Positions 1 through 64,000 of a DNA stretch of 64,000 nt are shown here, piece after piece. The notes beneath the pieces were generated by a model that saw nothing but the letters and a program-made list of their open reading frames with translations, was not told the DNA's origin and did not search any database. The stretch is taken from NCBI GenBank assembly GCA_023379935.1, contig JAMCPD010000009.1, positions 1-64,000 on the forward strand. Direction: 5' to 3'. The DNA comes from Actinomycetota bacterium. Lineage in GTDB: Bacteria > Actinomycetota > Acidimicrobiia > Acidimicrobiales > JAMCPD01. Within the stretch, counting starts at the first letter, position 1; each line of letters opens with the position of its first letter. The position numbers were made by a program, and so were the translations under genes.

Positions 1-2060
1 ATCACCTCTAAGTTCAACCCAGTTGCCATTGCAATCGTGGCAGTTACCAGTGGGGCTTTTTCTTTGGGGTCTACTATTTCTTTTATAAACTCTCTGTCTA
101 TTTTTAATGAATCTATAGGAAGTGAATGAATTCTCGACAGAGAAGAGTAGCCTGTCCCAAAGTCATCTATAGCCAACTGAATTCCCATTTCATATATCTG
201 TTTTAAGGCATTTAATATAACTTCGCTTGAATCGAGAAGTGTGCTTTCTGTTATTTCAATTATCAACCTGTTAGGATCCAGATCGTTGGTGGCTATACAT
301 TCCTTCAGTTCATCGATGAACGATAGTTTTAAAAGTTGGATTATGGATACATTTACTGCGATATTGAGGGCTTTCCTATCTTTTAAACCGTTTTTGGCTA
401 TTGTGATATCCCATTTTTTCAGTTGACTGACGGCTTCGTTCAAAACCCATAACCCTAATGGTATTATAAGCCCGTTGTCTTCCGCTATGGGAATGAATTC
501 CAGTGGAGGTATCATGCCACGCTTAGCATGTGGCCAACGCGCGAGTGCTTCGACAGCTACCATTTTCCCGGTTACAAGCGATACTATTGGTTGATACTCC
601 AATCTTAATTCATTAGCTTCAATAGCTTTCCTCAAATCTGTCTCTAAGGATATTCTCTCAAGTGCTTTTTCATGCATAGGGGGGTCAAATATAATACAGT
701 TTCCCTTCCCTGTTGATTTAGCGGTATTCAAGGCTATTCCGGCATTGCGTATTAGCTGTTCCGGTGAGGCTATATTTTTGACATCTTGAGATGCTATTCC
801 AACGCTGGCGGTTAGAAATATCTCAATCCCCTTTTCCAGTAGGAATGGCTTTGTAATATACTGCATTGTTCTGTTCGCTACAGCCAGGCCGTCCTTCTCA
901 TTGGCATTTTTTAGAAGAATCGCAAACTCATCTCCACCCATCCGTGCAGGCATATCACCTGCACGCAAGGCTAGTTTAATGCGCGACGCAGTTTCTTTTA
1001 GAATATTATCTCCCATTGTTTGCCCCAATCCATGACTGATCTTTTTGAAATCATCCAGGTTTACCATAAGTACGCTCAAAAAAGTATCGGGTTGGCTTGA
1101 CAGTACTGTTAACTCCACGTTACGGGTAAAACCGGAAGCGTTGGCCAAATCTGTCAACGGATCATGAAATGCCAGGCGGGCCAACTCATCATGTTCTTTC
1201 TTGTGAGCGGTTATATTGTCCATCTGTACCACAAAATAAGGAATACTGTTTGCGGGATCTCTGGCAAGTGAAATCATATCTACAGTCCAGATAACTTTAC
1301 CGTTAGAAGTGAGGTAACGCTTTTCCATTTGGTAGTATTTTGCATGACCGCTCTGTAGGTTTGCGCATGCCGTTCTTGTGGTGCTCACATCCTCAGGATG
1401 GGTTATCTGATATAAAGTAAGACCTTGCAGTTTGTGTTTACTGTACCCCAACATTTTGTGGAAGGGCTGGTTTGCTCTCAAGAAATTACCTTCAATATCA
1501 ACTATTCCGATAGCTATTAATAGATTGTCTATCATAAGACGGCCATTGGCTATTTCCAGGTACATTTGTTCAGTTGTATCGGTGAACGGATCCAACTGAC
1601 TAATTTCGATAAGGAAGGGCTTTTCGGCTGGATCCGACCCTACAGCTGAGCTATTATCCGATATGACCATGGACCTGCAACGTACTTTGATACGTTTTTT
1701 TGTTTTTGTTATCCGGGTTAGCAGGGAATCGGCTGAAGCGGTTGAACCTACCGTTCTTCCCGCCATAGCAGGTGCGGTGTTTCGGTCTGTTGCATAAGTC
1801 TGTTTTGTCCCCTTATGATGGTGATTGTTTCGAAACTGGACAACAGGTGGGCTGTTGCCGTTCAACATGTCATCGGGTGCTTTAAGTTTTTCAACAGATA
1901 CGCCGAGTACTTCCTGCCTTGAGTAACCATAAAGCAACTCTGCGGATCTATTCCACCCTATGATTTTACCCTCGGATGTCAACTGTATGACAGCATATGG
2001 AAGGTTCTCCAGTATAATTTCAGAATATCCGTTATAACTGGTTTCCGATGAGGACTTCAT
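1..2060 (-). CDS. PAS-PAS-GGDEF-EAL cyclic-di-GMP signalling protein (3' end outside window)
   Basis: Predicted sensor protein that makes and/or degrades cyclic di-GMP. Reading from ATG at 2060 gives a first PAS domain (about residues 10-175) interrupted by a polar insertion of about 50 residues, and a second PAS domain (about 185-310). A GGDEF domain follows with an intact GGDEF motif at residues 375-379. The EAL domain has E504-A-L-A-R-W and D632-D-F-G-T-G. All motifs lie in one frame. The stop codon lies beyond position 1, so length and the final EAL residues are unknown. No transmembrane segment is seen, so it is probably cytoplasmic. Both catalytic motifs look conserved, so either activity is possible. 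The gene follows a strong terminator and is probably transcribed alone. Confidence 0.9.
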   Translation of the reverse strand, partial: MKSSSETSYNGYSEIILENLPYAVIQLTSEGKIIGWNRSAELLYGYSRQEVLGVSVEKLKAPDDMLNGNSPPVVQFRNNHHHKGTKQTYATDRNTAPAMAGRTVGSTASADSLLTRITKTKKRIKVRCRSMVISDNSSAVGSDPAEKPFLIEISQLDPFTDTTEQMYLEIANGRLMIDNLLIAIGIVDIEGNFLRANQPFHKMLGYSKHKLQGLTLYQITHPEDVSTTRTACANLQSGHAKYYQMEKRYLTSNGKVIWTVDMISLARDPANSIPYFVVQMDNITAHKKEHDELARLAFHDPLTDLANASGFTRNVELTVLSSQPDTFLSVLMVNLDDFKKISHGLGQTMGDNILKETASRIKLALRAGDMPARMGGDEFAILLKNANEKDGLAVANRTMQYITKPFLLEKGIEIFLTASVGIASQDVKNIASPEQLIRNAGIALNTAKSTGKGNCIIFDPPMHEKALERISLETDLRKAIEANELRLEYQPIVSLVTGKMVAVEALARWPHAKRGMIPPLEFIPIAEDNGLIIPLGLWVLNEAVSQLKKWDITIAKNGLKDRKALNIAVNVSIIQLLKLSFIDELKECIATNDLDPNRLIIEITESTLLDSSEVILNALKQIYEMGIQLAIDDFGTGYSSLSRIHSLPIDSLKIDREFIKEIVDPKEKAPLVTATIAMATGLNLEV

Positions 2061-2192
2061 TTCACTCAAATCCTCATTTCCCTAAATTTTTCTATATTTC
2101 TCACGGATTCATGTCCCTAGCAAATCAATTTTCAACTATATCTATTCAGATTATTACTTTAGGTAAGTATACAACCGTTACATGTGTTAAGT

Positions 2193-2238
2193 CAATAGCC
2201 AAAACCTCGTGAGGAAACTCACGAGGTTTTGGCTATTG
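2193..2238 (-). terminator. Long perfect hairpin, probable terminator of the sigma/anti-sigma operon
   Basis: A 21-bp perfect inverted repeat (2193-2213 with 2218-2238) closes on a GAAA tetraloop. It lies 61 nt after the stop of the 2299-3357 gene and before the start at 2060, so it would separate the two minus-strand transcripts. The stem is unusually long and perfect, and its AT-rich stretch substitutes for a separate U-tract. Confidence 0.8.
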
Positions 2239-2298
2239 GGTTCATATCGATTATTACAAAGCATCAGTGGTTCATAGGCCTGTCCTTCGTGTTGGTTC

Positions 2299-3357
2299 TC
2301 ATGTGGTTCTCATGTGGTCATTGGTATTATGTCCACCGGCATCGGGCATTGTTGTACTGGTGCTAACCGTTGGCTCTGTTGTAGTTGGTTCTGTTGGCTC
2401 TGTTGTAGTTGGTTCTGTTGGCTCTGTTGTAGTTGGCATTGTTGTACTGGTGCTAACCGTTGGCTCTGTTGTAGTTGGTTCTGTTGGCTCTGTTGTACTG
2501 GTGCTAACCGTTGGCTCTGTTGTAGTGGTTGGCAAGGTAGTGCTTGTTGATGGATTGGGTGAGTTGGATGATTCGCCAGCCCCTAAAACCTTTGCACAGT
2601 AGCTATTTATGCTCATTTTGGATGCTTTAGCTTGAGCTGAAAGCTGGGTAAACGCTGTTGAGCCGCTAGGCCCATGACTGGAATTGCCTGTTCCACTTTG
2701 AGTACTCGACCCGTGTGTTGATGAGAATGACTTGTAGGCAGTACACAGACCATATAAGGCGTGCTGATTTGCGTTAAGTCCTTTCCCTGCTTGGCTATTC
2801 TTTCCGGCGTTGTCGGCGTTGCCGACCTGCTTTGGTTTGCCATTGTTATTGTTGGTGGTAGACTGGGAGTGCGTGTTGGGGTTAGGGACGGAAATTCCTA
2901 CGTTTGACAGTACGCTGGACACGGCATGTTGAACAGGGGCCGGTAACGACCCTGTTGCTGCTGCTGTACCCGTGCCTGCCACCAACGCGCCGGCTACAAT
3001 AATACTTGCTACTTTGGCACTAAGTAAATGTGATAACATAACTTTCCTTTTAATTTTTACTATGTGTCCTGCCGCATGTCCTGTTACACGTCCGGAATTA
3101 ACTGGATGCGCAACGTGACTTTTGGGCAAGGAACTGTTGCTTATATTTATATGATTGATACGTGCTGTTTGTGCAATTTTGGAGACCATTGAAGAGTGGT
3201 TGGCTAGTTCAGAAGCAGCTGCAGGGCCTTTGGCCGTTTGTATCAGCCCTGCCAGTTTCTGATAACCCGAAGGAGCAGACTCGGGTGAGAGTTTTCCTGC
3301 CAGCAGCTTATCTATAGTATGTTCTTCAAGTTGAAAACGCCGTATTAACATCATCAC
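2299..3357 (-). CDS. Putative membrane anti-sigma-like protein with Thr/Pro repeat tail
   Basis: 352-residue protein without a family I can name. It has a polar N-terminus of about 105 residues, one hydrophobic segment (about 107-134, preceded by a K/R cluster), then an outside-facing Asn/Ser/Gly-rich region. The last 80 or so residues are low-complexity repeats of TEPT, TTTEPT and VSTSTTMP type. Two cysteines (in GLCTAY and SYCAK) could form a disulfide outside. It sits 24 nt downstream of an ECF sigma factor on the same strand. This order and the cytoplasm-membrane-exterior layout suggest an anti-sigma factor or sigma-linked surface protein. No ZAS-type HxxxCxxC motif is visible, so the role is inference from context. 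Confidence 0.6.
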   Translation of the reverse strand: MMMLIRRFQLEEHTIDKLLAGKLSPESAPSGYQKLAGLIQTAKGPAAASELANHSSMVSKIAQTARINHINISNSSLPKSHVAHPVNSGRVTGHAAGHIVKIKRKVMLSHLLSAKVASIIVAGALVAGTGTAAATGSLPAPVQHAVSSVLSNVGISVPNPNTHSQSTTNNNNGKPKQVGNADNAGKNSQAGKGLNANQHALYGLCTAYKSFSSTHGSSTQSGTGNSSHGPSGSTAFTQLSAQAKASKMSINSYCAKVLGAGESSNSPNPSTSTTLPTTTTEPTVSTSTTEPTEPTTTEPTVSTSTTMPTTTEPTEPTTTEPTEPTTTEPTVSTSTTMPDAGGHNTNDHMRTT

Positions 3358-3381
3358 TTTCTATATCGCTTTAGTGGGTTA

Positions 3382-4077
3382 TCATGTTACATCTAAGGTT
3401 TTTCTCAAATGCTTTAATGCTCTGTGTTGCATTACTCGTATTGATCCGGGTGATTTTCCAAGTATGCGAGATGTCTCTTCTACATTAAAACCACCCAAAA
3501 TCCGTAAAGCCAGTATCTCTGCTTGTTCTTTCGGGAGTTTTTCCATTATACGAGCTATAGCATCCATGGCGGCCATATCGTCAACAACTGTTTGGCTCAT
3601 GTCGATAGGTGCCGGGGTTCTGTTCAACTGCTCTGCTGGCATTGCCTGAGTCTTGCGTCTGGTGACCTTACGCCTATGGTCTATCAGACGCCGTTTGGCT
3701 ATGGTAAACACCCAAGCTCTAAATCCCCCCTCGTCACCTGCAAAGTTGTTCAATTGGCTTGCGACTGCCAACCAGGTTTCAGCCGCCAAGTCCTCTGCCC
3801 AGTTGGGATCTTGATATCGTAAATAGCGAAGTAACCGGGGGTTCAGGTCGCGGTAAAGTTCTTCAATGGCCCATTCCTGACCTGTTTGTGCGGCTTTGAG
3901 AAGTATTTCAAAATGTGATTCGCCGGATTCAGCACCAGACTTAACAGTGGACTCATCGTTGGGTTCATTCGTATTGATATTTGAGCCGCCCTCTCGCCGA
4001 TCTCTTCTTCTCAACTGGTTACCATGATTTCCACTGAAGCTTTCCCTGTTATCCAAATAGTTTGGCACTATTTTCAC
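3382..4077 (-). CDS. ECF-family RNA polymerase sigma factor
   Basis: 231-residue sigma-70 family factor of the extracytoplasmic-function type. Sigma region 2 lies at about residues 65-130 (AIEELYRDLNPRLLRYL, then DLAAETWLAV) and region 4 at about 168-225 (LPKEQAEILALRILGG, ETSRILGKSPGSIRVMQHRA). Regions 1 and 3 are absent, as usual for the class. The first 50 residues are polar and non-conserved; GTG at 4077 is the longest start and a later one is possible. The downstream membrane protein is a plausible regulator of this sigma. Confidence 0.88.
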   Translation of the reverse strand: MKIVPNYLDNRESFSGNHGNQLRRRDRREGGSNINTNEPNDESTVKSGAESGESHFEILLKAAQTGQEWAIEELYRDLNPRLLRYLRYQDPNWAEDLAAETWLAVASQLNNFAGDEGGFRAWVFTIAKRRLIDHRRKVTRRKTQAMPAEQLNRTPAPIDMSQTVVDDMAAMDAIARIMEKLPKEQAEILALRILGGFNVEETSRILGKSPGSIRVMQHRALKHLRKTLDVT

Positions 4078-4147
4078 GCTAGATTTAATCGCATAATACT
4101 GCTGTTTTGTTTCAGTTGAACGATTGTTAAATGGCTATTTAAACTTC

Positions 4148-4708
4148 TTACTCCCCCAACCATTGTGCCGCAGACTGTAGTATAAATCTGCTTACAGCCA
4201 ATGCACGGTCGAATATGTCACACAAAGGCTCATCTCCAATCATTATACGGGATAATGAGATAGGGTGTTTGGCAAGTATTGATAGTCGTCTTTCCGGAGC
4301 ATCTGTAGCAGAAGGAAATGAATCTATAGCAGAGACTTCAAGTGGGAGATCAATTTCACCTATCCCTGCTAGATCAATTGCTAATCGCAAAAGATCCGGC
4401 CCGTTCAAAAGAGGCGGTAAAGCCCAAGTAAAACTAAGGGTGAAATAAAAATCATCCGGCGGATCAGCATCCTCGGGAAGTGATACCACCGCATCTTCAA
4501 ATGACAGCAGTACTCTGGGATTGACGTCTAGGGCTAAATGAAGATCCAGTGGTCCGCCGCAGCCTTCTTCGGGGTGCAGATCGACCTCCCAAACTTGACG
4601 CAGTGAATATGTTTCTACGAAGTGCCTTTCATCGTGCACATGAAAACCATGATCAATTGCATGATCCTTCAACTCTGCCACATAACCGGCAACATCTATT
4701 ACTGCCAT
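4148..4708 (-). CDS. Conserved-looking hypothetical protein
   Basis: 186-residue acidic, apparently soluble protein that I do not recognise. It begins MAVIDVAGYVAEL, contains a Cys-Gly-Gly element (EEGCGGPLDL) and many DLxL segments, and has no signal peptide or membrane segment. A GGAG ribosome site lies 5 nt before the ATG at 4708, which supports the start. It is 70 nt downstream of the ECF sigma start on the same strand but reads away from it, and is divergent from the phosphatase gene at 4785. Confidence 0.6.
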   Translation of the reverse strand: MAVIDVAGYVAELKDHAIDHGFHVHDERHFVETYSLRQVWEVDLHPEEGCGGPLDLHLALDVNPRVLLSFEDAVVSLPEDADPPDDFYFTLSFTWALPPLLNGPDLLRLAIDLAGIGEIDLPLEVSAIDSFPSATDAPERRLSILAKHPISLSRIMIGDEPLCDIFDRALAVSRFILQSAAQWLGE

Positions 4709-4784
4709 AAATACTCCATCTCAACCTTACGTTTTTACCAATAATACCTTAAATGTCTTTAGATGAAGTAGTCTAGTTTGTTTA

Positions 4785-5549
4785 GTGGATGATGTATTTT
4801 TAACTTCTGTATTAAACCAAGCGGCCATGGCCGTCAAAGAAGCATTGTCAAAACTTGATGATTGGAGTTTAGCCGGGACCAAGCCAGGTCAGTACCGGTC
4901 AGACTTGGTAGCCGATGCTGCCGCACTGGAGGTGCTTAAAGCTGAGAACCTGGCCGTATTGAGCGAAGAGACGGGGATGAGCGAGGGTGAAGGTGATCTG
5001 TTGGTGGTTCTGGATCCTTTAGACGGGTCAACTAATGCCTTTAGGGGGCTGCCGTGGTTTGCTGTGAGTATGTGTGTTTTGGATTCTAAAGGCCCCCGGG
5101 TTGGGTTGGTTTATAATATTGCTACAGGTAGGCGTTTTGAGGCTGTAAAAGGTAAGGGAGCTTATAAAGATGGTGTTTTGATCAAACCTTCGCATACAAC
5201 CTCTCTCAGATCGGCTTTTATAGGAGTCTCCGGATATCCCCCCGCTTACCTCGGCTGGAAGCAGTACAGAGCATTGGGATCTGCCGCTTTGGACCTTTGC
5301 TGCGTAGCCGAAGGAAGTTTGGACGGTTATATTGATTGCTCATTTGATGCACATGGTGTCTGGGATTATTTAGGGGGAATGTTTGTCTGCCAAGAAGCAG
5401 GAGCCTCGGTTGAAGATTTAAAAAGGCGCGAGTTGGTTGTGAAAGATGTCGATATCAGGCGTACCCCTATAGCCGGAGGAACCCCGGAGTTATTGGCTGA
5501 ACTCCGTGGTAGTTTAAACAGCTGCGGAAGTTCATGCAGCAGTCCGTAG
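4785..5549 (+). CDS. Inositol monophosphatase family protein
   Basis: 254-residue Mg-dependent phosphatase of the IMPase/FBPase/CysQ superfamily. The metal-site motifs are present: E61-E62, D77-P-L-D80-G-S-T and W193-D194. Substrate cannot be told from sequence; inositol phosphate, fructose bisphosphate or PAP are all possible. GTG at 4785 is the chosen start. The stop codon is one base from the tRNA-Val remnant at 5551, so the last residues (a Ser/Cys-rich tail) may have been altered when the island arrived. Confidence 0.85.
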   Translation: MDDVFLTSVLNQAAMAVKEALSKLDDWSLAGTKPGQYRSDLVADAAALEVLKAENLAVLSEETGMSEGEGDLLVVLDPLDGSTNAFRGLPWFAVSMCVLDSKGPRVGLVYNIATGRRFEAVKGKGAYKDGVLIKPSHTTSLRSAFIGVSGYPPAYLGWKQYRALGSAALDLCCVAEGSLDGYIDCSFDAHGVWDYLGGMFVCQEAGASVEDLKRRELVVKDVDIRRTPIAGGTPELLAELRGSLNSCGSSCSSP

Positions 5550-5550
5550 A

Positions 5551-5592
5551 GTGGGCGCTAGAGGACTTGAACCTCTGATCCCTTGCACGTCA
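5551..5592 (-). pseudogene. Truncated tRNA-Val(GAC) 3' half, candidate att-like site
   Basis: 42 nt match positions 11859-11900 of the intact tRNA-Val in 37 of 42 bases. The match runs from the acceptor stem through the T arm and stops inside the anticodon loop, with anticodon GAC kept. The T stem is intact. The 5' half of a tRNA is absent: the sequence beyond 5592 cannot form the anticodon 5' stem or a D arm. Ending in the anticodon loop is typical of tRNA-targeted integration. The different acceptor bases suggest it came with the element rather than being a recent copy. Confidence 0.75.
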
Positions 5593-6090
5593 GCAGGTGG
5601 TTGCGTACGGACAAGGTGCAACCGGTACCGGCTACATCCATGCCTGCCGGATATGCCCCTGAACTCAGTGTCCATCTCCACCGGCATCACGAGAGGCGTG
5701 AGGCATCTCGGCATCATTGGCGGTGCCAAGGGTTTGATCAGTGGTGATACAGCCGGTATCACAGGGAAATTAGAGTCCGGTTTGGCAATTGAGCTGGCTC
5801 ACGATGATCTGATGAGGAACGGTGCAGGTTTCGATGAGGTTTCCTCCGCTGTAGTTGTGTTCACAGATATATCCTACTATGCTCAGCGTGATTATTGGTA
5901 CAGGTGTACCTCTGCCGTGACAGCTGACGACCCAACCACCGACAGCACCCGAGCTGACAGGGAGAGTGGTAACGGCTGGAAATTTCGTACAAATCGTGCG
6001 CAGGGTTGGCGTCATGGCACGGTTGGCACCATGACAATTGTAATGCCATATTCGTTATAGTCGGCACTAGCGCCTATTGAGCTTTGAACT
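5593..6090 (+). other. Island left flank without recognisable gene
   Basis: About 500 nt of GC-richer sequence between the tRNA remnant and the first island gene. Open frames exist on both strands but none gives a recognisable protein or a ribosome site, and the longest starts inside the tRNA remnant. A decayed integrase could once have been here, but I see no motif to support it. Confidence 0.5.
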
Positions 6091-6102
6091 TATAATGTGC
6101 TT
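6091..6102 (+). promoter_or_regulatory. Consensus -10 box TATAAT, leaderless geometry
   Basis: TATAAT at 6091-6096 followed by 6 nt and ATG at 6103. Transcription would start at or next to the ATG. No good -35 hexamer is seen. Confidence 0.6.
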
Positions 6103-6906
6103 ATGCAAGACAACGCTTACCAGGACAACCTTCATACCGCTAGTGCCGCACCCACGGCCATGACTACGGGATCCGGCAATGGCTCACCGGCCGCACACGC
6201 TCTCGATCTGTGCAAGACCTACGGTACGGGGCAGGCGGCGGTCCATGCGCTTGACGGGATCAACGTCGTGTTTGAGCAGAGCCGCTTTACGGCGGTAATG
6301 GGTCCGTCGGGATCGGGAAAGTCCACGCTCATGCACTGCATGGCGGGGTTGGACAATCCCACCTCCGGGAGGTCGTTTATCGGTGGTGTCGAGGTGGGCG
6401 GCCTCAACGATGCCGGGCTTACCCGGTTACGGCGTGATCGTGTCGGTTTTATCTTCCAGGCCTTCAACCTTGTACCGACACTTACCGCGGCGGAGAATGT
6501 CACGCTGGCACTCGATCTTGCCGGGAAGAAGGTCGATAAGGGCTGGTTCGATCATCTGGTTGGCCGGCTGGGTATTGCCGACCGGCTGGCCAGCAAGCCC
6601 AGCGAGCTCTCCGGTGGTCAGCAGCAGCGGGTTGCATGTGCGCGTGCTCTTATCAGCAGGCCGGAGCTTGTCTTCGCTGATGAACCTACGGGCAACCTCG
6701 ACTCAATGGCCGCTGGGGAGATCCTGTCGTTCCTGCGCATGTCGGTGGATGACCTTGGGCAGTCAATCGTGATGGTCACCCATGACCCTCGAGCTGCTGC
6801 ATATTCAGACCGGGTGGTCTTCCTAGGCGACGGTAAGGTCGTCGGCGAGATGCAGCAGCCCACCGCCGACTCGGTGCTCGAGCGAATTCGAACATTGGCC
6901 AGCTGA
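6103..6906 (+). CDS. ABC transporter ATP-binding protein (MacB/LolD type)
   Basis: 267-residue ATPase subunit for the FtsX-type permease that starts 2 nt after its stop codon. Walker A GPSGSGKST is near residues 67-75, the signature is LSGGQQQR, Walker B is LVFADEPTGNLDS and the switch histidine is in VTHD. The DEPTGNLDS form is characteristic of the MacB/LolD/FtsE class, which powers mechanotransmission or export of peptides, drugs or lipoproteins rather than uptake. An upstream GTG at 6097 is possible, but the -10 box favours ATG at 6103. First gene of the GC-rich island, with a short variable N-terminal tail before the ABC domain. Confidence 0.9.
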   Translation: MQDNAYQDNLHTASAAPTAMTTGSGNGSPAAHALDLCKTYGTGQAAVHALDGINVVFEQSRFTAVMGPSGSGKSTLMHCMAGLDNPTSGRSFIGGVEVGGLNDAGLTRLRRDRVGFIFQAFNLVPTLTAAENVTLALDLAGKKVDKGWFDHLVGRLGIADRLASKPSELSGGQQQRVACARALISRPELVFADEPTGNLDSMAAGEILSFLRMSVDDLGQSIVMVTHDPRAAAYSDRVVFLGDGKVVGEMQQPTADSVLERIRTLAS

Positions 6907-6907
6907 G

Positions 6908-9439
6908 ATGTGGAAGATCACCCTTAAGAGCCTTCTCGCTCACAAGCTCCGCTTGGCCCTTACTGCAATTGCGATTATGCTGGGCGTGACTTTCGTTTCG
7001 GGGACGTACATCCTGACCGATACCATTAACAACACCTTCACGTCATTGTTCAGCACCGTGTACCGGGGCTTCGACTTCCAGGTACGCGGCGTTGCTCAGC
7101 TCAGCGTCGCAGGGACCGCTGTGCGCAATCCCATTTCCGAGTCGATCCTTCCCGAGATCCAGAAGGTTCCCGGCGTTGAGGATGCCGCGGGGTCGGTTGT
7201 CGGGTATGCCCAGTTCGTATCGCACAGTGGCAAGGCGATTGCGAACGGCGGGGCTCCGACCATCGGTGTGTCCCACTCGAAAACACTGTCCGATCTACAT
7301 ATCGTGGAGGGCAGAGCGCCAACCACCTCGCATGGTGTGGTCATGGACGCCGGCACTGCCAAGAAATATCATTTTAAGGTGGGCCAGCAGGTGCGGGTGC
7401 TGCTTCTCGGTCCACCGAGGACATTCACCATCACAGGCATCGCCCGTTTCGGAGACACAGCCAATCTGGCCGGGGCCACCATTGCCGCTTTCAACATCCC
7501 AGAAGCGCAGAAGGTCCTGGGTGAGGTGGGCAAATTCAATGCCATCTACGTCAAGGCTGCTCCGGGTGCCTCCAATGCGGCTGTCCAGCGGGACATAGTC
7601 CGGATTCTTCCTCGTGGTGTGGACGTGGTCACGAGCCAAGTCGTGGTCAACGAAGCAATCAGCTCAATCAACCAGTCGCTGTCGTTCTTCTCGACCACGT
7701 TGCTCATTTTTGCTTTCATCGCGCTCTTCGTCGGCGCATTCACCATATTGAACACCTTCTCGGTCGTTGTGGGCCAGCGGACTCGAGAACTTGCGCTTTT
7801 GCGTATAGTCGGCGCAAGCCGTAGGCAGGTATTCCGTTCTGTGCTTGGGGAGGCTGCCATCCTGGGTCTTGTATCTTCTCTTATTGGCCTTGGGCTGGGT
7901 GTGTTCACCGCAATGGGGATAGAGGCGCTTTTGCGGGGATTTGGCATATCCTTGCCCCCCGGATCGCCGGTGCTTGCCGCTCGCACCGTCATAGTGGCGC
8001 TCGTGCTGGGCGTGGGCGTGACGATCCTTGCTGCCATCAGCCCGGCTCGCCGCGCCGTGCGCATCCCGCCTGTCGCGGCCATCAGCGACAGCCACGTGGC
8101 CGATGTTTCATTACAGCGCCGTTTTACCTGGGGCGCCTCCATTGCAATTGCAGGCGCTGCCGTTCTCGGAATAGGGCTAACAAATCACGCTATCCAGCTC
8201 GTGGGTGTGGGCGCGCTGGGCATCTTTATTGGAATAGCTATGCTGCTGCCTGCAGTGGCCAGTCCACTATCGAGCGCCATAGGTCGCCCCCTCGCCCGAA
8301 CTTTGGGGGTAGCGGGCAGGCTGGGCCGTGCAAACTCAATGCGCAGCCCCCGGCGCACCGCCCAAACCGCCTCCGCACTTATGATCGGACTTGCCGTCGT
8401 CTCGGCCTTTGCAGTTATAGGAGCGTCGATGTCGAAGTCGGTCACCAGCGTTGCCGACAATGCCGTCAATGCCGATCTGATCGTGTACGGCAAGGTGAGT
8501 AGCCCTATGTCGCCTGGATTCAGCGCCACAGTGCCAAAAGTGTTAGCAGCGCTCCCCGGTGTCACCGCGACGAACACAATCTACGGCAACACGCCGATGA
8601 GTGGCCAGTTCAAATTCAGGCATTCCCTGCAAACGCTCACCGCTGTGTCAGCGCGACATCTTGCCGGTACTGTGCGCCTACGCATGACGGCAGGTGACTC
8701 TCGAACGCTTGCCTCAGACGCCATGCTTATCGATGCCACCGTGGCCAAGTCCGATCATCTTTCCGTGGGAGACACGGTACCGGTGAGATTTGCCCTCACT
8801 GGCCGCTCCACGGTGCGTATCGGAGGAGTCTACAAGCTGAATCCCATTGTTGGCAGCTATCTTGTAAGCGACTCTTATTACCTGTCCCATTTCCAGAATC
8901 TGCTCCCTAGCGCTGTCCTGCTGCGAACGAGCGGCGGTTCTTCGGTCGAGAGGGAGGTGCAACAGGCGCTCGCTCCCTACCCGAATGTGCAGGTCCAGAA
9001 TCGTGCGCAACTCAAACATTCGCAACTCGCCCAGATCGACAAGCTGCTCGGGCTGGTTTACGCCCTGCTTGGCTTGGCAGTGGTCATCGCTCTTATCGGA
9101 ATAGTGAACACACTCGTACTGTCCGTATTCGAGCGCACACGAGAGATCGGACTGCTTCGCGCCGTTGGTATGAAGCGTCGTCAGGTCCGTATGATGATAC
9201 GCGCTGAATCAGTGATACTCTCGATCTTTGGCGCCGTAGTGGGCATCATCATAGGGACAGGCCTCGGTGTTGCTTTGGCATCCTCGCTCAGTTCCGTAGG
9301 CATCACCGCCATCGCGGTGCCGGTATCGAGCATGGTGGTATTTCTTATCCTATCAGCCATGCTTGGCCTTCTTGCCGCCACCTGGCCGGCTCGCCGGGCG
9401 GCTAAGCTGGATGTTCTCGCCGCCATCGCGGAGGAATAG
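6908..9439 (+). CDS. FtsX/MacB-type ABC transporter permease, duplicated core
   Basis: 843-residue membrane protein. An N-terminal transmembrane helix is followed by a large extracytoplasmic MacB_PCD-type domain (about residues 45-250) and an FtsX three-helix block (about 255-385). A second unit then repeats the plan, with a helix near 490, an outside domain, and a last FtsX block (about 715-840) including VNTLVLSVFERTREIGLLRAVGM. Such double-unit permeases are common in actinobacteria beside a LolD-like ATPase and a two-component system, often for antibiotic or envelope stress. The start is 1 nt after the ATPase stop, so translation is probably coupled. Confidence 0.9.
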   Translation: MWKITLKSLLAHKLRLALTAIAIMLGVTFVSGTYILTDTINNTFTSLFSTVYRGFDFQVRGVAQLSVAGTAVRNPISESILPEIQKVPGVEDAAGSVVGYAQFVSHSGKAIANGGAPTIGVSHSKTLSDLHIVEGRAPTTSHGVVMDAGTAKKYHFKVGQQVRVLLLGPPRTFTITGIARFGDTANLAGATIAAFNIPEAQKVLGEVGKFNAIYVKAAPGASNAAVQRDIVRILPRGVDVVTSQVVVNEAISSINQSLSFFSTTLLIFAFIALFVGAFTILNTFSVVVGQRTRELALLRIVGASRRQVFRSVLGEAAILGLVSSLIGLGLGVFTAMGIEALLRGFGISLPPGSPVLAARTVIVALVLGVGVTILAAISPARRAVRIPPVAAISDSHVADVSLQRRFTWGASIAIAGAAVLGIGLTNHAIQLVGVGALGIFIGIAMLLPAVASPLSSAIGRPLARTLGVAGRLGRANSMRSPRRTAQTASALMIGLAVVSAFAVIGASMSKSVTSVADNAVNADLIVYGKVSSPMSPGFSATVPKVLAALPGVTATNTIYGNTPMSGQFKFRHSLQTLTAVSARHLAGTVRLRMTAGDSRTLASDAMLIDATVAKSDHLSVGDTVPVRFALTGRSTVRIGGVYKLNPIVGSYLVSDSYYLSHFQNLLPSAVLLRTSGGSSVEREVQQALAPYPNVQVQNRAQLKHSQLAQIDKLLGLVYALLGLAVVIALIGIVNTLVLSVFERTREIGLLRAVGMKRRQVRMMIRAESVILSIFGAVVGIIIGTGLGVALASSLSSVGITAIAVPVSSMVVFLILSAMLGLLAATWPARRAAKLDVLAAIAEE

Positions 9440-9502
9440 CGTGCGCGCATACCCGGTGATCGAGGATGGCGAAGACGGGACTGATGGTATAGAGTAGAAC
9501 TG

Positions 9503-10933
9503 ATGGCTGTAGAACAAGCTGGACACGCTAGACTATTTTCATTTTCAGACACCGGTCGCGCGAGTAGCACCGCCGGGAGGTTTGATCGTATGCCCACCGC
9601 CAGGTTATTTTCATCTTCAGATGCCGGTCGCGCGAGTAGGGTGGGATGGGCGATGGGACTTGCGTGGTTGTTCTTCCTGGTGTACCCGTTGAACGCCCTG
9701 TTCTCCTCCCATCCGGATCCTGAACGCCTAATGGCCAGCCTGGCTGGGCTGGTGATTTTCCTCGCATGCTACCTGCACAATACCGGAAGGGACTTCGGCC
9801 AGTCGCTTGGCGCAGGCGGGGAAGTCCGTCTTGTTGTGATGACCGTAATATCGATCATCCTGACCATGTCCGATGGAATAGTATGGGCAACACTGTTCAT
9901 TTTTGCAGCAGCCTTTGCGGGAGCAAGGACTTTCCAGCATGGGCCGCATTTCGTGTTCGTCTCGGCTACAAGAGTATCCGCAGTATCGCTGCTGGCGGGA
10001 ATCGCGAGCCTGGTTGCCGGAGCAAACATTCTGAATGCTGCCGGAATTACTGTGGAGACGGCTCTTGTCGGTTTGGCCGCCCTCGGCGTCTCACGCCTGT
10101 TCAGCACCATCTGCGAGCTGAATGTAGCCCGTGCACAGCTCGCGCAGTCTGCAATTACTGAAGAGCGGGTGCGGTTTGGGCGCGATCTCCACGACCTTCT
10201 CGGGCACAGTCTCTCCTTTATCGCCATCCAGTCTGAGCTTATCAGGAAACTACTGGAGATGGAGGAAGGGGTGGCGGCGCGCCGTGCCGTCATGGAGCTG
10301 GAGAAGATAGATAAGGTGGCCCGGGATGCGCTGCAGGAGGCGCGCGAGACTGCCAGCAACTACCGCCGGCCCTGCCTGGAAACTGAGTTGGCCGCTGCGA
10401 GGCTTGTGCTGGATGCGGGTCGCGTCAATTGCAATGTAACTGGATTCCCTCTTGCCTATACCCTCGATCCGGAGTTCGAATCAGTCCTGGCTTGGGGGGT
10501 ACGAGAGAGCGCCACCAATGTGCTTCGCCATGCCCGAGCCAGTACCTGCGAGATATCCATCCAGAGTGTCACCAGTATCGCTGGTGAGAACGGTGGCAGT
10601 GTTGTTCCCGTCGATGGCACCCAGGATCGTGCAAACGGCGCCGGCGCTTGCAAAAGGTGGATAGTCCTATCGGTAAGCGACAATGGTCGTGGTCCTGCCC
10701 GTCTACTCCACTCCCCGGAACAGAAGGAGGCTATAGGGCAAGATAGGATCACGGAGCGTAAAGCGGCGCACCCGCATGGCAGTGGGCTGCTTGGGTTGTC
10801 GGAGCGTGCGGCTGCCCTGGGGGGGTACCTGAAAACGGGAAGTAATGACGGAGTTGGCTATCTCTTTTATATGGCATTACCAATAGACCCCAGCGGTGAA
10901 GCGGAACTCTCTGGTGACGACCAACAGAAGTAG
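9503..10933 (+). CDS. Sensor histidine kinase, HisKA_3/NarL-type
   Basis: 476-residue kinase. It has about five or six membrane segments (about residues 50-200), a HisKA_3 dimerisation box with phospho-acceptor H230 (FGRDLHDLLGHS), and an HATPase domain with RESATNVLRHARAS, DNGRGP and GSGLLGLSERAA. Pairs with the NarL-type regulator downstream. Two starts are possible: ATG 9503, with TAGAGT 7 nt upstream in leaderless geometry, or ATG 9590, with GGGAGG 9 nt upstream. Each is followed by nearly the same RLFS-SD-GRAS peptide, encoded by a 34-nt direct repeat. Probably senses an envelope signal and controls the adjacent ABC exporter. Confidence 0.88.
   Translation: MAVEQAGHARLFSFSDTGRASSTAGRFDRMPTARLFSSSDAGRASRVGWAMGLAWLFFLVYPLNALFSSHPDPERLMASLAGLVIFLACYLHNTGRDFGQSLGAGGEVRLVVMTVISIILTMSDGIVWATLFIFAAAFAGARTFQHGPHFVFVSATRVSAVSLLAGIASLVAGANILNAAGITVETALVGLAALGVSRLFSTICELNVARAQLAQSAITEERVRFGRDLHDLLGHSLSFIAIQSELIRKLLEMEEGVAARRAVMELEKIDKVARDALQEARETASNYRRPCLETELAAARLVLDAGRVNCNVTGFPLAYTLDPEFESVLAWGVRESATNVLRHARASTCEISIQSVTSIAGENGGSVVPVDGTQDRANGAGACKRWIVLSVSDNGRGPARLLHSPEQKEAIGQDRITERKAAHPHGSGLLGLSERAAALGGYLKTGSNDGVGYLFYMALPIDPSGEAELSGDDQQK
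9534..9639 (+). repeat. 34-nt direct repeat inside kinase 5' end
   Basis: Copies at 9534-9567 and 9606-9639 match in 31 of 34 bases and are offset by 72 nt (24 codons), so the peptide is duplicated in frame. The second copy follows its own ribosome site and ATG, as if the start region had been tandemly duplicated. Confidence 0.8.
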
Positions 10934-11110
10934 TTACGCCGAACATGCCACTGATGCGGAACAGGGTAGTGGCTCTGGCGGCTCGGAACCATCCGGCCCT
11001 TCTGTGGTACCGGCCACAGATGCTCTTCACCACCGTTCCTTCCAGCCTCCTTTTGCCAATCCAGCGCCCAAGAGGGTATCGACCGGGGACAGCACAATCG
11101 GTTTCTTAGC

Positions 11111-11725
11111 ATGATACGGATACTTCTGGCCGAGGATCAGCAGATGCTTCAAGGCGCGCTGGCATCATTGATCAATCTTGAGGACGACCTTGAGGTGGTG
11201 GCGAAGGTAGAGAGAGGTGATGAAGTACTACCTGCGGCAGTTGCCGCATGTCCCGACGTGGCGATCCTGGATATCCAGATGCCAGGGATGAGCGGGCTTG
11301 ATGCGGCGCGCACGCTCACTCAGGAATTGCCGGAATGCAGGATACTGATACTTACCACATTCGGTCGTCCAGGCTACCTTCAGCAGGCTATGGAAGCGGG
11401 GGTGTCGGGATTCCTGTTGAAGGATGCACGGGTGGAAGAGCTGACTGATGCCATTCGCAAGATCACCAGGGGTGAGCGCGTAATAGACATCGGTTTGGCC
11501 GCGTCAGCCCTAAGCTCTGGCGCCAGTCCCCTAACTCCCCGCGAGGAGGATGTCTTGGAACATGCCCGCACAGGCGCTACGGTGGCCGAGATTGGTGATG
11601 CAACCTATCTTTCACAGGGAACCGTGCGGAACTACCTCTCCTCCGCCATGACCAAGCTGGGTGCTCGCACGAGGACGGAGGCCGCCCGGATCGCAGAGGA
11701 GAAAGGCTGGCTTCAGCCGCCGTAG
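11111..11725 (+). CDS. NarL/DesR-type response regulator
   Basis: 204-residue two-component regulator. The receiver domain has the acidic pair E8-D9, phospho-acceptor D54 (AILDIQMPG), T82-T83 and K104. The C-terminal LuxR-type helix-turn-helix contains LTPREEDVLEHARTG and the recognition helix around YLSQGTVRNYLSSAM. Closest in style to DesR-like regulators. A 177-nt gap separates it from the kinase, larger than usual for a coupled pair; the open frame crossing the gap shows no recognisable protein. Confidence 0.9.
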   Translation: MIRILLAEDQQMLQGALASLINLEDDLEVVAKVERGDEVLPAAVAACPDVAILDIQMPGMSGLDAARTLTQELPECRILILTTFGRPGYLQQAMEAGVSGFLLKDARVEELTDAIRKITRGERVIDIGLAASALSSGASPLTPREEDVLEHARTGATVAEIGDATYLSQGTVRNYLSSAMTKLGARTRTEAARIAEEKGWLQPP

Positions 11726-11823
11726 GCTTCCTCTGGCCGTCAAAGATGGTGGCTGAGGAGGCTCCTGCCTGTTCGACATTGCTGCAATACCAATGATGGA
11801 ACGCCGCGGATATTGAATGCTCA

Positions 11824-11863
11824 CCCACCAAAGAAGTACCGTGACCGGCACTTCTTTGGTGGG
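11824..11863. terminator. Hairpin between the response regulator and tRNA-Val
   Basis: A 14-bp perfect inverted repeat (11824-11837 with 11850-11863) and 12-nt loop. It lies downstream of the response regulator on plus and directly after the tRNA on minus, so it could terminate both. One arm includes the encoded CCA end and last acceptor bases of tRNA-Val. Confidence 0.65.
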
Positions 11864-11932
11864 CCGTAGAGGACTCGAACCTCTGACCCCTTGCGCGTCA
11901 TGCAAGTGCGCTACCAACTGCGCCAACGGCCC
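11857..11932 (-). tRNA. tRNA-Val (anticodon GAC)
   Basis: Complete 76-nt cloverleaf read on minus: acceptor GGGCCGT/ACGGCCC, D arm GCGC/GCGC, anticodon stem CTTGC/GCAAG with loop ATGACGC (anticodon GAC at 11897-11899), T stem AGAGG/CCTCT. Discriminator A and CCA are encoded. It is the likely attachment target of the island to its left. Confidence 0.96.
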
Positions 11933-11938
11933 TTAGCG

Positions 11939-12010
11939 AGGCGGCGAACGGAATTGAACCGTTGTAGAAGGTTTTGCAGACCTTTGCCTGAGCCACTCGG
12001 CCACGCCGCC
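11939..12010 (-). tRNA. tRNA-Cys (anticodon GCA)
   Basis: 72-nt cloverleaf on minus: acceptor GGCGGCG/CGCCGCC, anticodon stem AAGGT/ACCTT with loop CTGCAAA (anticodon at 11975-11977), T stem AACGG/CCGTT. U73 discriminator fits tRNA-Cys. CCA is not encoded, unlike the neighbouring tRNA-Val 6 nt downstream. Cys-Val tRNA order is conserved in many actinobacteria. Confidence 0.95.
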
Positions 12011-12073
12011 ATTTATACTGGTTATGAGTTAGGAGGTTTATCTTACATCATCACACAGTATAACAGAATTGTG

Positions 12074-12085
12074 TATGATTGCACT
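12074..12085 (+). promoter_or_regulatory. -10 box TATGAT in leaderless geometry
   Basis: TATGAT at 12074-12079, 6 nt, then ATG at 12086. This argues for the ATG at 12086 rather than a longer frame that would run through the tRNA genes. Confidence 0.6.
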
Positions 12086-13108
12086 ATGAAGATAGCTCTT
12101 ATAGCTCCTCCATGGGCTCCCATCCCGCCAAGTCTATATGGAGGAATTGAATTAGTAATTGATCTGCTTGCCCGCGGTTTGCAAGATGTGGGGCATGAAG
12201 TTGTTTTATTCACCACCGGGGATTCTACATCTCCTGTACATCGCAGGTGGTTGTTACCCGAAGCCGAAGGTATGCGCTTAGGTATAGCTGTTCCGGAAAT
12301 TCGTCATGTGATGGCTGCTTATGAGGATGCATATATACGAAGTTGTGATGTTATACACGATCATACAGTACTTGGTCCGGTATACGCTATGGGATTGCAT
12401 AACCTGAAGGTAGTAACTACAATTCATGGTCCGTTTAATGAGGAGTTGACGGAAGTATACCAGCGGGTTACTAAGCGGGTTCCGCTTATAGCTATTTCAA
12501 ATGCTCAACGTCAAGATGCTCCCGGCGTGCCTGTGGTTAAGGTTATACACCATGGCATAGAAGCTTCAGCGTTTCCTTTCGGTAAAGGTGACGGTGGTTA
12601 CTGTCTTTTTCTGGGGCGCATGTCACCTGCAAAAGGTGCTCATACCGCTGCTCTGGTAGCAAGCCAAGCTAAAGTTCCTTTAAAGATGGTCGGGAAGATG
12701 CGGGAAACTGGGGAGATTGAGTACTTCAAGAATCAGGTGGAGCCATACTTGAGTTCTGATATTGAATACTTGGGTGAAGTGCCACACGAAGAGAAGGTTG
12801 AACTATTAGCCAACGCCATGGCTACGTTGTTTCCTATACGTTGGGCTGAACCATTTGGCATGGTGATGCTGGAGTCTTTCGCGTGCGGTACTCCAGTTCT
12901 TGCTTTTCCTTACGGGTCTGCGCCGGAAGTCATTGAAAACGGAGTAACCGGTTTTCTCTGTGCTGATGAAACAGATATGTCCGAAAGGTTGAAAAAGATC
13001 GGTATTTTGGACCGTACTAAATGTCGCGAAGTCACCGAGAACTATTTTTCAGTTGAGCGCATGACAGCTGAACATATTGAGTTGTTCAAAGAGCTTATCA
13101 GCTTGTGA
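12086..13108 (+). CDS. Glycosyltransferase family 4 (GT-B)
   Basis: 340-residue retaining GT-B glycosyltransferase using a nucleotide sugar. The N-terminal half begins with the GT4 signature PPSLYGGIELVIDLLARGL, and the C-terminal half has the E-x7-E motif in EPFGMVMLESFACGTPVLAF with a following EVIENGVTGFL. The acceptor and product are unknown; trehalose, lipid or cell-wall glycans are possible. No membrane segment. It converges on a small membrane protein gene with 6 nt between them. Confidence 0.85.
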   Translation: MKIALIAPPWAPIPPSLYGGIELVIDLLARGLQDVGHEVVLFTTGDSTSPVHRRWLLPEAEGMRLGIAVPEIRHVMAAYEDAYIRSCDVIHDHTVLGPVYAMGLHNLKVVTTIHGPFNEELTEVYQRVTKRVPLIAISNAQRQDAPGVPVVKVIHHGIEASAFPFGKGDGGYCLFLGRMSPAKGAHTAALVASQAKVPLKMVGKMRETGEIEYFKNQVEPYLSSDIEYLGEVPHEEKVELLANAMATLFPIRWAEPFGMVMLESFACGTPVLAFPYGSAPEVIENGVTGFLCADETDMSERLKKIGILDRTKCREVTENYFSVERMTAEHIELFKELISL

Positions 13109-13114
13109 AACAGT

Positions 13115-13309
13115 TTACTTGTGTCTTTTGCGTAGCAGATGAAACAGTCCGGCTACGATAGCTATCACTATTACGGCTTTGATAACTAGCCATATCGTAC
13201 TGGCTATGGCGGAAAGAACCGCATAAGCTACTATAATGGCAATAACGGCCACTCCTATGAGGATTGCTATCTCTACCGGATGAAGACTTTTCTGTGGTTG
13301 TTCAGTCAT
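13115..13309 (-). CDS. Small two-helix membrane protein
   Basis: 64-residue protein with two hydrophobic segments (about 17-37 and 39-57) and a basic C-terminus ending RKRHK. No family recognised. ATG at 13309 is chosen; a TTG three codons earlier is possible. Convergent with the glycosyltransferase gene. Confidence 0.55.
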   Translation of the reverse strand: MTEQPQKSLHPVEIAILIGVAVIAIIVAYAVLSAIASTIWLVIKAVIVIAIVAGLFHLLRKRHK

Positions 13310-13384
13310 AACATACAAAGATAGCCTATTTTATTGTCTAATGGTATGGCACGAACTCAATTTAGAAAAACAGTTGTTTGGTGC

Positions 13385-13396
13385 TAACATGTTTAT
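13385..13396 (+). promoter_or_regulatory. -10 box TAACAT in leaderless geometry
   Basis: TAACAT at 13385-13390, 6 nt, then ATG at 13397; no Shine-Dalgarno sequence lies between. Confidence 0.5.
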
Positions 13397-14407
13397 ATGA
13401 GAATTTGTGTTACGGGTGGCTCGGGAGTTTTAGGTAGAGCCGTAGTCTCTGACCTTTTGTCCCGCGGTATCCAAGTGCGTGTATTAGATCTGAAGGAACC
13501 TGTTGTTTTTAGGCCAACACCGTCTCAATTTGAGTATATACGAGGCAGTGTTTTGGATTACAGCGCACTGCTTGAAGCTGTAAAAGAGTGTGACGCAGCG
13601 GTTCATTTGGTAGCCAAGCTTCCTCAGTCACACCTTGATGAACAGGCTTTTTGGGATATAAATGTAGTCGGCACCATGAACTTGGCTCATGCCTGTACGG
13701 CTAGTGGTGTAAAACGTATGGTGTTTGCATCCACCATAGAGATCTATGGTGCTCAAGCCATCTCAGTACCCTTAGCCGAAGATGCGGAAAAACTTTTTAC
13801 TGGTCATTATTCGCACAACAAGTGGGAATGCGAACAAAAGTTGTTAGAACATCAATCCCGATTTGGTCTAGAGGTAAGTTTTTTGAGAATGCCTATGATA
13901 ATGGGACCCGGTTTTTATAATGAAAAGTCTGTAATAGGTATGTTCAATCTCCTAAAGCGGAACCTTCCTATGCCGTTACCTGCTCCCGATATGCTTGTGT
14001 CCTTTGTCTCTTCTTCGGACTGTGCGCAAGCTTTTTGGTTGGCATCGACTAAGCCCGGTGCTGTTGGCGAAGCCTTCAATATAGCCGCTTTGGATACTCC
14101 TACATTGACCCAGTTCATGAAAGACCTGATTGATCTGGCCGGCTCTCGATCTAAAACTATAGTACCTCCGTCAAAGCTGGTTGAGATAGGATTGAAAGCC
14201 GGCAAGTTTGTTGCCAAGAATACCACAGGTAAGTTGGCCGGTACCCCTGTTGAACTTTTGGACTTTGTGCTAACCGGGGGAGCCTATTCAATAGAAAAGG
14301 CGCGTAGCTTGTTGGGTTATGATCCGCAGTTTACCTGTGCTCAGTCGTGGTATCAGACTTATAAGTGGTATTGGGAGCAACATCGATCAATACGCCCGGG
14401 TTCATAA
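13397..14407 (+). CDS. NAD-dependent epimerase/dehydratase (extended SDR)
   Basis: 336-residue extended short-chain dehydrogenase/reductase. Nucleotide site GGSGVLG is at residues 7-13. The catalytic set is S112 (ASTIEIYG), Y138 and K142 (YSHNK). Family members act on nucleotide sugars, steroids or hydroxy-aldehydes; the substrate is not evident. The last 77 nt overlap the 3' end of the convergent FAD oxidase gene. Confidence 0.82.
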   Translation: MRICVTGGSGVLGRAVVSDLLSRGIQVRVLDLKEPVVFRPTPSQFEYIRGSVLDYSALLEAVKECDAAVHLVAKLPQSHLDEQAFWDINVVGTMNLAHACTASGVKRMVFASTIEIYGAQAISVPLAEDAEKLFTGHYSHNKWECEQKLLEHQSRFGLEVSFLRMPMIMGPGFYNEKSVIGMFNLLKRNLPMPLPAPDMLVSFVSSSDCAQAFWLASTKPGAVGEAFNIAALDTPTLTQFMKDLIDLAGSRSKTIVPPSKLVEIGLKAGKFVAKNTTGKLAGTPVELLDFVLTGGAYSIEKARSLLGYDPQFTCAQSWYQTYKWYWEQHRSIRPGS

Positions 14408-16010
14408 TCCCTTGTGGGTCCAGGACAGACTTCACGCTTTTTAAGGCTTGTCCAAACAGTTCAGGACGTTGTTTGTCGTACCAAGGACGATGTTCCCTGC
14501 CTATCGCATGGTGATGGGTTATGGTTCCACCATTTTTCAGTATAGCATCAGATATCGCTGATTTGACGGTTGTCCACTGCTGCAGCTCGCTGCCGATTAC
14601 AGCGGGGGTCAACAGTGTGTAATAGGGGGCAGGCCCATCCGGGTATACATGGGTGAACCTGCATGACAACAAGAGGTTGGTTGATCCAACGGCTTGCCTT
14701 GCCGCATTTTCAACTGCATCATGTAAATCAAAGAAGCGATCCCAAGTAACACAGGTTTCAAAGGTTTCACAAAAAATACCCATCAAGACCAACGCGTCCC
14801 GCAAATACGGCGCTTTCAGAAACATTTTTTTCCATAAATTCACACTGCTGTTTGAATTTGAGCCGTTCTGGTGCGAATCATTTTTACCGATTTCACCTTG
14901 GCACTCCTTGCATATCTCAATGGCTGTCTTTAGTCGGCTGGTAACCGGGTAATCTGCAGATTCAAAACCTACCAGCAACAGTGATGAAGTGCCGTCGGAG
15001 ATAAAGTTCATAAGTGCTTCAGTGGGATCAAGCAAGCGGCAGTTGGTGGGATACAGACCTGATTGGGATATAAGTCTGCAAGCCTCCACGGCTTTGGTGA
15101 AATCCTTGAAATGCATCGTCACGCTTGCCCTAAAACGCGGTCTTTCCCATAGTTTGACCCATGCTTGTGTAATTATTCCAAAGATGCCTTCTGATCCTAT
15201 GAACAGACGATCTGGAGAAGGACCTGCTCCTGATCCTGGAAGGCGCCGTGTTTCAACTGTTCCTTGTGGGGTTACCAGGTATAATGATTCCACAAACTCA
15301 TCAATATGCGTGTATAAAGTAGCAAAATGACCCCCCGATCTGGTGGCGATCCACCCGCCCAAAGTTGAAAATTCAAAACTTTGGGGAAAATGTCTGAGGC
15401 TCAAGTTAAACCTCTTCAGTTGCTGCTCTAAGTCGGGACCGTATACACCGGCTTGTATCAAAGCGGTCCTTGAAGTCGTGTCAATCTCTAAGACTTTATT
15501 CAGCCGGCTTAAGTCTATGCTGAGTGTTCCGCTGTAACCTTCGCCTATGTCCGGCTCTACCCCCCCAACTACGCTTGATCCGCCGCCATAAGGGATAGCC
15601 GCAATATGTTTGTCGCTGCACCAACCCAAAAGGTTTAAAATCTCGTTTTCGTTTTCCGGAAAAGCTACCAGGTCGGGAGGGTGGGCAAAGTTACCTCTGA
15701 TTGACCTTATGATATCCTTATACGACTTACCATAGGTATGGGAAGCTCTTTGATAAGGGCTATCCGTGAATGCACAGATACTGCCGCTTATATGGCCATC
15801 CTTGATTTTCGAGGTCGGCAGTTGAATATCTTCTAAGTTTGGTGGAGATATTTCTTGTATCTGAATACCAAAAAACTGAGACAGTAGGTTTTTCATGAAT
15901 CCCTTTTCTTCTTCGGATATATCCACATCTTGCCACCCCCAACCCCAAAACTTACGCAGGTGCCCTTGGCCTTGATCATTATCGCGATTTTTTCTCTGTT
16001 CTTTATCCAT
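14331..16010 (-). CDS. FAD-linked oxidase, alkylglycerone-phosphate synthase-like
   Basis: 559-residue flavoprotein of the VAO/PCMH family. The FAD-binding segment has AIPYGGGSSVVGGVEP, then LRHFPQSFEFSTLGGWIATRSGG, close to alkyl-dihydroxyacetonephosphate synthase. The C-terminal HHHAIGREHRPWY resembles the AGPS active-site histidine run. In bacteria such enzymes may make ether lipids or oxidise hydroxy acids; which applies here is uncertain. ATG at 16010 is chosen over 16046 because homology begins later and TAGGCT lies 7 nt upstream. The 3' end overlaps the epimerase gene antisense by 77 nt. Confidence 0.82.
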   Translation of the reverse strand: MDKEQRKNRDNDQGQGHLRKFWGWGWQDVDISEEEKGFMKNLLSQFFGIQIQEISPPNLEDIQLPTSKIKDGHISGSICAFTDSPYQRASHTYGKSYKDIIRSIRGNFAHPPDLVAFPENENEILNLLGWCSDKHIAAIPYGGGSSVVGGVEPDIGEGYSGTLSIDLSRLNKVLEIDTTSRTALIQAGVYGPDLEQQLKRFNLSLRHFPQSFEFSTLGGWIATRSGGHFATLYTHIDEFVESLYLVTPQGTVETRRLPGSGAGPSPDRLFIGSEGIFGIITQAWVKLWERPRFRASVTMHFKDFTKAVEACRLISQSGLYPTNCRLLDPTEALMNFISDGTSSLLLVGFESADYPVTSRLKTAIEICKECQGEIGKNDSHQNGSNSNSSVNLWKKMFLKAPYLRDALVLMGIFCETFETCVTWDRFFDLHDAVENAARQAVGSTNLLLSCRFTHVYPDGPAPYYTLLTPAVIGSELQQWTTVKSAISDAILKNGGTITHHHAIGREHRPWYDKQRPELFGQALKSVKSVLDPQGIMNPGVLIDVAPNTTYKSDTTTEHR

Positions 16011-16079
16011 AGGGCTTAGCCTAGTGTAGTGCCCATCAAATAGCACGCACTTTAGATAGTGTTAGCAGCAGGCTTAGAT

Positions 16080-16097
16080 GACATCTTTCCTGACACA
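16080..16097 (+). repeat. Dispersed 18-nt repeat, copy 1
   Basis: gacatctttcctgacaca occurs here and at 36490-36507. The reverse complement, beginning TGTGTCAGG, resembles the ends of some IS3/IS481-type elements. That link is inference. Confidence 0.5.
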
Positions 16098-16134
16098 GGG
16101 AAGATGAACATAATCGCCCTTGTTGTGCTATCAT

Positions 16135-18540
16135 ATGCTGGTGAGTGTGGTGCTCTTACGAGATGAACTTTTAAAACGACAAGACCTTAGGGGTATTGAG
16201 TTTTGCCGTGCTTATACTAAAGTGGCTGATAGCTGGGTCAGCGATCTTGCTAAACAAGCCACTGGCAGCAATTTAAAAAGTATTGCACTGATAGGGGTTG
16301 GTGGTTATGGGAGGTCAGAACTTTGCCCCGGCAGTGATCTCGACCTTGTCTTGTTGTATAAACGACGTCGTGATATAAAGACGGTTGCCGACAATTTGTG
16401 GTATCCGGTCTGGGATGAAGGCATAAAGCTTGATCACAGCGTGAGACGCCCTGCGGAAGTCCTGTCTTTGGCTAAAACAGACTTGCGGGTGATCTTAGGC
16501 TTACTGGATGCCAGATTGATCGTAGGTTCGCCAGACTTGGCGGAGTCTTTGATAAACAAGGCCAAGAGTTTGTGGAAAAATCGTTGGAAGTATTTTTTAT
16601 CTCAGTTGTATAACTCAATGCAACTGAGACATCAGCGTTTCGGAGAAGCGGCTTTTTTACTCGAGCCGGAGTTGAAAGAGTCAAAAGGAGGGTTAAGGGA
16701 TCTTCATGCTCTTTACGCTCTGTGGTTAGCTATGCCTGATCTCCAAGATCCCGCTGTTTCGGCCGCGGTCAAAAATGCCGGGAGCAAACTGCTTGACATA
16801 CGGGTTGAGTTACAGCGCGGAACAAAAAAATCTCAGGATCGTTTGGTCTTGCAAGAGCAGGATCACATCGCAGAAGTGTTGGGGTTCAAAGATGCCGATG
16901 CTTTGATGAGCGAGGTGGCACAGGCCACCAGAGTTATAGCAACAGCTAATGATCACTGTTGGTATAAACTGTCTCAACGCCGTCATAGGATGGCCGCTGC
17001 CACCCTGCTTGAAGGGGTTACCTTACCAGTAGAGGTAGTAATAAAAGACGGAGAGATTGACCTGGCTGGCGACCGGGAGCAAGACCACCCCAAATCCCAA
17101 ACTGGCCGCGATGTCTCTTTTGTTCCGCGCTTAGTTCTTCGCGCTGCATTGCTTTCCGCTACAACCGGTATGCCATTTTCAGCTGCCTGCTTAGCGCGAT
17201 TTCAGGATATGGGCGACTTTACTTCAATGGATACTTGGCCTGATGGGACCTACGATGACTTGATTGCTCTCTTATCTGTTGGTCATGACGCTATAAGCGT
17301 GTTTGAAACCCTTGAAATGCTGGGTATTTTGTCTAAGTTGTTGCCTGAATGGGAACTTGTCAGGAACCGTCCCCAGCGTAATGCATATCACCGTTTTACT
17401 GTAGATCGTCATTTACTTGAAACAGCCGCATACGCAGCTGAACTTTTCAAAGGCAAGCTTATTCGGTTTGATATGTTGTTACTGGTATCGCTGTTTCACG
17501 ATATAGGAAAAGGCGTTTTACCGGCGGTCCACACATCCACCTCACAACGGACTCATGATACCCAAGAGGACCATACCCAAGCGGCCATGAGAGTGTTGCC
17601 GGATATAGCTAAACGCATAGGGTTGAATGACGACGACACGGCACTGTTCATTAAGCTCATTAAGTATCATCTGCTGCTGCCTGATACGGCCACAAGAAGA
17701 GATTTAGATGATCCCAAGACAATTAAAAATGTGGCATCAGCTGTCCGGGACATAGAAACCTTGGAGTTGCTGGCCGCACTCAGCCAAGCAGATGGGCTTG
17801 CCACCGGTCCTCAAGCGTGGACATCGTGGAAAGAACGTTTAGTTGGGCAACTGGTTGAAAAGGTGTCATTGTACATTTCCGGTTCCAAGATAAGAGAGGC
17901 CCAAGCAGAGTTTGTGTTGAGTGAAAAGCAGCGACATTTAATAGCAGGCGGAGTTTTAGTTGTAGATCCGAAACCTCCGGTTATAACAGTGGTTGGGCCG
18001 GATCGTCCCGGGCTGTTGGCTATAGTGGCAGGGGTTTTTGCTCTGCACGGTTTGAACATACTGTCAGCTACAGCCAGGCATGAAGACAGTATGGCCATAG
18101 AAATATTTGAAGTTTCTCCGGTTTTTGATCGTTGGCCAGACTGGGCAAAAGTAGAAAGTGATCTGAAACTGGCCGAATCGGGTCATCTTGACTTGGAGGA
18201 AGGTCTTTTGCAACGTTCCAAGTCGTATGATCGTCGTCCAGTGAGCCTTCCGGGAAAAGTTGAAGTTTGGGTAGATAACGAGGCATCACAACATTCAACC
18301 GTACTGGAGGTAAGGGCTCCCGATGGGGTAGGAGTTTTACATCGCCTTGCGGGCACTATTGCATCTTTGGATTTGGATATTGCTTCTGCAAGAGTTAACA
18401 CAATAGGACATGAAGTAGTAGACTCCTTTTACCTGCAGTTGCCAAGCGGGGGAAAGCTTTATGACCCGGCTATGCTTGCTGAGGTAGAGGAAGAGATTTT
18501 AAAACAGATAAATATTTTCAATGACCGCGTATATAAATGA
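16135..18540 (+). CDS. glnD: Bifunctional PII uridylyltransferase/uridylyl-removing enzyme
   Basis: 801-residue GlnD, which attaches UMP (or AMP in actinobacteria) to the nitrogen regulator PII at low glutamine and removes it at high glutamine. The nucleotidyltransferase site is GGYGRSELCPGSDLDLVLLY. The GlnD-type PII-uridylyl domain follows, then an HD hydrolase domain with HDIGKG, and two C-terminal ACT domains (VVGPDRPGLLAIVAGVF and VRAPDGVGVLHRLAGTI). Starts TTG 16120, ATG 16135 and GTG 16141 are all possible; TATCAT lies 6 nt before the GTG. No amtB or glnK is adjacent in this window. Confidence 0.95.
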   Translation: MLVSVVLLRDELLKRQDLRGIEFCRAYTKVADSWVSDLAKQATGSNLKSIALIGVGGYGRSELCPGSDLDLVLLYKRRRDIKTVADNLWYPVWDEGIKLDHSVRRPAEVLSLAKTDLRVILGLLDARLIVGSPDLAESLINKAKSLWKNRWKYFLSQLYNSMQLRHQRFGEAAFLLEPELKESKGGLRDLHALYALWLAMPDLQDPAVSAAVKNAGSKLLDIRVELQRGTKKSQDRLVLQEQDHIAEVLGFKDADALMSEVAQATRVIATANDHCWYKLSQRRHRMAAATLLEGVTLPVEVVIKDGEIDLAGDREQDHPKSQTGRDVSFVPRLVLRAALLSATTGMPFSAACLARFQDMGDFTSMDTWPDGTYDDLIALLSVGHDAISVFETLEMLGILSKLLPEWELVRNRPQRNAYHRFTVDRHLLETAAYAAELFKGKLIRFDMLLLVSLFHDIGKGVLPAVHTSTSQRTHDTQEDHTQAAMRVLPDIAKRIGLNDDDTALFIKLIKYHLLLPDTATRRDLDDPKTIKNVASAVRDIETLELLAALSQADGLATGPQAWTSWKERLVGQLVEKVSLYISGSKIREAQAEFVLSEKQRHLIAGGVLVVDPKPPVITVVGPDRPGLLAIVAGVFALHGLNILSATARHEDSMAIEIFEVSPVFDRWPDWAKVESDLKLAESGHLDLEEGLLQRSKSYDRRPVSLPGKVEVWVDNEASQHSTVLEVRAPDGVGVLHRLAGTIASLDLDIASARVNTIGHEVVDSFYLQLPSGGKLYDPAMLAEVEEEILKQINIFNDRVYK

Positions 18541-18617
18541 CATCAATGAGGTATATTGTGTATTATAGAAGGTTACACAAGGTAAGTAGTAAAAGGTAGA
18601 CGATAAAAGGTTAAAAA

Positions 18618-19862
18618 GTGTCCTTTAATGAAACTTCTGATGAAGCTACAGAACTGAACTATAAAGTATATCGTCATAGGAGACTGAGCTGGTTGAGTTG
18701 GCCGGGTCGGTTGAGTTGGCCGGGCCGGTTGAGGTGGCCGGGCCGTAAAGGCTGGGCAACTCTATTGGTGTTTACGATTGTTTTCACGGTCTCAATCGGT
18801 GTTTACGTAAATCACAAGTCGGTTTCCTCTTTAGCTTTTGCTACTACCGGCTCTTCAAATGCTAAGTTGCAGGTGGAACCCTTTCCCTTGGTGGTCGTAT
18901 CCACCACACCTGCGAATGGCACACAAAATATATCTCCTACAGCTGATATTGTTGTAAACTTCTCCGCTCCGCTGTCTTTAGGTACTGTAATGCCGACCAT
19001 TTCTCCTGCTATTAATGGAAGTTGGGTGCAGACAAACCAGTTTACCTTGACCTTTTCTCCCGCAAGTGACTTTATGCCTTCAAGTACCGTTACGTTAACT
19101 GTGCCTGGTGGGAAAACTGGTGTACTGGGTAGTCATGGACAGGAGTTGAACAGTACTTTTACTGCCAGCTGGACCATAAGTTCAGGTTCTGTTTCACGCC
19201 TACAACAACTGCTTGGCCAGTTGGGTTATCTGCCTGTTACTTTTAAACCGGCAAGCTCCGCTCCCATCTCCCCTTTGGAAGAGGTTTATCCACAGTTCGG
19301 GAGTTTTTCATGGGCATATGCCAATGTACCTACCTCGTTGGCTTCGTTGTGGCAGCTTGGCAGCTACAATGTAATGACCAGAGGGGCGGTGATGGCCTTT
19401 GAGCACAACAATGGCTTGCCCACCGATGGGATAGCGGGTCCTAAAGTGTGGGCGGCTTTATTGGCTGATGTGTTACAAAATAAGGTCAATACCTTCGGAT
19501 ACAGTTATGTAATGGTTTCTAAACTGCTTCCGGAGACCTTGCAACTGTGGCACAATGGCCAGATCATATTCACCACTTTGGTCAATACTGGAATTTCAGT
19601 TGCGCCAACCGCAGATGGTACTTTCCCTGTGTATTTACGTTATCGGGTCACAACCATGAGCGGATATAATCCAAATGGTACGTACTATCATGATACGGGT
19701 ATACCGTGGACAAGCTATTTCAACGGCGGAGATGCGCTGCACGGCTATATTCGCGCCTCCTATGGTTGGCCACAAAGCCTTGGTTGTGTGGAGATGTCAT
19801 TTGCCAGCGCTGGTGTAGTATGGCCGTGGACTCCTATCGGTACCTTAGTTACGGTTAGTTGA
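18618..19862 (+). CDS. L,D-transpeptidase with Ig-like and peptidoglycan-binding domains
   Basis: 414-residue cell-wall enzyme predicted to form 3-3 crosslinks or attach proteins to peptidoglycan. A short cytoplasmic N-terminus carries a triplicated LSWPGR-type hexapeptide, followed by a membrane anchor (about 52-70) and a Big_5-type Ig-like domain (VVSTTPANGTQNISPTADI). A peptidoglycan-binding module precedes the C-terminal YkuD domain (LWHNGQIIFTTLVNTG). Catalytic motif is HGYIRASYGWPQSLGCVEM, with the nucleophile in SLGC. GTG start at 18618 with AAAAGG upstream. Confidence 0.88.
   Translation: MSFNETSDEATELNYKVYRHRRLSWLSWPGRLSWPGRLRWPGRKGWATLLVFTIVFTVSIGVYVNHKSVSSLAFATTGSSNAKLQVEPFPLVVVSTTPANGTQNISPTADIVVNFSAPLSLGTVMPTISPAINGSWVQTNQFTLTFSPASDFMPSSTVTLTVPGGKTGVLGSHGQELNSTFTASWTISSGSVSRLQQLLGQLGYLPVTFKPASSAPISPLEEVYPQFGSFSWAYANVPTSLASLWQLGSYNVMTRGAVMAFEHNNGLPTDGIAGPKVWAALLADVLQNKVNTFGYSYVMVSKLLPETLQLWHNGQIIFTTLVNTGISVAPTADGTFPVYLRYRVTTMSGYNPNGTYYHDTGIPWTSYFNGGDALHGYIRASYGWPQSLGCVEMSFASAGVVWPWTPIGTLVTVS
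18691..18744 (+). repeat. Three tandem 18-bp units coding LSWPGR-like hexapeptides
   Basis: Units at 18691-18708, 18709-18726 and 18727-18744 differ by one to three bases. As multiples of 3 they expand or contract the cytoplasmic tail in frame. Confidence 0.85.
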
Positions 19863-19927
19863 AAAATAGCAGTTGCTAATAACGCATAAGCACCAGTCAT
19901 ATAGTAAAATTAACAATAAATAAGCGT

Positions 19928-19952
19928 TTACGTAAAGTGTTACTTTATGTAA
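19928..19952. promoter_or_regulatory. Inverted repeat upstream of the branched-chain amino acid importer
   Basis: TTACGTAAAG at 19928-19937 and CTTTATGTAA at 19943-19952 form a 10-bp dyad with one mismatch and 5-nt spacer, 61 nt before the binding-protein start. It could be an operator; there is no poly-U tract to make it a terminator. Confidence 0.4.
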
Positions 19953-20013
19953 TACAGGCTCGCGTAAGTATCGTTATTGGCTGAATATATTGTTGAGAAG
20001 TGATTGGTGGTGT

Positions 20014-21297
20014 ATGAGAAAGTATTTGACCATCTGGGTGTTGGTGTCCGCAGTAGCTGTTTTAGCTTCTGGTTGTGTCGCTCCGACAGGCGGCAATACA
20101 GCCGGTGTCAGCGGAGACAAGATAATAGTTGGTTCACTGGCATCCTTGACAGGACCTGTTTCAGCGGATTTTGCTCCCATTACCTATGGCGTTGAATCTT
20201 ATTTAAACATGGTCAATGCCGAAGGAGGCGTAAACGGACGCAAGATAGTTCTTGCGTATCAACTTGATGATGCGTCAAATCCGACTCAAGATGAGGATCA
20301 GGTACGCACTCTGGTGGAATCTGATAATGTCTTTGCGCTGCTTGGTGTGGCAACGCCGACTTTCAGCGGAGGGTCATGGTTGGCTCAACACAAAATTCCG
20401 ACTTTCGGTTTTGACATCAACCCACAGTGGGCACTTGGTGAAACAATGTTTGGGCAGAACGGATCTTATTTGAATTTTAATCAACCGCTGCCTTATCCGG
20501 GATATTTAGCCCAACAACTTCATGTCGCTACTGCCGCTGTTTTAGCTTACAACTATCCTCAATCCCAACAAGGGTGCCAACAAGTTATCGCTGGATTCAA
20601 GGTGTTTAAGATAAAGGTCGGATATCAGGACCTGAGTATACCTGCTCCCGCCTATAATCTGAGTGCCAATGTGGCGAGAATGCAACGAGACGGTGTTCAA
20701 ATGGTGGTAAGTTGCATGGACATAACAGGAAACATACTGCTGTCAAGGAGTTTGAAGCAGGCCGGTATGGGCAATGTCCACCAGTTATGGTTGGATGGAT
20801 ATGATCAAAGCGACTTGAACCAGTATTCCAGCTTGATGGATGGAGTCTATTTTCTCACCTACTTTGTGCCTTTTTCCGCCGGTGTCACCGACCCGCAGCG
20901 TTATCCGGGTATGGCTAAGTTTTTGGCTGTTTCACACAAGTACTTTCCGAATGTACTTCCCAGTGAGGTTGAGTTGGCCGGCTGGCTTAATGCCGAGTTG
21001 TTCGTAAAGGCTTTGGCAGCTATTGGTAGAAATGTTTCAAGGACGCGCCTGGTCAATGCCATTAATCATATGACGAACTGGACGGGTGGGGGAATAGTAC
21101 CTCCTGTAGACTGGCCGTATGACGGGCATAGCGCAGCCGGAAAGTGGCAATGTAACGTAATCCTTCAAGCACAAGGTGACCGGTTTGTTCCGCGTTTTGG
21201 AACCAAGCCAAGCGTGTTCAGCTGTTTTAACTACCCGCTTAGAACAAATACAGTTCCTTATACCATACCACTGCCTTCGGGGGTTCCCGGTGCCTAG
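20014..21297 (+). CDS. Branched-chain amino acid ABC transporter, substrate-binding lipoprotein
   Basis: 427-residue LivK-type periplasmic-binding-fold protein anchored as a lipoprotein: lipobox VLASGC with C21, then a Thr/Gly linker. Type I binding-protein features include IIVGSLASLTGPVSADFAPI, YLNMVNAEGGVNGRKIVL and the DDASNPTQ stretch. Ligand could be leucine/isoleucine/valine, another amino acid, amide or urea. ATG at 20014 is chosen because it gives a regular signal peptide; a TTG at 19990 only adds eight residues. First gene of a four-gene transporter operon. Confidence 0.9.
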   Translation: MRKYLTIWVLVSAVAVLASGCVAPTGGNTAGVSGDKIIVGSLASLTGPVSADFAPITYGVESYLNMVNAEGGVNGRKIVLAYQLDDASNPTQDEDQVRTLVESDNVFALLGVATPTFSGGSWLAQHKIPTFGFDINPQWALGETMFGQNGSYLNFNQPLPYPGYLAQQLHVATAAVLAYNYPQSQQGCQQVIAGFKVFKIKVGYQDLSIPAPAYNLSANVARMQRDGVQMVVSCMDITGNILLSRSLKQAGMGNVHQLWLDGYDQSDLNQYSSLMDGVYFLTYFVPFSAGVTDPQRYPGMAKFLAVSHKYFPNVLPSEVELAGWLNAELFVKALAAIGRNVSRTRLVNAINHMTNWTGGGIVPPVDWPYDGHSAAGKWQCNVILQAQGDRFVPRFGTKPSVFSCFNYPLRTNTVPYTIPLPSGVPGA

Positions 21298-21305
21298 GAG
21301 AACTG

Positions 21306-23303
21306 GTGAGCCAGTTCTTTAGTTATGCAATACCGGGAATACCCTATGGATGCGTTTTTGGTCTTCTGGCAATAGGGATTGTGTTGACCTACAGGACATC
21401 AGGAGTGTTTAACTTGGCTTTGGGCGCTCAAGCTTATATGTCAGCGGTAATTTTTTACGTTGCTTTACGTTCTGGTCATTGGCCGCTATGGTTGGCTTTT
21501 GCAGTGGCGGTGGTGTTAACCGGTGCTGTTATGGGTATACTACTCTATCGTCTGATATTTATCCATATCCAGACATCACCCTTGTTGGTTAAGTTGGTCA
21601 CAACCATGGGTCTATTGATAGCTATTCCTCAAATTGCAGATATAATATTTGGGACATCTACTCGCCTTGCCCCACCCAGTTTATGGTTGAATCCCAACAG
21701 TGTTTATTGGCGTGTCGGCTTTGTTGCGGTTAATGGAACGGAACTGTCCGTAGCCGTATTGACGCTTTTGGTTGGAACAGTTTTAGTTTTGTTGTTCAGG
21801 TACACCTCTTTTGGACTATACACCAAAGCTATAGTGGAAAGTCCGCGCATGGTTGAACTATCCGGCATAGATGCGAACAAGGTTGCCGGGTTATCGTGGA
21901 TCCTCTCAAGTTTACTTGCCGGGCTGGCCGGTGTACTGCTGGCTCCTTTATTTGCACAGCTGTCCTCTTTGGACTTTATGTCGCTGCTGGTGTCTGGAAT
22001 AGCCGCCGCGGCTCTTGGGGGTTTTGTCAGCCTTCCCCTGGCATTAGCCGGTGGCGTTGGTTTGGGCATAGCAGCCCAAATTATAGTCGGTTATTTACCT
22101 TCATCAAGCGGACTTTCCAGCGGTCTTCAAACAGCCTTCCCCTTTGTTGTATTGGTGGGACTTCTGCTTTTCCTACCCAGTTTGCGTGCCGGTAAAAAAG
22201 TATCGGATCCTTTAAGTGGTTGCGATCCACCTCCACCCCAGTTTGTGGTTAAAGCCAAAGATGAACATGTTGATCAGCTTATGAGGACAGTGTCAATGAT
22301 ATTTTTTGCTCTATGGGTATTTTCCTCCCTTACTTGGGTTCCTTATAATTGGGTGTTTGTGTTTAATCAGGGACTTGCGCTGAGCATTGTCTTTTTGTCC
22401 ATAACATTGCTTACCGGTTTAGGGGGTGAAGTATCACTTTGCCAGGGGGCGTTTATGGGAATCGGCGCTTTTGCTACCGGGCAATTGGCAATGCACTTTG
22501 GAGTTCCGGTGATAGTAGGGATGCTGATAGGGGGAGTTGTAGCAGCAACACTCGGCATACTGGTTGCTATACCGACTTTACGCTTGGGGGGAATAGCACT
22601 GGCTTTAGTTACTTTAGCTCTCGGGCTGTTGGCGGATAATCTGTTGTTCCCTTTGAGTTGGATAGGCAATGGCGCGGGTGGTTTAAGTGTATCAAGGCCG
22701 AGGATAGGACCTATAAGTTTTTCGGAAGACAGGTTGCTTTTTCTGTTCTTGTTGGGTGTACTCGGCATATGTACCCTGATAGTGTCCAGAATACAAAAAG
22801 GTACATGGGGACAGTATTTAATAGCACTGCGGGGTAATGAGCTCGCCGCTTCTGCTATCGGTATAAATGTTTCGGCATCAAAAGTACTTATTTTTGCATT
22901 TGCTTCGTTTATGGCCGGTCTGGGTGGTGCACTATATGCAATGGTGCAAAGCTATGTGTCCAGTACGGATTTTGCTTATCAGTTCTCACTGTTATTCCTG
23001 GTTGTAGTGGCAGTAGTGGGTATTAGAAGGCCTCAAGCCGCTGTCCAGGCAGGTATAGGGTATATAATTCTTCAACAGTTGATAAATACATTTCCCGGCC
23101 GCTTCAATCTCTTGGAGCCGTTACTGTTTGGGCTGGTTGCCGTTGGGTATTCACTGCATCCTGAAGGAGTAGTGGAACACTACAAAGGAGCATGGGCTAA
23201 TAGACTGGCTGTTTTGCGTGAACACAAAAGGACTACTCCCAAAAATGCTCCTGTCGAGGATGGCAGGCTTGGGAGTAGTGGAGAGCAGGTATGTCCTTAT
23301 TAG
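21306..23303 (+). CDS. Fused LivH-LivM branched-chain amino acid permease
   Basis: 665-residue membrane protein joining two permeases that are usually separate. Residues 1-300 form the LivH half (GIPYGCVFGLLAIGIVLTYRTSG and SGIDANKVAGLSWILSSLLAG). After a polar linker (about 295-325, KKVSDPLSG to KDEHVDQ), residues 330-625 form the LivM half (LLTGLGGEVSLCQGAFMGIGAF and LIALRGNELAASAIGINVSASKVL). Each half should give about 8-9 helices. GTG start 8 nt after the binding-protein stop; the next gene begins immediately at its stop. Confidence 0.9.
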   Translation: MSQFFSYAIPGIPYGCVFGLLAIGIVLTYRTSGVFNLALGAQAYMSAVIFYVALRSGHWPLWLAFAVAVVLTGAVMGILLYRLIFIHIQTSPLLVKLVTTMGLLIAIPQIADIIFGTSTRLAPPSLWLNPNSVYWRVGFVAVNGTELSVAVLTLLVGTVLVLLFRYTSFGLYTKAIVESPRMVELSGIDANKVAGLSWILSSLLAGLAGVLLAPLFAQLSSLDFMSLLVSGIAAAALGGFVSLPLALAGGVGLGIAAQIIVGYLPSSSGLSSGLQTAFPFVVLVGLLLFLPSLRAGKKVSDPLSGCDPPPPQFVVKAKDEHVDQLMRTVSMIFFALWVFSSLTWVPYNWVFVFNQGLALSIVFLSITLLTGLGGEVSLCQGAFMGIGAFATGQLAMHFGVPVIVGMLIGGVVAATLGILVAIPTLRLGGIALALVTLALGLLADNLLFPLSWIGNGAGGLSVSRPRIGPISFSEDRLLFLFLLGVLGICTLIVSRIQKGTWGQYLIALRGNELAASAIGINVSASKVLIFAFASFMAGLGGALYAMVQSYVSSTDFAYQFSLLFLVVVAVVGIRRPQAAVQAGIGYIILQQLINTFPGRFNLLEPLLFGLVAVGYSLHPEGVVEHYKGAWANRLAVLREHKRTTPKNAPVEDGRLGSSGEQVCPY

Positions 23304-24098
23304 GTGAGCGCGTTGCCAAAAGAAACTGAACCGCTTTTAGCCGCACATCACATACGTAAATGTTTTGGCGGGTTGGTTGCTTTGGATGATGTTTCAATTA
23401 CAGTAGGTCGAGGTGAGGCAGTCGGACTGATAGGTCCAAATGGTGCAGGCAAGACTACCTTGTTCAACTGTATTTATGGGGTTACAACCTTTGATGAAGG
23501 AAGCATCTTTTTTGAAGGGAAACGTATAGACGATGTTGCCATACATATTCGCGCTCGTTATGGTATGGCACGTACGTTTCAACGCATGGAGTTGTTTCCG
23601 GACATGACGGTTGCGGACCACTTTTTAGTTGCAATACGTGCAAGAGATCCCAAAGGTAATCTGTTTAAAAGTTTATACAAGGACTTGCTCAATAAAAACT
23701 ATGTTACGAATGCGGAAGTTGATGAGATACAAGAACTTTTAGATATTTTGGAACTCCACCCTCTTGCATGCAAACCCGTAGAATCCCTTACCCTCGGACA
23801 AGGCCGGTTAGTGGAACTTGGTCGTGCGTTGGCAAGCAAACCCAAGCTGTTAATGGCTGATGAACCTTCTTCGGGACTTGATGCTTCTGAAACTTTACAA
23901 ATGGCTCGAGTTATTAATAAGGTGCGCTTATCCAAATCAACTGCAGTACTGTTGGTTGAACATGACATAGAGATGGTAAAAGAGGTAGTTTCCACTACTT
24001 ATGTTCTCGATTCAGGTAAACTGCTTGCAAAAGGCCCGTTGGATGATGTGTTGGCGGATCGTGAAGTCAGGCGTTCTTTCCTGGGACTGGAGCAGTAA
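23304..24098 (+). CDS. livG: Branched-chain amino acid ABC transporter ATPase LivG
   Basis: 264-residue ATPase. Walker A GPNGAGKTT, signature LTLGQGRLVELGRAL (the usual SGG is replaced by LGQ), Walker B LLMADEPSSGLD and switch histidine in VEHD. A LivG-type inserted helical segment (MARTFQRMELFPDMTV and the following region) is present. GTG start directly after the permease stop. One of two different ATPases in this importer. Confidence 0.9.
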   Translation: MSALPKETEPLLAAHHIRKCFGGLVALDDVSITVGRGEAVGLIGPNGAGKTTLFNCIYGVTTFDEGSIFFEGKRIDDVAIHIRARYGMARTFQRMELFPDMTVADHFLVAIRARDPKGNLFKSLYKDLLNKNYVTNAEVDEIQELLDILELHPLACKPVESLTLGQGRLVELGRALASKPKLLMADEPSSGLDASETLQMARVINKVRLSKSTAVLLVEHDIEMVKEVVSTTYVLDSGKLLAKGPLDDVLADREVRRSFLGLEQ

Positions 24099-24838
24099 TG
24101 ACGGATTTGGCGGCACAGGAATTGCAGATACGAAAGCACCAAGAGGTTCCGATGCTTGAACTTAGATCGGTTAGCGCCTCCTATGGACCTTATCGTGCCC
24201 TTTTCAATGTTTCCTTTTCCATACCTCAAGGATCTGCTATGGCCTTGGTCGGCTCCAACGGTGCCGGCAAGTCTACTTTGGCAAGAGTTGTCTCAGGGTT
24301 GGTTCCCATTTCCGACGGACAGGTGTTGTTCGATGGAGTAGATATATCGAATTTTAGTGCAGTTCAAATAGCCAGATTGGGAGTATTGCACATAACAGAA
24401 GGTAGGTCGATATTTTCAACCTTGACCGTGGAAGACAACCTTGTATTGTCGTTTAAAAAATTGCTTGGAAGGCGTGAATCTAAAGAGGCGCTGGAGGCGG
24501 CATACATAGGGTTTCCTTGGCTTAGAAAACGACGTAAGCAGATTGCAGGAACGCTTTCAGGCGGTGAACAAAGGATGCTCTCGCTGGCCAAGGTATTCGC
24601 TTTTTCCCCCAAGCTGTTGGTTGCCGATGAGCTGTCTTTCGGGTTGGCGCCTATTGTGGTTGAAGAGGTGTTCCAACTGCTGGAAAGAATAAAACTCAAC
24701 GGAATCACTTTGATGATTATTGAACAACACCTAGACAAACTGTTACAACTTGCCGATATACTCGGGTTGTTAAAGAAAGGGGAAATAGTCGACTACGGTC
24801 CTTTGGAGACACTCAAATCCAAGCTCATCCAGTTGTAA
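24098..24838 (+). CDS. livF: Branched-chain amino acid ABC transporter ATPase LivF
   Basis: 246-residue ATPase. Walker A GSNGAGKST, signature LSGGEQRMLSLAKVF, Walker B LLVADELSFGLAP (DEL replacing the usual DEP) and the LivF-type VLHITEGRSIFSTLTVEDNL segment. ATG overlaps the LivG stop by one base (TAATG), so translation is coupled. A later Met, before LELRSVSASYG, is nearer to the usual LivF start. Confidence 0.9.
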   Translation: MTDLAAQELQIRKHQEVPMLELRSVSASYGPYRALFNVSFSIPQGSAMALVGSNGAGKSTLARVVSGLVPISDGQVLFDGVDISNFSAVQIARLGVLHITEGRSIFSTLTVEDNLVLSFKKLLGRRESKEALEAAYIGFPWLRKRRKQIAGTLSGGEQRMLSLAKVFAFSPKLLVADELSFGLAPIVVEEVFQLLERIKLNGITLMIIEQHLDKLLQLADILGLLKKGEIVDYGPLETLKSKLIQL

Positions 24839-24907
24839 ATAAGATACCGGTTCTGAAAAATTCCTACGGTTCCTACGGGTGGGTGCCAAAGGTTAACTGC
24901 CCAGGTT

Positions 24908-25390
24908 TCAGCAGCCGCTTGGCGCATGTCCGCCATTTTCGAGAGCTAAGAGAGAGCAGATTGTGGTCTTTGCTACTACCCATCTGTTGTGCCACCAAAC
25001 TGCAAACCCTGTGGCAGCGGGAAGGAGTATACTGTTGGTGGCAGTTAACAGTTCGTAGTCGATAATTGCACATGGGTAAGGTTCCAGGTTCGTCTTACAG
25101 TTGACGGCTGACAGCACATGCACCATGATTACCTTGGCGTGTGTCCCTTTTGCAATGGGGGAACCGAGGAAGTGGGCAAGGGTTTTTTCAAGTGGGGCGC
25201 CATTTTGGATTGAATTAACTTTCTCTTGTAAATTCGGGCTGTTCCCGTTGAAAAGAGTTACATAACTGTTTGTTATCTCTTCAGTTGATTTAGCAATAGA
25301 GGGCAGGGATACGGAAGATGAAGAGCTGCAAGCCGCCAACAGCAAGCTTGCTGTCAATCCTATTATTAAAAATTTTGAAATACAGCGCAT
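24908..25390 (-). CDS. Small secreted lipoprotein of unknown function
   Basis: 160-residue protein with a clear lipoprotein signal: MRCISKFLIIGL, lipobox LLAAC with C21, followed by a serine run. The mature part has four further cysteines and no family I recognise. Its start codon lies 17 nt from the start of the divergent nagB-like gene. TATAAT at 25397-25402 on minus is 6 nt from its ATG, consistent with a leaderless transcript. Convergent with the importer operon. Confidence 0.75.
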   Translation of the reverse strand: MRCISKFLIIGLTASLLLAACSSSSSVSLPSIAKSTEEITNSYVTLFNGNSPNLQEKVNSIQNGAPLEKTLAHFLGSPIAKGTHAKVIMVHVLSAVNCKTNLEPYPCAIIDYELLTATNSILLPAATGFAVWWHNRWVVAKTTICSLLALENGGHAPSGC

Positions 25391-25395
25391 AAAAG

Positions 25396-25402
25396 TATTA
25401 TA
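25396..25402. promoter_or_regulatory. Overlapping divergent -10 boxes
   Basis: Plus strand: TATTAT 25396-25401, 6 nt, ATG 25408. Minus strand: TATAAT 25402-25397, 6 nt, ATG 25390. Five bases are shared, so one polymerase would block the other. Both transcripts would be leaderless. Confidence 0.6.
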
Positions 25403-25407
25403 TAGCT

Positions 25408-26199
25408 ATGACACAAGAAAGACCAACATATACTGCAAATTTTGATAATTTGGCTGTACGCGTATACAAAGATCAAACTTCCCTGGCTGAAGCGGCAGGA
25501 TCAGCTGTTGCTGATATTTTGAAAAATGCTGTTCACCAAAAGGGTGCTGCGGCTGTAGTGTTTGCAACCGGGAACTCTCAGTTGACTTTTTTAAATACAC
25601 TAGGGAAAAAAGTTAATAAAGAAGTATGGGCGCAAGTTACAGCCTTCCATTTAGATGAGTATGTTGGAATTTCAAGCAGCCACAAGAGTTCTTTCAGACA
25701 TTGGATAAAGGATAAAGTTGAAAAACAGTTCTCGCCCAAAACGGTTAACTATATACAAGGTGATGCAGATGATCTTCAGGCTGAATGCAAGCGATATGAA
25801 GCTTGCCTGAAGCCATATTTGGACGAGGGACTGCTGGATCTATGTTGCCTTGGGGTTGGGGAAAATGGACACCTTGCATTCAATGAACCTCATACAACGG
25901 ACTTCTCGGATCCATCCTTGGTCAAGGTGGTGGAACTGTCGTTGGCTTCTCGTAATCAACAGGTCAATGAAGGGCATTTCCCTAGTATTAAAGAGGTTCC
26001 AAAACTTGCTATTACGTTAACAATACCGGCTATACTGGCTGCCCAAGCGGTAGTTGCACTGGCTTCCGAATCACGTAAAGCCAAGGTCGTAAGGGATATG
26101 TTGTTTGGAGAAGTATCCAATGGCTGCCCCGGGTCAGTACTTAGAACTCATCACAATGCAACCCTATATTTAGATGCCGAATCGGCTTTTTTATTGTGA
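25408..26199 (+). CDS. nagB: Glucosamine-6-phosphate deaminase
   Basis: 263-residue isomerase/deaminase converting glucosamine-6-phosphate to fructose-6-phosphate and ammonia. Motifs: FATGNSQLTFL phosphate loop, FHLDEYVGISSSHKSSFRHW with the catalytic Asp, and LGVGENGHLAFNEP with the ring-opening His. The SCPGSVLRTH-like C-terminal segment is also present (GCPGSVLRTHHNATLYLD). 6-Phosphogluconolactonase is a less likely reading given the HLDEYVG and NEP motifs. Convergent with the ABC1 kinase, 6 nt apart. Confidence 0.88.
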   Translation: MTQERPTYTANFDNLAVRVYKDQTSLAEAAGSAVADILKNAVHQKGAAAVVFATGNSQLTFLNTLGKKVNKEVWAQVTAFHLDEYVGISSSHKSSFRHWIKDKVEKQFSPKTVNYIQGDADDLQAECKRYEACLKPYLDEGLLDLCCLGVGENGHLAFNEPHTTDFSDPSLVKVVELSLASRNQQVNEGHFPSIKEVPKLAITLTIPAILAAQAVVALASESRKAKVVRDMLFGEVSNGCPGSVLRTHHNATLYLDAESAFLL

Positions 26200-26205
26200 A
26201 CGGAG

Positions 26206-27879
26206 TCAGTTGTCGGGTTTTTCCGTTATGATCTCTTTTACTATGCTGATTGGAGTTTCCTCCAATGTGTGCTGGACTGTTTCTCGCCGTTCCTTCAGGT
26301 CGCGATAGCTAAGTTTGTCGGTATTGGAGGGTATCCCCACCGCCGCCTTTATCTGTTCTATGTCTATCTTGACATGAGTCAAATCAACCCCCGTATCCTT
26401 GGCTATCTGCTCGGAGTAGTTTTGCATTAGATAAATTGCCAGATTGGTGATCTCATCAAGCAGGTCTATATCTGGAGCCAAAGTAGCTATTGCACCATCC
26501 AAAAAAAGCAGGTCTTTCAGAAAAAGCATAAGTTCCTTTGGCATTTTGGCACCATATCCAAGCAGTGCCTTCATCAAATCACGCATCTCTTTTGTCAACT
26601 CTTCACCCGACATTTGAGTGGGGTCCGCTACCGGTTGATCAAGTTTTAAATCCTTAATTACTTGTCGGTTGTCTATCTCGTAAGGGATAGCCCCAAAATC
26701 TTTCAATGCTTCTATACGGCTGACAACATCGTTTGTTATGGTTCCTATTAAAAGTTTCAAGAATGCAAGCCTTTTTTTCTCATCCAAACGAGCGGTTATG
26801 CCGAAGTCCATCATTGCTACTCTGCCATCAGTTTGGACGAACAGGTTCCCCCCATGTAGATCACCGTGGAAAATGCCATAGAACATAGCACCTTCCAAAA
26901 ATGTGGTCATTCCGGCTCTAATTACTAGTTCTGTGTCAATACCTGCAACCTTCATGCCTTCGGCGTCAGACCAGTTGAATCCTTCCAGGCGTTCCATAAC
27001 AAGTACCTTCTGAGTTACAAGCTCGGGATGTGGCCGCGGTACCAACATAATACGTTGTTTGGTTGCGGCGAGTACTTTTGCTATCTCAAGCATGTTGTCG
27101 GCCTCCAGGCGAAAATCAAGCTCCTCCACTACTGTTTGAGCAAAAAGTTCTATGATTGCAGAGGGGTTAGCCAGAGCCGCAACCGCTATATGTCCCGCCA
27201 ACAGCGGTGCTACCCAGCTCATGGCAGCCAAGTCCTTTTTTACCTGTTCAGCTATTTGAGGGCGTTGTACTTTTACTACTACGTCTTCGCCGCTTATCAA
27301 ACCTGCAGCATGCACCTGCGCGATTGAAGCTGCCGCCAACGGAGTCGGCTCGAAATACTTGAATATTTCGTTGAGTGGCTTTCCCAACTCTTCCTCAACT
27401 GTCGTACGTACCGTTTCAAAAGATTCCGCCGGTACCTGGTCTCTCAACAGACTGAACTCGGATACCAACTCTTCCGGGAAAAGCCCTTCACCGGAAGAGA
27501 TGACCTGCCCCAGCTTGATATAAGTCGGGCCCAAAGCCTGGAATGCATTTTTTATACGGCGTGACAATGCTCTCCTTGAGCTCCGTTTATTTAGTTTGCG
27601 TTGCTTTTTCAACTTACGGCGATCAATTAAATACCACCCTCCAATAGCTTTTGCCAGCTGTACACTTACTTTTATTACCCTTGCACCGGGCGGAATGTAT
27701 CGGCGGCGTATCAAGCCTGGTACTTGCAGATATACAGCCCTTCTCAGAGCCTCTACGTCACTTCGCCAAGGCAGATTGTCAAGTTTTACAATCCAAGGTG
27801 GCGAGTTGGAGAACGAACCGATCTTTAAGTCAGGAGGGAATTTGTCAATATTGTTGCCCATACCGTTATCCGTGTACAT
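26206..27879 (-). CDS. ABC1/UbiB/AarF family atypical kinase
   Basis: 557-residue ADCK-type protein. Signature features: KLGQVISSGEGLFPEELVSE (the KxGQ motif), Ala-rich loop AAASIAQVHAA, lysine in VVVKVQRP, HGDLHGGNLF catalytic loop and MMDFGIT metal-binding loop. In other bacteria such proteins support quinone synthesis or lipid homeostasis. An actinobacterial role in menaquinone metabolism is plausible but not shown. The C-terminal 60 residues are charged, without the pair of membrane helices found in E. coli UbiB. Confidence 0.88.
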   Translation of the reverse strand: MYTDNGMGNNIDKFPPDLKIGSFSNSPPWIVKLDNLPWRSDVEALRRAVYLQVPGLIRRRYIPPGARVIKVSVQLAKAIGGWYLIDRRKLKKQRKLNKRSSRRALSRRIKNAFQALGPTYIKLGQVISSGEGLFPEELVSEFSLLRDQVPAESFETVRTTVEEELGKPLNEIFKYFEPTPLAAASIAQVHAAGLISGEDVVVKVQRPQIAEQVKKDLAAMSWVAPLLAGHIAVAALANPSAIIELFAQTVVEELDFRLEADNMLEIAKVLAATKQRIMLVPRPHPELVTQKVLVMERLEGFNWSDAEGMKVAGIDTELVIRAGMTTFLEGAMFYGIFHGDLHGGNLFVQTDGRVAMMDFGITARLDEKKRLAFLKLLIGTITNDVVSRIEALKDFGAIPYEIDNRQVIKDLKLDQPVADPTQMSGEELTKEMRDLMKALLGYGAKMPKELMLFLKDLLFLDGAIATLAPDIDLLDEITNLAIYLMQNYSEQIAKDTGVDLTHVKIDIEQIKAAVGIPSNTDKLSYRDLKERRETVQHTLEETPISIVKEIITEKPDN

Positions 27880-28103
27880 GTTGCTACTATTATCTCACAC
27901 GAGAGGTAGTATTTCACGTATATACTCTCAAGGCTTTAACAATAAAGGTTGTCAGATTAGATAAAATTGAGTTGCGGAATAACCGTTTTCTCCTATTCAG
28001 CCGCTGCTGACATGGCTGTATCTTCTTGAAAACTTTTTCCAGTAGACGCCGTTAGAAACCTCTTTACATAGAACTTCGAAGTTTAAATCCAAATGTCGAC
28101 TGT

Positions 28104-29294
28104 TTATGGTGCCCAGCGCCAGAGCCACCAGCGTTCAAATGCCACCTTGAGCAGATGCCACCGGGTAGACGGTTGTTTCAATGATACTTTTGGGCCGCTG
28201 GAATCTGTGAAGTTTCCCGAAGCAAATCCGGCCATTCCTTTTCCCGTTTCCAAGAAACACTGTCCATTGCCGTCAAATCTTGCGTTAAAAGGTTTTCCCT
28301 TGAGTCCAGCCGCTATTTCAGCTGCTACAACCTTGCCTTCTGCCTCTGCGAATACTCCGGCTTTCGGCAGCATTTTTCCGTCTGCAATTGGAAGTTTGGT
28401 TGCGTCTCCTATCGCAAATACATTATCGGCACTGGTTTGTAGAGTTTCTGGATCTACCGGGATAAAACCATCATCTGGACTAAGCCCGCTACCTTTCAAG
28501 CCGTGAGGCGGGGTGTGAGGCGGGATTCCAAGCAAGATATCATAGGGGACCAACCTAGTTCCACCGGTATCAGTTTCACCGCCGCTGGGGAAGAAGGTGA
28601 GTTGCCTGTTATCCGGATCAATGCTGTCCACTTGATGGGCGAAGTAAGCCTTTATACCATTTTCCTCCAACAAAGTGCTGACTTGTGCTCCAACCTCCTT
28701 TCCGGCTACCGGCATAGGAAAAGGCTCAGGAGTGTAAAGTTCAACCGCGACATCGGTTATGCCATGACGGTCAAGTACCCATTTGGAGAGTAAGGCAGCT
28801 TCATAGGGAGCGGCCGGGCATTTATAAGGCAGGCTTGATACCAAGATTACCACCTTTCCACCGCTCTTTTGCCTAAAAGACATAAGCTGATCTCTTGCAT
28901 CAAGGGCCCCCTTCACACTGTAGATATTGTGCGCAGCCTTTTCAAAACCTTCCAACTTTTCGGGAGCAAGCCTTGTTCCCAGTGATACAACCATCCGGTC
29001 ATAGCCGATAACTTGCGTCTTTGTGGTTACCTTTTGTTCTTTAGTATCTATCTCCACTACCGGCTCTTGTAGAAACTCTATCCCCAAACGCCTAAAGTTT
29101 GCCATATCCCTGGTAACTCTGTGGGGCTTTCTGGTTCCAGCCATAATCCACAGCAACGATGGCGGAAAACAGAAAGAACTTTCTTTGTCAACTACAACTA
29201 TGCGCTCAGCCGGGTCTGTCAACTTACGCAACCGGCGAGCCACAACAGTTCCGCCGATTCCGCCTCCCAGTACCAAAATAGTTTTGTTGGCCAT
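28104..29294 (-). CDS. Sulfide:quinone oxidoreductase-like flavoprotein
   Basis: 396-residue FAD/NAD-type disulfide oxidoreductase fold. FAD site GGGIGGTVVARRL at 10-22 and second nucleotide-like segment VFAIGDATKLP near 292-302. Cysteines C159 (LPYKCPAAPYEA) and C346 (GNGQCFLET) fall where SQR has its redox-active pair; C42 is extra. The amphipathic C-terminus (RWHLLKVAFERWWLWRW) fits peripheral membrane attachment. It probably oxidises sulfide to sulfane sulfur and passes electrons to menaquinone. Start overlaps the DsrE gene stop (TAATG). A type II NADH dehydrogenase is the main alternative, but the cysteines and operon favour SQR. Confidence 0.82.
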   Translation of the reverse strand: MANKTILVLGGGIGGTVVARRLRKLTDPAERIVVVDKESSFCFPPSLLWIMAGTRKPHRVTRDMANFRRLGIEFLQEPVVEIDTKEQKVTTKTQVIGYDRMVVSLGTRLAPEKLEGFEKAAHNIYSVKGALDARDQLMSFRQKSGGKVVILVSSLPYKCPAAPYEAALLSKWVLDRHGITDVAVELYTPEPFPMPVAGKEVGAQVSTLLEENGIKAYFAHQVDSIDPDNRQLTFFPSGGETDTGGTRLVPYDILLGIPPHTPPHGLKGSGLSPDDGFIPVDPETLQTSADNVFAIGDATKLPIADGKMLPKAGVFAEAEGKVVAAEIAAGLKGKPFNARFDGNGQCFLETGKGMAGFASGNFTDSSGPKVSLKQPSTRWHLLKVAFERWWLWRWAP

Positions 29295-29644
29295 TAAAAA
29301 GTCACGACCTTATCAGCAGCGACTGTCCAATCAGCAAGCTGTTCCAATGTCCCTCGTCCGGCGCCTTCAACCAACATCTCGTCCGACAAGCCCCTTGCAT
29401 CCAAACAGGTTCCACAACATCCCACCTGTGCCCCGTGTCTGATAGCGGAAAGCAACATCCTATCCAAATGGTAATAGCCGTCGGGAACCTTCTGGTTTTC
29501 AACCGCACAACCCACAGCGTCTCCTATAAGAAAGATATGCACCTCCATGCCGGTGCGTCTGGCTATACAAGCCGCTAATCGTATCCCATTATAGGAACGT
29601 TCTGTTCCGTATGGAGGGTCGTTTAGTATGAACAGTATTTGCAC
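29294..29644 (-). CDS. DsrE/DsrF-family sulfur-transfer protein
   Basis: 116-residue small cytoplasmic protein with the DsrE fold. Cysteines C46 (GDAVGC), C76, C77 and C80 (GAQVGCCGTCLDARG) lie at positions used for persulfide carriage. It would relay sulfane sulfur between the SQR and the rhodanese domain encoded in the same operon. Starts 2 nt after the regulator stop. Confidence 0.85.
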   Translation of the reverse strand: MQILFILNDPPYGTERSYNGIRLAACIARRTGMEVHIFLIGDAVGCAVENQKVPDGYYHLDRMLLSAIRHGAQVGCCGTCLDARGLSDEMLVEGAGRGTLEQLADWTVAADKVVTF

Positions 29645-29646
29645 TC

Positions 29647-30423
29647 TTACTCCTTTACCTGGCTTTTTATCATGTGAACTGTACGTTTTGAGTTTGTTTT
29701 CAACTTTTCAATCTCCCTGTTATCGCTATTTCCGTCTGCCGCCGGAAGTTTTGCAAGCTTCCATTCAGGCATACCGCCCTCCAATCGGCGTGCTTTAAAT
29801 CCCTTGTTTCTGAGTAGTTCAACAGCTTGGTCGGCTAATAGACAGTAAGGACCCCGGCAGTAGGCAATAACTTCTGTGTTGTCTGGTAGTTCCTCCAAGC
29901 GTGTTTCAAGCTCATCCAATGGTATGGAGTGAGCTGTAGCTATATGTCCCGCCCAAAACTCTTCCCTCGGTCGTACATCTATGACGGTTACTTGCGCACT
30001 GCTTATGCGTTCGAGTAACTCTGGTTGACTGATTGCCTCGAATCGTTTTCCGTTTAAATACTCGCCTATTACATGTTCAATTTCAACCAGTTGTTTCCCC
30101 GCCAGCCTCCACAGTGTGTTTAGAATGGCAACTACCTCTTCATCGGCTAGGGTATAAAAAATCTTATTGCCCTGTCGCCGAGTTCTGACCAAGCAAGCGT
30201 TATGCAGTAGCTGCAGGTGCTGAGATGCGTTTGCTACTGATGTGTTGGCGGCTTTCGCAAGTTCTTCAACGTTTTTCCCGCCTTGGGCGATCAACTCCAA
30301 CAACTGCAGCCGTTTTGGGCTGGATAATGCCTTCGTTATACGGCTGCACTGTCGGTAAATAGTCTCCGCGGGTGCATTCTCTATACTGCAGGTTTTCATG
30401 TTGTTCGCTTTCATGTTGTTCAT
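29647..30423 (-). CDS. ArsR-type regulator fused to a rhodanese domain
   Basis: 258-residue fusion. Residues 20-115 form an ArsR/SmtB winged helix (ITKALSSPKRLQLLELIAQG and ANASQHLQLLHNACLVRTRRQGNKIFY). Residues 130-235 form a rhodanese domain (VTVIDVRPREEFWAGHIATAHSIP) with active-site loop C189-R-G-P-Y-C194. No ArsR-type metal site is obvious. A persulfide on C189, or a link between C189 and C194 or C77, could be the signal that releases DNA. First gene of a three-gene sulfide-response operon. A perfect 11-bp dyad just upstream is its likely operator. A later Met at residue 4 or 9 is possible. Confidence 0.88.
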   Translation of the reverse strand: MNNMKANNMKTCSIENAPAETIYRQCSRITKALSSPKRLQLLELIAQGGKNVEELAKAANTSVANASQHLQLLHNACLVRTRRQGNKIFYTLADEEVVAILNTLWRLAGKQLVEIEHVIGEYLNGKRFEAISQPELLERISSAQVTVIDVRPREEFWAGHIATAHSIPLDELETRLEELPDNTEVIAYCRGPYCLLADQAVELLRNKGFKARRLEGGMPEWKLAKLPAADGNSDNREIEKLKTNSKRTVHMIKSQVKE

Positions 30424-30453
30424 ATTGGTTAAGTTAGTGTATCATGAACTATT

Positions 30454-30483
30454 ATACTATTCAAGCGAATTATTGAATAGTAT
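30454..30483. promoter_or_regulatory. Perfect 11-8-11 inverted repeat, probable operator of the sulfide operon
   Basis: ATACTATTCAA (30454-30464) and TTGAATAGTAT (30473-30483) around an 8-nt spacer, between the divergent regulator and PIG-L genes. A minus-strand TATAAT (30456-30451) overlaps the left arm, so bound regulator would block transcription. The site could also affect the gene at 30533. Confidence 0.65.
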
Positions 30484-30532
30484 GGAGATAAAGTAGTCAA
30501 AGCGAATCAAGGACATCAAGGAAACAACGAAT

Positions 30533-31243
30533 ATGCAACAAGGACAAAAACATCTGGATTTATCCCTATACACCTCTGTTTTGGCTGTGTGCGCTCATCC
30601 TGATGATGAATCGTTCGGCCTGGGCGCCGTTTTGTTGGCCTTTGCTGATCAACAGGTTGAGACAGCTGTTTTATGTTTTACGCATGGGGAGCTCTCGACG
30701 CTTGGTGTGTCGACAGTTACCGCAGATGAGGTGGCTGATATTCGAGCGCACGAGTTTGAACAGGCTGCGCTGAGGCTTAACCTGGCCTACGCTGAGTTGC
30801 TTGATTATCCGGATGGACAACTCAACCGGACACCCGTTCACGAGCTTTCAGAAAAGATCATTTCGTTATGTAACGGCTTGGCTGTGGATGCGTTACTGGT
30901 ATTTGACGTAGGGGGGATAACAGGGCATCCCGATCATGAAATGGCGACTCAAGCGGCACTTTATGCCAGAGATACCATTGTCGGCTTCCCCGATATTGCC
31001 ACTCCCGATGTTCTCGGGTGGGTTGTTCCTCTTCATGTGGGGGAAAAACTGAATACAGAGTTGGGTACGAAGTTTATCGGAAGAACACCCACCTCAGTTG
31101 AGTTTGTCCTGGAGGTACCGCATGGTTTAAGAGAGCGCCAGTGGGAGGCTATAAAATGTCACAAAAGCCAAGTTATCGGCAATGCAGTGCTTCCCAGAAG
31201 GTTGGAGCTGCAGGGTGGGTATGAGTGGCTGAAGAAGCTTTAA
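30533..31243 (+). CDS. PIG-L/LmbE-family deacetylase
   Basis: 236-residue zinc-dependent N-deacetylase fold. Metal motifs: H22-P-D-D-E (CAHPDDESFGLGAVL) and GHPDHEMAT further on. In actinobacteria the family includes MshB and Mca of mycothiol metabolism. Close linkage to the sulfide operon makes a thiol-related substrate attractive, but that is inference. Divergent from the ArsR-rhodanese gene with the palindrome between. Confidence 0.82.
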   Translation: MQQGQKHLDLSLYTSVLAVCAHPDDESFGLGAVLLAFADQQVETAVLCFTHGELSTLGVSTVTADEVADIRAHEFEQAALRLNLAYAELLDYPDGQLNRTPVHELSEKIISLCNGLAVDALLVFDVGGITGHPDHEMATQAALYARDTIVGFPDIATPDVLGWVVPLHVGEKLNTELGTKFIGRTPTSVEFVLEVPHGLRERQWEAIKCHKSQVIGNAVLPRRLELQGGYEWLKKL

Positions 31244-31268
31244 GTCAGGATATCAAAGCCCAGGGTGA

Positions 31269-31376
31269 AACCCAAACTCTGTTACAGTTGGGCACGGCAC
31301 TTTCGATAAGATAAACATTGGTCTGTATCACAGCACCACAAGTGTTATCGTTGATATAACCGGTTGGTATATGTAG
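31269..31376 (+). pseudogene. Remnant of a secreted surface-repeat domain
   Basis: A 35-codon frame preceded by a stop and with no start reads SVTVGHGTFDKINIGLYHS then SVIVDITGWYM. This matches the NVIVDVxGWY ending of cell-surface repeat domains common in actinobacteria. It looks like the only surviving tail of a larger gene. Confidence 0.5.
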
Positions 31377-31409
31377 GATAAAAGACTCATCCGGCAATTT
31401 TGATGTGAA

Positions 31410-31853
31410 CTACTTCTTTTTCACATCATTGGGTGATGTTTTGGATATTTTTGATTGCCACAACTTAGCCTTTTCCTCCAACTCGTCCAGGAATGTTTGC
31501 AAGTGGGATATCTTGTCTTTTATCAGGTTACGCTGTGTCAAGTTCAACTCCAAAGCTTCGGCGATTGCGTTGTTCTTCAGTTTTGTGCCTGTTTTGTAAG
31601 CCGTCTTAATCTTTTCAAGCTGGTCCTCAATCTGCAACATTGTTTTAATCTCATCAAGATGCAGCCCCAACATTGTGTGCAAATTGCGTATGTGTTGACA
31701 CCTGGCTATCTCTTCACTGCTGTAACGGCGGGTACCGCCGGCAGTGTGGCTACAAGGCGCTAAGAGTTCCATTTCCTCATAGTAACGTAGTGTTCGTGTG
31801 GAAACGCCGATTTGCTTGGCAGCTTCACCTATGGAAAAAAGCGTGTTGTTCAT
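31410..31853 (-). CDS. MerR-family transcriptional regulator
   Basis: 147-residue regulator. N-terminal MerR helix-turn-helix ([28 protein letters not shown]), a wing ([15 protein letters not shown]) and a coiled-coil dimerisation segment. No metal-binding cysteine cluster at the C-terminus, so it is more like a drug or redox responder. ATGA overlap with the efflux pump stop makes it the second gene of the operon and likely its autoregulator. Confidence 0.88.
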
Positions 31854-33574
31854 GTCCGGACCTTGGTCTTTATGCCATGTTCAGCGTGGATCTCATGGAC
31901 ATAGTGTCCTCCCCTTGACCATGAGAAGAATGCCGCGATCAAACAGGCTGCAGCCGCAAAACTCATAGTCAAAACCAATCCATGGTGGAATGGGTTTGAA
32001 ATCAACTGAGGAAAGAAGTACCTGCTTTCAACCAGCGCGGCTTGGCTGTGTGTTAGATGAGATAATACCGCTGGGCCCAGCAGAGACTTTAACGGGTTAT
32101 ACCCCATAAACGCCGCAAAAAGATAGCCCAGTGGTGGCAGGTTGGCGAGGTGTGCGGCTTGGGTTTCTGCCACACCGTGAGATACCAGGCCAACCAACAT
32201 AGCGTGTGGAACTGTAGCGTTTAGGCCTACAATCATTAAAGTAAAGAATACTCCAATAGACAAGGGCATGCCAGCATTTTGGAAGGTCATCCACATACCG
32301 GAAGCAGCTCCCCGATAACTTGAGGGAACGGAGTTCATCAGTGCGGCGGTGTTTGGGGAAGCGAACAGCCCCATGGCTATTCCATTCCCAAATATGATCA
32401 AAGCGAACAGCGGGTAAGAAAAGTTAGCAGGAACTATCAGGAGAGCCAAGAAGGTAAGCGCAGCAAGCAACATGCCACCTGTTGCAAAGGGCCTTGCCCC
32501 GAATCTGTCGGACAGTTTTCCAGACACCGGCCCCGCCACTATAAAGCCTATAGTCAGAGGAATCATGTATATTCCCGCCCACAAGGGGGTGACAGAAAAC
32601 GCATAGCCGTGCTGAGGAAGCCATATCCCCTGTAGCCACATTACCAGTATAAACATTAAACCTCCTCGTCCGACAGCAGCCAAGAAAGCTGATATGTTAG
32701 CGGCGGTAAAAGGCCATATTGAAAACAGGTGCAATCGGAACATAGGCTCTTTAACCTTATTCTCTGAGAATACGAACAGTATCAGCAAGGCTAATCCTGT
32801 TGAGATCATTGATATCACAAATGGATTTGCCCATCCCATAGAGGATTTTCCGTAAGGTTCAATACCGTAAGTTATTCCTATTAAAATGGTGGCTAAGCCT
32901 CCGGCAAACAGCAGGTTGCCTAACCAGTCGATTGAATTTCTGATGTGGGTTCCTATCTCTTTCAAACTGATATATGACCAGACCGTACCGAGCAGTCCCA
33001 ACGGGACATTAAATAGGAATACCAACCGCCAATCAAACTGAGCGAGCACGCCACCTACAATTATTCCTATGAATATCCCGGCAAAACCTGTAATTTGGTT
33101 TACTCCCATAGCCAATCCCCGCTGGTTGGAGGGGAAAGCATCAGTTAGAATTGCAGCCGAATTAGCCATCATCAGTGCTCCGCCAACTGCTTGTACCATG
33201 CGCATGATTATAAGCTCAAGTGCTCCGGCATCTCCAGTACTCCACACCGATGAAGCGGCCACAGCCCCAACGGTAAAGACCAGAAATCCCAAGTTGTACA
33301 TCTTGACTCGCCCGAATATGTCACCTGCACGACCGAACGTAGCTACCAGTACTGCTACGGCCAGCATGTAACCCATGAGTATCCATATTAAGTAGTTGAA
33401 ACTATCTGGACCTAAGGGATTTAAATGTATGCCTCTGAAGATATCCGGAAGAGCGATGATCAAACTGGACATGTTTATGGTTCCCAAAAGCATGGATAGC
33501 GATGTATTGGAGAGCGCAATCCATTTGTAGTGCTCAGATACTGCTATGGCGGGTTCTGAGACGGAATTCTTCAT
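31850..33574 (-). CDS. MFS multidrug efflux transporter, DHA2 (14-helix) type
   Basis: 574-residue membrane protein with about 14 hydrophobic segments. Features: motif A-like [16 protein letters not shown] after helix 2, an Arg-containing loop with [15 protein letters not shown], motif C-like [13 protein letters not shown], and [12 protein letters not shown] in the second half. Expected to export drugs or metabolites by proton antiport. Co-transcribed with and probably controlled by the downstream MerR regulator. Confidence 0.88.
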
Positions 33575-33584
33575 TGTGATAAAA

Positions 33585-33614
33585 AGTATAGCAAAATAAT
33601 TACTATTACGTCAA
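33585..33614 (-). promoter_or_regulatory. Promoter of the efflux/MerR operon (TTGACG-N18-TATACT)
   Basis: Minus strand: -35 TTGACG at 33614-33609, 18-nt spacer, -10 TATACT at 33590-33585, 10 nt before the pump ATG. A second TTGACG copy directly upstream (33620-33615) makes a tandem. A slightly long spacer is typical of MerR-activated promoters. Confidence 0.65.
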
Positions 33615-33616
33615 CG

Positions 33617-34501
33617 TCAATGTGTAGCTTTTGGGTCCATTTTCGAGTTGGTTGTTGAAAGCAGTTTTGGGTTGACGATGCTGCTCAGTTGCCACAAGGA
33701 TATCAGTATTACCAGAAACGCAACAGTTACGATAGCCATGCCAAATATACCTGACGGTAACTGTTCATCAAAGAAAGCGATACCGATGGCAGTGGCTATG
33801 ATTGGTTGACTTACCGTGACGGTCGGCAGTGAAGTAACCAAGGGACCAAGACGGTAGGCATGTTGCAACATCCATGTTCCGGACAGCCCGAACTCCAATG
33901 CAAGGTACAGCTCCCATTTTCCCCCTACAAGGGTTATTATGTGAAGAGGCGTTAGGTGGGCTATCGGTACTTCAACTGCCGCTTTTGCCAAAGGGTTAGC
34001 CATACCCATGGACAGCCCAGCACCTATAGCAAGCAAAAAGGGGTTTAACTTTTTTATTTTAATGAGCAACGCGATATTGAACAGCAACGCTACACCAGTT
34101 ACGATAGCAAGTGAAAAAGTGTCCGGCGCCCCACCCGATTCTTTCCCCATGAATATGACGAACACTGCGGTAGATATTGTAATACACAGTGCCATAATCC
34201 ATCCGCGTATGGGAATTTTTGCTTTCGTAAGGAGGGCATCAAAAATTAATGCAACAATAAGTCCGGAGGAAAGTAGAATGGATACCACCATCAAGTTACC
34301 AATCCTGAGTGCGGTTAGTTGCAAACCCACGCCGACTACACTTAATGCGCCCGCAAGTAACCACAACCAATTTCTAAATAGAGTAACCAGCGCCGTAAGC
34401 CCGCGCCAATGTTGCGCCGATACGGCCAACACTTCACGACGTTGCAGTGAAGCTGAAAATCCAAAACACAAAGCGGCACCCAGTGCTGTCAGTTCTACCA
34501 T
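33617..34501 (-). CDS. DMT-superfamily membrane transporter
   Basis: 294-residue protein with about nine to ten hydrophobic segments in two similar halves, as in EamA/NIPA-like drug/metabolite transporters. Examples are LLSSGLIVALIFDALL in the first half and TVTVSQPIIATAIGIAFFDEQLP in the second. Substrate unknown. TAGAGT lies 6 nt before the ATG at 34501, consistent with leaderless transcription. Its end is 43 nt from the efflux pump start on the same strand. Confidence 0.78.
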   Translation of the reverse strand: MVELTALGAALCFGFSASLQRREVLAVSAQHWRGLTALVTLFRNWLWLLAGALSVVGVGLQLTALRIGNLMVVSILLSSGLIVALIFDALLTKAKIPIRGWIMALCITISTAVFVIFMGKESGGAPDTFSLAIVTGVALLFNIALLIKIKKLNPFLLAIGAGLSMGMANPLAKAAVEVPIAHLTPLHIITLVGGKWELYLALEFGLSGTWMLQHAYRLGPLVTSLPTVTVSQPIIATAIGIAFFDEQLPSGIFGMAIVTVAFLVILISLWQLSSIVNPKLLSTTNSKMDPKATH

Positions 34502-34573
34502 GTGATTACTCTATGCCTGCCTGCGTATTCTCTGCTTATCTATATTATATAGCTGTATTCAGGTGTATCCTTA

Positions 34574-34987
34574 TCAGCTTAGAGACTGAGCAAAATCTTC
34601 TGCCGCTTTTGTAATATCGGACCGGCGCATGGTCTGGGTGGTAAGTACCTTGGCGCCTTTTGTTTTTAAAATTGAGGCGAGCACCTCGGCGCTGTTTTTA
34701 GGATTGAAGCCGTATGTACAGAAAACTGCGACGGACTTTTTGTCCAGCATTGGGAGTCCTTCCGCCCACCTGATAGCAGCCTTTGCCGGACCTACACCAA
34801 AAAGTATAAATCCTTCAACCCACGATCCCAGTATCACCAGTTCCGCTTTTTGTACCTCGCTTGTAGCGGCTTCGGATATAGGCGAAACTGATACTTCATT
34901 TCCCTTTCGGCGTAAGGAGTCTGCAACGATCTCAGCAGCTTTTTTGGTTTTACCGCCGCGGCTTTCATAAGCTACGAATATATTCAT
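34574..34987 (-). CDS. Flavodoxin-like protein
   Basis: 137-residue protein with a flavodoxin fold: N-terminal phosphate-loop-like AYESRGGKTKKAAEIVADSL replaces the usual TxTGNT, then LVILGSWVEGFI and VAVFCTYGFNPKNSAEVL. FMN binding is likely but not certain because the loop is degenerate. Ribosome site AGGAAG precedes the ATG. Confidence 0.78.
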   Translation of the reverse strand: MNIFVAYESRGGKTKKAAEIVADSLRRKGNEVSVSPISEAATSEVQKAELVILGSWVEGFILFGVGPAKAAIRWAEGLPMLDKKSVAVFCTYGFNPKNSAEVLASILKTKGAKVLTTQTMRRSDITKAAEDFAQSLS

Positions 34988-35107
34988 AATTACTTCCTAT
35001 TCTATATTGTCTATTGTTGTTTACGGTCTTAGTTTATAGTTTTGATCTCGTACCACTATTATCCGGATATTATAGCATCATAGATGAGATGTTGATTGTA
35101 ATGTTGT

Positions 35108-36349
35108 CTATTTGGTGTCGGAAGGGTCTATTTCATGGGGGAGACCCAAAGAACGTTCCGCAACTATATTTCGCTGTACTTCAGATGTTCCTCCACCGAT
35201 AGTCAGCGCGGGGGAAACCAGGAATCCGAACGACCACATGATCTCCTGTCCTGCATTGGCGCCACTGGTCTCATCACCGCGGGATTCGTTAGGCGAGGAT
35301 GGTGGTTCAAACGGTGCTTTCTCCACCTTCCCCCATACAGGTTTTTTGGCTGGGTTTGCACCTAGAGGCCCTGTACCTGCCAACATTCCCGATGCCTGTG
35401 CCATATTCTTGGCTAGATTCATCAACCGTTTTCCATGATCGTCAGCCAAAGCCTTTCTTACCGAAGCCTCCGCACCCGGTGAGCGACCTGAGATAATAGC
35501 GGTAACCGTTCTAAGTCTCAATATCCTGAGTATCTCCGATTCTATATATGCCTCAGCCAGTTGTTGTCTCAAGATAGGATCGTTGGTTCCCCCTACGGAC
35601 TTAACTGCATTGATTAAATGATTAGCGGTTGGACCACCTCCCCACAGGGAGCCCTCGCCTGATAACGATACCCGTTCATTGCCCAAGGTTACTTTGGCCA
35701 GCTCCCATCCTCTGTTTACTTCACCTACCAAGTTTTCAGCCGGGATCCGCACTTCATCCAAGAACACCTCGTTGAAGGTGTGCATAGCTGTCATATCCAC
35801 TATTGGCCGAACGGTTATACCGGGAGAGTCCATGGGGCATATGAAGTAAGATATACCCTTGTGCTTTGGCGCATTTGGATCTGTTCTTGCCAGCAGGATT
35901 CCAAACTGAGCGACATGAGCAAAAGATGTCCATATTTTTTGTCCGGTAACTACCCAGGTATCTCCATCGGCGACAGCCTTTGTAGAAAGCCCCGCCAAGT
36001 CAGATCCCGCACCCGGTTCACTGAAAAGCTGGCACCATATCTCCTCCGCCGCAAGCATTGGCATCAGGTATCGTTCCTTTTGGGCTTGAGTTCCTGCATA
36101 GAGGATGGTCGGACCTGCCCAACCTATTCCTATGGGATTGTTCGGACGATAGATACCGGCTTTTTTTAGCTCATCATCTATGATAAGTTGTGTTATCGGA
36201 TCGGCACCTTGACCCCATGGTCTTGGCCAGTGAGGAGCTACCCAGGTTCCTTCAGCCAGCTGACGCGGGGTTGGCTTTGGGTGTTCAGCCAGCCAGGTAC
36301 GGAACTCAATACGGCGATTATCGTTGTCAGGTGGTAATGCAAAATCCAT
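35108..36349 (-). CDS. Acyl-CoA dehydrogenase family protein
   Basis: 413-residue FAD enzyme introducing a double bond in acyl-CoA. Typical segments: WCQLFSEPGAGSDLAGLSTKA (FAD/substrate loop), WVVTGQKIWTSFAHVAQFGILLARTD, and C-terminal LTIGGGTSEVQRNIVAERSLGLP. About 30 inserted Ser/Glu/Gly-rich residues (after KAPFEPPSS) interrupt the last helical domain. ATG at 36349 (MDFALPPDN) is chosen over 36385, which adds a hydrophobic stretch not seen in the family. Substrate unknown; likely short, branched or steroid-type acyl-CoA. Confidence 0.88.
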   Translation of the reverse strand: MDFALPPDNDNRRIEFRTWLAEHPKPTPRQLAEGTWVAPHWPRPWGQGADPITQLIIDDELKKAGIYRPNNPIGIGWAGPTILYAGTQAQKERYLMPMLAAEEIWCQLFSEPGAGSDLAGLSTKAVADGDTWVVTGQKIWTSFAHVAQFGILLARTDPNAPKHKGISYFICPMDSPGITVRPIVDMTAMHTFNEVFLDEVRIPAENLVGEVNRGWELAKVTLGNERVSLSGEGSLWGGGPTANHLINAVKSVGGTNDPILRQQLAEAYIESEILRILRLRTVTAIISGRSPGAEASVRKALADDHGKRLMNLAKNMAQASGMLAGTGPLGANPAKKPVWGKVEKAPFEPPSSPNESRGDETSGANAGQEIMWSFGFLVSPALTIGGGTSEVQRNIVAERSLGLPHEIDPSDTK

Positions 36350-36489
36350 TACTATTATTGTTACATAGTATGTGCAAATATGCAAAAACTGATATGGAAG
36401 GATCTTATGAACCGTGTTCGTGTAAATTGGGGCTTGAAACTGTCATTTCAATTTATCCTTTCCTTGCCCCTTAGGTAACATTTTAATGC

Positions 36490-36507
36490 GACATCTTTCC
36501 TGACACA
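36490..36507 (+). repeat. Dispersed 18-nt repeat, copy 2
   Basis: Same 18 bases as 16080-16097, here next to the accessory patch with the DUF4143 ATPase. May mark an old insertion-element end. Confidence 0.5.
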
Positions 36508-36577
36508 AGGTGAAGTTTAGTTGCAATAGTATCACAACAACCCTCCATAAAAAATCAAACAAGCTGAAGAAAGAAAC

Positions 36578-37717
36578 TTACTCTATGCCTAAAAACTTTA
36601 AGGCACTGTTTGGATAAATCGCCGTCCATGCAGCCTCATCGCCGTATGTCTCATTCCACTCTTTTGGAGGCGTAATAACTTTCTCTTTCCATTTAAACTC
36701 ATACCCAAATAATTTCCCTTCACGCTCTTCAACCAGATCAACTTCGCTTTGTTTCCAAGTGCGCCAAAAGTACTGATTAGCATATAACTTGGTATACGTT
36801 CGCATCTTAAGCCGCTCAACAATTATAAAGTTTTCCCATAGCTTCTCGCCATCTTCACGAATCTCTAAGGGATTGAAATTGTTAATTACTGCGTTTCTGA
36901 TGCCAACATCATAGAAAAAGTATTTAGCGGTTTTAGTAACTTCACTGCGCAAATTTCGACTAAAGCCACTAAGCCTAAAGATAATATATGATTTCTCTAG
37001 CAGATCTAAGTAACGAGCGACCGTATTTTTATCGATATTCAATGAAGAACCGAGCTCTTGGTGAGATACTTTATTACCCACTTGATAAGCCAGCAGTACG
37101 AGTAACTGTAATATCACTCTAGATCCTTTAACTGCTTGATAGGTGAGGATGTCTCTGAGAAGATATAAATCAACAAGCTCTCGCAAGAAGTCGATTCGCG
37201 CTTGGTCATTTTCCGCGGTTATAATATCTGGATACATGCCATATACTAAATAGCTAGGTAGATTTTGCTGGAATAATCTCATCGGTACTGACTCATTTGC
37301 CAAGACTTCTGTAAGTGCAATCGGAAACAAATAGCGTGTTGTTTTTCGTCCAGTAAGCGGTTCGCCGACTTGACCGGTAAGTTCAAAAGATGAGGAGCCA
37401 GTAACTATAACTGAAACCTCTGGCATGGTATCGTTGATAATCTTTAGGCTTTGACCAATACCTTTGATTGCCTGGGCTTCATCTATCGCTAGGATTTTAG
37501 CCGTTCCAATGTGCCCCTTCAAAAGGTTGCTGTCGGCACTCTCGAAGGCATGCTGGGTACTAAGCTCATCACCCCTATACACTGCCGTCTTCTCTTTTGT
37601 TGATGTAATGAAGTTGTTTAAAAGAGTGGTTTTGCCAACCCTACGTGGCCCCAATAGGACCAAAGTTTTACTCTTTTTTAACTCATCTGAAATTGATAGA
37701 TACCTAGGTATATTCAT
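36578..37717 (-). CDS. AAA ATPase with C-terminal DUF4143
   Basis: 379-residue protein. Walker A GPRRVGKTTLL near 23-33, Walker B-like ILAIDEAQAI, sensor-like VSVIVTGSSSFEL, then the DUF4143 region (NKVSHQELGSSLNIDKNTVARYLDLLEKSYIIFRLSGFSRN) and a nuclease-like end (EVDLVEEREGKLFGYEFKWK). Such proteins are patchily distributed and often horizontally transferred; function is unsettled. AT-rich compared with its neighbours and flanked by IS remnants. ATG at 37717 is chosen because of the promoter 6 nt upstream. Confidence 0.85.
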   Translation of the reverse strand: MNIPRYLSISDELKKSKTLVLLGPRRVGKTTLLNNFITSTKEKTAVYRGDELSTQHAFESADSNLLKGHIGTAKILAIDEAQAIKGIGQSLKIINDTMPEVSVIVTGSSSFELTGQVGEPLTGRKTTRYLFPIALTEVLANESVPMRLFQQNLPSYLVYGMYPDIITAENDQARIDFLRELVDLYLLRDILTYQAVKGSRVILQLLVLLAYQVGNKVSHQELGSSLNIDKNTVARYLDLLEKSYIIFRLSGFSRNLRSEVTKTAKYFFYDVGIRNAVINNFNPLEIREDGEKLWENFIIVERLKMRTYTKLYANQYFWRTWKQSEVDLVEEREGKLFGYEFKWKEKVITPPKEWNETYGDEAAWTAIYPNSALKFLGIE

Positions 37718-37723
37718 GCCAAA

Positions 37724-37752
37724 AGTATACCCGACATTCACTATAATATCAA
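37724..37752 (-). promoter_or_regulatory. Promoter TTGATA-N17-TATACT of the DUF4143 ATPase
   Basis: Minus strand: -35 TTGATA at 37752-37747, 17-nt spacer, -10 TATACT at 37729-37724, 6 nt, ATG 37717. The best-formed full promoter in leaderless geometry in the window. Confidence 0.7.
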
Positions 37753-37834
37753 TAATACAGTGATGGTTATTCACTATAATTATATCGCTAATGACATTTC
37801 CCTCTTCTTGTCTTCACCTTTGGTAAAGATCATT

Positions 37835-38059
37835 TTACCTTAGAGATTGTATTTGACTTTCCCAACTTTGCCGCTGATCGACGTAGTAAGCCCTGGCTTT
37901 TTTACCAATATTGATCTGATACTGCCTAATGCAGTTATAAACTGCTGATTGGGTTAAATCAAAGGGCGGATTCAACTTCGAAGTGCAACACTTGAGATAG
38001 TCTGGTGAGCTGGGAGAACAACTCTTCCACTTACTATTCAATGAGAAAAGGAGTCGCAC
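37835..38059 (-). pseudogene. Possible IS630-like transposase fragment
   Basis: 74-codon frame. LTQSAVYNCIRQYQINIGKK followed by ARAYYVDQRQ resembles the helix-turn-helix and linker at the start of IS630-type transposases, where a DNA-binding helix is followed by a KKK-type basic patch. No catalytic DDE region follows. Decayed and uncertain. Confidence 0.3.
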
Positions 38060-38061
38060 GT

Positions 38062-38205
38062 ATGCATAGTTACAACCAGCTCACCAAGGAACAACGATAC
38101 CAGATTTTCGCAACTGGTTGTGTGCTGGATTGACTCAGACGGAGATAGCTGGATGCGTAGAGGTTCACAAGTCCACAATCTGCGAGGGTTGGCAACCCTA
38201 CTTCA
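38062..38205 (+). pseudogene. Frameshifted IS30-family transposase remnant
   Basis: An AAAGGAGT ribosome site precedes ATG 38062. The frame gives SYNQLTKEQRYQIFA and then, after a one-base shift near 38108, CAGLTQTEIAGCVEVHKSTI. This is the N-terminal helix-turn-helix of IS30 transposases. Nothing of the catalytic domain follows. Confidence 0.7.
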
Positions 38206-38500
38206 GAATTTTCAATAACTCCGAAATTTTCTACTTTAGACAATTCGCTGTCACAGAAGGCTACGGCAATAGTATCTTTGTGAACATGCAAGTCCTACAT
38301 ATCTGGTAATCTTTTTCATAAGAGTCTCCCTTACTTGTCGTTGTGGCTCTACATAGATCAAGCATACTACCTATATGCCTATGCAATCCACGTGCGGACA
38401 TTGGCGACCCTTCCATGTTATCTATAAAGGAAAAATGGAAAAAACAGTAGAGGGGGCTGAAGGATGAATGAGAAAATAGCAGATAGGATGATGATATACG
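38206..38500. other. Intergenic, no gene seen
   Basis: About 295 nt between the IS30 remnant and the amidase. Short open frames show no recognisable protein. Just upstream lies GGGTTGGCAACCC (near 38189), a short palindrome. TAGGAT at 38484-38489 may be the amidase -10 box. Confidence 0.4.
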
Positions 38501-39934
38501 ATGGCTGAAATTCATGATATGTCGGCGTTGGAACAAGGTGCGGCAATCCGTCGCAGGGAAGTTAGCCCGCTTGAACTTGTTGATCACTACTTGAGGCGTA
38601 TTGAGCGCTTATCTGATACGGTTGGAGCTTTTGTTACAGTGACGGCTGAGAAAGCTCGTGAGGCTGCCCGCAAGGCGACCCAAGATACTATAGCCGGGGA
38701 CGTATCGGCGGGGGAGGGGCTGTCTCCGTTGTTTGGGGTTCCAACTGCCATCAAGGATCTGAATCTCACAGCAGGGGTTCCGACCAAGTTCGGTAGCACC
38801 ATAACCAAGGATTTTATTGCGCCCCTTGATGACTATGTTGTAGAGCATATGAACAAGGCGGGGCTTATCAGCCTTGGTAAGACCAATGTTCCCGAGTTCG
38901 GGTTACCGTGTTATACGGAACCCGATGTAGCCCCACCAGCTAGGACCCCTTATGATCGGACTCGCTCGGCCGGAGGTTCCAGTGGTGGGGGAGCTGCTGC
39001 CGTATCCGCCGGCTTGGTACCCGTTGCGCAGGGAAACGACGGAGCGGGGTCTATCAGAATTCCTGCCAGCGTATGTGGACTTGTGGGTCTAAAGACCTCC
39101 AGAGGTCGGATCAGCGGAGGTCCGATTTTTGCTAATATCACCGGGTTGCCCGTCGACGGTCCTCTTTCCCGTACGGTGGCCGATGCCGCGGCGTTACTCG
39201 ACATATTGGCCGGTCCCATGCCGGGTGATCCATACTGGGCGCCACCGCTACCTCCGGGAGAGAAGTTTCTTGATGCCTGCAAGGTACCGCCGGGTAGATT
39301 GCAGGTGGGACGTTATATAGAGCCCATAATACCGGGAGCCGTCGTTGCCGAACAGTGCGTTGTAGCATACGAGGAAGCATCAAAGCTGTTAGAAGAGTTG
39401 GGGCATGATGTTGAAGACTGTGCCCCGCCATTTTCCCCTGACATTGTGCCGAAGTTTGAGACGATCTGGGCTGTGGGGGCGGCATCGTTGCCCGTTCCGC
39501 CGGATTTGGAAGGCCAACTTCGTCCTCTTACCCGCTGGCTTCGTCAAAAAGGTCGTTCTGTCAGTGCTACGGATTTTGCAGAAGCTCTGGCCGCGGTACA
39601 GTTGGCTTCCCGGACTGCAGTTATCAACTCATCCCGTTACGATGTTATTCTCCTTCCCACTCTTGCCCAACCGCCCGTATTGGTCGGTGCTCTTCGCAAT
39701 GACCAAGACCCAAGTGCCGACTTTGAGGCCCAGAAGCGTTTTGCACCTTTTACCGCCGCTTATAACGTTACGGGTCAACCATCAATCTCTCTTCCTTTGT
39801 ACTGGACGCCAGACGGCTTACCGATTGGCATCCAGATAGTCGGTCCTCAAGCCAAAGAGGCGCTTTTACTCTCCTTGGCGGCTCAGTTGGAGAATGTCAA
39901 GCCGTGGATAAATCATCGTCCATCGTGTTGGTGA
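38501..39934 (+). CDS. Amidase signature family hydrolase
   Basis: 477-residue amidase with the Ser-cisSer-Lys triad visible: K85 (TAIKDLNLT), S160 (AGGSSGGG) and S184 (GAGSIRIPAS). The Gly/Ser-rich core and the GPLSRTVADAA segment are intact. It could be a general amidase or a GatA-like paralogue; no gatB or gatC is adjacent, so a GatCAB role is unlikely. 16 nt upstream of der. Confidence 0.88.
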   Translation: MAEIHDMSALEQGAAIRRREVSPLELVDHYLRRIERLSDTVGAFVTVTAEKAREAARKATQDTIAGDVSAGEGLSPLFGVPTAIKDLNLTAGVPTKFGSTITKDFIAPLDDYVVEHMNKAGLISLGKTNVPEFGLPCYTEPDVAPPARTPYDRTRSAGGSSGGGAAAVSAGLVPVAQGNDGAGSIRIPASVCGLVGLKTSRGRISGGPIFANITGLPVDGPLSRTVADAAALLDILAGPMPGDPYWAPPLPPGEKFLDACKVPPGRLQVGRYIEPIIPGAVVAEQCVVAYEEASKLLEELGHDVEDCAPPFSPDIVPKFETIWAVGAASLPVPPDLEGQLRPLTRWLRQKGRSVSATDFAEALAAVQLASRTAVINSSRYDVILLPTLAQPPVLVGALRNDQDPSADFEAQKRFAPFTAAYNVTGQPSISLPLYWTPDGLPIGIQIVGPQAKEALLLSLAAQLENVKPWINHRPSCW

Positions 39935-39950
39935 AGGATTTGTTAGACAG

Positions 39951-41306
39951 GTGAAGGATACCTTTAGATACGCGTCGGGCGAGTTGCCGTTAGTGGCAGT
40001 AGTAGGAAAACCTAATGTAGGCAAATCCACCTTGGTCAACAGGTTGGTTGGGAGTAGGGTGACAATTGTGCAGGAGATTCCCGGTGTTACCCGGGACAGG
40101 AATGAGTTACCCTGCGATTGGAATGGCGTAGAGTTTTTGCTGGCTGATACAGGAGGTTGGACTACAAGCGAAGACTCGTTGGATACCAAAGTAGCCATTC
40201 AGGCTGTCAACATTTTGCCCGAGGCGCAGGTAGTTCTGTTTGTAGTTGACGTTAAAGTTGGTATAACCGATTATGACGAAAAGTTGGCAGCGTTGTTGCA
40301 ACACAGCGCCTCTGCGGTATTACTGGTGGCAAACAAGGTCGATTCTCCCTTAGACGAGCCTGATGCATGGCAGTTCACGCGTCTTGGCTTAGGTGATCCC
40401 TGGATGGTCAGCGCAATACACGGCCGCGGTTCGGGTGACCTTTTAGATGAGGTGGTTAGGTTATTGGCAGCGGTGAAGGTTGCAGAAAAAAGGAGCGAGG
40501 TTCCAAGGAAAACCTCCACTTCAGATCAACACCTTGCTTCGGTGGCTATAATAGGTATTCCAAATGCAGGTAAATCCACCTTGTTCAATCGTCTGGTCGG
40601 GGAAGAACGTTCCATAGTACATGATGTTCCCGGTACCACAAGGGACTCTATCGATACTGTAGTAGCTACTCCACAGGGACGTTTGCGCTTTATAGATACT
40701 GCCGGTATGGCACATAAGGCACAAGGTATTGAGTATTATTCGACGGTTAGAGCACTGAAGTCTTTGGAACTCGCCGATGTAGCCTTGTTGGTTATTGATG
40801 CCTCATTGGGAGTTATTCATCAGGATCAACGCTTGGCGCAAAAAGCACAGCGAATGGGGACAGCAATGATCGTTGTATTCAACAAGTGGGATCTTTTGGA
40901 TACCCAAAACCGACTGGATATTGTGAACGAGTTTAACGATAGGCTGGAGTTCTTGAACTATGCAACCACCATACGTACCAGTGCTTTAACCGGACGCGGT
41001 GTTCACAAGATTTTTAATGCTATCTTTTCTGCGGTTGACTCGTATAATCAACGGGTCAGTACCGGTGAGTTGAACAAAGTTGTCCAGTCATTACAACAAA
41101 CCCATCCTGCCCCCGGCGTTAAAATTCGTTACGCTATACAAGGAGCCACAAGACCCCCTACCTTTACCTTGTTTGCATCCAAACGTCTTCATCCGACCTA
41201 TCTACGGTTTGTGGAGCACAAACTGAGAGAAAGCTTTGGTTTTGACGGAACGCCGCTGAAGTTACGAGTACGAGTGTCTGATGATAAACAGACACTCAGG
41301 CGCTAA
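39951..41306 (+). CDS. der: Ribosome assembly GTPase Der (EngA)
   Basis: 451-residue essential GTPase with two tandem G domains and a KH-like C-terminal domain, acting in 50S subunit maturation. First G domain: GKPNVGKST, DTGGW, NKVD. Second: GIPNAGKST, DTAGM, NKWD. The C-terminal region has IRYAIQGATRPPTFTLFASK and FGFDGTPLKLRVR. GTG start at 39951. Typical length. Confidence 0.97.
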   Translation: MKDTFRYASGELPLVAVVGKPNVGKSTLVNRLVGSRVTIVQEIPGVTRDRNELPCDWNGVEFLLADTGGWTTSEDSLDTKVAIQAVNILPEAQVVLFVVDVKVGITDYDEKLAALLQHSASAVLLVANKVDSPLDEPDAWQFTRLGLGDPWMVSAIHGRGSGDLLDEVVRLLAAVKVAEKRSEVPRKTSTSDQHLASVAIIGIPNAGKSTLFNRLVGEERSIVHDVPGTTRDSIDTVVATPQGRLRFIDTAGMAHKAQGIEYYSTVRALKSLELADVALLVIDASLGVIHQDQRLAQKAQRMGTAMIVVFNKWDLLDTQNRLDIVNEFNDRLEFLNYATTIRTSALTGRGVHKIFNAIFSAVDSYNQRVSTGELNKVVQSLQQTHPAPGVKIRYAIQGATRPPTFTLFASKRLHPTYLRFVEHKLRESFGFDGTPLKLRVRVSDDKQTLRR

Positions 41307-41315
41307 ACTGTCCCC
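41304..41315 (+). promoter_or_regulatory. -10 box TAAACT over the der stop codon
   Basis: TAAACT at 41304-41309 includes the TAA stop of der; 6 nt later is the ATG of ctaG at 41316. Leaderless geometry. The gene may also be read through from der. Confidence 0.5.
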
Positions 41316-42233
41316 ATGACAGCTGTTGTAGTATCTGCCGCCGTATCTGCTCCAACTGTTGCGTTGGTTGTTGTACCTACCGTTCATCTGACCACTCTGC
41401 TTACCCGCTGGCAGTTTGATCCCCTGTCATTGGCCGCCTATCTGGTAGAGGCAACGGTGCTTCTTTTATACTTGTGGGGGGTGAGACGTTTGAAACAGAA
41501 GGGAGGTCATTGGTCTTACGCACGTAGTTTATCTTTTATAAGTGGTATTTTTGTGGTTGTGGTTGCGTTAGGCTCGGGGCTGGCTTCCTATGATGATTCA
41601 GTATTTACAATGCATGTTGTACAGCACATACTTCTTATGAATCTTGCCCCTCCTTTGTTGGCGCTGGGATCTCCTGTTATGCTGATGTTGCAGACATCTC
41701 CGAGGTCTGTCCGTAGAAGAATGCTAAAAGTGTTACACGGTAAAACTGCCAGGTTTTTGAGCCATCCAGCTGTACTAAGTTTAGCCAACTATGGCACTAT
41801 GTATAGTTATTTTTTAACACCCTTATATATTCTGTCCATACGAAACAATGTCTATCATGCCTTTGTCCATATGCAGTTTTTACTTGTGGGATGTATATTT
41901 TGGTGGCCCCTAGTCGGGACAGACCCAATGCCTGCTCGGCGTTACTATCCTATCAGACTGGCTGTTGTGGCTCTTGGCATACCGTTTGATAGTTTTTTGG
42001 GTATTATTATTATGAGTTTTGCCCATCCAATATCTCCAAACCAAACCGTGGTATCAACTCAAACTGGTGGGGAGGTGCTCTGGATACTGTTGGGGCTGAG
42101 TATGCTGGGTGGCACTTTGGTGGTTGCGTATCAATGGATGAAAGCTGAGGAACGAAAAAGCGCTCGCCAAGACAGGCGATTTGGTACAGAGTTTGTTGAC
42201 TATCAGGCAAGTTATGAAACACACTATAAATAA
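41316..42233 (+). CDS. ctaG: Cytochrome c oxidase assembly factor CtaG (caa3 type)
   Basis: 305-residue membrane protein with about seven helices. Family features: MHVVQHILLMNLAPPLLALGSPVMLML, SYFLTPLYILSIRNNVYHAFVHMQFLLVGCIFWWPLVGTDP split over two helices, and conserved His residues for copper or haem handling. Supports assembly of the copper site of cytochrome oxidase, implying aerobic respiration. Convergent with the suf genes. Confidence 0.88.
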   Translation: MTAVVVSAAVSAPTVALVVVPTVHLTTLLTRWQFDPLSLAAYLVEATVLLLYLWGVRRLKQKGGHWSYARSLSFISGIFVVVVALGSGLASYDDSVFTMHVVQHILLMNLAPPLLALGSPVMLMLQTSPRSVRRRMLKVLHGKTARFLSHPAVLSLANYGTMYSYFLTPLYILSIRNNVYHAFVHMQFLLVGCIFWWPLVGTDPMPARRYYPIRLAVVALGIPFDSFLGIIIMSFAHPISPNQTVVSTQTGGEVLWILLGLSMLGGTLVVAYQWMKAEERKSARQDRRFGTEFVDYQASYETHYK

Positions 42234-42260
42234 GTACCGCCGGAAATAAGCGTAACCGAT

Positions 42261-42302
42261 TCAGATCATGCCGGTCAGATCATGCCGGTCAGATCATGCC
42301 GG
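42261..42302. repeat. Three perfect 14-bp tandem repeats
   Basis: TCAGATCATGCCGG at 42261-42274, 42275-42288 and 42289-42302, in the convergent gap between ctaG and sufU. No coding or promoter role evident. Confidence 0.9.
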
Positions 42303-42358
42303 CGCGCCTATTTAGGTATGCCTACAGCAGGCTTATAAAGAAAGTTTTTGCCCGTTTT

Positions 42359-42895
42359 TTATCCGACTTCCTCCAAGCCTTGAATTAGGGTGTTCCATGC
42401 CAGAGTAGCGCATTTTATGCGCACCGGAAACTGCACGACTCCGCGCAAGGCGGTTAATTCGCCGAGTTTGGAGTCCTCAAGCGTTTGTTCAACGATTCCA
42501 TCGTCATCCAGATTGTCATCGACCTCCCCCGGATCGTTGTCGGCTAGTTTACCTTGGGTTGAGGTTTCGTCACCGGCTAATTGGGCTTTGTGCACTGACA
42601 TCATTGATTTGAATGACTGAATGAACTGTTGGATCTCGGCTATATGTTTGCCTTTGATGGCTTCTGACATCATAGAAGCTGATGACTGGCTGATAGAGCA
42701 GCCGCGTATATCAATTTTTACATCTTTTAGTATGTCGCCTTCTATGTCTAAGTACAAAGTTATCTCATCTCCGCACAATGGGTTGAAGCCGACGGTACGA
42801 ATTGCAGGCGGCGATTTCAGCTCCCCGGTGTTTCTGGGGTTTCTGTAGTGATCAAGTATTATTTCACGATATAAATCTTCTAAGTCAGGCGTCAC
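42359..42895 (-). CDS. sufU: SufU-type iron-sulfur scaffold/sulfur-transfer protein
   Basis: 178-residue SufU. Zinc/sulfur ligands are present: C41-G-D43, C66 (GCSISQ) and the late Cys in RIKCATLAWNTL. An Asp/Glu-rich insertion of about 30 residues (about 108-138) sits between the helical region and the last cysteine and is not typical. SufU accepts sulfur from SufS. GTG start at 42895; TAGGTT lies 6 nt upstream, hinting at a second, leaderless transcript besides the suf operon message. 64 nt after the sufS stop. Confidence 0.9.
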   Translation of the reverse strand: MTPDLEDLYREIILDHYRNPRNTGELKSPPAIRTVGFNPLCGDEITLYLDIEGDILKDVKIDIRGCSISQSSASMMSEAIKGKHIAEIQQFIQSFKSMMSVHKAQLAGDETSTQGKLADNDPGEVDDNLDDDGIVEQTLEDSKLGELTALRGVVQFPVRIKCATLAWNTLIQGLEEVG

Positions 42896-42959
42896 TGTTT
42901 AAACCTATCTGGCATTCTTCATACTAATTATTTCGGTCCATTCTAGCATCGCTATCATT

Positions 42960-44207
42960 TTAGCCGAAAATATCCTTAACTTTTCCCAACCCGTCTCCCA
43001 ATGCGACGATGTCGTTAAAGTCATTATATATATAAACCGATGCCCGTGCTGTGGAAGTAACGCCAAGTCGGCGCATAAGCGGTTTTGCGCAGTGATGGCC
43101 GGCTCTTATGCATATACCCTCAGAGTCTAAAATCTGTGCAAGGTCATGGGGGTGGACATCTTTGTATGCGAAAGAGAACACGCCTCCTCTGTGTTTGGCA
43201 TCTTTGGGCCCATGGATCGATAAATCATCTCCAAACCGCTTTTTTAAGTGATCGAAGGTGTATTCAATCATCTCTATTTCATGTTCGCGTATTTTAGACA
43301 TACCGATATTTTTAAGATACTTAACTGCTTCCAAAAGTCCCACCGCTTCTGCTATAGGCGGGGTTCCTGCTTCAAATTTCCAAGGGATCTCAGTAGGGCG
43401 GAAGCCCTCCAATGTGACGTCTGCTATCATCTCGCCCCCACCAAGGAAAGGTGGCATCTTGTCCAGAATATCTGTTGGTGCCCAAAGTATGCCGATCCCT
43501 GTGGGCCCTAACATCTTATGTCCCGTAAAAGCCAGAAAGTCACAACCGATTTGCGCTACATCGGTTGGTAGGTGAGGAACGAATTGAGCACCATCCGCTA
43601 ATACCAGCGCACCCGCATCGTGAGCCATTGCTACTATTTCTGAAATATCATTTATAGTACCAAGTACGTTGGACATCAGAGTTATCCCGACAAGTTTTAC
43701 GCCATCTAACTGACGTTTCAAGTCATCCAAGATTAAATATCCGTCGTCGGTAATCTTCAGATACCTGATTTCAAAGCCGATTTGAGAAGCCATTATTTGC
43801 CAAGGGACAATATTGGCGTGATGTTCCATCTCGCTTAGCAGTACGACATCTGCGGGTTTTAAGTTACCCCTTCCCCAAGATTGGGCAACAAGGTTTATAG
43901 ATTCGGTAACGTTTTTTGTGAAGACGATCTCTCTTTCAGGGTTTGGCGCGTTGATGAACTCTCCGACTTTCAGCCTTGCATCCTCAAACAAGCGGGTTGC
44001 CTCTTCCGCTATCGTATATACCCCGCGATGTACATTTGCATGGGTGGTTGAGTAGTAGTGCTCCATGGCATTGATCACCGTCAACGGCAACTGTGAGGTT
44101 GCGGCAGAGTCTAAGTAAACCAGTCGCGGAACTCCTTTTTTACCGGGTCCACCTTGGCTGAGCAGAGGAAAATCTTTTTTTATACTACTGATGTCAAGTT
44201 GCGCCAT
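42960..44207 (-). CDS. sufS: Cysteine desulfurase SufS
   Basis: 415-residue PLP enzyme of group II that takes sulfur from cysteine. The Schiff-base lysine is in FTGHKMLGPTGIGILW, and the persulfide cysteine in RAGHHCAKPLMRRLG. ATREIVFTKN-type and HHANIVPWQ segments are conserved. The start overlaps the sufC 3' end by 28 nt. Works with SufU downstream. Confidence 0.95.
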   Translation of the reverse strand: MAQLDISSIKKDFPLLSQGGPGKKGVPRLVYLDSAATSQLPLTVINAMEHYYSTTHANVHRGVYTIAEEATRLFEDARLKVGEFINAPNPEREIVFTKNVTESINLVAQSWGRGNLKPADVVLLSEMEHHANIVPWQIMASQIGFEIRYLKITDDGYLILDDLKRQLDGVKLVGITLMSNVLGTINDISEIVAMAHDAGALVLADGAQFVPHLPTDVAQIGCDFLAFTGHKMLGPTGIGILWAPTDILDKMPPFLGGGEMIADVTLEGFRPTEIPWKFEAGTPPIAEAVGLLEAVKYLKNIGMSKIREHEIEMIEYTFDHLKKRFGDDLSIHGPKDAKHRGGVFSFAYKDVHPHDLAQILDSEGICIRAGHHCAKPLMRRLGVTSTARASVYIYNDFNDIVALGDGLGKVKDIFG

Positions 44208-45034
44208 GGTTCGTAACCTTTCTCTTCCAGTTGATTGATTAAGTCAGCTGAACCGCTGACTACCAATGTGCCATCCACCATTATGTGTACTTTGTCGGGT
44301 ATCAACTCGGGAAGTAACTCGTCAAATATACGACGGTAATGTGTAATAAGCAGTATTGTCATGTTCGGCAAGGTGGAGCGTACCAGCTTGATCCCCTTTG
44401 CAACTACCCTCAAGGCGTCAATATCAAGTCCCGAGTCGGTTTCATCCAGTATGGCCAGCTCAGGTTGTAAGACAGCCATCTGTAAGATTTCGTTTTTCTT
44501 TTTTTCCCCACCGGAAAGCCCTTCGTTCAGATAATGTTTGGAAGGTTTAAAAGAGCCGGACAGATCGGAAGATCGAGAAGGAGAGGCGTCAAACTCAAGT
44601 TTTTCCATCCACTCATCCATCAAAAGTCTGATTTCCAGAGTTGAGATATCCATTTGCTTGCGTTTTGATAAAGCTTGGCGCAAGAACTGTATCATTGGTA
44701 CGCCGGTAACTTCTGTAGGATACTGGAATGCCAGGAAGATGCCGAGCTGTGCTCTTTTGTCTGTGGCCAACGAGGTGATGTCCTCACCTTTGAACAGTAT
44801 CTTCCCCTTGATTATCCGATAAGTTGGATCCCCCAGCAGTGTTTTAGCCAAACCTGATTTTCCTGCACCGTTTGGGCCCATGAGGGCATGGAACTCCCCT
44901 TCTTGCAAGGTAAGATTTATGTTGTGCAGGAGTGAGGTCGATTCAGCCATGACCGGTGCCGGCGGCGATTTAGACGGTTCGGTTACTGTTTTTACCTCAA
45001 CATGAAGGTCTTCGATTTGTAAAAGTGCAGACAT
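44180..45034 (-). CDS. sufC: Fe-S assembly ATPase SufC
   Basis: 284-residue ABC-type ATPase for the SufBCD complex. Walker A GPNGAGKSGLAKTLLG, SufC-type LGIFLAFQYPTEVTGVPMIQFL, signature YLNEGLSGGEKKKNEILQ, Walker B AILDETDSGLDIDAL. Two insertions are unusual: a Pro/Ser/Thr stretch near residues 14-30 and a Ser-rich loop (ASPSRSSDLSG). ATG at 45034 is chosen because TATACT lies 7 nt upstream. sufB and sufD are not in this window. Confidence 0.93.
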   Translation of the reverse strand: MSALLQIEDLHVEVKTVTEPSKSPPAPVMAESTSLLHNINLTLQEGEFHALMGPNGAGKSGLAKTLLGDPTYRIIKGKILFKGEDITSLATDKRAQLGIFLAFQYPTEVTGVPMIQFLRQALSKRKQMDISTLEIRLLMDEWMEKLEFDASPSRSSDLSGSFKPSKHYLNEGLSGGEKKKNEILQMAVLQPELAILDETDSGLDIDALRVVAKGIKLVRSTLPNMTILLITHYRRIFDELLPELIPDKVHIMVDGTLVVSGSADLINQLEEKGYEPWRNLTSVV

Positions 45035-45041
45035 GACAGAT

Positions 45042-45047
45042 AGTATA
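45042..45047 (-). promoter_or_regulatory. -10 box TATACT of the suf operon
   Basis: TATACT (45047-45042, minus) 7 nt before the sufC ATG, consistent with a leaderless suf message. Confidence 0.5.
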
Positions 45048-45265
45048 ACAGCATAGGTGGGGCTATGCACCGGTAACTTCTTAGAGCAGTTTGGTTAGAA
45101 TTACAGTCTTTCGCCCCTAGTGGTTATTTGCTAATTATAGTAAACTTGTAATAATGTAAGGTTAGAAGCATAACTTGGTATGTTTGTATAGTTTAATGTG
45201 TTTATTTCGTAGGTGAATATATAGAGGCATTGTATGTACAGATGTATTATAGATGTAGTTACTAT

Positions 45266-45295
45266 TTGACAAATAACATTTATTTTAGATAAAAT
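45266..45295 (+). promoter_or_regulatory. fur/perR promoter with a palindrome in the spacer
   Basis: -35 TTGACA 45266-45271, 18-nt spacer, -10 TAAAAT 45290-45295. AAATAA-CAT-TTATTT (45271-45285) is a 6-3-6 palindrome inside the spacer and suits an autoregulatory Fur/PerR operator, which is also AT-rich. Site identity is inferred. Confidence 0.65.
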
Positions 45296-45316
45296 ATAAG
45301 GTAGGTTGAAGATCCC

Positions 45317-45826
45317 ATGAAAACTCCAGAAGAATTAACTGATTTGTTCCATCAAACAGGACGTAGAATTACTGCACAAAGGCAGTGCGTGTTTCGTATC
45401 TTAGAACATAACGAAACGCACCCTTCGGCAGATCAAATATATGTTGAAGCTATGAAGCGACTCGGCACGGTGTCTCTCAAGACTATCTATCAGACTTTAA
45501 ACGATCTGACGGAACTGGGGGAGATATCGCTGCTGCAGTTGGGTACAGGTCAAGCTCGTTTTGACCCGAATATAGAAGCAGTTCATCATCACCTTGTATG
45601 TCGCATGTGTGGTACAATAATTGATTTACATGTTGATATCGATTCCCCAAAACTCCCTCCAAACGCTAACCATGGATTTGATGTTGAGCGTGCGGAAATT
45701 GTGTTCAAAGGGGTATGTCCTGATTGTAAGAACAAAAAGACGCGTAGAAACAATATAACCAAGACCCATGAAGGAAAAAGACCGAGGAAAAAACTTTCCA
45801 AAACCACCAAATTCCAGATAAACTGA
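45317..45826 (+). CDS. Fur-family regulator, probably PerR-like
   Basis: 169-residue metalloregulator. Winged helix at about 10-85 (RRITAQRQCVFRILEHNETHPSADQIY). Regulatory His/Asp set in FDPNIEAVHHHLVCRMCG and structural zinc site C-x2-C (CRMC) with a second CPDC. A basic tail of about 30 residues (KKTRRNN to the end) is not typical. It is followed 51 nt later by rubrerythrin, which favours a peroxide-sensing (PerR) role over iron control. Preceded by a good promoter with an internal palindrome. Confidence 0.88.
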   Translation: MKTPEELTDLFHQTGRRITAQRQCVFRILEHNETHPSADQIYVEAMKRLGTVSLKTIYQTLNDLTELGEISLLQLGTGQARFDPNIEAVHHHLVCRMCGTIIDLHVDIDSPKLPPNANHGFDVERAEIVFKGVCPDCKNKKTRRNNITKTHEGKRPRKKLSKTTKFQIN

Positions 45827-45877
45827 GACTGAAAGACAATCATAAGAAATAGACAACTTCGAAGGAGATAAACAAAG

Positions 45878-46297
45878 ATGCCAAAACTTGCAGGTACTAA
45901 GACCGAAGAAAACCTTAAAGCCGGGTTTGCGGGTGAAAGCCAGGCAAACCGCCGTTACTTATATTTTGCTCAAAAAGCTGACATAGAAGGATATCCTGAT
46001 ATAGCAGCACTGTTTCGTTCTGTGGGTGAGGGTGAAACAGGGCATGCTTTTGGACATTTTGATTTTTTGCTTGAAGTGGGCGATCCGGTAACGGGCGTAC
46101 ATGTAGGAGATACGGAAGACAATTTACGCTCGGCGATAGAGGGGGAGACATACGAGTACTCCGAGATGTACCCCGGTTTTGCAAAAACTGCTCGTGATGA
46201 AGGGTTTGATGAGATAGCGGAATGGTTTGAAACTCTCGCAAAGGCTGAAAAGAGCCATGCCGGCCGGTTTACTCAAGGGCTTGCTTCTGTAACCTAG
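45878..46297 (+). CDS. Rubrerythrin (erythrin type, no rubredoxin domain)
   Basis: 139-residue ferritin-like diiron protein reducing hydrogen peroxide. Ligand motifs: [35 protein letters not shown], and [18 protein letters not shown] in the last helix. No C-terminal CxxC rubredoxin domain, so electrons must come from a partner, perhaps the Fe-S oxidoreductase encoded next. Strong ribosome site AAGGAGAT. Confidence 0.92.
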
Positions 46298-46407
46298 AGT
46301 ATATTTGCCGCTGCATTGCAGATCTATAACTTAGCTGATCCGCGGATTGAAGTTGTTTTAGCCATACCAACTTAGACTGTGATAACTTAAGTTCTGGTGA
46401 TTCGACT

Positions 46408-47763
46408 GTGGTAACGACTTATAATCCTTCTCATCCAAGTTATTTTGATGAAACGGACTTGCACTCTGAATTGGAGCGTATTTTTGAAATATGTCACTCC
46501 TGCCGGTTGTGCTTTAATCTTTGTCCCGCTTTCCCTACCCTTTTCAACTTTATAGATGCCAATGGAGGGGATGTAAGCAAAATGAGAGCAGAACAACAAG
46601 ATCAGGTAATGTCAGAGTGCTATAACTGCAAACTTTGTTTTCTCAAGTGTCCTTATGTTCCCCCCCATGAGTGGCAGCTGGATTTTCCCCGCGCTCAAAT
46701 GAGGACACAGGCGATAATGCTGAATAAGTTCTCCAATCCCTCCGAAACTTTTGAACTGCGCAAGCGACGAAATTGGCGAAATCTAAAGAAGCAGTTGTCT
46801 TTGCAGTTTTTCTCCCGTACCGACTTGGTTGGGAAGATGTCTGTAAGGTTCTCTTCCATTGTTAACCAAGCAATGGCACGCCCGGGTTCTTTGTTTCGTA
46901 AAGTTGCTGAAAAATCGGTTTCCTTGAGTGCCAGACGTATGTTACCCCCCTATACCCGTAATCGCTTTTCAAGTTGGTTCAATCGGGGGGATACCAGAAG
47001 TGATGATGCCAGCGGTTGCGTTGCCAGGAAAGTTACCGTATTTCCCACCTGTCTTGTCGAATACCAAGATCCCGATATAGGGAAGGCTCTCGTAAAGGTA
47101 TATGAACATAACGGTATAAACTGCAACTTGCCACAGGAGATTACTTGTTGTGGTGCCCCCTGGTTACACGGCGGTTCGGTTAAACAGTTTTTAAAAACTG
47201 CCCGAAAGAACCTAACTGCTTTGTTGCCGGAGATACGTATGGGCCGTGATATAGTCGTTCCACAACCTACATGCGCCTATGTTATTAAGAAGGATTACCC
47301 CTTATACCTCGCGATCCCAGAGGCACAAATCTTGGCGAATCATACTTTTGATGCCATGGAGTACCTGATGCGCTCCGCCAAGTCGGATCCTGATCTGATT
47401 GATACCGGTTTTACCGGTGTGATACCGCAAAAAGTGCTTTATCACACCCCATGCCATCTAAGAGCACAAAACATTGGCCTTCCGGCAAGGGATCTGCTTA
47501 AACTGACCGGTGCAAAGGTTGAGCTGGTTCAGCAATGTTCCGGAGTCGATGGGACATGGGGGTATAAGGAACAGAACTACACTTTGTCGAAGGAGGTTGC
47601 ATTTAAGTTGTCAGAGGTTCTTAAAAAAAAGGGAGAAGGCGTGTTATGTGGTGATTGCCATCTGGCTAATTACGCAATCTATGAGGAAAGCGGCAACAAA
47701 ACACTGCCGCTTCATCCAATACAAATTTTAGCTGCAGCTTATGGACTGCTTGATGATGAATAG
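46408..47763 (+). CDS. GlpC/HdrD-like Fe-S oxidoreductase
   Basis: 451-residue protein. Two 4Fe-4S sites at the N-terminus (CHSCRLCFNLCPAFPTLF and CYNCKLCFLKCPYVPP), then two cysteine-rich CCG-type domains (EITCCGAPWLHGG and, degenerate, VQQCSGVDGTWGY). Related to the GlpC subunit and HdrD. In this gene order (rubrerythrin, this protein, DUF3501) it is the likely electron donor to the peroxide-reducing rubrerythrin. GTG start. Confidence 0.87.
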   Translation: MVTTYNPSHPSYFDETDLHSELERIFEICHSCRLCFNLCPAFPTLFNFIDANGGDVSKMRAEQQDQVMSECYNCKLCFLKCPYVPPHEWQLDFPRAQMRTQAIMLNKFSNPSETFELRKRRNWRNLKKQLSLQFFSRTDLVGKMSVRFSSIVNQAMARPGSLFRKVAEKSVSLSARRMLPPYTRNRFSSWFNRGDTRSDDASGCVARKVTVFPTCLVEYQDPDIGKALVKVYEHNGINCNLPQEITCCGAPWLHGGSVKQFLKTARKNLTALLPEIRMGRDIVVPQPTCAYVIKKDYPLYLAIPEAQILANHTFDAMEYLMRSAKSDPDLIDTGFTGVIPQKVLYHTPCHLRAQNIGLPARDLLKLTGAKVELVQQCSGVDGTWGYKEQNYTLSKEVAFKLSEVLKKKGEGVLCGDCHLANYAIYEESGNKTLPLHPIQILAAAYGLLDDE

Positions 47764-47783
47764 ATCGGTATCATAACCGGATT

Positions 47784-48407
47784 ATGGATAGTTCTAGGCG
47801 CAGCTCAAACTGGTTAACTCTAGCTGATATATCAGACTTGAGGGCTTATGAAAGGCAAAGGAACTCTTTTCGCTCTGAGATTATAGCGTTGAAGAAGTTA
47901 CGGCGAATCAGTGTGGGGCCCTTTGTCAGTTTGTTGTTTGAAAATCGCAGTACAATCCGTTTTCAGATTCAGGAGATGGCAAGAGTCGAAAAAATGTCAA
48001 CAGATATCCAGTTGCTTGAGGAGTTGGATGCTTACAATCCTCTCATCTCGGGGCCGGGTGAACTTGTAGCCACCATGATGATAGAACTTACCACGGAGGC
48101 TGACCTTAGAATCTGGCTTGGAAAACTTGTCGGTATAGAACGTAAGGTTCAGCTGGTTATCGGGGATGCCAAGAGCGCGCTTAGTGAAAAAGTGATACCG
48201 GGGGTTCCCGATGAATCGCATGATGCGAATTTAACCCGTCAAGACGTGACATCTTCCCTACATTATTTACATTTTTACCTAACTGACAGTGATGTTGAAA
48301 GCTTTTCTGTTTCTGATGTAAGGTTGGAGATATCCCACAGTGAATACAGCTATTCTGCTATTATCAGTAGTGAGACCAAGCAGTCGTTACTTGATGACCT
48401 GCTGTAG
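47784..48407 (+). CDS. DUF3501 family protein
   Basis: 207-residue protein recognisable by LTLADISDLRAYERQRNSF, then the VGPFVSLLFENRSTIRFQIQEM core and GPGELVATMMIELT. Family function is unknown, but it repeatedly accompanies rubrerythrin and a GlpC-like oxidoreductase. 20 nt after the oxidoreductase stop, so co-transcribed. Confidence 0.88.
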   Translation: MDSSRRSSNWLTLADISDLRAYERQRNSFRSEIIALKKLRRISVGPFVSLLFENRSTIRFQIQEMARVEKMSTDIQLLEELDAYNPLISGPGELVATMMIELTTEADLRIWLGKLVGIERKVQLVIGDAKSALSEKVIPGVPDESHDANLTRQDVTSSLHYLHFYLTDSDVESFSVSDVRLEISHSEYSYSAIISSETKQSLLDDLL

Positions 48408-48877
48408 TGTTACTTGCAATAATTTGAAGCGCTTGGCTGGTGGTTTCTGTAAGTTCCTGGCCGATGACTCCTGAAATAACTACTCTGCCATGGGCGAACC
48501 TTTAGGCTATCTCACCTGCGGTCTTGAGCTACACGAGATGAGCTCTTTAGAGTCCGCGGAAATATCGGATGAGTTATTTTTAATAGTAGCGAAAAAATAA
48601 ATTAAAATTTTTTTCTATAATTTTTCTATTTTTACTGGACAACTTCTATGTTGTTAAGTCATACTATAAAAACTGCTTTTGTAGTGGGATCTGTTTGAGG
48701 GTTTACCATTATTTAGCTGTTAAATTACCGGGTTGGTAAGGTAAATTACCGGGTTGGCGAATGGTTGATAAGTTATATAGAGAGTTATCAACAAAGCAAG
48801 AAGGTTAATGCTATATTAATATAATAGTAGAATAGTTTATTATAAGGAATACTTGTTATAAGGAAAGCGAAGAAAAT
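48408..48877. other. 470-nt AT-rich intergenic region before whiB-like gene
   Basis: Contains a very AT-rich run (about 48585-48640), a 16-nt direct repeat TAAATTACCGGGTTGG (48721-48736 and 48742-48757), and an inverted repeat GTTGATAA/TTATCAAC (48764-48771 with 48785-48792). On minus, 48410-48500 reads as protein-like sequence (VISGVIGQELTETTSQALQ) with stops upstream, perhaps a decayed gene. The repeats near the whiB-like start may be regulatory. Confidence 0.5.
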
Positions 48878-49120
48878 ATGAGTGTTGCAAGGAACCTTGT
48901 GTGGCGACAACAAGCAGCATGCAGGGGTGTTGATTCTAAGATATTTTATCCTCTCACTGAAGAGGAGGCACAAGAGGCTAAGTTTATCTGCGCGCAGTGC
49001 ACTGTACGCAAGGCCTGCACCGAATATGCCATGAGGAACTATGAACGTAATGGTGTTTGGGGCGGGATGACTGAGAGAGAACGTCGGCGTATTTTTCGTC
49101 AACGTCGTCAGTCTGCTTGA
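48878..49120 (+). CDS. WhiB-family transcriptional regulator
   Basis: 80-residue iron-sulfur regulator found only in actinobacteria and their phages. Cluster ligands C15, C38, C41 and C47 (ICAQCTVRKAC), then the G-V-W-G-G turn (NGVWGGMTERERRR) and a basic DNA-binding tail RRIFRQRRQ. It could respond to oxygen, NO or redox state. Preceded by a long regulatory-looking gap; the next gene starts across its stop codon. Confidence 0.95.
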   Translation: MSVARNLVWRQQAACRGVDSKIFYPLTEEEAQEAKFICAQCTVRKACTEYAMRNYERNGVWGGMTERERRRIFRQRRQSA

Positions 49121-50298
49121 TCGTGAATTTTGATCTACCCGATGACCTCCTTGAGCTTCGTAACATGGTACGTAGACTTGCCAGGGATCGTGTACGCGTA
49201 AGAGCCAGAGAGATAGACACTACAGGGGAGTATCCCCAAGACCTGTTTGACCTTTTCAGAGATACCGGTTTAACCGGTATCGGCATTCCAAAGGAGTATG
49301 GTGGATCTTCAGCCGGGGTTTTGGGGATGGTAATAGCAATTGAAGAGATTGCCAAGTATTCCAATACAGCAGCTCTTATGCTCCTTCTTACGCGTCTGGC
49401 GACTGGTCCGATAATAATAGCGGGCTCAGAGGAACAAAAGTCCGCTTATCTGAGCGATATTGCCAACGGTGTCAAAAGAGCGTCATTCGGGCTTTCTGAA
49501 CCGCAAGCCGGCAGTGATGTAATGGGAATAAGGACACAGGCGAAACCGCATCCGACCCGTGACGGTTACTGGATATTGAACGGGACTAAATGTTGGATGT
49601 CGGGAGTCGCTCAAGCCGACTGGTATACAATTTTTGCCAAAACCAAAGAAGCGTCCAGCCGTGCACACGATTCCATAACAGCTTTTATTGTTCATCGCGA
49701 GTGGGAAGGAGTAAGCGTAGGCCGTTTGGATAATAAAATGGGTGTACGCGGCGTAGATACCGGTGAGCTCATACTGACGGATGTAGAAGTTCCGCCAAAC
49801 TCCGTGATAGGGGATGTTGGAGGTTTCAAACTGGCCATGTTGGGGCTGAACTCTATGAGGCCCGCGGTTGCTGCCAGGGGGATTGGATTAGCGGAGGGTG
49901 CGGTGATGTACGCAACACAGTATGTACAGTCCAGGGAGGCTTTTGGTAAGAACTTGGCTGATTTTCAAGGGATGCAGTGGGAGATAGCGAAGCTAGCATG
50001 CGAGATAGAAGCAGCCAGGTTACTTACCTATAAAGCGGCATGGCTCGTAGATAAAGGATGTTTTGATAAACAGTGGGTACCGTATCTCTCAATGGCAAAA
50101 TACTATGCAACCGAATTGGCGGTCAAGGCTTCCAATTTGGCACTGCAAATGCTGGGTGCATCAGGATATATGAAAGATCAACCAACCGAGATGTGGTACA
50201 GAGATGCCAAGCAGTTAACTATAGTTGAGGGGACATCACAAATACAGTTGGGATTAATCGCAAAAGGAGTATTGGATCATGACCTCTGGTGGGACTAG
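49117..50298 (+). CDS. Acyl-CoA dehydrogenase family protein
   Basis: 393-residue flavin enzyme. Segments: FGLSEPQAGSDVMGIRTQAK, WILNGTKCWMSGVAQADWYTIFAKT, and C-terminal GASGYMKDQPTEMWYRDAKQLTIVEGTSQIQ, in which the Glu of VEGTSQ is the usual site near the base. Closest to short-chain or branched-chain dehydrogenases. TTG 49117 overlaps the WhiB stop; GTG 49123 is an equally good start. Overlaps trpD by 20 nt, an unusual partner. Confidence 0.9.
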   Translation: MIVNFDLPDDLLELRNMVRRLARDRVRVRAREIDTTGEYPQDLFDLFRDTGLTGIGIPKEYGGSSAGVLGMVIAIEEIAKYSNTAALMLLLTRLATGPIIIAGSEEQKSAYLSDIANGVKRASFGLSEPQAGSDVMGIRTQAKPHPTRDGYWILNGTKCWMSGVAQADWYTIFAKTKEASSRAHDSITAFIVHREWEGVSVGRLDNKMGVRGVDTGELILTDVEVPPNSVIGDVGGFKLAMLGLNSMRPAVAARGIGLAEGAVMYATQYVQSREAFGKNLADFQGMQWEIAKLACEIEAARLLTYKAAWLVDKGCFDKQWVPYLSMAKYYATELAVKASNLALQMLGASGYMKDQPTEMWYRDAKQLTIVEGTSQIQLGLIAKGVLDHDLWWD

Positions 50299-51391
50299 CG
50301 AGACCGGCACCGTTAACGAGACCTCTGGTGGGATTGAGACTACCTGGTCTGCGGTTCTTAGTCGTTTGATTGATGGTTCGGACTTAAGTATGCAAGAAGC
50401 CGAAGCGCTGTGCACTGAACTTCTTGTCTCCAAAGCCAGTCCTGTACGCACTGCGGCTTTCTTGGTCGCCCTTCAGTCGAAGGGTGTTACCAGCCAAGAA
50501 ATGCTTGGTATGGTGCGTTCAATGTTGTTGCTTGCCGACAAGGTTCCGTTGCCCTCAAATATCAGTTCGGACCAGGTGCTGGATACTTGCGGAACAGGGG
50601 GTGATCGCCTTTCAACATTGAATATTTCTACGATAGTTGCTTTTGTTGCTGCGGGAGCCGGTGCTACTGTTTGCAAGCACGGTAATCGGGCGGCCTCTTC
50701 GGCGTCGGGTTCCGCCGATCTGCTTGAAGCACTTGGTGTTGTGGTAAACCTTGGTCCTTCTGCAGTGGCGGAGTGCATTAAAGAAACGGGTATGGGGTTT
50801 TGTTTCGCACCGCGTTTTCATCCTTCAATGGCAAACGTAGCTCCTGTGAGAAAAGAGCTTGGAGTTTCGACTATTTTCAATTTCCTTGGTCCTTTGACCA
50901 ATCCGGCAGGAGCTAAACGCCAGCTTATAGGCGTCAGCAATCCTAGCATGGCTCCTAAGATGATGGATGTACTTATACAACAGGGTTCTCAGCATACAAT
51001 GGTTGTCTATGGCAAAGAGGGATTGGATGAACTGTCTGTTATTGGAGCCTCAGCTGTACTGGAGTTTGACAGGAAACATGATAATGTGCCGAGACATTAT
51101 GAGCTTAATCCACTCGAGTTTGGAATTATGCCGGCCAAACTGGACGATTTAAAAGGTGGAGATGCGGGGTATAACGCTGAATTGACTATTAAGATCTTAG
51201 AGGGTGAAGCCGGTCCGCGCCGTGATTGCATCCTACTCAATGCCGCAGCAGCTTTGGTGGTTGCGGACAAGGCGCCGGACATTAAAGAAGGGCTTGGCCT
51301 TGCCGCCAGCTCCATAGATTCCGGTGCGGCCAAAGCGGTATTGGACAAACTGATAGCAGTTTCACAGATGGTGAAACGTCAAGAAGGTTAA
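50279..51391 (+). CDS. trpD: Anthranilate phosphoribosyltransferase
   Basis: 370-residue enzyme joining anthranilate to phosphoribosyl pyrophosphate in tryptophan synthesis. Motifs: LDTCGTGGDRLSTLNISTIVA (PRPP loop), CKHGNRAASSASGSADLLEALG, and ELGVSTIFNFLGPLTNPA. The N-terminal extension holds two short repeats (TSGGTSETG, ETSGGIETT). No other trp genes are nearby; a role in cofactor synthesis instead of tryptophan cannot be excluded. Confidence 0.93.
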   Translation: MTSGGTSETGTVNETSGGIETTWSAVLSRLIDGSDLSMQEAEALCTELLVSKASPVRTAAFLVALQSKGVTSQEMLGMVRSMLLLADKVPLPSNISSDQVLDTCGTGGDRLSTLNISTIVAFVAAGAGATVCKHGNRAASSASGSADLLEALGVVVNLGPSAVAECIKETGMGFCFAPRFHPSMANVAPVRKELGVSTIFNFLGPLTNPAGAKRQLIGVSNPSMAPKMMDVLIQQGSQHTMVVYGKEGLDELSVIGASAVLEFDRKHDNVPRHYELNPLEFGIMPAKLDDLKGGDAGYNAELTIKILEGEAGPRRDCILLNAAAALVVADKAPDIKEGLGLAASSIDSGAAKAVLDKLIAVSQMVKRQEG

Positions 51392-51441
51392 ACACACTCC
51401 TCGCTTTATACAAATCACAGTGAAATAAAACCTTCGCGACA

Positions 51442-51473
51442 AAAACCCCCAGGCATAGAGTCCCAGGGGTTTT
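51442..51473. terminator. Bidirectional terminator between trpD and a lipoprotein gene
   Basis: AAAACCCC (51442-51449) and GGGGTTTT (51466-51473) form an 8-bp stem that can extend with two inner G-C pairs after mismatches. A- and T-runs on both sides allow use in both directions for the convergent genes. Confidence 0.65.
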
Positions 51474-51530
51474 CGAGAATGATCGCAACCGCCACTTGTT
51501 CAATGTGCGTTGCTGTTTTTGTGTCTTTTT

Positions 51531-52508
51531 TTACAAAGAGTTCAAGGTTGAAGCTATGGCGTTGATGTCAAAGACAGTACTTCCGCTGGGCACCGTTACG
51601 CTTACAGGAACTCCGTAGCCGCTAAAGTTCATGGTCATAGTCACCTTCGGACCTCCTGTGCCTGTTGACAGTGAAAGTCCCAGTTGAGCTACACGCCCAG
51701 AACTGTCAAGAGCCACCGTTATGGGCAAAGTAGTTACCCCTCCGAGAGCCTTTTCCATAGCTGTGATATCTGATTTTTTATTTGGGTATTTTGCAAGTAT
51801 GTTCGCAAGGCTTACAGTGGCGTTGTAGTTTGTCGCAGGGACACCGCCAACAGTTATCGTGCCAGTCTTGGTTGCGGCGCTGACGGCACTCAACAGTATC
51901 GGAAACATTGCCGCCGGACTTCCCCCGTTGAATACCGCGGTAAATCCCGAAAGAGGATTACTTGATAAGCTCATTGCCACCTTGACCAGAATTCCGAGGT
52001 TTGCCAACGAAATCTTTGCCCACTGGGTGCCCGACGGGACGACGGCAGCGGCTATCTGGCCTATAGGTGCCTTAGACAGCTGAGTCCAGTTTACATAAAA
52101 CTGCCAACCCGTTGAGGTATTGGTTGTAACGACATCTATGGGGCTGGTGCCAAGTTCACTGGCTAAACTACCGCCTACAGTGAGGGACAGTTGCCCGAGA
52201 TTAGTTGCAAAGTCGTATGGCCCGCTTACGGTTACGGTAGTAGGTCCAGCTGCGATGGTGGTGGTTGTAGAACCGCTTGAAGCGGCAGTAGTGGTCGAGC
52301 CGCCTGAAGAAGATGATCCAGGCAGAACAGCTCCGCTGGCATTCACTACAAGGCTCATAGTCGCAGTTTTTGCAGCTATCGTTTTTGCAGCAGACGCTTG
52401 CACAGCTTTGAGTGCCGGTGATGCAGCGGCTTTAGTAGTGCTGCTACAGGCGCTCGCAGCCAATGAAATAGTGGCTAACAATACTCCTAGTCCGATTAAC
52501 TTACGCAT
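51531..52508 (-). CDS. Secreted lipoprotein, LppX/LprG-like in layout
   Basis: 325-residue protein with signal peptide and lipobox SLAASAC (C21). A Ser/Thr/Gly/Ala low-complexity segment (about 63-92) precedes a beta-rich domain resembling mycobacterial LppX/LprG lipid-carrier lipoproteins in spacing (TLPITVALDSSGRVAQLGLSL, then VTMTMNFSGYGVPVSVTVPSG). The family call is tentative. Strong ribosome site AAAGGAGGAAT before the ATG. Confidence 0.7.
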   Translation of the reverse strand: MRKLIGLGVLLATISLAASACSSTTKAAASPALKAVQASAAKTIAAKTATMSLVVNASGAVLPGSSSSGGSTTTAASSGSTTTTIAAGPTTVTVSGPYDFATNLGQLSLTVGGSLASELGTSPIDVVTTNTSTGWQFYVNWTQLSKAPIGQIAAAVVPSGTQWAKISLANLGILVKVAMSLSSNPLSGFTAVFNGGSPAAMFPILLSAVSAATKTGTITVGGVPATNYNATVSLANILAKYPNKKSDITAMEKALGGVTTLPITVALDSSGRVAQLGLSLSTGTGGPKVTMTMNFSGYGVPVSVTVPSGSTVFDINAIASTLNSL

Positions 52509-52617
52509 ATTTTATAATTCCTCCTTTGAAGGTCTAGTTGACAAACTTGTCTAGCCATCATAACACTATTTTGTTAATATTTGTAATAAATCTTAATATT
52601 TTCTTAATATTTTTTAG

Positions 52618-53352
52618 GTGACCATTTCGGCTTGTCTGTGGGAACTTATTCATGCGGCTTGTATCACCGCGTGTTTATTTTTGTTCGGCAAAACATTGCT
52701 TTGCCGGTGTCTTCTTGCTATGGTTACTTTTGTTATGAAAGCCAAACCTGGACTTACACGTGAGGTTAATGGGTTAGTGGTCCCTATCGCCGGGAGCTAT
52801 ACCTTAGATGTTGAAAAAAGTGTTGTTAAAGCTTCGGTACGACATATGATGCTCACCACCGTCAAGGGATATCTAAAACTGCTGCCCACAGAGGTACATA
52901 TAGCTGAGCAAATTGAGGATTCGTGGGTTCAAGTACAAGTCGATGTCTCCACTTTGAATACGAGGGACAGCATAAGAGACAACTATCTCCGCTCATCTGA
53001 GTTCTTAGACGTGGAGTCCTATCCAACATTTGAGTTTAAAAGTACAGCGCTTGGCCCGAAGTTGCCCGGGTGGATGTTGCAGGGCGATCTGAGCATCAAA
53101 GATCTTACAAAGTCTGTAGTATTTGAAGTAGACTTTTATAAAGTAACCGTTGAAAATGATGTAGGTGCCGGTGATGTCGCAGGTGCCGATACGGTTGGCA
53201 GGTTATTTTTTAGTGCGTGGACAGAATTAGACAGAGAGGAGTGGGGACTGACCTGGAGCAGGGCGATAGAGGCCGGCGGTGTAGTGGTAAGCAAAAAGAT
53301 CAGGGTTGATATGGAGATACAAGCAGTTGCTGTCAGGAAAACCAAGCGATAG
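52618..53352 (+). CDS. YceI-family lipid-binding-like protein
   Basis: 244-residue protein. The YceI beta-barrel starts near residue 55 (IAGSYTLDVEKSVVKASVRHM) with VDVSTLNTRDSIRDNYLRSSEFLDVESYPTFEFKS split through the domain and WTELDREEWGLTWS near the end. An N-terminal hydrophobic, Cys-rich stretch (about 12-36) could be an anchor. GTG 52618 is supported by TAATAT 7 nt upstream; ATG 52735 would give a plain cytosolic YceI. YceI proteins bind isoprenoids or lipids. Confidence 0.8.
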   Translation: MTISACLWELIHAACITACLFLFGKTLLCRCLLAMVTFVMKAKPGLTREVNGLVVPIAGSYTLDVEKSVVKASVRHMMLTTVKGYLKLLPTEVHIAEQIEDSWVQVQVDVSTLNTRDSIRDNYLRSSEFLDVESYPTFEFKSTALGPKLPGWMLQGDLSIKDLTKSVVFEVDFYKVTVENDVGAGDVAGADTVGRLFFSAWTELDREEWGLTWSRAIEAGGVVVSKKIRVDMEIQAVAVRKTKR

Positions 53353-53407
53353 CGAAAAACCGGGCTTAGCGGGAGACATACAAAAACTTTTCTCTCAAAA
53401 AGGCACC

Positions 53408-53992
53408 ATGGAAGGCAAACCAACTCTTTTTAAGGCACTGCATTTGGTGTTGAGTAGGCCCGGCCCGCTTGCGATAGTCTTCTATCGCGCTTCTCATACA
53501 CTGTGGAAACACGGTTTTCACGTTATAGCTGAACTGCTTTGGAGGATGAGTTATTTTCTTACCGGGGCAGATATACACCCTGGGGCCGATATTGGAGGAG
53601 GACTGCGTATAACACACACCTCCGGTATTGTTATAGGCAAAGGCGTAGTAGTTGGGCGGGATGTGAACATACTGCACGGGGTAACCTTGGGGGGATCGGC
53701 TAAGGATCGTTTTGGTACCCCCTTTTTAGACGGCTATCCCCGTATAGGTGACAGAACTGAAATATGGGCAGGAGCCAAAGTGCTTGGACCTGTTCAGGTA
53801 GGCAATGATTGCCAGATAGGTGCAAATGCTGTGCTCGTCCACGATCTTGCTGATGGAGCTGTTTACACACCGGGTCGTGAGGTTATCAGCCTACGCCAGG
53901 AAGTTGCCGAGTTGACTCAAAAGGTGGCTGATTTGACTAAAGAGGTTGCCGACTTGACCTTACCTTCTGCTAACGATACCACCGAGCGCTGA
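53408..53992 (+). CDS. cysE: Serine O-acetyltransferase
   Basis: 194-residue left-handed beta-helix acetyltransferase of cysteine synthesis. Hexapeptide-repeat region HPGADIGGGLRITHTSGIVIG, catalytic His in ILHGVTLGG, and VGNDCQIGANAVLVHDL. The N-terminus is short, as in bacterial short-form SATs. The tail has three heptad-like VAxLT repeats (EVAELTQKVADLTKEVADLT), a probable coiled coil. ATG 53408 follows AAAAGG; a longer frame from 53306 would overlap the YceI gene. Confidence 0.88.
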   Translation: MEGKPTLFKALHLVLSRPGPLAIVFYRASHTLWKHGFHVIAELLWRMSYFLTGADIHPGADIGGGLRITHTSGIVIGKGVVVGRDVNILHGVTLGGSAKDRFGTPFLDGYPRIGDRTEIWAGAKVLGPVQVGNDCQIGANAVLVHDLADGAVYTPGREVISLRQEVAELTQKVADLTKEVADLTLPSANDTTER

Positions 53993-54017
53993 GCAACAGG
54001 CGGCTCCAGCCGTGGCT

Positions 54018-54716
54018 CTAGCCCAGTTGTATAAGTTTGGAAAGCTCTAGCGCTTGAAAAATATTATTGATCTGTATGGTGATTAGGCTGAGTTGGTTGG
54101 TAACAAGAAGCACTCCAAGTACGCCAAGAACCACCGCAGACCCCAGTGATATCGATCGTGAGTGTTGCTTGAGCCATTTGGATGATTTGGTGAATTTCGA
54201 AAAAACAAGGCCTGAAAACAGGAGTGGTACACCAATGCCAGCGGAGTATGCTCCCAAGAGCACTCCACCTTGTACAATGTCTTTTTTTGATGATGCAATA
54301 GCCAATATGGAAGCAAGTATGGGTGAAAGACATGGTGTCCAACCGAATGCAAACGCCGCCCCCACGACAAGCGCCACACCAACTCTTGCCTGTTCAGGGC
54401 TTTTGGTATTTTTTAATAAAATACTGCTTAAATGAAAGTGCCATTCATGTTGAAGCCATACTCTGTTTGATACGGTTGAGACAATCATAAACAGCGCCAT
54501 TGCTGTTACCACCGCGCCCGATATTCTGACCAATAACAGGTTGTTGTGCAGTAAAAGCCTGCCAAATGCGGTGGCTGATGATCCCAGTGCCACGAAAACA
54601 ATGCTAAAGCCTATGATAAACATAATGCCTTGCTTCATACTCACGAGAGAAGGGTTCGATGCTGTTGCTGCGGTGCCTGTTATAAGGGTCATATAAACAG
54701 GGATTAATGAAAGCAC
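54018..54716 (-). CDS. ccdA: CcdA/DsbD-type thiol-electron transporter (5' end uncertain)
   Basis: Membrane protein with about six helices in two halves that carries reducing power outward, usually for cytochrome c maturation. The second-half motif AFGWTPCLSPILASILAIAS has one redox cysteine. The first-half motif FISPCVLSLIP lies partly upstream of the first regular start (GTG 54716), in frame from about 54803. No ATG, GTG or TTG occurs there, so the true start is non-standard or the sequence has an error. With the extension the protein is about 255 residues, near the normal size. Directly downstream of mrp. Confidence 0.8.
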   Translation of the reverse strand: MLSLIPVYMTLITGTAATASNPSLVSMKQGIMFIIGFSIVFVALGSSATAFGRLLLHNNLLLVRISGAVVTAMALFMIVSTVSNRVWLQHEWHFHLSSILLKNTKSPEQARVGVALVVGAAFAFGWTPCLSPILASILAIASSKKDIVQGGVLLGAYSAGIGVPLLFSGLVFSKFTKSSKWLKQHSRSISLGSAVVLGVLGVLLVTNQLSLITIQINNIFQALELSKLIQLG

Positions 54717-54802
54717 ACAAGGCGATATAAAGGAAATAACCCCGCCGCCAAAGGCGACCAGGTAGCTTATTGAAGTTGCACTTATGTGAACGGTTGCGAT
54801 GA

Positions 54803-55957
54803 TTATCCGGCAGTCACCTTGAGTTCAGGATGCCACCTTCTTGTGGGAGCCGTGTCGATCAGTTTCTTTGCTATCTGCTCAAATATGCGTGAGGCTTCAG
54901 ATGCGGGATCAAGAATGGCTATTGGGACACCATCATCGGCACCGCTTCGCATGGCGGGCAGCAATGGGACCTGTCCCAATAGATCAACGCCCAGCTCTTT
55001 TGCCAGCATGGCACCTCCGCCTGATCCGAATATCTCGTAACGAACCCCGTCATTTCCTGTGAACCAGGACATGTTCTCTATTACACCCTTAACGGGGAGG
55101 TTTAATTTCTGTGCTGCATAGGCACTTCGTTGTGCAACCCTTTGTGCGGCGGGTTGTGGGGTGGTTACAACCAGTATCTCACTTCTCGGGAGATACTGTG
55201 CCAGCGATAATGATACATCTCCGGTTCCAGGAGGCATATCAATCAAGAAGAAGTCCGGAGCAGCCCACCATACATCCTTTATGAACTGTTCGAGTGTCTT
55301 GTGCAGCATGGGGCCTCTCCATACGACAGGTTGATCATCTTCCACCAACAGCCCAAGCGATATACAAGCTATACCGTGCTCGACCGGGGGTATTATTATG
55401 TCTTTTAGAACAGATGGTTGGTGCTGTACTCCCAGCATTTTTGGAATTGAAAAGCCATAAACGTCAGCATCCAGTATAGCGACACTTTTCCCGAGTTGGC
55501 TGAGTGCAACAGCCAGATTGATGGTTACCGAGGACTTTCCTACCCCCCCCTTCCCCGAAGAGATTCCTATGACTCTTGTACGGCTGCTGTTCAGGTCCCC
55601 CTTGTTTTTTAGAAAGAAGTGCAGTGTTTCATAGAACTTTTCTCTTTCCGTATCGTCCATCAGATCAATTCTCAGTTGCAACTTGATTGAACTGTCTGAA
55701 CCGCTTACACCGTCTAAGAAAGCTGTTTCAATGCGGGTTTTCAACTCTCCCGGATAAGGCGGCTCGTTTTCTTCTTCAGGTATGTTAATAACCACCTCTG
55801 TCTTATTGCGTTTTTGTTTAACCGACTTTATAAATCCCAACTCTTCGATAGCGAGTCGGAATAGGGGATCTTGTACCCGGTTGATAGTTATTGAGTTGGC
55901 GGTTGTCGAATCGGATTCAGTCAAGTTCTTTCGCCAGTTGTAAAACTGTATCGACAT
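54803..55957 (-). CDS. mrp: Mrp/ApbC P-loop iron-sulfur carrier
   Basis: 384-residue ATPase that carries Fe-S clusters to targets. An N-terminal FeoB-unrelated MIP18/DUF59-like region (about 25-110) is followed by a deviant Walker A SGKGGVGKSS, DADVYGFSIPKMLG, and VVTTPQPAAQRVAQRS. The usual CxxC cluster motif near the C-terminus is missing (the region reads EIFGSGGGAML), so cluster binding must differ or be lost. The start overlaps the upstream monooxygenase gene by 41 nt; a later start is possible. Confidence 0.88.
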   Translation of the reverse strand: MSIQFYNWRKNLTESDSTTANSITINRVQDPLFRLAIEELGFIKSVKQKRNKTEVVINIPEEENEPPYPGELKTRIETAFLDGVSGSDSSIKLQLRIDLMDDTEREKFYETLHFFLKNKGDLNSSRTRVIGISSGKGGVGKSSVTINLAVALSQLGKSVAILDADVYGFSIPKMLGVQHQPSVLKDIIIPPVEHGIACISLGLLVEDDQPVVWRGPMLHKTLEQFIKDVWWAAPDFFLIDMPPGTGDVSLSLAQYLPRSEILVVTTPQPAAQRVAQRSAYAAQKLNLPVKGVIENMSWFTGNDGVRYEIFGSGGGAMLAKELGVDLLGQVPLLPAMRSGADDGVPIAILDPASEASRIFEQIAKKLIDTAPTRRWHPELKVTAG

Positions 55958-57044
55958 ACTCGTTCACCATGTCGAGTAGGACTTGTCTTGCAGGCCTGAT
56001 AGTATTCAAAGATCCGACAACTTGGCCTACATAGTAGTTGGCTAATTCACCGGCTCCGGTGTTTCCCGCAACTGCGGCATGATCTATTCTCTCTATTGCT
56101 TCCTCTACCAGCAGGGGTTGCATAGGCATCGGTAGGGTTTCTGGGCTGTCCGGAGCTTCCCAGGCATCGGTCCACGCAGAGCGAAGTTGTCGCGCAGGTT
56201 TTCCGGTACGTGCACGTGAGCGTATAGTGTCGCTGGAAGAAGCGGCTAACATCTTTTGTTTGACAATCGGGTTGGTCTCCGCTTCTTCGGTAGTGAGCCA
56301 TACTGATCCCGTCCATACACCTTGTGCCCCAAGAGCCATGGCGGCAGCCATCTGACGACCGGTGGCAATTCCCCCTGCCGCCAGTACGGGGGTTGGGGCT
56401 ACAGCCTCTACTACTTCAGGGACCAATACCATGGTGCCTATCTCTCCCGTATGGCCACCCGCTTCGGTTCCCTGAGCAACTATAATGTCAACTCCGGCCT
56501 CTTTTTGCTGGATAGCGTGTTTCTTTGTACCGGCCAGCGCTACTACGAGGACACCTTGTTTATGAGCATCTTCTATCAATTTAGGCGGAGGCGAACCTAA
56601 AGCGCTTGCTATCAGCTTTATCGGATGCGACAGCGACACCTCAACCAATGTATTGGGCAGAGACAACCGCCCCAGCTCCCCCTTGCTCCTATTCTCATCC
56701 TCGGGTAACGGCGGAACTCCGTATTTGTCTAACAGTTCTTCTAAAAATTTAACATGTTTCGGTGGTAGTATGGATTTGACATCAAATCCCTTTAGATCTT
56801 CCGGCTTTACGTCCTCTAACCCCTTTAGGCTGGCCGGCACCAGCACGTCCGCACCGTATGGCAAATCCCCTATCTCATTTTCTATCCACTTTAGTTCTGT
56901 TTCCAGTTCCTCTGATGTGTAGGTCATAGCTCCCATTACTCCCAGTCCTCCTGCCTTGGATACTGCCGCTACAACATCTCTGCAGTGGCTGAAAGCTACA
57001 ATTGGATATTCAATACCGAGTAGTTCACAGATTATATTGGACAT
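55917..57044 (-). CDS. Nitronate monooxygenase/2-nitropropane dioxygenase-like flavoprotein
   Basis: 375-residue FMN-dependent TIM barrel. Motifs: ELLGIEYPIVAFSHCRDVVAAVSKAGGLGVMG at the N-terminus over two strands, VDIIVAQGTEAGGHTGE with the catalytic His, and VLAAGGIATGRQMAAAMALGAQGVWTGS (FMN phosphate site). Substrate may be nitronates or enoyl-type molecules. GGAGAAC ribosome site upstream. Confidence 0.87.
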   Translation of the reverse strand: MSNIICELLGIEYPIVAFSHCRDVVAAVSKAGGLGVMGAMTYTSEELETELKWIENEIGDLPYGADVLVPASLKGLEDVKPEDLKGFDVKSILPPKHVKFLEELLDKYGVPPLPEDENRSKGELGRLSLPNTLVEVSLSHPIKLIASALGSPPPKLIEDAHKQGVLVVALAGTKKHAIQQKEAGVDIIVAQGTEAGGHTGEIGTMVLVPEVVEAVAPTPVLAAGGIATGRQMAAAMALGAQGVWTGSVWLTTEEAETNPIVKQKMLAASSSDTIRSRARTGKPARQLRSAWTDAWEAPDSPETLPMPMQPLLVEEAIERIDHAAVAGNTGAGELANYYVGQVVGSLNTIRPARQVLLDMVNEYVDTVLQLAKELD

Positions 57045-57115
57045 TTTTGTGTTGTTCTCCTTGACTATATAGTCCCGGTTGTCAGTCCCGGTTATCTTAT
57101 TTTTAAAGAATTGGT

Positions 57116-57144
57116 ATAAAAACCACCTTCAGGTATAGGCGGTT
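57116..57144 (-). terminator. Rho-independent terminator of the radical SAM gene
   Basis: On minus, AACCGCCT (57144-57137) pairs with AGGTGGTT (57128-57121) with one G-U pair, followed by a T-run. Located 130 nt after the gene stop. Confidence 0.65.
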
Positions 57145-57273
57145 AATCCATACTTAAAAGATTAGCCTATTTTTGGTGTATAGCAAAATCAACAACTACC
57201 GCCAGTACTTATTAGAGGGAATGGGTTGGGTAGTAAGAGAAGATAAAAATCTGGGATGCAAGGATCTGTGACT

Positions 57274-58473
57274 TTAAGAATAAACGGTACCAAGTTGGGA
57301 CGAAGCCTTAGGTACACGAAAACTATGCGGATGGTAAATGCACAACGGGTCATCAGCAAAAGGGTTGCCCGTAGATGAGAATGCCCTTGACCTTGACCCT
57401 CCGCATACTTGATTGAATTCACAATAGTTGCAGCGCCCTTCCAGCTTGGTCACATCTCGTAAGTTTTTAAACAACGATGAGTTTTTGTATATATCGACTA
57501 GAGGCTGGTTTCGTATATTTCCGGCGCTCAAAGGGAAAAACCCGCTTGGATATACATCTCCCGTGTGTGAGATAAACACGAAGCCCTTAGCTGCGTTGAT
57601 TTCCATAGGTGGGCGTATGGGTAGTTTAGCGTTGTGAAAGTTTATCTTATCAACGAGCGTATTATAAGTTTCGCCGAGTTTCATAATGTCTTGGTAGTTG
57701 TTTTCGTTTTGAGACTCAAGCATTTGACGGCAGAGCATTACGCGGCGGAACTGAGGAGCTTCAGTGGTTTTGATCGGTACTGTTTTGGAGAGATCGTAGG
57801 CTATGTTGAGTATGTCTTCAAACTGTTGAGGGCTGATCTGGTTGAGTGATCTACCCCGACCGGTAGGGACCAGAAAAAACAGGCTCCAAGTCATAACATC
57901 CAACAGATTGATCTGTCCAAAAATCTCAGGTATTTCCATAAGATTATGTGGTGTGACCGTGGTATTGATCTGCAGGCGCAATCCCACTTCTTTGGCAAAA
58001 TGAGCTCCTTTAATCGCCAGATCATAAGAGCCGTCAACTTGCCTGAAAGCATCGTGTGTTTGAGCTGTTGCTCCGTCCAGTGAGAGTGATATAGCGTTGG
58101 CGCCGGCTTGTTTTAGGCTTTGAAGGTTGGATCTTGTGAGCTTTGGGGTCGGGGAAGGTGAAGCTGATACTGCCAACTTTTGGCTTGCAGCATATTCAAC
58201 CAGCTTGAAAAGATCCTCTCGCTTGAAAGGATCTCCGCCGCTCAGAATAAAAAGTGGGCGGGGTCTACCCAGTGCTGCCAGCTGATCTATCAACTGCATA
58301 CCCTCTTTTGTTGTAAGCTGGTCTGGGTCTGGGTGAGTATCCGCTTCTGCCCTACAGTGTTTGCATGCCAAGTCACAAGCTCTTGTCACCTCCCAGATTG
58401 CCATAAACGGTCTTGTATCTAAATCAAACTTGACTTGCCTGATACGATTGTCTGTTGTGGAAATAGAAGCCAT
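57274..58473 (-). CDS. Radical SAM/SPASM-domain protein
   Basis: 399-residue radical SAM enzyme. Cluster motif CDLACKHC in VTRACDLACKHCRAEAD, SAM motif LSGGDPFKREDLF, and a C-terminal SPASM region with GRCNYCEFNQVCGGSRSRA and a later Cys (ADDPLC) for auxiliary clusters. It resembles the MftC/AhbD/NirJ branch that modifies peptides or haem precursors. No short precursor-peptide gene is evident beside it. TATACT lies 10 nt before the ATG. Divergent from a flavin-type split-barrel protein. Confidence 0.88.
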   Translation of the reverse strand: MASISTTDNRIRQVKFDLDTRPFMAIWEVTRACDLACKHCRAEADTHPDPDQLTTKEGMQLIDQLAALGRPRPLFILSGGDPFKREDLFKLVEYAASQKLAVSASPSPTPKLTRSNLQSLKQAGANAISLSLDGATAQTHDAFRQVDGSYDLAIKGAHFAKEVGLRLQINTTVTPHNLMEIPEIFGQINLLDVMTWSLFFLVPTGRGRSLNQISPQQFEDILNIAYDLSKTVPIKTTEAPQFRRVMLCRQMLESQNENNYQDIMKLGETYNTLVDKINFHNAKLPIRPPMEINAAKGFVFISHTGDVYPSGFFPLSAGNIRNQPLVDIYKNSSLFKNLRDVTKLEGRCNYCEFNQVCGGSRSRAFSSTGNPFADDPLCIYHPHSFRVPKASSQLGTVYS

Positions 58474-58526
58474 TTCAAGTTTAAGTATAGTATTACAATG
58501 AATGATTTAATCCCACGGAGAAAACT

Positions 58527-59576
58527 ATGTCGGAAAAGTTAAACAAAAACGTTTTGGAGGTATTAAAAGAGTTTCGTTGTTGTGAGTTTTCTACCGTCTC
58601 CAGAAGCGGTACTCCAGTTACCTGGCCTACGGTTACCTTATACCAACCCGACCGGTCATCTCAATCTAAAGAGCAAAAAGATCAGTTTACTGTCACCACT
58701 TCAATTTCGTGGCCGCAAAAAGCTTTCAATATTCGTCGCAGTCCCAATGTGTCACTGTTTTTTTCCGATCCCACCGCCGCTGGACTGTATAATCCGCCTT
58801 TTGTGCTGGTTGAAGGGTCGGCTAAAGTTGATGACGCTATTCAATCCGACACCGTGGGGTTGGAACAGTACTGGAAGCTGCTTTACAAGCGTCAACCTGT
58901 CTCAAAGCTTTGGAGTACTTTACCGTTCCAACCCTTCATGGACTGGTACTACATGCGACTTGTGATACATGTGTCGCCGTCCAAGATTACATGGTGGCAG
59001 GGCAAGGATTTTGAACACAGGTTGAGTTACGACTGGTCCTTAGGTCAAGAAATAACCACAGGTCCACCTGTTTTTTTTACATCATCTCATCAGCAAACGG
59101 GTGAGTATGAACAAACCGGTGCAATAAGATCAAAAGTGTTGAAAAAGCTGTCATCTTTTTCAACAGCTGTGCTTTCTATAATGAACCGAGATGGATTTCC
59201 TATAAGCGTGCGGTGTTTGTTGAGAGTGGATAGGTATACCGAACGTTTAGAACTGTCCTTACCGGATGGATTCACCCCTCCTTCTACACATGCATGGTTG
59301 TTGTGCCACAGTTTCAACAGGAAGCTTTGGAGGGCGGACAGCTTTGGAATGATGGGGATATTAGAACCATTAAAATCTGAAAGCTACTCCTTTGAAAGTA
59401 ATAACTTTTATTTTTACCCTACAACTTTTGTACAGGGAGTCGGTTCCAAACAACCTATTTCGGCATTTTCTTCTCTTATAAAGTCTAAGTCCGCCGCTTC
59501 TAAATATTTGGCCAAGCGTTCCTTGGTGCGTCCGAAAGTGGCATGGGATGAGCTGATAGCACTAAAGAAGTCCTGA
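58527..59576 (+). CDS. Double pyridoxamine-phosphate-oxidase-like split-barrel protein
   Basis: 349-residue protein with two FMN-binding split-barrel-like units. The first (about 5-170) has FRCCEFSTVSRSGTPVTWPTV and VSLFFSDPTAAGLYNPPFVLVEG. The second (about 210-320) has SFSTAVLSIMNRDGFPISVRCL. Substrate unknown; relatives handle PLP, F420, haem or FMN. Ribosome site CGGAGAAA and TACAAT box (58494-58499) upstream. Shares a 53-nt gap with the divergent radical SAM gene, suggesting a joint pathway. Confidence 0.75.
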   Translation: MSEKLNKNVLEVLKEFRCCEFSTVSRSGTPVTWPTVTLYQPDRSSQSKEQKDQFTVTTSISWPQKAFNIRRSPNVSLFFSDPTAAGLYNPPFVLVEGSAKVDDAIQSDTVGLEQYWKLLYKRQPVSKLWSTLPFQPFMDWYYMRLVIHVSPSKITWWQGKDFEHRLSYDWSLGQEITTGPPVFFTSSHQQTGEYEQTGAIRSKVLKKLSSFSTAVLSIMNRDGFPISVRCLLRVDRYTERLELSLPDGFTPPSTHAWLLCHSFNRKLWRADSFGMMGILEPLKSESYSFESNNFYFYPTTFVQGVGSKQPISAFSSLIKSKSAASKYLAKRSLVRPKVAWDELIALKKS

Positions 59577-59591
59577 AGAGAACGGTTAAAA

Positions 59592-60782
59592 TTACGACCG
59601 AGTGGGCGCAAATACAACACAGCCGTTATGTCCGCCGAACCCAAAAGAGTTGGACAAAACAGGTCCGGGCTCGAACTTCCTCGGTGAGCCGTTTACAATA
59701 TCAAGTTCTATTTCTGGATCGGCCGTCTCAAATCCGGCGGTGGGGGGTATCTGTCTGTTTTGTAAGCTCAGAGATACAGCTACCGCTTCTATGGCCCCCG
59801 CTGCTCCCATAGAATGCCCGGTGATGCCTTTGATTGATGTCACAGGCGGCGGTGTATCACCAAATACCTTATGGATTGCTTGGGATTCTGCCGCATCATT
59901 TAATGGGGTAGAGGTCCCATGAGCGTTTATATGTACAATATCCGATGGTTTTAGGCCCGCATCTGAAATAGCCAACCTCATGCATTCCGTGGCACCGACA
60001 CCACCTGGAGCCGGAGCGGTTATGTGATGAGCATCCGCCGTACTTGCTGTGCCGATTATTTCACAGTATATGTGTGCTTTTCTTGCTGTTGCATGTTGAA
60101 AGTCTTCCAGCAGTAAGGCGGCGGCTCCTTCCGCTATCACAAAACCATCGCGCATGGCATCAAAAGGACGCGATATGCCGGTTACGGACAGAGCGGTCAT
60201 ATTGGCAAAAGCCGCTACCGCCACAGGGGTAATAGCCGCTTCCGTTCCTGCTCCTATTGCAATTTCGCAACGGCCTTCCGCTATTAAGTTTGCTGCGTGT
60301 GATATTGCATGAGTTCCGGAAGCGCATGCTGTTGCTACTGTTTCACACGGCCCTTGGAAACCCAAGTGCATAGAGGTTATAGCGGGTGCTGCGTTTGGCA
60401 TAATCATCGTTACCAAGAAGGGAGATACCCTGTTCGCTCCCTTTTCATGCAAGACCATTACTTGTTGCTCGTAGGTTATCATTCCTCCTATTCCAGTTCC
60501 GACTATTACTCCCGCTCTTTTGGGATCGGCCGAAGGAGACCCGCCATCTTCGAAAGCCATCATAGATGCGGCTAACCCCATCTGTGCAAATCGGTCTGTT
60601 CTGCGTACCTCCTTTGGTCCTAAGTATATACCGGGGTCAAAATCATTAACTTTACGTATTCCAAGCGGGGGTGAGCCGTTTATACCCGCCCAGAAGGCAT
60701 CCTTTCCTATCCCGGCACAGCTGACTATTCCAAGACCCGTTACCGCAACTCTGCGAAGAGCATTTTTGTGTTGTAGGTTCAT
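59592..60782 (-). CDS. fabF: Beta-ketoacyl-ACP synthase II
   Basis: 396-residue condensing enzyme of fatty-acid elongation. Cys-His-His triad: C153 (VATACASGTHA), His in NAHGTSTPLND and His in ITGHSMGAAGA. C-terminal NSFGFGGHN is conserved. Last gene of the type II fatty-acid synthase run. Its upstream gap to acpP is filled by five 18-bp repeats, and the ATG directly follows a decayed repeat unit. Confidence 0.95.
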   Translation of the reverse strand: MNLQHKNALRRVAVTGLGIVSCAGIGKDAFWAGINGSPPLGIRKVNDFDPGIYLGPKEVRRTDRFAQMGLAASMMAFEDGGSPSADPKRAGVIVGTGIGGMITYEQQVMVLHEKGANRVSPFLVTMIMPNAAPAITSMHLGFQGPCETVATACASGTHAISHAANLIAEGRCEIAIGAGTEAAITPVAVAAFANMTALSVTGISRPFDAMRDGFVIAEGAAALLLEDFQHATARKAHIYCEIIGTASTADAHHITAPAPGGVGATECMRLAISDAGLKPSDIVHINAHGTSTPLNDAAESQAIHKVFGDTPPPVTSIKGITGHSMGAAGAIEAVAVSLSLQNRQIPPTAGFETADPEIELDIVNGSPRKFEPGPVLSNSFGFGGHNGCVVFAPTRS

Positions 60783-60797
60783 CTTATAACCGTTGCC

Positions 60798-60887
60798 GTT
60801 CTTATAACCCCAGCCGTTCTTATAACCCCAGCCGTTCTTATAACCCCAGCCGTTCTTATAACCCCAGCCGTTCTTATAACCCCAGCC
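60798..60887. repeat. Five perfect 18-bp tandem repeats between acpP and fabF
   Basis: Unit gttcttataaccccagcc at 60798-60815, 60816-60833, 60834-60851, 60852-60869 and 60870-60887, with a decayed copy at 60781-60797 reaching the fabF start. On the coding (minus) strand each unit carries GGGGTT and TATAAG. Confidence 0.95.
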
Positions 60888-60921
60888 GTGAAAGTCGTAG
60901 CTGTCTTTTCCGTATGAAACC

Positions 60922-61161
60922 TCAAAGCTTAGATGCTATTAAATCAAATGCGCTGCCAACGGTCTCTATTCCGTCCAACTCAGACTCTTCTACGGTGATG
61001 TCGAATACCTCTTCCAAAGCCATTACCAACTCAACCAGGTCCAAGCTGTCCGCTTCTAAGTCATCTGCAAGGTGTGCTTCTTTAGTTATCTGCTCTTCTG
61101 GTACTCCCAGCACATCAGCGGCGCATACTCTGAACTTTTCAAAAGCAACGTCTTTATCCAT
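60922..61161 (-). CDS. acpP: Acyl carrier protein
   Basis: 79-residue acidic carrier. Phosphopantetheine serine S39 is in LEADSLDLVELVM. Strong AAAGGAGAT ribosome site. Between fabG and fabF, the usual order. Confidence 0.95.
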   Translation of the reverse strand: MDKDVAFEKFRVCAADVLGVPEEQITKEAHLADDLEADSLDLVELVMALEEVFDITVEESELDGIETVGSAFDLIASKL

Positions 61162-61312
61162 ATTTTATCTCCTTTTTACTGTTTACTATTTTTGCCATTC
61201 TTATCTGTTTTTTACTACTCAATTGATCTGATTTGCAACTTGTCACCGAACTGTCCGAGTGACCAAGTCGGCGGCATGTCAAAACTCTATTATAAGGCCG
61301 TTACGGCGGAAT

Positions 61313-62089
61313 TCAAAGTCCCATAGACATTCCTCCGTCAACGGCTAATACTACTCCCGTTATATATGAGGCGTCTTTTGAAGCGAGAAAATGCACTGCG
61401 CTTGCCACCTCTTGTGGCGTTCCGAGACGCTTCAGCGGAATTGACCCGGCCAGCTCGTCTATGCGCTTTTGCCCGACATCGGCTAACATTGTCGTATCGA
61501 TAGGTCCGGGCGCCACTACGTTTACAGTGACATTTCTTGAAGCAAACTCCCTGGCCAAAGAGCGGGCTAATCCCATTAAACCGGCCTTAGATGCAGCGTA
61601 GTTGGCTTGTCCGGCTGATCCCATAAAACCCGCAACAGAGGATATGAATATCATGCGCCCTTGATGTGTTTTGATCATATGGCGACAAATCAGCTTTGCT
61701 GTGCGCCAAGTAGCAGTTAGGTTGCAGTCCAACACCTCATTCCAGTCTTGATCGCTCATCTTCATCAACAGTGTATCTTTAGCAATACCGGCATTTGCCA
61801 CAAAAACCTCAACTCCTCCCAAAGTTTCCTCTATGGCGCGATGAGCTTTCTCTAACTCTTCAGGTACCGTAACATTGCATCGCAAGTCCATCAACGCATC
61901 TCCAAACTCCTCTTTCAGTTCGTGTAGTTTAGCAGTTGGTGAACTGCTATAAGTCAGCGCTACCTTGTCACCGCTTTCTAAGAAACGCTTTACACATTCC
62001 AGTCCTATACCCCGTGAGCCGCCTGTGACAAGTACAGTCCTTCGGTTGGACGTGTGAATCGCGGGATTGCTCATTTTCCCACATTCCAT
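61313..62089 (-). CDS. fabG: 3-oxoacyl-ACP reductase
   Basis: 258-residue SDR enzyme reducing 3-oxoacyl-ACP with NADPH. Nucleotide site TGGSRGIG near 22-29, NAGIAKDT, catalytic S-Y-K with ISSVAGFMGSAGQANYAASKAG. Start at 62089 overlaps the fabH 3' end by 19 nt; the Met at residue 6 is the alternative. 151 nt of T-rich sequence separate it from acpP. Confidence 0.93.
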   Translation of the reverse strand: MECGKMSNPAIHTSNRRTVLVTGGSRGIGLECVKRFLESGDKVALTYSSSPTAKLHELKEEFGDALMDLRCNVTVPEELEKAHRAIEETLGGVEVFVANAGIAKDTLLMKMSDQDWNEVLDCNLTATWRTAKLICRHMIKTHQGRMIFISSVAGFMGSAGQANYAASKAGLMGLARSLAREFASRNVTVNVVAPGPIDTTMLADVGQKRIDELAGSIPLKRLGTPQEVASAVHFLASKDASYITGVVLAVDGGMSMGL

Positions 62090-63054
62090 TTAATAACAGC
62101 ACTGGCCCAGGTCATTCCGGCCCCAAAGCCGGCCAATAGGATGTTGTCTCCTTTGTTTATCCTTCCCGATGATGCGGCTTTTGCCATGGCGAGCGGTATC
62201 GAAGCGGAAGAGGTGTTGCCGGTATAGTCGATGTTGGACACCGTACGTTCTTCGGGTATCCCCAAACGAGAAGACACAGCTTCTATGATACGTGAATTAG
62301 CCTGGTGTGGGATAAAAAGAGCAATATCGGCGGATGTCAGCTTTGCCCTTTTTAATGTGGTAAGTATTGATGAGACGGTAGCTCTCACCGCTTTGCGGAA
62401 CACCTCTTGGCCTTCCATTTGCATATATCCTCCATGATTGCAGTATAGAAGATCCAAAGCTGAACCATCCACACCGGCATCCCATCCGAGCAGCATTTTG
62501 TCGTTTGTGGCATCAAAAGTTTCAGGTTTTGAGTCGGTCGATGTGTCGTTGTCGCCAAATGGTATGTTTTCCAAAACAACAGCCCCTGCGCCGTCACCAA
62601 AAAGTACTGCCGTTGTACGATCTTGCATGTCAGTTACCCTACTTAGTGTATCCGCTCCTATGATAAGTATTTTTTTTATACCCCCCACAAGCATGGAATG
62701 TGCCACTACGATGGCGTATACGAAGCCGGAACAGGCACCATTCAAGTCAAAGGCTCCGCAGCTTAGGCCTAAATTGTACTGCACCGCACAAGATGTGGCC
62801 GGCATTACCCTATCCGGTGTGGTGGTAGCCAAAATTATGAGATCTATCTGTTCCGGGTCTAGGTTGCTGTTAAAGAGAGCTTCCTTGCCGGCTTGTGTTG
62901 CCAACGCTTCTGTGGTTCCGCCCCAGTGCCGTCGGTGAATTCCTGTTCGTTCCTTTATCCAGGTATCAGAGGTATCCAGAAATGTTTCGAGCTCAATATT
63001 GGTAACCATACGCTCACCCAATGCGGTTCCAAATCCTGTTATATGGATACTCAT
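62071..63054 (-). CDS. fabH: Beta-ketoacyl-ACP synthase III
   Basis: 327-residue enzyme starting fatty-acid synthesis from acyl-CoA and malonyl-ACP. C108 in NGACSGF, His in FIPHQANSRI, and the Asn in YTGNTSSASIP complete the triad. ATG 63054 lies 2 nt after the fabD stop (TAAAAATG). An acidic Asp/Ser/Thr insertion (FGDNDTSTDSKPE) is unusual. Confidence 0.93.
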   Translation of the reverse strand: MSIHITGFGTALGERMVTNIELETFLDTSDTWIKERTGIHRRHWGGTTEALATQAGKEALFNSNLDPEQIDLIILATTTPDRVMPATSCAVQYNLGLSCGAFDLNGACSGFVYAIVVAHSMLVGGIKKILIIGADTLSRVTDMQDRTTAVLFGDGAGAVVLENIPFGDNDTSTDSKPETFDATNDKMLLGWDAGVDGSALDLLYCNHGGYMQMEGQEVFRKAVRATVSSILTTLKRAKLTSADIALFIPHQANSRIIEAVSSRLGIPEERTVSNIDYTGNTSSASIPLAMAKAASSGRINKGDNILLAGFGAGMTWASAVIKWNVGK

Positions 63055-63056
63055 TT

Positions 63057-64000
63057 TTATACCGAACCTGAGATTTTTGGCCGCGACTCTGGCACTTTTT
63101 TTGTGCGTAACCACGCCACTGGTTGTCCCTGAGTTACCCGTTCACCGGGTAACACCAAAATATCTACGAGCATTCCCTCAAAGGATGAGCGTATCTCCAG
63201 CTTACCTGCCGTACTCTCTGTTGTGCCTATTAAATCCCCCACCTGTATATCTGTAGGTAAGTGGGTGGTTTTCAAACCTTCTTCAACTTCTTCTGTCGGA
63301 TAGAACACTCCCGCGGACGGACTTACAATTAAGCGCTCATAGATATATGTGTGCTCGCCGGCATGGCGGGCGGCTGCTTTTGTCCATGACTGCGCTGTTT
63401 TGGTTGCTAGAATATTGACCAGTTCATCCAGGCTGTCTGGGCCGTTGATTGATACTGTTTTTGCAGCCGGTATGGTTCGTTTACACAGTCCGCTCAATAC
63501 TTCACCCGGACCTATCTCGACAAAAATACGAGACCCGTACTCCCACATCGTGTGCAGACTTTGATGCCATCTGACAGGACTGCAAAGTTGTGAACTTAAT
63601 AAATTAGGCCAGATGGATGGGTCCTGGTGGATCCTTGCGTCTATGTTTGCCACCACCGGGACTTCAGGCACACTAAAGGATACTTCAGAAAGTGCCTTTT
63701 TCAGTCGTTGACGCGCGGGTATCATAAAAGGAGTATGGAATCCCCCTTTAACCTGCATAGGTAAGGCCTTTTTAGCCCCTGATGCTTTTGCAATCTCTAT
63801 TGCTTTATCTACGGCCCGGGGATCCCCGGCTATTACGATCTGGTTCGGAGAGTTGTAGTTGGCAACCCATACATCTCCTTCCGCTCGGCAACAGCTTGCC
63901 TCAGCATCGTCATCACCGATACCTATAAGGGCCATCATCTTTCCTTCTCTTTTGTCAACAGCATCTTTCATGGCTTGCGCTCTTTCACACACCAGCTTGG
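63057..64000 (-). CDS. fabD: Malonyl-CoA:ACP transacylase with C-terminal BCCP-like domain (5' end outside window)
   Basis: The visible 314 codons begin inside the transacylase. They include the CERAQAM segment, SPNQIVIAGDP, the catalytic-His motif KGGFHTPFM and VEIGPGEVLSGL. The GHSLG serine motif lies beyond the window. After residue 230 or so of the visible part comes a biotinyl/lipoyl-type sandwich: SPSAGVFYP, IQVGDLIG, then EIRSSFEGMLVDILVLPGE and TQGQPVAWL. Where BCCP has EAMK, this reads ESTAGK and alignment puts Ala at the biotinyl lysine. Such a fusion is unusual for FabD. Confidence 0.88.
   Translation of the reverse strand, partial: KLVCERAQAMKDAVDKREGKMMALIGIGDDDAEASCCRAEGDVWVANYNSPNQIVIAGDPRAVDKAIEIAKASGAKKALPMQVKGGFHTPFMIPARQRLKKALSEVSFSVPEVPVVANIDARIHQDPSIWPNLLSSQLCSPVRWHQSLHTMWEYGSRIFVEIGPGEVLSGLCKRTIPAAKTVSINGPDSLDELVNILATKTAQSWTKAAARHAGEHTYIYERLIVSPSAGVFYPTEEVEEGLKTTHLPTDIQVGDLIGTTESTAGKLEIRSSFEGMLVDILVLPGERVTQGQPVAWLRTKKVPESRPKISGSV

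Follow-up and report, generated by a model that had tools for sequence, protein, structure and literature searches.

A lysine-less relative of biotin carboxyl carriers tied to FabD in Actinomycetota, and its possible role as a docking module of FAS II

To our knowledge, it has not been settled if acetyl-CoA carboxylase and fatty-acid synthase are physically coupled in bacteria. The mycobacterial FAS II operon includes accD6, a carboxyltransferase (CT) gene of an acyl-CoA carboxylase, and we know of no domain resembling a biotin carboxyl carrier protein (BCCP) in it. In plants, BADC proteins, which lack the biotinylation motif, are described as the glue of the BC-BCCP complex and assemble acetyl-CoA carboxylase (PMC11926652), while in actinobacteria epsilon subunits stabilise carboxylase complexes (PMC13118682). 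In the open-licence literature that we searched, we found nothing on FabD-BCCP fusions, on BCCP-like genes in actinobacterial fab clusters, or on a named family of this kind. The lysine-less relatives of AccB that we describe here from actinobacterial FAS II operons are apparently a conserved family not previously described.

The FabD tail and its fold

The window, a stretch of 64,000 nucleotides from an Acidimicrobiales genome, ends inside a fabD gene, whose 3' end occupies 63057-64000 on the reverse strand. The frame 63057-63998 (-) is open up to the window edge; on the full contig (G000:C9) the gene runs about 316 bases further, to ~64316, and comprises 419 codons from a TTG start (424 from stop to stop). 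No stop lies between the FabD part and a tail domain of about 85 residues at the end of the protein, which bears out the original prediction of a FabD fused to a BCCP-like domain. The protein belongs to the fabD equivalog family TIGR00128 (275.1 bits over residues 1-282, cut-off 260.9). It contains both GGFHTPFM (63723-63746) and AGHSLGEY, the latter encoded outside the window; we take the serine of GHSLGEY and the histidine of GxFHTP to be the catalytic residues of FabD. The genes fabH, fabG, acpP and fabF all follow downstream on the same strand (Table 1). Just upstream of fabD, also outside the window, lies a 1256-codon ORF (L022:4428-8198(-) on G000:C9), by eye an apparent fusion of a multi-pass membrane N-terminal half and a phosphomannomutase-like C-terminal half.

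Table 1. Positions of the features of the fabD locus in the window
Feature	Position	Strand	Basis
FabD (malonyl-CoA:ACP transacylase) domain, C-terminal part	63423..64000	-	TIGR00128 match
Linker, FabD to carrier-like domain	63360..63422	-	variable sequence among relatives
Lysine-less BCCP-like barrel-sandwich hybrid (BSH) domain, GEHTYIYERL...GQPVAWLR	63105..63359	-	structure prediction, profile, Foldseek
Biotinyl-hairpin equivalent, GDLIGTTESTAGKLEIRSSFEG	63174..63239	-	ungapped alignment to BCCP hairpin
fabH	62071..63054	-	ORF similarity; ATG 2 nt past fabD stop
fabG	61313..62089	-	ORF similarity
acpP (acyl carrier protein)	60922..61161	-	ORF similarity
fabF	59592..60782	-	ORF similarity

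Structure prediction with AF2 folds the tail as a barrel-sandwich hybrid (BSH) with pLDDT values of 87-98 across the domain core, as had been expected from its sequence. In a Foldseek search of the PDB, the top matches are the biotin carboxyl carriers 5gua, 1bdo and 2d5d (TM-score on target 0.78-0.84, E ~3e-5 to 6e-5); among those that follow are lipoyl domains and the sandwich domain of enzymes resembling aspartoacylase. When PDB sequences are searched with a profile of 24 relatives, the picture is the same: Pyrococcus BCCP (2d5d, 1.2e-6), E. coli BCCP (6e-5) and the 1.3S subunit of transcarboxylase are among the best hits. By prediction, then, the tail has a barrel-sandwich hybrid fold whose nearest counterparts are biotin carboxyl carriers. 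Judged by profile scores, its nearest kin are carriers of the AccB type: a family profile built without true BCCPs scores three of them at 41-50 bits and the carriers of alpha subunits and GcvH at 14-24, a comparison somewhat biased by the fact that the AccB examples came from an earlier version of the profile. For the biotinyl/lipoyl family PF00364 (gathering cut-off 22.1 bits), the window domain stays below the threshold at 13.2/16.6 bits, which makes the initial call of a lysine-less BCCP-like domain subtle, and right; four of nine scanned relatives, all of them separate-gene forms, pass it with 22.5-29.9 bits. In a model of a homologue, both FabD and the BSH domain are predicted mostly above 90 and the linker at ~47, which fits a flexible tether between two folded parts.

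What sets the domain apart is its hairpin. When GDLIGTTESTAGKLEIRSSFEG is aligned without gaps to the BCCP hairpin, the position of the biotinylated lysine is an alanine (codon 63207-63209), and the lysine of AGKLE (63201-63203) lies two residues past the site and is not conserved. The window protein retains the hairpin tip at BCCP length. In the profile alignment of the 24 relatives, a family gap covers KMEN of AMKMEN, that is, the biotin lysine and the tip, and in most fused members the hairpin is four residues shorter and the tip is missing. An AMK-type motif is absent from all 164 relatives, and lysine reaches at most 4.3% in any alignment column. The biotinylated (A/V)MK lysine of biotinyl domains thus has no counterpart in the aligned sequences and, as this defining residue was looked for and is absent, we do not class the family as BCCPs. 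That the domain carries biotin or another swinging group, as its carrier-like appearance had suggested, is not supported: it has no conserved lysine, and most fused members lack the tip. We consider a covalent carrier role unlikely.

Distribution, gene order and repeated fusion

Relatives were drawn from genomes of the same order, from genomes of the same phylum and from named genome contigs (Acidimicrobiales, Acidimicrobiia and Candidatus Microthrix titles). The query for the named contigs was tuned to Acidimicrobiales, and we speak here of Actinomycetota and make no claim on other phyla. The resulting family has 164 rows, near-copies included, of which 123 are fused to FabD and 41 are separate genes; the predicted fusion is therefore clade-wide and accompanied by a separate-gene form. 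Three true BCCPs bearing AMK (L176, L178, L179) were left out, as was an orphan barrel-sandwich protein without AMK (L174:5873-6230(-)), which is encoded beside aminotransferase and sulfotransferase genes, away from fab genes. The hosts are mostly uncultured bacteria of the Acidimicrobiales and other Actinomycetota, and no relatives were found in viral contigs. Five records titled Bifidobacterium breve (L088, L118, L128, L144, L150) carry FabD-BSH operons of the Acidimicrobiales type; their titles look wrong.

In a full-length alignment of 50 sequences, the BSH domain is conserved about as well as FabD (0.72 and 0.74), with a 12-residue linker at 0.26 between them. Of its 77 columns, 28 are at least 95% conserved, E, R and W positions among them, and the invariant positions include GExL, ER, P-G, ERV and PIAWL. 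Within the same order and class, a number of fab clusters are without the domain, indicating that it is dispensable there. Four near-complete genomes of the order or class (G022, G019, G373, G074) gave no fabD match at all, and two more (G008, G033) have FabD-like domains only within frames of ~1400-2400 codons, so the organisation of fatty-acid synthesis varies within the order.

As a separate gene, BSH spans roughly 90-120 codons and often overlaps the end of fabD; it is present in several families of the Acidimicrobiales and, beyond the class, in many others. The usual order is fabD-[BSH]-fabH-fabG-acpP-fabF, with BSH mostly between fabD and fabH; fabH is in the locus in 39 of the 41 separate rows and fabD in 35. 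All 123 fused rows lie in fab operons, most of them with fabH downstream, and the fusion partner is always FabD. The fused rows come nearly all from Acidimicrobiales, with two other lineages separately: in a FabD tree of 101 rows, they form one large Acidimicrobiales group plus the distant f77 and f111, the latter on a long branch and of unsure placement. The fused state must have changed at least twice to account for the well-supported branches, a pattern expected of partners that interact. Since separate genes are widespread, the fusion is likely the later state, although the tree is unrooted. One genome (G028) has both forms (loci L051 and L043): besides a fused FabD-BSH in a full fab operon, it contains another locus in which a further fabD is accompanied by BSH as a gene of its own and in which we detected no fabG.

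In three families of one order (f88, f95, f102), a separate BSH is the first gene of an operon BSH-fabH-acpP-fabF-CT, which ends in the carboxyltransferase gene of an acyl-CoA carboxylase, and one locus from the window's class (L061) reads fabD-BSH-fabH-fabG-acpP-fabF-CT. In two genomes, G331 and G455, BSH immediately precedes CT, and the best matches to fabH and fabD lie ~380 kb away or on different contigs; here, the BSH gene stays with CT and not with FAS II. The CT linkage was seen in the one order and L061, and in most lineages the fab locus has no CT. The genome of the window itself holds frames of 605 and 708 amino acids with strong PF00364 matches, which by length and motif appear to be of the alpha-subunit type, and two CT genes. 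We considered the tail as the missing BCCP of this genome and rejected the idea: with other biotin carriers and CTs present, it is not their replacement.

Docking and its alternatives

What could the domain do without its lysine? We propose that it descends from an AccB-type biotin carrier and is kept, non-catalytic and non-biotinylated, as a protein-protein docking or assembly module of FAS II. It would bind the acyl-CoA carboxylase complex, most likely on the face of CT or biotin carboxylase that otherwise contacts a BCCP, and thereby tether malonyl-CoA production to FabD and FabH; the flexible linker would let FabD reach malonyl-CoA and ACP, and no swinging-arm chemistry is expected. In the simplest history, the FAS cluster would once have contained an AccB gene, which lost its lysine when the biotin step passed to carboxylases of the alpha type. 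The docking reading builds on the fold, the AccB kinship, the lost lysine, the strong conservation, the position between fabD and fabH or fusion to FabD, the repeated fusion and the CT linkage, and on the analogy with plant BADC and the epsilon subunits of actinobacteria. We hold it highly probable that BSH is a non-carrier docking or structural domain. That its partner is an acyl-CoA carboxylase is plausible but tentative, and for the whole proposal, a BCCP-derived module joining malonyl-CoA supply to FAS II initiation in the manner of plant BADC, we see the case as evenly balanced. The original prediction had offered a link between malonyl-CoA production and fatty-acid synthesis, or a structural dock; AccB-type kinship and the CT linkage in one order lend this indirect support.

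The most serious competitor keeps the domain within FAS II: BSH could be a structural or regulatory module with no relation to carboxylase that, by binding FabH, ACP or another FabD, positions FabD and FabH for the initial condensation. It is favoured by the presence of fabH in nearly all separate and most fused loci and by the invariable choice of FabD as fusion partner, and linkage to FabD and FabH alone fits this module too; its BCCP ancestry and the CT linkage speak against it, above all the BSH-CT pairs of G331 and G455 apart from fabH and fabD; we regard it as unlikely, if worth keeping in mind. A lysine-less BCCP fold could also serve as a decoy that fills carboxylase active sites, making BSH a negative regulator, the role first put forward for plant BADC, which some authors have suggested to be inhibitory (cited in PMC11926652). 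However, covalent fusion to FabD fixes the stoichiometry, which is unusual for decoys, and most fused members lack the hairpin tip that a decoy would insert, so we consider this role improbable.

Two further explanations conflict with the pattern of conservation. A true carrier modified on another residue would find a candidate in the window species, whose AGKLE lysine is only two residues past the canonical site, but nearly all relatives are without it, no column is rich in lysine and the hairpin is shortened in most fused members; we give this almost no credence. Loss of the catalytic lysine, and of the whole domain in a few relatives, might instead suggest a vestigial tail without function, which is very improbable for a domain conserved as well as FabD, down to its E, R and W positions, and kept both separate and fused across many families. 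Returning to docking, a broader and more speculative version, possible though we would not favour it, is that the lysine-less AccB family as a whole forms a BADC-like scaffold coupling carboxylase to FabD and FabH in a malonyl-CoA-channelling FAS II initiation complex, with repeated FabD fusion making the coupling covalent. With a small, conserved, biotin-incompetent BCCP-like protein at hand, such coupling can be tested directly on small soluble proteins.

Comparison with known systems

Finally, we would like to place the domain among its described counterparts. It shares the barrel-sandwich hybrid with the biotinyl domain of AccB (e.g. 1bdo), its nearest kin by profile and structure, but lacks the AMK lysine, is shortened at the tip in most fused members and is either fused to FabD or encoded together with fabD and fabH. 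With the epsilon subunits AccE/PccE (PF13822), it has in common that a small non-catalytic protein is encoded beside CT in some lineages; the two families are unrelated, however, and PF13822 is absent from the Pfam matches of the BSH domain and the scanned relatives. Epsilon and BSH coexist in f88/f95 and f111 genomes, so BSH is probably not simply an epsilon replacement; in the window genome, PF13822 was not detected, epsilon being short and divergent. The mycobacterial operon with accD6 resembles the CT-containing loci in that a CT of an acyl-CoA carboxylase is united there with genes of FAS II. Plant BADC and BSH are both BCCP homologues without the biotinylation motif and tied to fatty-acid synthesis, whereas BSH is bacterial, a putative carboxylase binder, fused to FabD or encoded beside fabD, and found in the window in a genome with a carboxylase that is apparently of the alpha-subunit type, with BC and BCCP fused. 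If the proposed coupling is true, bacteria gain a parallel to plant BADC.
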